Shown in pieces: positions 1 to 18,829 of a DNA stretch of 18,829 nucleotides. Origin of the DNA: Legionella longbeachae (lineage in GTDB: Bacteria; Pseudomonadota; Gammaproteobacteria; Legionellales; Legionellaceae); the NCBI GenBank assembly GCA_016191305.1, contig JACPOX010000091.1, positions 1 through 18,829 on the forward strand, in the 5' to 3' direction. The notes beneath the pieces are model-generated. The model was not told the DNA's origin and did not search any database. It saw only the letters and a program-made list of their open reading frames with translations. Numbering within the stretch: the stretch's first letter is position 1; each line of letters starts with the position of its first letter. The position numbers and the translations under genes are program-made.

Positions 1-473
1 ATACTTGGAATCATAAAAATTGATCTTGCCCCAGAGATCGCTGACAAGACCCCCATGGGTGAATAGTTGAATTTATTTTTAATATCTATCACTCTAGTAT
101 AACTGAAAAAATCTCCTGGTTTTTGAATCATTATTGGTAGTGTCACATTTTTTTTAGGTAGATCCACATACCACTCGAATCGTTTAGTGAGGATCATTCC
201 CATTGGTGAACTATTTCTTCCATAACCAAGATGTTTATTAATATCAGGAGGAATTTGGGGATCACTTAATCTAACTAGTCCCAAGTCGTGTAGAGGAATA
301 AATTGACTTATTTCATCTCCAATTATTTCTCCATATGGGAAATTAAGTTCATAAAGAGGGAAGTCTAAGCCTGGATTCAACTTATCCACAAGGTTAAAAA
401 ATTCGATATTGGCCTCTTTTATTTTTTCTTTAATCTCCTTCCAATAAACTTTCTTGGTGCCGATATGCGTCAT
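1..473 (-). CDS. Hypothetical protein, 5' part only (runs off left edge)
   Basis: The minus strand is open from an ATG at 473 to the window edge: 157 codons without a stop. An SD-like AGGA lies four bases before the ATG. The protein begins MTHIGTKKVYWKEI and has a charged N-terminal helix, then a mixed region with hydrophobic strands (for example around LPIMIQKPGDFFSY). I see no signal peptide, membrane segment or catalytic motif that I recognise. It faces away from the 59-codon ORF at 635, leaving a 160-bp AT-rich divergent spacer. The function is unknown. That it is a real gene is supported by the uninterrupted frame, the SD and the protein-like composition. Confidence 0.6.
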   Translation of the reverse strand, partial: MTHIGTKKVYWKEIKEKIKEANIEFFNLVDKLNPGLDFPLYELNFPYGEIIGDEISQFIPLHDLGLVRLSDPQIPPDINKHLGYGRNSSPMGMILTKRFEWYVDLPKKNVTLPIMIQKPGDFFSYTRVIDIKNKFNYSPMGVLSAISGARSIFMIPS

Positions 474-634
474 TTCATCCTATATAAGTGTATAATTATT
501 AGCTATAAAAATAGAGTGCTTATTTTATCATGATATTTTCTATATAGAATTATTAAATTTGAAAAATTTTAAGATGATGGTTAAATCTCCTCAGGTTAAT
601 TTGAGAACCTTTTAGGGATTTAATGGAGTAAGAG

Positions 635-814
635 ATGGGAATTAAAATCAATGTGAATGAAATAATAAGTAATACGTTAAACTCATCCATACATAATATA
701 GATAGTCTTTCTAAGATTTTAGAAATTCCTAGAAAAAGGTTGTTACATACCGAGCTTCTAACTCAGGAAGACTTAAAAATATTAATAATTTTTAAACAAA
801 TATTAAAGAAATAA
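635..814 (+). CDS. Small hypothetical protein, 59 aa
   Basis: ATG at 635 with GGAG at 625-628 (6-base spacing), ending with TAA at 812-814. The product is basic and helix-rich (MGIKINVNEI... ending ILKK). The segment around residues 20-40 (NIDSLSKILEIPRKRLLHTE) has the look of a short helix-turn-helix, which would fit a small DNA-binding protein. That is only an impression; no family is recognised. It runs convergently into the repressor gene at 803-1429, and the two overlap by 12 bases at their 3' ends. The good SD is the main reason to list it. Confidence 0.45.
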   Translation: MGIKINVNEIISNTLNSSIHNIDSLSKILEIPRKRLLHTELLTQEDLKILIIFKQILKK

Positions 815-1429
815 TCTTATGGAGTCATTGCATATTCCAAGCACTGTAAATGATTCTTTATTAGGTGTAGTTATATTTTCATAATCTGGGTTTAACGCAA
901 TAAATTTGTAAAGTGGATTTTCTATATTTTTGTTATCAATCAAATACTTTCTAAACAACTTTTGTCCGGTTTTATTTATCTGAAATAATACAAAAGCACC
1001 ATCCACTATCTCTTTATTAGTTTTGAACACAACAATATCATCTTTTCTAAAAAGACTATGCATACTGTCATCAAGTAATTTCACAGCAAACAAATACTTA
1101 CTATCTAATTCCATTGGTATAGATACAGAAATTGAACAAACAGGCTTACTCTCATTTATTTCAGTAAGCTTGTGCAAAGGAATTGAAATGCAACTTAATT
1201 CAGGGGTTCTTTGAATAGAATCAACGCATAACAAATAAGCAGCGGGTACATTCAAAGCTTCTTCTAGCACTAAAATGCTTTCTAAATTCGGTAATCGTCG
1301 CCCCTGTTCCCAATGAGAAATTCTTGCGCTAGAAAAACCGGTTATTTTTGACAGCTCGATCGCGGTCATACCCTTCTTTTTCCGAGACTCGGCAATTCTT
1401 AATCCAATTTCTTTATTAATTTCGCTCAT
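803..1429 (-). CDS. Phage-type transcriptional repressor (HTH_3 plus S24/LexA-like domain)
   Basis: A 208-residue protein. Residues about 8-60 form a Cro/C1-type helix-turn-helix (IAESRKKKGMTAIELSKITG, then SSARISHWEQGRRLPN). Residues about 80-200 resemble the S24 peptidase domain of LexA and CI repressors, with the nucleophile motif DDSM at 121-123 (Ser122). The partner Lys is less clear: the matching strand reads QKLFRKYL, so Arg160 or Lys161 occupies that place. No Ala-Gly cleavage pair is obvious in the linker. It may therefore cleave itself poorly or be a ligand-type repressor. It is divergent from the panD-like/ATP-grasp operon, and the intervening DNA holds three matching palindromic sites. 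I infer that it represses that operon and itself. The ATG at 1429 has no clear SD. Confidence 0.82.
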   Translation of the reverse strand: MSEINKEIGLRIAESRKKKGMTAIELSKITGFSSARISHWEQGRRLPNLESILVLEEALNVPAAYLLCVDSIQRTPELSCISIPLHKLTEINESKPVCSISVSIPMELDSKYLFAVKLLDDSMHSLFRKDDIVVFKTNKEIVDGAFVLFQINKTGQKLFRKYLIDNKNIENPLYKFIALNPDYENITTPNKESFTVLGICNDSIRLFL

Positions 1430-1444
1430 AGATTAATTTTAATA

Positions 1445-1519
1445 TTGACAAAGTTATACCTTAAGTATAAATTATACGTGAGGTATAACTTATAAGTTTT
1501 TAATACCTAAAGTATATAT
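1445..1519. promoter_or_regulatory. Divergent control region with three TATAC-N5-GTATA operators
   Basis: Three palindromic 15-mers occur between the repressor (minus) and the operon (plus): 1455-1469 and 1473-1487 (both perfect TATAC-N5-GTATA) and 1502-1516 (AATAC-N5-GTATA). Centres are 18 and 29 bp apart. A TTGACA at 1445-1450 and a TATATA at 1514-1519 are possible plus-strand promoter elements; the second touches the third operator. The layout resembles the multiple operators of phage CI/Cro switches. Binding by the adjacent repressor is inferred. Confidence 0.65.
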
Positions 1520-1553
1520 GGTTTTCTAATTAATTAAAATATAAGGAGTAGCA

Positions 1554-1895
1554 ATGTTAGTAACCATGTTAAAAGCAAAAATTCATAGAGATGAAAAACT
1601 CTTGTTAGAGACAGGAATCAGAGAGAATGAAAAAGTTCAAATTGTTAATATCAATAATGGTTCGCGATTTGAGACTTATGTAATTAAAGGACGTAAAGGG
1701 AGTGGGGACATTTGTGTCAATGGTGCTGCAGCAAGATTAGTTCATGAGGGTGATAAAATAATTATTATTTGTTATTGCACTCTCGATGAGCAAAAAGCTC
1801 AGGATTATATTCCTAAAATTATTTTTATGAATGAAGATAATAGTATTCAAAGCCACTCTCATCAAGAATCATCAAAAACGTTATTTCTCAATTAA
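1554..1895 (+). CDS. PanD-like (aspartate 1-decarboxylase fold) protein lacking the processing site
   Basis: A 113-residue protein related to PanD, which decarboxylates L-aspartate to beta-alanine after self-cleaving a Gly-Ser bond to form a pyruvoyl group. The PanD landmarks are present: AKIHR near the N-terminus (the Lys that binds substrate), GSRFETY (the Arg, Thr and Tyr of the active site), the CVNGAAA strand and a following GDKIIII strand. However, about 20 residues after KIHR, which in PanD carry the YEGS cleavage site, are absent: KIHRD runs directly into EKLLLETGI. The deletion is in frame and the ORF is otherwise intact, with a good AAGGAG before the ATG. As read, it cannot form the pyruvoyl group. 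It may bind aspartate as a sensor or subunit, have another activity, or be inactive. It is the first gene of the operon behind the triple operator. Confidence 0.8.
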   Translation: MLVTMLKAKIHRDEKLLLETGIRENEKVQIVNINNGSRFETYVIKGRKGSGDICVNGAAARLVHEGDKIIIICYCTLDEQKAQDYIPKIIFMNEDNSIQSHSHQESSKTLFLN

Positions 1896-1932
1896 ATCAA
1901 TTAACGACTAGGAACATCAATAAGGGATTATT

Positions 1933-3042
1933 ATGGACAATTTATCAAATCAAAAAATTAGCCTTGTATTTGGAGGTGTATCTGCTGAGCGTGACCTCTC
2001 ATTAAGAACGTTTAACAGTATTTATAATGAGTTACAGAAGCAAACAAAATATACGTTACATTATCACAATGTTTATTACATTAAAGAAGATGGCTTGGTT
2101 ATTAAAAAACCATTTGATTTTTCTAAAGAGCCTGATTTTTACATTAAAAATCAAGGAAAATCATCTACTATACTTGAAATACTTCAGCAAATAAAAAAGA
2201 ACGATGAATATGTGTTTTCTTTACTGTATGGGTTGTATGGTGAAGATGGTCATTTTCAAGGTTTAGGAAAAGCATTAAATATTAAAAGCTCTTTTGGTTC
2301 TGTACTGTCGTGCAGTTTAAGCAAAAGTAAATACCATTGTTCTAAATATATTGAATCGAACTATTCTGAATTAGAGCCCATACCTGTTATTCCTGTTAGA
2401 GCAGTAGATATTGATGATCTAAAAGAAAGGTTAATGCCTTTTGATGGACAAGAAATTGTGGTCAAACCTAATGCATTAGGCACCAGTATGATGACCGAAC
2501 GTTTTTTACTCAACAAACATTCCATTCATGATGTTTACAATTTGATTGTTATGATATTGAAGTATGATGATATTGCTTTAGTACAAAAATACATTGCTGG
2601 CGAAGAATATTCCTGCGGTTGTATCGAGAATTTAAACAGAATTGATGCGTTGCCTTTAATGCTTGTACGTACAAAAGATAGTTTTTTTGGTCGCAGGGAA
2701 AAATTATGTAAGTTTGGGGTAAGCGAACGCATCATTCCGAATAATTATAATCCTTACACCGCCCAAATTACTAATATTTGCAAACGAATATTCACAGATT
2801 TGATGTTTGAGAATATGTTCCGACTAGATTTTATTGTGTCTGATGGCAAAATTCATTTTCTTGAAGCCAATTCATTACCGGGCTTAAGTAGCGCCAGTTT
2901 TTTTCCAAAAATGCTTCAGGAAATGAACGTTTCGATCGCCGATTTTATTCAATTAACTTATCAAAACAGCTTGAGGAGAAAAAGCAGGGAATGCCAATTT
3001 AACTATGATATGGATTGGAGGGGCTTAGCATGCACTGCATAG
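1933..3042 (+). CDS. D-Ala-D-Ala ligase-like ATP-grasp enzyme, divergent
   Basis: A 369-residue ATP-grasp ligase of the Ddl family, which joins two D-amino or hydroxy acids with ATP. Visible Ddl landmarks: FGGVSAERDLSL (Glu19), YGEDG at 102-106, VVKPNALGTS (Lys178), GEE at 223-225, RLDF (Arg297, Asp299), EANSLPG (Glu311, Asn313) and SFFP (Ser322). Aligning by eye to E. coli DdlB, several specificity positions differ: His63 is Tyr99, Ser150 is Thr184 and Tyr216 is Leu258, while Lys215 is kept as Lys257. It is therefore probably not the cell-wall Ddl, but a ligase with a different acceptor or a self-protection variant. It starts 37 bp after the PanD-like gene with an AAGGG SD, and its last 13 bases overlap the racemase gene. 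Confidence 0.85.
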   Translation: MDNLSNQKISLVFGGVSAERDLSLRTFNSIYNELQKQTKYTLHYHNVYYIKEDGLVIKKPFDFSKEPDFYIKNQGKSSTILEILQQIKKNDEYVFSLLYGLYGEDGHFQGLGKALNIKSSFGSVLSCSLSKSKYHCSKYIESNYSELEPIPVIPVRAVDIDDLKERLMPFDGQEIVVKPNALGTSMMTERFLLNKHSIHDVYNLIVMILKYDDIALVQKYIAGEEYSCGCIENLNRIDALPLMLVRTKDSFFGRREKLCKFGVSERIIPNNYNPYTAQITNICKRIFTDLMFENMFRLDFIVSDGKIHFLEANSLPGLSSASFFPKMLQEMNVSIADFIQLTYQNSLRRKSRECQFNYDMDWRGLACTA

Positions 3043-3728
3043 GATTGGTAGGTGGAGTCAGCTGGGTATCTACTATGGAATATTATAGGCGACTAAATTG
3101 TCGAATAAATCAAAAAAAAGGGAAAAATCATTCAGCAAAAATATTAATGTATAGTTTTGATTTTGAGGAAATTTTGGAATTTCAAAAAAATAAAAATGAG
3201 ATCATGGAGTTAAAAGTATTGGAAGAAAAGGTGAGATTATTAGATAAAGCGGGTTCTGATGTGATTGCAATTTGTTCCAATACCACCAATAAATTAGCAG
3301 ATCAACTTGATAGTACCCTGCATGAAAAATTAATTAATCTCATCGATGTAACTGGCGACTATTTACTTAAAAATAATGCAGTTCGAGTTGGTTTACTAGG
3401 TACCCGGTATACCATGGAGCTTGATTTTTATAAGAATAAATTGAACGAAAAAGGAGTATATGTGGTGGTTCCCGATAAGAAAGATCGGGAGCAGTTACAC
3501 CATATTATTTATGAAGAATTATGTAAAGGCCAAAAGAATGCTTATTCCAAAAAATCATTACTCAATATAATTAATAAAATGGTCTCTTTAAATGAATTAG
3601 ATGGAATCATTCTTGGGTGCACAGAGCTGCCTTTATTGGTTTCCCAATTGGATGTTATGATTCCTTTATTTGATACCATAGATATCCATATTGATGCCAT
3701 TTTAAAAAGAATAACTCAGATCAATTAA
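3030..3728 (+). CDS. Aspartate/glutamate racemase family protein
   Basis: A 232-residue cofactor-independent racemase of the Asp/Glu (RacX/YgeA) family, which interconverts L- and D-amino acids with two cysteines. Both are present: Cys82 in CSNTTN and Cys197 in GCTELP. The start motif CIGLVGGVSW and the late LFDT motif also fit. I place the start at ATG 3030, since GGAGGGG at 3017-3023 sits six bases upstream and family members begin with the IGL-GG strand; an in-frame TTG at 3015 precedes the SD and is unlikely. The gene overlaps the end of the Ddl-like gene by 13 bases, implying translational coupling and a shared pathway, probably supplying a D-amino acid to one of the ligases. The exact substrate cannot be read from sequence. 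Confidence 0.85.
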   Translation: MHCIGLVGGVSWVSTMEYYRRLNCRINQKKGKNHSAKILMYSFDFEEILEFQKNKNEIMELKVLEEKVRLLDKAGSDVIAICSNTTNKLADQLDSTLHEKLINLIDVTGDYLLKNNAVRVGLLGTRYTMELDFYKNKLNEKGVYVVVPDKKDREQLHHIIYEELCKGQKNAYSKKSLLNIINKMVSLNELDGIILGCTELPLLVSQLDVMIPLFDTIDIHIDAILKRITQIN

Positions 3729-3737
3729 GGAGTCCCC

Positions 3738-4961
3738 ATGAATATTGATAGCCCTTATTCTGGGATCCTATGGTGCTTACTTGCTGGAGTGCTTTGCGTC
3801 AATGCAGCGCACTTTATTAGTATTCCCTTTTTAAGTCTGTATCTTGTGAATCACACACATTGCTCTCTATTGCTAAGTGGATTTGTCCTAGGAATTGCCC
3901 CGTTCTTTTCTATAGTGGGTGGGGTTGTTGGAGGACAATTATCCGATCGATACGATCGTTTAGTTATTTTGTATCTCTCGATATTTGCCACGGCATTGAT
4001 TCTTATTTTATTTTATGGTGTTTTTAATCTCCAAAATAACCCAATACAATGGGGATTACTTATTCTCTTAAATGCCTTATTTGGTTTATTCACTTCCTTT
4101 TTTCAGCCTTCCGTGATGGCCTTATTGACTGATTTAGTTGCCCAATCCTATCGAGAACAGGTGTTTCATTTTCGTTATGCCGCGATAAACATCGGAGCGG
4201 TCATTGGTCCATTACTTGGTGTTTTTTTAGGAATTACTTTATCGCCGAGGGCATTTCTTATAGGGGGATTAATTTATTTGGGGTATGGATGTTTTTTGTA
4301 TTTTGTTTTAAAAACACACAGGGTAACTCGGGTGTACTCTCTTCAAGAGTCTGTCTCTATTTTAGATTCAGTGAATGTCGTTTTTACCAATAAAAGATTA
4401 TTTAATTTTATTCTGTTTCATATCGTTTTTGCGATTTGTTATGCACAAATTACATCTACTTTAGCCTACTATATTGCTGATAATGTAGCTAATAGTGCAC
4501 GTGTTTATTCATTACTGATTTCTTTAAATGCGCTATTTGTATTATTAGGGCAAGCACCTATCTATTTTTTATGTAAAAACCAGGCAAAAAAGAGAGTCAT
4601 TTTTTATGGCTGTTTTCTTTTTTGTTTGGGATGTTTTGGTTTTGCCTACTCTGGGAAAGAGGCCATTTATTTTTATAACTCCATGCTACTTATTACCTTA
4701 GGTGAATTATTGATATTTCCATTTGCATCAGGATTTATCGATGATATGGCCCCAGCGCATCTTAAAGGTACTTATTTTGGTGCCCTCACTTTTAGGGAAT
4801 TAGGTTTAGGTTTTGGGCCTATTTTAGGTACCACAATTCTTCATGCTTTTGGTGGTAAGGTTCTTTTTTTATTCATAGGCTTATTGGCGCTGTGCTCCTA
4901 TTATTTTATGGTACGTTGTGAGCGCGCTCAATATGTCTTGTCCTACAATGTCACTAGATAA
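3738..4961 (+). CDS. MFS transporter (12 TM), probable product exporter
   Basis: A 407-residue hydrophobic protein with about 12 membrane segments. The MFS motif A appears between TM2 and TM3 as GGQLSDRYDRLVI, and a second-half counterpart is weak. A glycine-rich helix with a GPLLGVFLG stretch near residues 158-166 resembles the motif of drug/proton antiporters. The SD AAGGAG lies seven bases before the ATG, nine bases after the racemase stop. Because it sits between the racemase and a peptide-ligase-type gene, export of the operon's product (self-protection) is the likely role, as with MFS pumps in other small peptide antibiotic clusters such as BacE in bacilysin. The substrate is inferred only. 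Confidence 0.85.
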   Translation: MNIDSPYSGILWCLLAGVLCVNAAHFISIPFLSLYLVNHTHCSLLLSGFVLGIAPFFSIVGGVVGGQLSDRYDRLVILYLSIFATALILILFYGVFNLQNNPIQWGLLILLNALFGLFTSFFQPSVMALLTDLVAQSYREQVFHFRYAAINIGAVIGPLLGVFLGITLSPRAFLIGGLIYLGYGCFLYFVLKTHRVTRVYSLQESVSILDSVNVVFTNKRLFNFILFHIVFAICYAQITSTLAYYIADNVANSARVYSLLISLNALFVLLGQAPIYFLCKNQAKKRVIFYGCFLFCLGCFGFAYSGKEAIYFYNSMLLITLGELLIFPFASGFIDDMAPAHLKGTYFGALTFRELGLGFGPILGTTILHAFGGKVLFLFIGLLALCSYYFMVRCERAQYVLSYNVTR

Positions 4962-4973
4962 GAGAGTTTAAAA

Positions 4974-6191
4974 ATGAGTCAAGCTATTTTATTTGTTAAT
5001 GTTCCAGATAAGCATCATTTGGAAAAAATGACAGCGGCACAAAAATTGGGGGTAAAGGTTTTTCTCGTCGCTCCAGTTTTTCAAGATTGGGTCAAGGGGA
5101 TTGTTAATCATTTTATACAAGCAGATACAACTAACTTTTCCGAAACCTTATCCATTCTTCGTAGCGCTTACCAAGATACTCCTTTTGATGGAGTTATCAC
5201 TCTATTAGATAAGAGTGTGGAATTAGTAGCAGCCATTGCACAAGAATTTAATCTTCCTGGAAGTACCCTAAAAGCTGCCACCACTGTAAAGCATAAATAT
5301 AAAATGCGTGAAGCGTTAAGGGAATATGGTATTCCGCATCCCAAATTTCAATTAGTCAAAACATTAAAAAACTTACAGGATGCTGCGCTCTATATTGGCT
5401 TTCCTTTTATTTTTAAGCCAGTTGCCGCATCAACCAGTGCTGCTGTTTTTAAAATAGACTCGATGGAGGAGCTCGAGAAGGCTTTCCATTTAATGGCTAC
5501 TTGTGAACGCCCCCCCTTTTGGCTTTATCCTGATGAATATCTTGCTGAAGAATTTATGAACGGCCAAGAAATTAGTGTTGAAGGAGTCATTAATCGTAAG
5601 CAAATCCATTTTGCGGGGATTACTAATAAATCAGTATCAAGCCCTGGTTTTACTGAGTGGATGCATTGCTTCCCCACTTATTTTGAGCCAGAGGTATGCT
5701 CCAAAATTTATGAGCTTGTGGCACGAGCCATTGAGGCAGTAAAGATAAATGATTGTGCTTTTCACGTGGAAGTGATGATGACGGCAGAAGGCCCTAAAAT
5801 TGTAGAAATCAATTCACGCCTGGCAGGCGCTTTCATTTCAAGTCATCTTGTACCAATGGCAACCGGAATTGATTTAGCTTGTGCCAGTATTCAAACCGCC
5901 TTGGGAGAACCCATCAAGTTAAAATCATCCCAGCAATTATATGCTTGTGAACGTAATGTATTTGCTAAAAAAAATGGAACTATTATCGCTTGGAAGCATA
6001 TTGATGGAATATTAGATCAACCCGGAGTTAAAGATTTTAAAATATTGCGATCTGTGGGTGACTATGTCAAGGTGCCTCCTGAGGGATACGATAATCTTTT
6101 ATGTGCTGTAATCACTGTGGGAGGTACATTTAATCAAGCTCAGGAGGTAGCAAAAAAGGCGTTAAACAGTATTGAATGTGTTATTGAGTAG
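4974..6191 (+). CDS. ATP-grasp amino-acid/peptide ligase-like protein
   Basis: A 405-residue protein with a pre-ATP-grasp Rossmann-like domain (about 1-110), an ATP-grasp domain (about 111-310) and a C-terminal cap. ATP-grasp signs are FPFIFKP (Lys148), the EEFMNGQEISVEG segment (192-204), FHVEVMM (263-269) and EINSRLAG (Glu278, Asn280, Arg282), which supply the metal and phosphate contacts. The order and length fit L-amino-acid ligases of the BacD type, which make dipeptides through an acyl-phosphate; related folds such as carbamoyl phosphate synthase-type and PurK-type enzymes are less likely in this context. It starts 12 bases after the MFS stop, as the last gene of the operon. Its substrates may include the racemase product, but no residue tells which. 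Confidence 0.82.
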   Translation: MSQAILFVNVPDKHHLEKMTAAQKLGVKVFLVAPVFQDWVKGIVNHFIQADTTNFSETLSILRSAYQDTPFDGVITLLDKSVELVAAIAQEFNLPGSTLKAATTVKHKYKMREALREYGIPHPKFQLVKTLKNLQDAALYIGFPFIFKPVAASTSAAVFKIDSMEELEKAFHLMATCERPPFWLYPDEYLAEEFMNGQEISVEGVINRKQIHFAGITNKSVSSPGFTEWMHCFPTYFEPEVCSKIYELVARAIEAVKINDCAFHVEVMMTAEGPKIVEINSRLAGAFISSHLVPMATGIDLACASIQTALGEPIKLKSSQQLYACERNVFAKKNGTIIAWKHIDGILDQPGVKDFKILRSVGDYVKVPPEGYDNLLCAVITVGGTFNQAQEVAKKALNSIECVIE

Positions 6192-6315
6192 AATATATTT
6201 TTGGTTCAATAATCGAACCGAACGAAATGGGGTATAACCATAAAAAATTTAATATGATTACTCCCCATTAAAATCCATTTTTGAGCGACCTGCAGCGAAT
6301 TCTTAACAGATCGTG

Positions 6316-6580
6316 TCACCTTAACATAGATTTAATAATGGTTTTCAATATATTCTTTTCATATCGGTAATATTTTCCTTTTGATTTTTTCCGTAAGCTG
6401 TAAATAAAAAAATAGGCATATTTTGGTTATGGTAATAATATATAACTCTTTGCACCACCGCTCTTACCCTGATTACTATCAGCTGTCCAACGAATCTTTC
6501 TAGCCCCGTCAGTTCCAAGAATAAGGTCTCCTTCAGTTGGATTTTGAGCAATATGACTTATAAAGTCATCTCTGCTTTTC
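6316..6580 (-). pseudogene. RelE/HigB-type toxin relic, frameshifted twice
   Basis: Read across three frames on the minus strand, this gives a recognisable RelE/HigB-like toxin. The first part has NPTEGDLILGTDGARKIRW and GKSGGA, then a one-base insertion near 6445-6455 moves the frame to RVIYYYHNQNMPIFLFTAYG and NQKENITD, then a one-base loss near 6360 moves it to EKNILKTIIKSMLR and a stop at 6316-6318. The pattern (gD-IpGtgG-RK-RW, GKrGG-RViYYy, lfl-aYaK-e-enLt) is typical of the family. The N-terminus is also missing: a TAG at 6580-6582 closes the frame. No intact antitoxin gene is seen beside it. A continuous 68-codon frame at 6345-6551 is just the middle part. Confidence 0.72.
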
Positions 6581-6645
6581 TATAAACATCCAAATAAATC
6601 TTGAGATCACCATCAGCATTTACAAACAATGAGACTATAATTTAT

Positions 6646-6650
6646 AAAAG
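6646..6650 (+). repeat. Left copy of 5-bp target duplication (AAAAG)
   Basis: AAAAG directly abuts the left inverted repeat. The same five bases directly abut the right inverted repeat at 11416-11420, in the same orientation. Tn3-family elements make 5-bp target duplications. Confidence 0.6.
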
Positions 6651-6687
6651 GGCCTAGCGCTCCGTAACTTGAGCCCTGGCGCAGAAA
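6651..6687 (+). repeat. Left terminal inverted repeat
   Basis: Compared with the reverse complement of 11380-11415, about 29 of 36 positions match with one single-base gap. The shared blocks are GGCCTA, GCTC, AACTTG, GCCCTG and CGCA. Confidence 0.65.
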
Positions 6688-6696
6688 TCTAAAAAA

Positions 6697-7398
6697 TCAT
6701 ATCGGAAAATCCCCAATAACATCATTATACTTATCTTGTGCATTAGCCAAGCTTAATTTGGAGTATATTTCAAGAGAGTCTCTTTTAGCATGGCCTGAAT
6801 AAGGTTGAATAAAGGCGTCATCAATATTTTGTTTCTTAAGCCAAGTAAATAAAAAATGTCTTAGTTTGTGAGGCGATATGGATCGCTCAATACCTGCAAG
6901 TTTAGTATATCGCATAAGAATTTTTCTAATTCCACGATCGGTATAATGACGTCGAAAGCCTGATTCAAATAAAAACATCCTGTTTTCATTTTTATATTGT
7001 TTTAAATGAAGTGCTAATGTTTCTTTAAATGCCGGTGAAAAGGGTACAATTCTATCTTTTTTTCCTTTACCCTGATTTATTTTTATCCGACAATTGGTTA
7101 AATCAATGTCGCATATCTGTATATTAATTAATTCACTGACCCTTATCCCTGTATAAAGTAAAACTTTAACAATAAGCATAGGTATAATATCGTGAGATTC
7201 CCAAACAGTTTTGTAAAAGAGTCTAATTTCATCTTCAGTTGGAACATAGGGTAGGCGTTTGGGTGTTGTTGTTACTTCAATATTCAGATTTTCCCTCACA
7301 AATCTGAATACATCGCGAAGGTAATCATAGTTAGGATTTTGTGTCTTAAGTAGACTTGAAACTTTTTGAGCCATTTTTTTAGCTGATATTTGTTCCAT
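6697..7398 (-). CDS. Tyrosine recombinase (TnpI-like integrase/resolvase)
   Basis: A 233-residue site-specific recombinase. The catalytic domain is complete: Arg86 in TGIRVSEL, Lys111/113 in the beta-hairpin [11 protein letters not shown], His177 and Arg180 in HKLRH, His203 in SGHAKRDS and the nucleophile Tyr212 in EIYSKLS. The N-terminal DNA-binding part is short (about 50 residues), compared with about 100 in XerC/D-type enzymes. Its ATG shares a base with the stop of the upstream transposase remnant (TAATG), so the two were co-translated. The likely original role is resolving transposition cointegrates, as TnpI does in Tn4430. It may still be active, because the frame and all catalytic residues are intact. 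Confidence 0.87.
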
Positions 7399-8042
7399 TA
7401 TGCAGCTACCTTATAATCAAGGTGAGGTAGTCTTGTTGATAAATCCAATAAAAATAAACCATACGGATTAACATGTTCATAAATAAGGGCTGTTAATGCT
7501 CGTTTATCTTCTTTTGTCAGTTGATCTTTTAATCCAAGCTCTTCGATAATTTGCTGAATCATTAACGTATTGATATAAACCATAGATAGCTGTAAAAGAT
7601 GTAAAGACATAACAGATAATGTTTGCGCCTTTTCATGGTTAGATGAAATTTCCCCAGCACGACCATAAAAAATGAACTTGCTAACGCCATTCCAAAGCTC
7701 AACTACATTTAATCCTTCTTGAATTTCTTGCCTGATAGATTCGTACATTAAATAATTACACATGAATATAGTTTTTAGAACTTTTCCTAGAGGTAAAGAC
7801 AAATCATCAAAATATTTCTCTTTATTCTCTTCAAAATTATTAGGCAAATCCTCATCTGGGTTTGGATGTTTGAAAGATCCTTCAATCCATATTTCACGGC
7901 ATCTAATACGATCTGCAAGTTTTTTTAAAACATTGACTTCATAACAAATTCGTATAATTTTTCCGGTATGGGCATCAACAATACGTTTTTGCCAACTTAT
8001 TTCTTCTGAGGTTAAATCCACAGCATCCATCGTTATCATCAT
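7398..8042 (-). pseudogene. tnpA: Tn3-family transposase remnant with internal deletion
   Basis: This 214-residue ORF joins two separate parts of a Tn3-family transposase (normally about 950-1000 residues). Residues about 15-85 match the segment before the third catalytic region (YEVNVLKKLADRIRCREIW, then NPDEDLPNNFEENKEKY). Residues about 86-205 match the extreme C-terminus (GKVLKTIFMCNYL, ISSNHEKAQTLSVMSLHLL, YEHVNPYGLFLLDL). The join is in frame near residue 85. The N-terminal domain and the DDE acidic residues are missing, so it cannot catalyse transposition. It could still be translated, and its stop overlaps the recombinase start, so it may now serve only as a translation leader for that gene. 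Several ATGs lie close together at the 5' end (8042, 8030). Confidence 0.78.
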
Positions 8043-8246
8043 ATTTTACTCATTAAGTCCGTTCCTAGAACAGCCTGAGTCGGAACTCAAAAGCTATATT
8101 CCTCTAAATTTATTGTTGTAATCTATCTAAATCGGATGTTAGTATCAACCACAAAATAAAAATAGGAACCAAAAGGTTCTTAATTCTGCTGCTAATAAGG
8201 CATTATTACACTATTCTTAATAGCCTTTAAATTTAAGGATTATTAA

Positions 8247-9053
8247 ATGAAAAAAGGATGTCTATCGTTTTTTTTAATCATTTGTGCTGCCAATGCGTGG
8301 GCAAAGCATCATATTATTGATTTAACAGTAGCTTATGATACCTTTAATTTTACTGGATATCCTTCCAGAGCAATTACTGTTAATCATCAGATCCCAGCGC
8401 CAACGCTTCGATTTAAAGAAGGGGATGAGGTAACGATAAACGTTCATAATAACTTAGATAAAGAAGCTGCTATTCATTGGCATGGCATTATTCTTCCTTG
8501 GCAAATGGATGGCGTCATGAATATCACGCAAAAGGGAATTCCTCCAGGAGCTACTTTTCAATATCATTATACCCTACATCAATCCGGTACTTATTGGTAT
8601 CATTCACATGCAGGTCTTCAGGAACAAGAAGGTTTATATGGCGCTTACATCATCGACCCGAAATCTTCACCTCCTTTTAAATACAATAAAGACTTTGAAG
8701 TTGTATTATCAGACTGGAAAAATACAAAAGCCGATCACATCCAAGCTAACTTGAAAAAAACAGGGGAATATTATGGTGCAAGGTTTCCTTTGCAACCATC
8801 ACTTTTAAATTTTATTCAAAGTTATAGTAAAGCCTCGAACAAAGAGCGTAAGAAATTATGGATGGACTATAAAATGATGCAAACCATGCGAATGGGCATC
8901 TTCGATTTAAGCGACATTGCTTATGATATTTTTTTAATGAACGGTCATCCAACTTCTCGTCCATGGACCAAGCAGGTTAATATGCTTCTATTATTGAAGT
9001 TGCCAAAGGCAAAAAAAACCAAAAAATATTGTCAAACAAACACCTTACTATAA
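8247..9053 (+). pseudogene. copA: CopA-type multicopper oxidase, C-terminally truncated
   Basis: A 268-residue ORF equal to the N-terminal part of CopA, the periplasmic multicopper oxidase of copper resistance (usually about 600 residues). A signal peptide ends near AWA (residue 19). The first cupredoxin domain carries two of the copper-ligand motifs, HWHG at 77-80 and HSHAG at 119-123. The sequence follows CopA to about residue 240 (MNGHPTSRPW), then changes to a Lys-rich, low-complexity tail and stops. The second and third domains, with the remaining trinuclear ligands and the type 1 copper site, are lost, so oxidase activity is not expected. The SD AAGGA lies upstream of ATG 8247. The copB remnant follows immediately, so one deletion probably removed both inner ends. 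Confidence 0.82.
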
Positions 9054-9069
9054 TCGCCCAATTGTTCGA

Positions 9070-9750
9070 ATGGATGAACTACGTCCTATTTCGTTGCCAA
9101 TGGTGGAGCATCCCATTCACACACCAAATAAGTTTTTTTCGGCATCCTTTATAGAATTTGGCGGTGATTTTTCCAAAAATCGACAGACACTGACTTATTA
9201 TGGATTATATGGTCCTGATTTTAATAAATTACAACTCTTTATTAATGATGCTGAAATGGAAAAAGGTACTATTTCTAATGCAGATATTGATATTTTTTAT
9301 TGGCGGCAAATCAGCCAGTTCTGGATGATTAAAGGTGGTGCTAATTATTTTTATCGTCCATCAAAAAAACCTTACTGGCAGCCTGGTATCGGTTTTGAAG
9401 GGCTCATGTATTATTTTATTACTAATAACTCCAGGTTTTATTATCACAAAGACAGTCTGAAAGCGGATGTTGAATTTGGCCGTAATACTCAGTTAACCAA
9501 TAATTTATTTCTAGGCACTCTTTTTAGAGTGATTGCTGCAACGAAAACGGTTACGGAAGATGAGATTGGCAGTGGTCTTAATGAGACTCAATATGTGGTT
9601 CGACCCAACTACAGACTTACCCCGGGCATTTCTGCTTTTATGGAATATGAACACACCAAATACCATAGAACTTTAAAAAGTATCAGACGGAGAATTGGAG
9701 AGCCACTAGTCGAAAATTCCCTTTTTTTTGGCTTAAGTATTATTATTTAA
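9070..9750 (+). CDS. copB: CopB-type outer-membrane copper resistance protein, N-terminus lost
   Basis: A 226-residue frame matching the beta-barrel part of CopB (PF05275 type). It shows alternating aromatic-hydrophobic strands, ADIDIFYWRQISQFWMIKGG, the YWQPGIGFEG strand, IGSGLNETQYVVRPNYR and a C-terminal strand ending LSIII. The matching frame appears to continue a few codons upstream of ATG 9070 (about 9043), and no SD precedes the ATG. The signal peptide is absent. CopB normally binds or exports copper at the outer membrane next to CopA. Without a signal it cannot reach that place, so this is probably a broken gene, although its frame remains open. Confidence 0.78.
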   Translation: MDELRPISLPMVEHPIHTPNKFFSASFIEFGGDFSKNRQTLTYYGLYGPDFNKLQLFINDAEMEKGTISNADIDIFYWRQISQFWMIKGGANYFYRPSKKPYWQPGIGFEGLMYYFITNNSRFYYHKDSLKADVEFGRNTQLTNNLFLGTLFRVIAATKTVTEDEIGSGLNETQYVVRPNYRLTPGISAFMEYEHTKYHRTLKSIRRRIGEPLVENSLFFGLSIII

Positions 9751-9879
9751 AAGCGATCTAGTTTCTGTATCTTTTACATAGGTCGATTTTATTACAGAAG
9801 TATAGGAAAAGCAGGGCTAAAGTGAACATTTTATAGATGTGTTATGTATGCTGCATAATGAATTAAAAAAGGAGTGAAC

Positions 9880-10431
9880 ATGGATCAGCGAAAGGGAAGT
9901 ATGGGTTGGGGACGATTTGTTGCGATGATCACTGTCTCTACTGTAATTATGTTTTTGCTAATGTATCAACTTGTCTACTCCTTTGATCATGCCCTGTTTA
10001 GTCTAAACCGGATGATTGCTTCACTGGTAATGGGATGCATCATGACTATCGTAATGCTAGGTTTTATGTGGTCGATGTATGAAGGTATAGGAATAAAGGT
10101 TACCGTTCTCATCGCCGCAGTAATAATGGGTGTTATCTTGTTATTTATTAACAGAAACCAACTCTTAATCGGTGACATCAGCTTCATGAAATCAATGATT
10201 CCTCATCACTCCATTGCTATTAATAACTCCAGAAAGGCAAGCATTAAAGACCCACGTGTTCGTAAACTGGCAGATCAGATAATTGAAGCTCAAGTCCGTG
10301 AAATAGCCGTGATGAAACTCCTCATTAATGATATTGAACACAATGGCCAGCGTGGTACGACTAAGCTCCCTCCTCGCTCAACTGAGATAACCCCAGAGAT
10401 GAGTCTTAAGATTCAAAAAGCTGTTCACTAG
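9880..10431 (+). CDS. DUF305 membrane protein (copper-associated)
   Basis: A 183-residue protein with three membrane segments (about 12-34, 45-67 and 73-91), then a DUF305 domain with [13 protein letters not shown] (102-114), [15 protein letters not shown] and EIAVMKLLI. The His and Met residues of this motif are thought to bind metal in the family, some members of which are linked to copper resistance. I choose ATG 9880: AAAAGGAG (9867-9874) is well spaced for it, whereas the in-frame GTG at 9874 lies within the SD. It is transcribed with the copper genes but separated from copB by about 130 bp, so it may have its own promoter. The gene looks intact, unlike copA and copB. Confidence 0.83.
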
Positions 10432-10645
10432 TTTGGAAAAATAGGATGTAGGGGTTAACACCAGCGAAATTGTCTACCTAAATTCAACCTGATCCATTTA
10501 TTTTCTCACTAGTTGATAATAATTTTTTCTGCTGGGATCCAAACGGCGATTATCAAGCCATTCACATAACCTGATTTCTGAATCATCTTGAATAAGTGGT
10601 CGTTAAGTACTAACTTTAATTAAAACACATCTTAGGAGAAAAGTT

Positions 10646-11083
10646 ATGAAACAAGACCACGTGAGAGCCAATACTTCAGCTGCTACCAATCAAGCTATTG
10701 ATAATCAAATGATAGCAACTCTTCAGACTTTCTCTACTGCCAGTTTAGATGAGATAAACCAAAGGCTTGATAAAATTGAAAAAGAATATAATGTGGAAAG
10801 AGTGTTAGAATTAAACGCTTCTACCTTAGCTTTCATTGGTGTTTTATTAGGTGCATTTGTAAATATTTATTGGCTTATTCTTCCAGCACTAGTACTCCCA
10901 TTCCTAGCCCTACACGCTGTTCAAGGTTGGTGTCCTCCCCTACCTATTTTAAGAGCATTAAAAATTCGAACTCAGAAGGAAATTGATGTGGAAAAATATT
11001 CGCTAAAAATTTTAAGAGGAGATTTTGATGGTTTACAAAAGGAAAAGGACATACCAAAAATTCTACAAATAGTGAGAAAATAA
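10646..11083 (+). CDS. YgaP/DUF2892-like inner-membrane protein
   Basis: A 145-residue protein. Residues 1-50 are polar and helical (LDEINQRLDKIEKEYNVERV). Residues about 54-95 form a double membrane segment with the features of the YgaP-like DUF2892 domain (RVLELNASTLAFIGVLLGAF, then a second hydrophobic helix and GWCPPLPILRAL). A charged C-terminal tail follows. It has a good SD (AGGAGAAAAGTT before ATG 10646). Proteins of this type often accompany rhodanese or metal-stress genes, but no catalytic residue is visible. It is the last gene inside the transposon. Confidence 0.72.
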   Translation: MKQDHVRANTSAATNQAIDNQMIATLQTFSTASLDEINQRLDKIEKEYNVERVLELNASTLAFIGVLLGAFVNIYWLILPALVLPFLALHAVQGWCPPLPILRALKIRTQKEIDVEKYSLKILRGDFDGLQKEKDIPKILQIVRK

Positions 11084-11379
11084 TTAATTTGCTTATTGTA
11101 ACCCAGAACAGTGTCATGTGACGAAAGAAGTTAGGAAGCAATTTTCAAAATACCTACATTTGTTATGAGTTTTTGTTGTGATTTATGAATACCATTTTAA
11201 TTATTTGATAGGTTTATACACCTTATGAAGTTGCAGATTTAAAGCTCGATACTTTGTCATATAAGATAGAGAATATATTGTTATAAATTTGGGTGTTTCT
11301 TCCCGACTCTGAGAAATTGGTATAACAGGTGGAACTTGGGCATGATGAAGCAAATTAACTAATTAAACTTAAATTAGAA

Positions 11380-11415
11380 ATTTTGCGTCAGGGCACAAGT
11401 TCTGAGCATTAGGCC
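11380..11415 (-). repeat. Right terminal inverted repeat
   Basis: The inverted counterpart of 6651-6687, with about 29 of 36 matching positions. Its outer end, AGGCC at 11411-11415, is followed at once by AAAAG. Confidence 0.65.
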
Positions 11416-11420
11416 AAAAG
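11416..11420 (+). repeat. Right copy of 5-bp target duplication (AAAAG)
   Basis: The same five bases and orientation as 6646-6650, abutting the outer end of the right inverted repeat. Confidence 0.6.
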
Positions 11421-11572
11421 GAATATTTATCACATGTATAAATGAAAGAAAAAATCATGGACAACGATTTTTAAATATACAGATCAAGGATATAAATACA
11501 GAAAGTGAATTGTATTCTGTACTGACTTTATGCGCCTAACTATTTCAATGCAGGCGTCATCTAATATGCGTC

Positions 11573-11787
11573 AGACACCCATATGAATTAAGGCATTTAT
11601 CGACCACCGGCAATAGGAGGAAAAATCACCCACTTGGGAAAAGCGTTTTATATCTCCAGTTTCTAGCATAATAGTTAAGGCCAGAATAGTACCGATTCCA
11701 TCAATATCTGTCAGTTGTTTAAAAGGCTCCTTTAGTCGTACTTTTTTGACTAAAGTTATTTCTATTAATGAAATATGCTTCTCTCTC
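11573..11787 (-). pseudogene. IS110-family transposase relic
   Basis: A minus-strand frame reads KEPFKQLTDIDGIGTILALT, then IMLETGDIKRFSQVGDFSSYCRW. This is the hallmark of the C-terminal Transposase_20 domain of IS110/IS1111-family transposases (helix-hairpin-helix-like PGIG followed by LAEIGD-RF and F-SYCG/R). It is closed by a TAG upstream near 11787 and stops shortly after the SYCR motif, so only about 60 recognisable residues remain of a roughly 340-residue protein. The DEDD catalytic domain is absent. IS ends could not be found. Confidence 0.72.
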
Positions 11788-11985
11788 TAAATAATTCATC
11801 ATATTAACGTTGCACAGCATGCCAACACAATCTCCTCAGATAAAAAATCAGTTTTTACTTGTCATGCTATTTCCTATGTCGGATTATTTTCAATAGTAGT
11901 AAATGACTCATAAGGAATCTATAAAAAAGTGTGGGACAATTAGGAGCAAGTGGGTTAAGTGCTTGAATTTGAGCCCTGACCCTAT

Positions 11986-12813
11986 TTATTCTGCAGGATT
12001 AACCAAACTCCATTTTGTACGTGTATAGGCTATATTAAAACCATTTCTTTCAGCGTTTTTCTGAGATTGGCTACCTGGGCTTGCACACAACATTGCGAGA
12101 GTACAGCCTCGAGCAGTAGCGTAATTTAACCGTGCATTTAATAGCGCATTTTGTGCTCCTAGGTTTCGCCATTCAGGAATAGTGCTAGCTCCTGCAAGGA
12201 GAGCTACATCATTATGAATGTTGAGCATTCCAGTTGAAATAATTTTACCATCGATTTCTCCACAAAATGGGTGCGCACTGGCGCTATTTGCAGCGACGAA
12301 AGCAAACTGATATATAAAATCTGAAAAACCACCAATTTCTGTACTCCAGCCTTGTGCAGAAGTTCTTGCCCAAATATCTTCTTCATCCTTGCATAATATC
12401 CTTATGCTCACTCCGGATTTTTTGGGGTGGGGAAATGTAATATCTTTTGATAAGACTTTATACATAACCGTTGTTAATTCAATTGGTTTGTATCCGCGCT
12501 CATGTAATATAGCCATATGGGATGGGCTTGCCATCGGGCTGACTTCGTGAAAGACAGAAGCATTATGATTTTGAAAAAAATTTTCTATTTTTGTAAGATC
12601 TTCATGAGTGATCTCTTCAAACAAACTTAATCCGAAAGTTTGTGTTAAGGGAGATTCTGTGCCATCAAATAAAGCATAAGCTCCCTTGACACTCATCCAT
12701 TCAGCGCTAGTATGCGGCTGAATTGTTGCTCTGGCATTTACAAAATTGACATTCGCATGAGCCTCAGCGAGTTCTAGTTTTTGGGAAAGAAATTTGTCAG
12801 AAAATACGGTCAT
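11986..12813 (-). CDS. GNAT-family N-acetyltransferase
   Basis: A 275-residue protein from ATG 12813. The C-terminal half carries the acetyl-CoA-binding motif A of GNAT enzymes, with STIPEWRNLGAQNALLNARL (the R-x-x-G-x-Q/A loop), then a helix and strand ending AERNGFNIAYTRTKW, the usual last part of the fold. The N-terminal half (about 1-130) looks like a degenerate second GNAT-like domain. A TTG ten codons upstream (12843) is possible but has no SD, so I prefer the ATG. Substrate unknown. It lies 100 bp downstream of hslO on the same strand, and the two may be co-transcribed. Confidence 0.78.
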   Translation of the reverse strand: MTVFSDKFLSQKLELAEAHANVNFVNARATIQPHTSAEWMSVKGAYALFDGTESPLTQTFGLSLFEEITHEDLTKIENFFQNHNASVFHEVSPMASPSHMAILHERGYKPIELTTVMYKVLSKDITFPHPKKSGVSIRILCKDEEDIWARTSAQGWSTEIGGFSDFIYQFAFVAANSASAHPFCGEIDGKIISTGMLNIHNDVALLAGASTIPEWRNLGAQNALLNARLNYATARGCTLAMLCASPGSQSQKNAERNGFNIAYTRTKWSLVNPAE

Positions 12814-12913
12814 TAGCTTGTTCTTATTAAAAAAATGGTACAAAAAGTCAGAAAAAATCTCTAAATTTCAGTGTAGAGGTCAACTGCTTTTTTAAAGATA
12901 ATACATCATGCAA

Positions 12914-13762
12914 TCAGCTCTTATGGAACATCATCGTAATGTCTATAGGATCAAAAGTATATTTGTGATTACAAAAATCACAACGTATCGCTACTTCTCC
13001 TTGCTCTTTCAACAATTCCTTTGCCTCGTCCTCACCTAAAATATTAAGAACCTGTTGCATTTTTTCCATACTGCAGCGACATTTAAATTGTGTTCTGCGT
13101 CTCTCAAAAGTTCTTATCTCTGTTTCATTATACAGGCGGTAAAGCAAAGTTTCGTTATCTATAGTAAGTAATTCATCCTCACTCACAGTTTGACCCAATT
13201 GCACTGCATATTCCCAAAATTGTTCTCTTTGAAGAGTATCCTCTCCAGGCATTAACTGAAGTAACATGCCTGCTGCAGCATTCTCATTGACTGCTAGCCA
13301 AACACGTGTGGCAATTTGTTCTGATTGAGCGAAATACGTCATTAAATTTTCACTCATGGATGTTGACTGAATGGGGACTAAGCTTTGATAAGAATTGGTT
13401 TGATTATTTTGATTAATAGTAAGAACCATCTGCCCTTCAAGAAATGCAGAAGCGTATTCTGCGGTCTCTAAGTTTTCCATAAATTGAGCAAAGGCTCTTA
13501 TATTTAACTCATGATCACATTGTACGAGCAATAAAGGAAGTCGTTTATCACCTTGAAACTGTAAATTTAAACTGCCTTGAAATTTTATACTAGAAGTCAA
13601 AAGCAGGCATGAAACTATAGCCTCACCTAATAAATTTTTAACCATAGGGGGGTAGGCGCGCTGACTCATTATGGTTTGATATGTTTTTTCAATGTGGACA
13701 ATTTCTCCACGAATATGGGCATGTTCAAAAATAAAGCGTTGCAGAGTATCAGATTCTTTCAT
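12914..13762 (-). CDS. hslO: Hsp33 redox-regulated molecular chaperone
   Basis: A 282-residue protein of normal Hsp33 length. The C-terminal zinc/redox switch is complete, with C-x-C at 228/230 (CRCSMEKM) and C-x-x-C at 261/264 (CDFC). The N-terminal core has the family traits, including the early RGEIVHIEKTYQTIM and LLGEAIVSCLLLTSSIKFQG segments. Hsp33 is cytosolic: oxidation releases zinc, forms the two disulphides and switches the protein into a holdase that protects unfolding proteins from bleach or peroxide stress. A TATACT at 13816-13821 (minus) could be its -10 box. It is divergent from the small acidic gene at 13908. Confidence 0.96.
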   Translation of the reverse strand: MKESDTLQRFIFEHAHIRGEIVHIEKTYQTIMSQRAYPPMVKNLLGEAIVSCLLLTSSIKFQGSLNLQFQGDKRLPLLLVQCDHELNIRAFAQFMENLETAEYASAFLEGQMVLTINQNNQTNSYQSLVPIQSTSMSENLMTYFAQSEQIATRVWLAVNENAAAGMLLQLMPGEDTLQREQFWEYAVQLGQTVSEDELLTIDNETLLYRLYNETEIRTFERRRTQFKCRCSMEKMQQVLNILGEDEAKELLKEQGEVAIRCDFCNHKYTFDPIDITMMFHKS

Positions 13763-13815
13763 AACAAACTCAAAAAATAATTACGGCAGTCATTCAATAG
13801 ATTATGACGGCGCAC

Positions 13816-13821
13816 AGTATA
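13816..13821 (-). promoter_or_regulatory. Candidate -10 box for hslO
   Basis: Read on the minus strand this is TATACT (5 of 6 to the sigma-70 consensus), about 55 bases before the hslO ATG. A matching -35 is weak, and no clear heat-shock sigma-32 promoter is seen. Confidence 0.35.
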
Positions 13822-13907
13822 ACATAATTTTTTCGCAATTATCCTGGTGAAAAAATAATCTTGAACTATGCTTTTAAAACCCCTCCAAATATTCAAAGGA
13901 AGAAATC

Positions 13908-14057
13908 ATGAGTGATAAAAATATACTTACCCCATTATTTAAAACAATAGACAAGGTCATTTTTGGTATTGATGAATCAGATGAAACCGAAAGCAAACCT
14001 GATTTTATTGAATTAGATAATGAAGAAGAATTTGATGTAGAACGTTCTACGAATTAG
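13908..14057 (+). CDS. Small acidic hypothetical protein, 49 aa
   Basis: ATG at 13908 preceded by AAAGGA (8-base spacing), ending with TAG at 14055-14057. The product starts MSDKNILTPLFKTIDKVIFG and continues with a strongly acidic tail rich in Asp and Glu (DESDETES, then ELDNEEEFD). The short amphipathic N-terminal helix followed by an acidic disordered tail is coherent for a real small protein. No known family is recognised. It lies 60 bp upstream of rep on the same strand and could be co-transcribed with it. Confidence 0.55.
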   Translation: MSDKNILTPLFKTIDKVIFGIDESDETESKPDFIELDNEEEFDVERSTN

Positions 14058-14117
14058 TAGTTGATTCGGGCAATACAAGCGGGCAATAATCGCACTTTTT
14101 GAGCGAGAACCCCAGAA

Positions 14118-16121
14118 ATGCTAAACAGCCAACAAATGGCCGCTGTTCACTATATAGATGGACCTTTATTAGTTCTTGCAGGAGCTGGAAGCGGTAAAAC
14201 ACGAGTCATCACGCAAAAAATAGGCTACTTGATTAATACATGCGGCTATGCCGCGAAAAATATATACGCAGTAACTTTTACCAACAAAGCAGCCAATGAA
14301 ATGCGTGCTCGCGTCGCCGCCGTTCTTCCATCAGCCAATCGCCGCGGATTAAAAGTAGCTACTTTTCATACTTTGGGGTTAAGCATCCTAAAACGTGATT
14401 TTGCTTTGTGCGACCTTAAAAAAGGTTTTTCTATTTTTGACAGCGAAGACTGTTTACAGATTTTGCGAGGATTTTTGCCTGCAAATAGAGCTAGTGAACG
14501 AGAATTTACACTCCAAATTCAGCAACGAATTTCTCGTTGGAAAAATGAACTACTCAACCCAGAACAAGTCATTAAAAACCCTGAAGATATTCCTTTATAT
14601 GAAGAAGCCGCATTGCTTTACCCAAGATACCAGCAAGCTCTTAAAGCATATAATGCCGTTGATTTTGATGATTTGATTCGACTACCGGTAAGCCTCTTAA
14701 ACGAACACCCTTCTGTATTGGAATATTGGCAAAACAAGATTCGTCACTTATTAGTAGATGAATACCAAGATTCAAATACCAGTCAATACCTTTTGGTCAA
14801 AATGCTCACTGGAATTCGTGCTCATTTTACGGTCGTAGGCGATGATGATCAGTCAATTTATGCATGGAGAGGAGCAAAACCTGAAAATTTAAACCAGTTA
14901 CAGCATGATTACCCACAATTAAAAATAATAAAATTAGAACAAAATTATCGCTCAACCAATATCATTTTACACGCAGCAAACCATCTGATTGCTCATAATC
15001 AACATCTATTTGAAAAAAAGCTTTGGAGTGAGTTTGGTCATGGCGAATTATTACGCATTGTGCGTTGTAAAGATGAACAGGATGAGGCAGAACAAGTAGT
15101 CGCAGATTTAATCAGCCATAAAATGCGTACCAGAACCCAATATGGCGACTACGCCATATTGTACCGAGGCAATCATCAATCGCGCGTCTTTGAAAAAGTA
15201 CTCCGCCACTATGGTATTTCCTATCATATCAGTGGTGGCCAATCCTGGTTTGCCAAAACAGAAGTCAAAGATGCATTTGCCTATTTGAAACTCTTATGTA
15301 ATGAAGCAGATGATGCTGCGTTTTTAAGAGTCATTAATACCCCTAAACGAGGCATTGGTGAGGCAAGCCTCGATGCTTTGGGTCGTTATGCCCAAGGTAG
15401 AGGAATTAGTCTTTATACTGCAGCAGATCATCTTGCTCTAAGTGAACATATTGTCGATAAAACACGTGCCGCACTACTTACATTTAAATCTTGGCTTGAA
15501 GAGATAAAAAAACGATTAACTACAGAATCTATAACGGAATGTTTAAAACAAATGGTGGAAGCCAGTGGCTATGAGGCTCATGTTTATGAACAATGTGATA
15601 CGCCAGCTAAGGCACAAAAAAAGATGGACAATGTGTGGGAGTTGTTGGAATGGGTTGGACGTTTATTAGCGAAAAATCCACAACAATCATTAGCTGAAGT
15701 CATCAATAAGTTAATTTTGATCGATATTTTGGAACAAGCAGACGAACACAATAATGAAAACTTACAACTCATGACCTTACATGCTTCAAAAGGTTTGGAG
15801 TTTCCTTATGTCTATCTAGTAGGAATGGAAGAAGAATTATTGCCGCATCGAGTAAGCATTGATGAAGATCAAATAGAAGAAGAAAGACGTCTTGCATATG
15901 TAGGCATTACACGAGCGCAGAAGGGATTATGCTTTACTTTAGCCAAACAAAGACGTCGTGCTGGAGAATTTCAAGATTGTTTACCGAGCAGATTTTTAGA
16001 TGAGTTGCCGACTGAACATCTGGAATGGTTTGGTAAAAATGTTGAACGCTCTGAAGAACAATCTAAAAATTTAGCCAAAGCACATTTGGCTGGTTTAAAA
16101 AATATGTTGCGTGAATCCTGA
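14118..16121 (+). CDS. rep: ATP-dependent DNA helicase Rep
   Basis: A 667-residue superfamily 1A helicase that matches E. coli Rep closely in length and order. It shows the Q-motif LNSQQMAAV, Walker A GAGSGKT (22-28), motif Ia TFTNKAANEM, the DEYQDSN Walker B, motif III VVGDDDQSIYAWRGA, motif IV LEQNYRS, motif V LMTLHASKGLEFPYVYLVGMEEELLPH and motif VI EEERRLAYVGITRAQ. Details such as ILYRGNHQSRVFEK, SRFLDELP and the HLAGLKNML tail favour Rep over UvrD or PcrA. Rep moves 3' to 5' on single-stranded DNA and clears proteins ahead of the replisome. The start agrees with the family N-terminus. Confidence 0.96.
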   Translation: MLNSQQMAAVHYIDGPLLVLAGAGSGKTRVITQKIGYLINTCGYAAKNIYAVTFTNKAANEMRARVAAVLPSANRRGLKVATFHTLGLSILKRDFALCDLKKGFSIFDSEDCLQILRGFLPANRASEREFTLQIQQRISRWKNELLNPEQVIKNPEDIPLYEEAALLYPRYQQALKAYNAVDFDDLIRLPVSLLNEHPSVLEYWQNKIRHLLVDEYQDSNTSQYLLVKMLTGIRAHFTVVGDDDQSIYAWRGAKPENLNQLQHDYPQLKIIKLEQNYRSTNIILHAANHLIAHNQHLFEKKLWSEFGHGELLRIVRCKDEQDEAEQVVADLISHKMRTRTQYGDYAILYRGNHQSRVFEKVLRHYGISYHISGGQSWFAKTEVKDAFAYLKLLCNEADDAAFLRVINTPKRGIGEASLDALGRYAQGRGISLYTAADHLALSEHIVDKTRAALLTFKSWLEEIKKRLTTESITECLKQMVEASGYEAHVYEQCDTPAKAQKKMDNVWELLEWVGRLLAKNPQQSLAEVINKLILIDILEQADEHNNENLQLMTLHASKGLEFPYVYLVGMEEELLPHRVSIDEDQIEEERRLAYVGITRAQKGLCFTLAKQRRRAGEFQDCLPSRFLDELPTEHLEWFGKNVERSEEQSKNLAKAHLAGLKNMLRES

Positions 16122-16122
16122 G

Positions 16123-16150
16123 TTGCGATAGGACTAAGTACTGTTATACT
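16123..16150 (+). promoter_or_regulatory. Promoter for MFS gene, possibly giving a leaderless mRNA
   Basis: TTGCGA at 16123-16128 (4 of 6 to -35), a 16-bp spacer and TATACT at 16145-16150 (5 of 6 to -10). The expected start of transcription, six or seven bases on, coincides with the ATG at 16157, which has no SD. Confidence 0.45.
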
Positions 16151-16156
16151 GAATTA

Positions 16157-17551
16157 ATGAAAAAAAATATTATTCTGTTCATTGTTTCTTTTGCCATGTT
16201 TATGGAAGCTGTAGATACGACCATAATCAACACAGCAATTCCAGTGATGGCACACAGTTTGAATGTCAATCCTATTGATTTAAAATTGGCACTGATTAGC
16301 TATCTTTTAAGTTTAGCGATTTTTATTCCCATAAGCGGCTGGATAGCCGATAAATTTGGCATAAAAATTGTTTTTATCACTGCAGTAAGTGTTTTTACCT
16401 TAAGTTCTGTTTGGTGTGGATTTACTAGTAACTTAACAGAATTGATTTGTGCACGAATCGTTCAAGGCCTGGGAGGCTCGTTAACTATGCCCGTTGGTCG
16501 TTTGATTATTTTACGGACATGTGAACGCCATGAATTAATTGCAAAAATGAGCCTAGTGGTCATGATTGCATCTTTAGGCATGATGCTTGGACCTTTATTA
16601 GGTGGAGTTATTACGGATCGTTTTTCCTGGCGTTGGATATTTTGGGTTAATATTCCAGTTGGAATACTTGCTGTTGGTTTATCAAGTAAATTATTGCCTT
16701 ACATGCCTCCCAGACCAGTCCCTCCTTTGGATAAATTAGGTTTCATATTGTTTGGCTGTGGGTTAGCTACTTTAACCTTTAGCTTATCTATGTTCAGCGA
16801 ATCAAGCGTCACAATAACAGAGACTGTTGTCGTCTTTATTATTTCACTATTTTTATTAATCGGATATACCAGACATTCCTATAAAAAAAAACATCCTATT
16901 GTTAAAGTAGAACTTTTGCGAACACGTACATTTTGCATTTCCGTTATAGGTAATTTGTTAGTACGAATAGGTTTTGGTGGTGTTCCTTTTTTATTGCCGC
17001 TTTTGTTACAGATTGCTCTTGGCTATTCACCACGCTTATCGGGTCTACTCCTGACCCCCATCGCCCTAGGTGTTTTTCTGGTTAAACCTTTATCTATTTA
17101 TATATTACGTTGGTTTGGTTATAAAAATTTATTAATTTTGAATACAATTCTGGTGAGTATCTCTTTGTGGTCTTTTTTTTCCATAAATCAAAACTCTTCC
17201 ATTTACGGTATTGGGCTTATAACTTTTGTTTATGGATTCTTAATTGCATTACAATACACGGGAATGAATTCTCTCGCTTATGCTAATATTTCAGAAAACA
17301 ACATGAGCGCTGCAACAAGTATCATGAGCACCACCCAACAATTAGCTCAAAGTTTTGGAGTCGCAGTCTCTGCGATTTTAATTAGTATATTAACCTACAA
17401 TAACGCAAATCATGCTTTATCTCTTAAAATATTTCACGAAACTTTTTTAATGCTTGGTTTAATGACTTTTTTTTCAGGTATAATTTTTATTTTTCTAAAA
17501 AGAGCAGATGGACTTGAATTAATTCAGATTCCTGAAAAAAAATCCTTATAA
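16157..17551 (+). CDS. DHA2-family MFS drug efflux transporter (14 TM)
   Basis: A 464-residue protein of the EmrB/QacA group. Typical signs are the first helix motif D-T-T-I-I-N-T-A-I-P (motif D1), motif A SGWIADKFGIK between TM2 and TM3, motif B LICARIVQGLGGS and motif C GMMLGPLLGGVITDRFSWRW, followed by FWVNIPVGI. About 14 membrane helices are expected, and residues after 200 include the extra pair of helices. It acts in the inner membrane as a proton-driven exporter; the substrate cannot be read from the sequence. No partner EmrA-type adaptor gene lies nearby, so it may act alone. It follows rep by 35 bp but has its own candidate promoter. Confidence 0.9.
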   Translation: MKKNIILFIVSFAMFMEAVDTTIINTAIPVMAHSLNVNPIDLKLALISYLLSLAIFIPISGWIADKFGIKIVFITAVSVFTLSSVWCGFTSNLTELICARIVQGLGGSLTMPVGRLIILRTCERHELIAKMSLVVMIASLGMMLGPLLGGVITDRFSWRWIFWVNIPVGILAVGLSSKLLPYMPPRPVPPLDKLGFILFGCGLATLTFSLSMFSESSVTITETVVVFIISLFLLIGYTRHSYKKKHPIVKVELLRTRTFCISVIGNLLVRIGFGGVPFLLPLLLQIALGYSPRLSGLLLTPIALGVFLVKPLSIYILRWFGYKNLLILNTILVSISLWSFFSINQNSSIYGIGLITFVYGFLIALQYTGMNSLAYANISENNMSAATSIMSTTQQLAQSFGVAVSAILISILTYNNANHALSLKIFHETFLMLGLMTFFSGIIFIFLKRADGLELIQIPEKKSL

Positions 17552-17757
17552 AAAACGTGCTTCATTCAGTGTTTTAAACAAATCTCCTATAGTATTCTTA
17601 CATTATTTTCACTAAAAACGGCTAAAAGCTTACAAGACATTAGAATTTTTAGACAAAATGGTCTATGATGGTGGCGCATTATTAATTGTTTTTATTTGAT
17701 TTTTAAAAAAAGTTAAAAATATTTAATAAAAAAACAGCGCAATTAATAAAATAATGC

Positions 17758-17763
17758 TACAAT
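17758..17763 (+). promoter_or_regulatory. Candidate -10 box for the cold-shock gene
   Basis: TACAAT (5 of 6 to consensus), 28 bases before the ATG. The -35 is poor in this AT-rich region. It would give a leader of about 20 bases, much shorter than the long leader of E. coli cspA. Confidence 0.35.
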
Positions 17764-17790
17764 GTGCTGGTAACAATTTAGGAAATTAAC

Positions 17791-17997
17791 ATGTCAGAAA
17801 AAATTCGTGGTACAGTAAAGTGGTTTAATGAGTCCAAAGGTTTCGGTTTTTTAGAAAGTGGCGGTAAAGATTATTTTGTACATTTCAGTGCAATTCAAGG
17901 TACAGGGTTCAAAACTCTTGCCGAGGGTGCAACAGTAATGTTCAAAGCCAGCAACGGCCAGAAAGGTCCTCAAGCTGAAGAAGTTGAAGTAGTCTAA
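17791..17997 (+). CDS. Cold-shock domain protein (CspA family)
   Basis: A 68-residue OB-fold protein. RNP1 is KGFGFL (16-21) and RNP2 is YFVHF (28-32), preceded by [13 protein letters not shown]2 usually starts with Val; Tyr28 here is a small variation. It binds single-stranded RNA or DNA and acts as an RNA chaperone in the cytoplasm. The SD TTAGGAAAT lies upstream of ATG 17791. The 239 bp before it are AT-rich and gene-free. A strong intrinsic terminator follows, so it is a single-gene unit. Whether it is cold-induced or constitutive cannot be told from the sequence. Confidence 0.95.
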
Positions 17998-18008
17998 TTC
18001 ATTTATTG

Positions 18009-18065
18009 AAAGCCCCCACTCACTTTAAGATAATTATATTTTAAAGTGGATGGGGGCTTTTTTTA
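18009..18065 (+). terminator. Intrinsic terminator of the cold-shock gene
   Basis: AAAGCCCCCA at 18009-18018 pairs with TGGGGGCTTT at 18051-18060. After one mismatch and a G-U pair, CACTTTAA at 18021-18028 pairs with TTAAAGTG at 18041-18048 around a 12-base loop. A T-run (18058-18064) follows. It begins about a dozen bases after the stop codon. Confidence 0.92.
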
Positions 18066-18199
18066 TGTATAATTTTTAAGCTTAGCTGTTGTTGCTCGCG
18101 CTTATTTTATCAATATTTTCTTGCTCACATGAAATGACTTTATAAATATCGATACTTTGCCGTAAATGAAAAACTTTTTCTATCCATTCATTTTGAACC

Positions 18200-18829
18200 T
18201 CAACCGTTATCCAAACAATAGACTTCTTGCGCTTTAATTAAGGCATCCCACCATTTCTCCATTGAACTTATCGCAAGACACGCTCCTTCTATTATTTCCT
18301 TTTCTTGCAAAAATTGATCAGGATCTTCGTTTTGTTTCGGCAGATTATGACCAATAAATTTGCCTAACTCATCTTTATGCGCTTGCTCAACCCCATCCAG
18401 ATGTAAATCATGAAATTGCTTGATACGAGAATTATCAAAATCAAAGCCCTGTCTTTGGCAGAGTTCACTACCGATTTTTTTAAATAAAATATGTTCGAAA
18501 ATAGCTGCGGTTTCAGTAGCATACATCACACCAAGTGTTTTTGAGGCATTTAGCTGTATCATAGCCTCAAGCTCCATGAAAAACTGTTGGGTAGCCACAT
18601 TGGGAGCGCGATTACTAACATCTAAGCCTATTTTTTTTAGAGCATTTTGATACATTTTTGCATGATTTTTTTCCTCATTATAATTCTCCAATAACTCTTC
18701 AGACACACCTTGAGCCACCAACGATTTTGTTTGGATATGTGAATTCATTAAAAATCGAGTATTATTTAACGAAAATTGATAATGCTCCATGGTTAACCAT
18801 TGAAGATAAGTAGTTGAACATTTTTTTAA
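18200..18829 (-). CDS. Haem-oxygenase-like di-iron protein, start beyond the window
   Basis: The minus-strand frame stays open through an internal ATG at 18790 to the window edge (13 more codons). The extra residues, ending TYLQWLTMEHYQFSL, continue the first helix of a haem-oxygenase-like fold, so the true start probably lies outside. At least 209 residues are helix-rich. Metal-ligand candidates, numbered from the internal ATG, are Glu40 and His43 (NEEKNH), Glu93 (ATETAA), and His130 and His138 (HLDGVEQAH), in the E-x2-H and H-x2-D/E patterns of HDO proteins. This superfamily covers iron-dependent oxygenases and also TenA/PqqC-like enzymes; the substrate cannot be assigned. It faces convergently towards csp. 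Confidence 0.7.
   Translation of the reverse strand, partial: LKKCSTTYLQWLTMEHYQFSLNNTRFLMNSHIQTKSLVAQGVSEELLENYNEEKNHAKMYQNALKKIGLDVSNRAPNVATQQFFMELEAMIQLNASKTLGVMYATETAAIFEHILFKKIGSELCQRQGFDFDNSRIKQFHDLHLDGVEQAHKDELGKFIGHNLPKQNEDPDQFLQEKEIIEGACLAISSMEKWWDALIKAQEVYCLDNG

What the first reader, a model, noticed from the sequence alone, without database searches (positions are those of the whole stretch)
1554..6191. Compact five-gene cluster: PanD-like, Ddl-like, racemase, exporter, peptide ligase
Two ATP-grasp ligases of different types, an Asp/Glu racemase, an MFS pump and a PanD relative sit in one tightly packed, overlapping operon beside a phage-type repressor. I know of no described pathway with exactly this set. 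Bacilysin (ATP-grasp ligase plus MFS) and D-cycloserine (ATP-grasp, racemase, Ddl homologue, transporter) clusters share parts of the logic. A plausible product is a small D-amino-acid-containing peptide, with the Ddl-like enzyme as second ligase or self-protection.
Basis: partly seen in the sequence, partly recalled or inferred. Interest (0 to 1): 0.8.

Follow-up and report, generated by a model that had tools for sequence, protein, structure and literature searches.

The report
Legionella small-peptide biosynthesis operon
Five neighbouring genes in a Legionella genome look like a small factory for an exported peptide built by two ligases; several Legionella species keep them together beside an uncharacterised protein family, although in this genome the first enzyme has lost the site it needs to become active.

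Summary
The five genes are real and at the stated coordinates. The order panD, ddl-like, Asp/Glu racemase, MFS, L-amino-acid ligase recurs in 8 of 45 genomes of the genus (this one included). The Ddl-like gene was found in no other of 143 genomes of the order or 369 of the class. The genes are under purifying selection, and all 8 carriers have a separate housekeeping Ddl. Best reading: a dedicated operon for a small exported peptide made by ATP-grasp ligases; bacilysin-like logic, different gene set. The product is unknown.

(2) A gene cut by the contig edge (3-473) belongs to a large family without Pfam or NCBIfam model ("CL5"). CL5 lies beside the operon in 7 of 8 genomes, and beside other ATP-grasp cassettes, one bacilysin-like. 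It often lies beside a borosin-type N-methyltransferase (37 of 48 CL5 stretches), which was not found in this genome. Whether CL5 works with the cassettes or merely marks a shared landing site is open.

The parts
3..473 (-). CL5 family protein, first 157 residues; the gene runs off the left end of the window and contig
   Evidence: E 1.7e-37 to the L043 copy, 40% identity; no Pfam match up to E 0.1 and no NCBIfam match for this piece
635..814 (+). Small ORF of 59 aa, unknown, overlapping the end of the S24 gene; may not be a gene
803..1429 (-). HTH-S24 repressor-like gene; not seen between CL5 and panD in the relatives
   Evidence: HTH_3, Peptidase_S24; no match in the relatives' loci at E 1e-10; the ORF family occurs near CL5 in 10 of 48 stretches
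1455..1517 (.). Three operator-like pseudo-palindromes (1455-1470, 1472-1487, 1502-1517) between the S24 gene and panD
   Evidence: 6 matches with up to 2 mismatches (3 sites, both strands), mean 1.02 in shuffles, 0 of 200 shuffles reach 6; the motif was taken from the sites themselves.. A promoter-like site at 1445-1473 overlaps them (such sites are no more frequent than in shuffles)
1554..1895 (+). PanD-like protein of 113 aa without the self-processing site
1933..3042 (+). Ddl-like ATP-grasp ligase, diverged from housekeeping Ddl
3030..3728 (+). Asp/Glu racemase family protein with both cysteines
3738..4961 (+). MFS transporter, presumed exporter
4974..6191 (+). L-amino-acid ligase (ATP-grasp with LAL_C2)

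Best explanation
A Legionella biosynthetic operon, moved between genomes, for a small exported peptide. Shown: five genes in fixed order, purifying selection, a Ddl and PanD distinct from the housekeeping ones, and the residues for racemisation and for ATP-grasp ligation. Inferred: in intact relatives PanD makes beta-alanine from aspartate; the racemase supplies a D-amino acid, probably D-Asp or D-Glu; the Ddl-like enzyme joins a D-residue to an acceptor other than D-Ala; the L-amino-acid ligase makes a second amide bond; the MFS pump exports the di- or tripeptide. The operon is one of several ATP-grasp cassettes found beside CL5 proteins in Legionella. In this genome an S24 repressor probably controls it, and the PanD cannot process itself, so this copy is either impaired or depends on beta-alanine from another source.
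For: Same order in 8 of 45 genus genomes. pS 0.66-0.90 against pN 0.09-0.30 for the five genes, 6 relatives. Two Ddl matches in 8 of 8 carriers, one typical (218-228 bits), one diverged (66-81 bits). Operon PanDs apart from 23 Legionella housekeeping PanDs in the tree. Two Cys in 7 of 7 racemases; ATP/Mg-site residues kept in the Ddl-like family. LAL closest among solved structures to L-amino acid ligase BL00235, then BacD. LAL cassettes of other make-up beside CL5, one bacilysin-like, and a published bacilysin island with an S24 peptidase in L. pneumophila Alcoy (PMC2859405, passages).
Against: No product is known and no substrate specificity can be read from the sequence. The PanD step is missing in this copy. 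The Ddl-like and LAL proteins score well below the NCBIfam equivalog cut-offs, so their substrates may be quite different. L046 has the operon without CL5, and L046 and L048 without the methyltransferase.
Confidence: 0.6

Rival explanations
1. Cell-wall or self-protection module: the Ddl-like ligase and the racemase make an altered peptidoglycan precursor or terminus, and the other genes are accessory.
For: The Ddl-like family is related to D-Ala-D-Ala and Van ligases, and racemases feed the cell wall.
Against: PanD, the L-amino-acid ligase and the pump have no place in such a module. The Ddl-like family has Thr or Ala and Leu or His at two aligned acceptor-side positions (DdlB numbering recalled). 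A typical Ddl is present in 8 of 8 carriers.
Confidence: 0.12
2. In this genome the operon is a decaying relic: it worked in the ancestor, and the PanD loss is the first step of decay.
For: 16 codons with the self-cleavage site are absent; transposase and recombinase genes lie next door.
Against: The other four frames are intact, and the rest of PanD is the best conserved of the five proteins (pN 0.09-0.19). PanD loss alone would matter little if beta-alanine is available.
Confidence: 0.45
3. The closeness to CL5 reflects a shared landing site for mobile cassettes, not joint function.
For: The same operon (Ddl 88-97% identical) stands beside CL5 alleles of only 29-37% identity in L043, L045 and L047. 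Integrase, csrA-like and tra-like genes recur near CL5. L046 lacks CL5.
Against: CL5 and the ATP-grasp ORF overlap by 40 nt on the same strand in L158 and L160 and by 7 nt in L159. ATP-grasp ligases of several cassette kinds lie within about 5.5 kb of CL5.
Confidence: 0.4
4. The gap in PanD is an assembly or consensus error of this draft genome.
For: Draft genome in 323 contigs. The second panD is also damaged although panC is kept, which is odd for a living cell unless beta-alanine is taken up.
Against: A clean in-frame gap of 48 nt with no obvious repeat at its ends (by eye).
Confidence: 0.12

Closest known systems
Bacilysin (bac) clusters, including the bacilysin island PR5 of L. pneumophila Alcoy (PMC2859405, passages seen)
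   Same: ATP-grasp L-amino-acid ligase plus a dedicated exporter in a compact gene group; the Alcoy island also holds an S24-like peptidase
   Different: No anticapsin genes (BacA, B, C) among the window proteins scanned; instead PanD, an Asp/Glu racemase and a Ddl-like second ligase
D-cycloserine (dcs) cluster (recalled, not compared here)
   Same: A racemase, a Ddl homologue, an ATP-grasp ligase and a transporter together
   Different: The other dcs enzymes, as recalled, have no counterpart among the scanned window proteins; PanD and an L-amino-acid ligase are not part of dcs
Housekeeping PanD and Ddl
   Same: Same protein families
   Different: Separate clade (PanD) and much lower family score (Ddl); the window PanD lacks the processing site
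Split borosins (SonM/SonA of Shewanella; PMC8429565, passages seen)
   Same: The neighbour of CL5 in many loci is a stand-alone N-methyltransferase with the four tested SonM residues and a small ORF beside it
   Different: Concerns the neighbouring islands, not the five-gene operon; the small ORFs were not tested as substrates or compared with SonA, and the MT was not found in this genome

Membership tests
ATP-grasp dipeptide (bacilysin-type) cluster | L-amino-acid ligase of the BacD/LAL kind | tested here: met
   LAL_C2 and ATP-grasp_4 over cut-off; BL00235 E 3.8e-29, BacD E 7e-18; below the BacD equivalog cut-off, 67 of 850 bits
ATP-grasp dipeptide (bacilysin-type) cluster | Dedicated exporter in the operon | tested here: met
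   MFS_1, 119 bits; the transported compound is unknown
ATP-grasp dipeptide (bacilysin-type) cluster | Anticapsin pathway genes (bacA, bacB, bacC) | tested here: not met
   None among the 18 window proteins scanned with Pfam, so it is not a bacilysin cluster
ATP-grasp dipeptide (bacilysin-type) cluster | Dipeptide product | not testable with these tools
   No chemistry available
Aspartate 1-decarboxylase (PanD) | Gly-Ser self-processing site that gives the pyruvoyl group | tested here: not met
   Absent in the window; present in 7 of 7 relatives
Aspartate 1-decarboxylase (PanD) | Family score | tested here: met
   TIGR00223 116 bits, cut-off 106
D-Ala-D-Ala ligase (Ddl) | Family score of a true Ddl | tested here: not met
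   TIGR01205 130 bits, cut-off 246; the Pfam domains are met
Asp/Glu racemase | Family score and two catalytic cysteines | tested here: met
   TIGR00035 186 bits, cut-off 93; two Cys in 7 of 7 (their catalytic role is recalled)
D-cycloserine cluster | Full dcs gene set | not tested
   No dcs sequences were compared; the resemblance is from memory
Split borosin (islands next to CL5 in relatives) | Stand-alone alpha-N-methyltransferase with the SonM residues Y58, R67, Y71, Y93 | tested here: met
   E 1.4e-44 to SonM; the aligned residues are invariant in 17 of 17 rows
Split borosin (islands next to CL5 in relatives) | Separate precursor peptide with borosin-binding domain | tested here: inconclusive
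   Small ORF beside 32 of 38 MT genes against 50 of 448 other ORFs of at least 200 aa; no comparison with SonA was made

The most novel reading that the evidence does not exclude
CL5 marks a new class of modular Legionella islands in which one protein with a cyclic-nucleotide-binding-like core serves chemically unrelated peptide makers: borosin-type N-methyltransferases with small precursor ORFs, and interchangeable ATP-grasp cassettes. The panD-ddl-racemase-LAL operon is one such cassette, making a beta-alanine and D-amino-acid peptide, possibly joined to an N-methylated ribosomal peptide.
Probability: 0.25. Interest if true: 0.8.

Novelty: new variant of a known kind. Interest (0 to 1): 0.6.

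Why it matters
It points to an apparently undescribed ATP-grasp peptide pathway found so far only in Legionella, a genus whose small-molecule chemistry is little explored. It also brings out a recurrent, uncharacterised protein family (CL5) that links several natural-product cassettes, one of them bacilysin-like, with borosin-type methyltransferases; no paper in the searched library holds both 'borosin' and 'Legionella'. If CL5 has a common role, it is a handle for finding many more such pathways.

Tried and rejected
Rejected: housekeeping genes that happen to be adjacent (extra typical Ddl in 8 of 8 carriers; extra intact PanD in 7 of 8). Not supported: a plasmid or phage operon. The operon DNA matches 3 plasmid-collection records, over about 150 nt of panD only (Priestia, Listeria); CL5 matches none of 50,697 phage records, but 8 Legionella plasmids carry distant CL5 genes. 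The Ddl-like relatives on 8 rhizobial and Paraburkholderia plasmids are 28-34% identical; in the two regions that I opened they lie beside a MATE pump and an AMP-binding protein (L119) or a ParA gene (L120), not in this operon.

Limits: L122-L161 are 40 CL5 hits chosen from the list, not a random sample. For one search I used 50 stretches; 48 hold CL5 (L046 and L050 do not). The MFS count includes the operon's own pump. Pfam scans of the other cassettes were made on L124, L133, L136 (part) and L156 and NCBIfam on parts of L136, L124 and L158; the sister loci are assigned by BLAST clustering. My ORF script gives ends without the stop codon, so several alignment rows of relatives lack their last residue. 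The dN/dS check used 6 of 7 relatives (the split G135 was left out). In the PanD tree P0168 was labelled 'other' but equals the L046 operon copy, outside rows were picked for similarity to the window, and one housekeeping row (L065) sits on a very long branch. The search of this genome for the methyltransferase had no positive control.

Full report
What is there. The window is contig C183 of a draft genome of 2.48 Mb in 323 contigs, 82% complete. It lies in a genus whose carriers found by name are Legionella steigerwaltii, L. steelei and Legionella sp. PATHC038. The five genes are present as described: PanD 1554-1895, Ddl-like 1933-3042, Asp/Glu racemase 3030-3728, MFS 3738-4961, L-amino-acid ligase 4974-6191. 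They are spaced by 37 nt, a 13-nt overlap, 9 nt and 12 nt.

Conservation. In 140 genomes of the family the Ddl-like protein has 8 strong matches (E 2.7e-160 or better), all in the window's genus; 7 further matches at 24-29% identity are distant Ddl relatives in other genera. The ligase has 8 strong matches in 45 genus genomes, the same 8. With an alignment of the Ddl-like family, 8 of 143 genomes of the order match at E 1e-60 or better, all in this genus, and 1 of 369 genomes of the class at E 1e-45 or better, the own one. Among 5.8 billion proteins 25 (the window's own included) reach E 1e-25; the names given are L. bozemanae, L. anisa, L. waltersii and PATHC038, most rows have none, and the six most distant rows (35-47%) are of unknown origin. 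In 7 of 7 relatives the gene order is the same; in G135 the operon is divided over two contig ends. Against 6 relatives, synonymous differences are near saturation (pS 0.66-0.90) while pN is 0.09-0.30.

Not the housekeeping copies. Each of the 8 carriers has exactly two Ddl-domain matches at E 1e-15 or better, one typical (218-228 bits) and the operon's (66-81 bits). The 7 relatives have two full-length PanDs each. In the tree the operon PanDs lie with Bacillota-type PanDs, apart from 23 Legionella housekeeping PanDs (47-54% identity to an operon PanD), though one of these (L065) sits on a very long branch and the outside rows were picked for similarity.

Active sites. The racemase keeps two Cys in 7 of 7 sequences and closely matches solved Asp/Glu racemases. 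The Ddl-like family keeps the residues aligned to the ATP/Mg site. At two acceptor-side positions, recalled as Ser150 and Tyr216 of DdlB, 12 of 18 rows have Thr and Leu and 6 have Ala and His. It is therefore more likely a ligase with another acceptor than a spare Ddl. The last gene is closest among solved structures to L-amino acid ligase BL00235, then BacD.

The PanD of this copy. Compared with 7 of 7 relatives an in-frame stretch of 16 codons is absent; it holds the Gly-Ser bond at which PanD cuts itself. The 22 next rows of the protein search (64-77% identity) are 127-151 aa long against 113; I read four of the search's rows, P0147, P0148, P0159 and P0168, and they have the site. The only other PanD match in this genome is a fragment on contig C307, profile positions 2-31, before what by eye reads as tatC. 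The genome keeps panC, so it should need beta-alanine; where that comes from is unexplained. Intact copies exist in the relatives.

Other CL5 neighbourhoods. Of 48 CL5 stretches, 37 have a TP_methylase within 7 kb, 24 an MFS (the operon's own included), 20 a PTR2 transporter and 18 an ATP-grasp ligase. Cassettes with a ligase are of several kinds. L124-L126: TauD-like oxygenase, flavin reductase, Asp/Glu racemase, LAL, MFS. L133-L135: class-II DAHP synthase, haem-oxygenase-like enzyme, LAL, hydrolase, exporter. L136: DAHP synthase, prephenate-dehydratase-like protein, cupin-like protein, two SDRs (one matches BacC at E 2.5e-62, below its cut-off), exporter, LAL; this resembles the bacilysin island described for L. 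pneumophila Alcoy, which also holds an S24-like peptidase (PMC2859405, passages). L156-L160: ATP-grasp-like protein with YcaO, TfuA, ThiF and a small protein ending in GG. In the other direction, 13 of the 21 LAL hits lie within 10 kb of a CL5 hit; by arithmetic (about two CL5 copies per genome of about 3.7 Mb) about 1% would be expected. The loci are related to each other, so these are not independent events, and 8 of the 21 have no CL5 nearby.

The methyltransferase. The TP_methylase of L043 matches SonM at E 1.4e-44. Its predicted fold finds only borosin enzymes among the 50 best listed, and the four SonM residues probed by mutation in PMC8429565 (passages) are invariant in 17 of 17 aligned relatives. 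A small ORF lies beside 32 of 38 of these genes against 50 of 448 other ORFs of at least 200 aa; six have none by that rule. The library holds no paper with both 'borosin' and 'Legionella'. The enzyme was not found in the window's own genome (82% complete, no positive control) and is absent next to the operon in L046 and L048, so it is not an obligatory partner.

Regulation here. Between CL5 and panD lies an S24 repressor gene that has no match in the relatives' loci. Three operator-like pseudo-palindromes stand between the two genes (6 matches against a mean of 1.02, 0 of 200 shuffles as many). The motif was taken from the sites, so this supports their clustering, not their function. A promoter-like site overlaps them, but such sites are as frequent in shuffles (21 against 20.9) and two others score as high.

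Conclusion. The finding is real and more than a chance gathering: a dedicated ATP-grasp operon known so far from Legionella, probably for a small exported peptide, and one of several cassettes next to CL5. The copy in this window is probably impaired at its first step. The product, the function of CL5 and any coupling to the borosin-type enzyme are open.

Noticed in passing
L043:4111-5093, L124:5399-6396, L150:5819-6767 and similar loci: Borosin-type alpha-N-methyltransferase genes with a small variable ORF directly beside them, in islands with CL5 and a transporter; some small ORFs (L150, L151, L155) repeat a short SNKIV-type motif, as in multi-core precursors.
   Followed up: partly
L136:490-8310: Bacilysin-like gene group next to CL5 and a borosin-type methyltransferase.
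   Followed up: partly
L156:1067-7310, L158:7241-13148: ATP-grasp-like protein, YcaO, TfuA, ThiF and a small GG-ending protein next to CL5, with no methyltransferase within reach; in L158 CL5 and the ATP-grasp ORF overlap by 40 nt.
   Followed up: partly
L124:9291-15422 (also L125, L126): Cassette with a clavaminate-synthase-like oxygenase, flavin reductase, Asp/Glu racemase, an unknown 452-aa protein, LAL and MFS next to CL5.
   Followed up: partly
L021 (G000:C307), about 394-501: Truncated second panD of this genome, before what by eye reads as tatC; the genome still has panC, so the source of beta-alanine is unexplained.
   Followed up: partly
window 6697-8042: XerA-like tyrosine recombinase (233 aa) and the C-terminal end of a Tn3 transposase just right of the operon: remains of a mobile element.
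   Followed up: no
window 8247-9750: Short multicopper oxidase (only the first domain clearly matched) followed by CopB: a copper-resistance pair, possibly with a shortened oxidase.
   Followed up: no
L121:10001-13549 (L. israelensis plasmid NZ_CP041669.1): CL5, methyltransferase, small ORF and MFS without any ATP-grasp cassette, beside conjugation genes.
   Followed up: partly
L047:4709-5026 and L031 (G109): Remnants of an L-amino-acid ligase gene (about 50-55% identity, C-terminal part) in two genomes, hinting at lost copies of such cassettes.
   Followed up: no
L119:9995-17832 (Paraburkholderia phymatum pBPHY02): A Ddl-like relative (34% identity) near a MATE pump and a large AMP-binding protein on a megaplasmid.
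   Followed up: no
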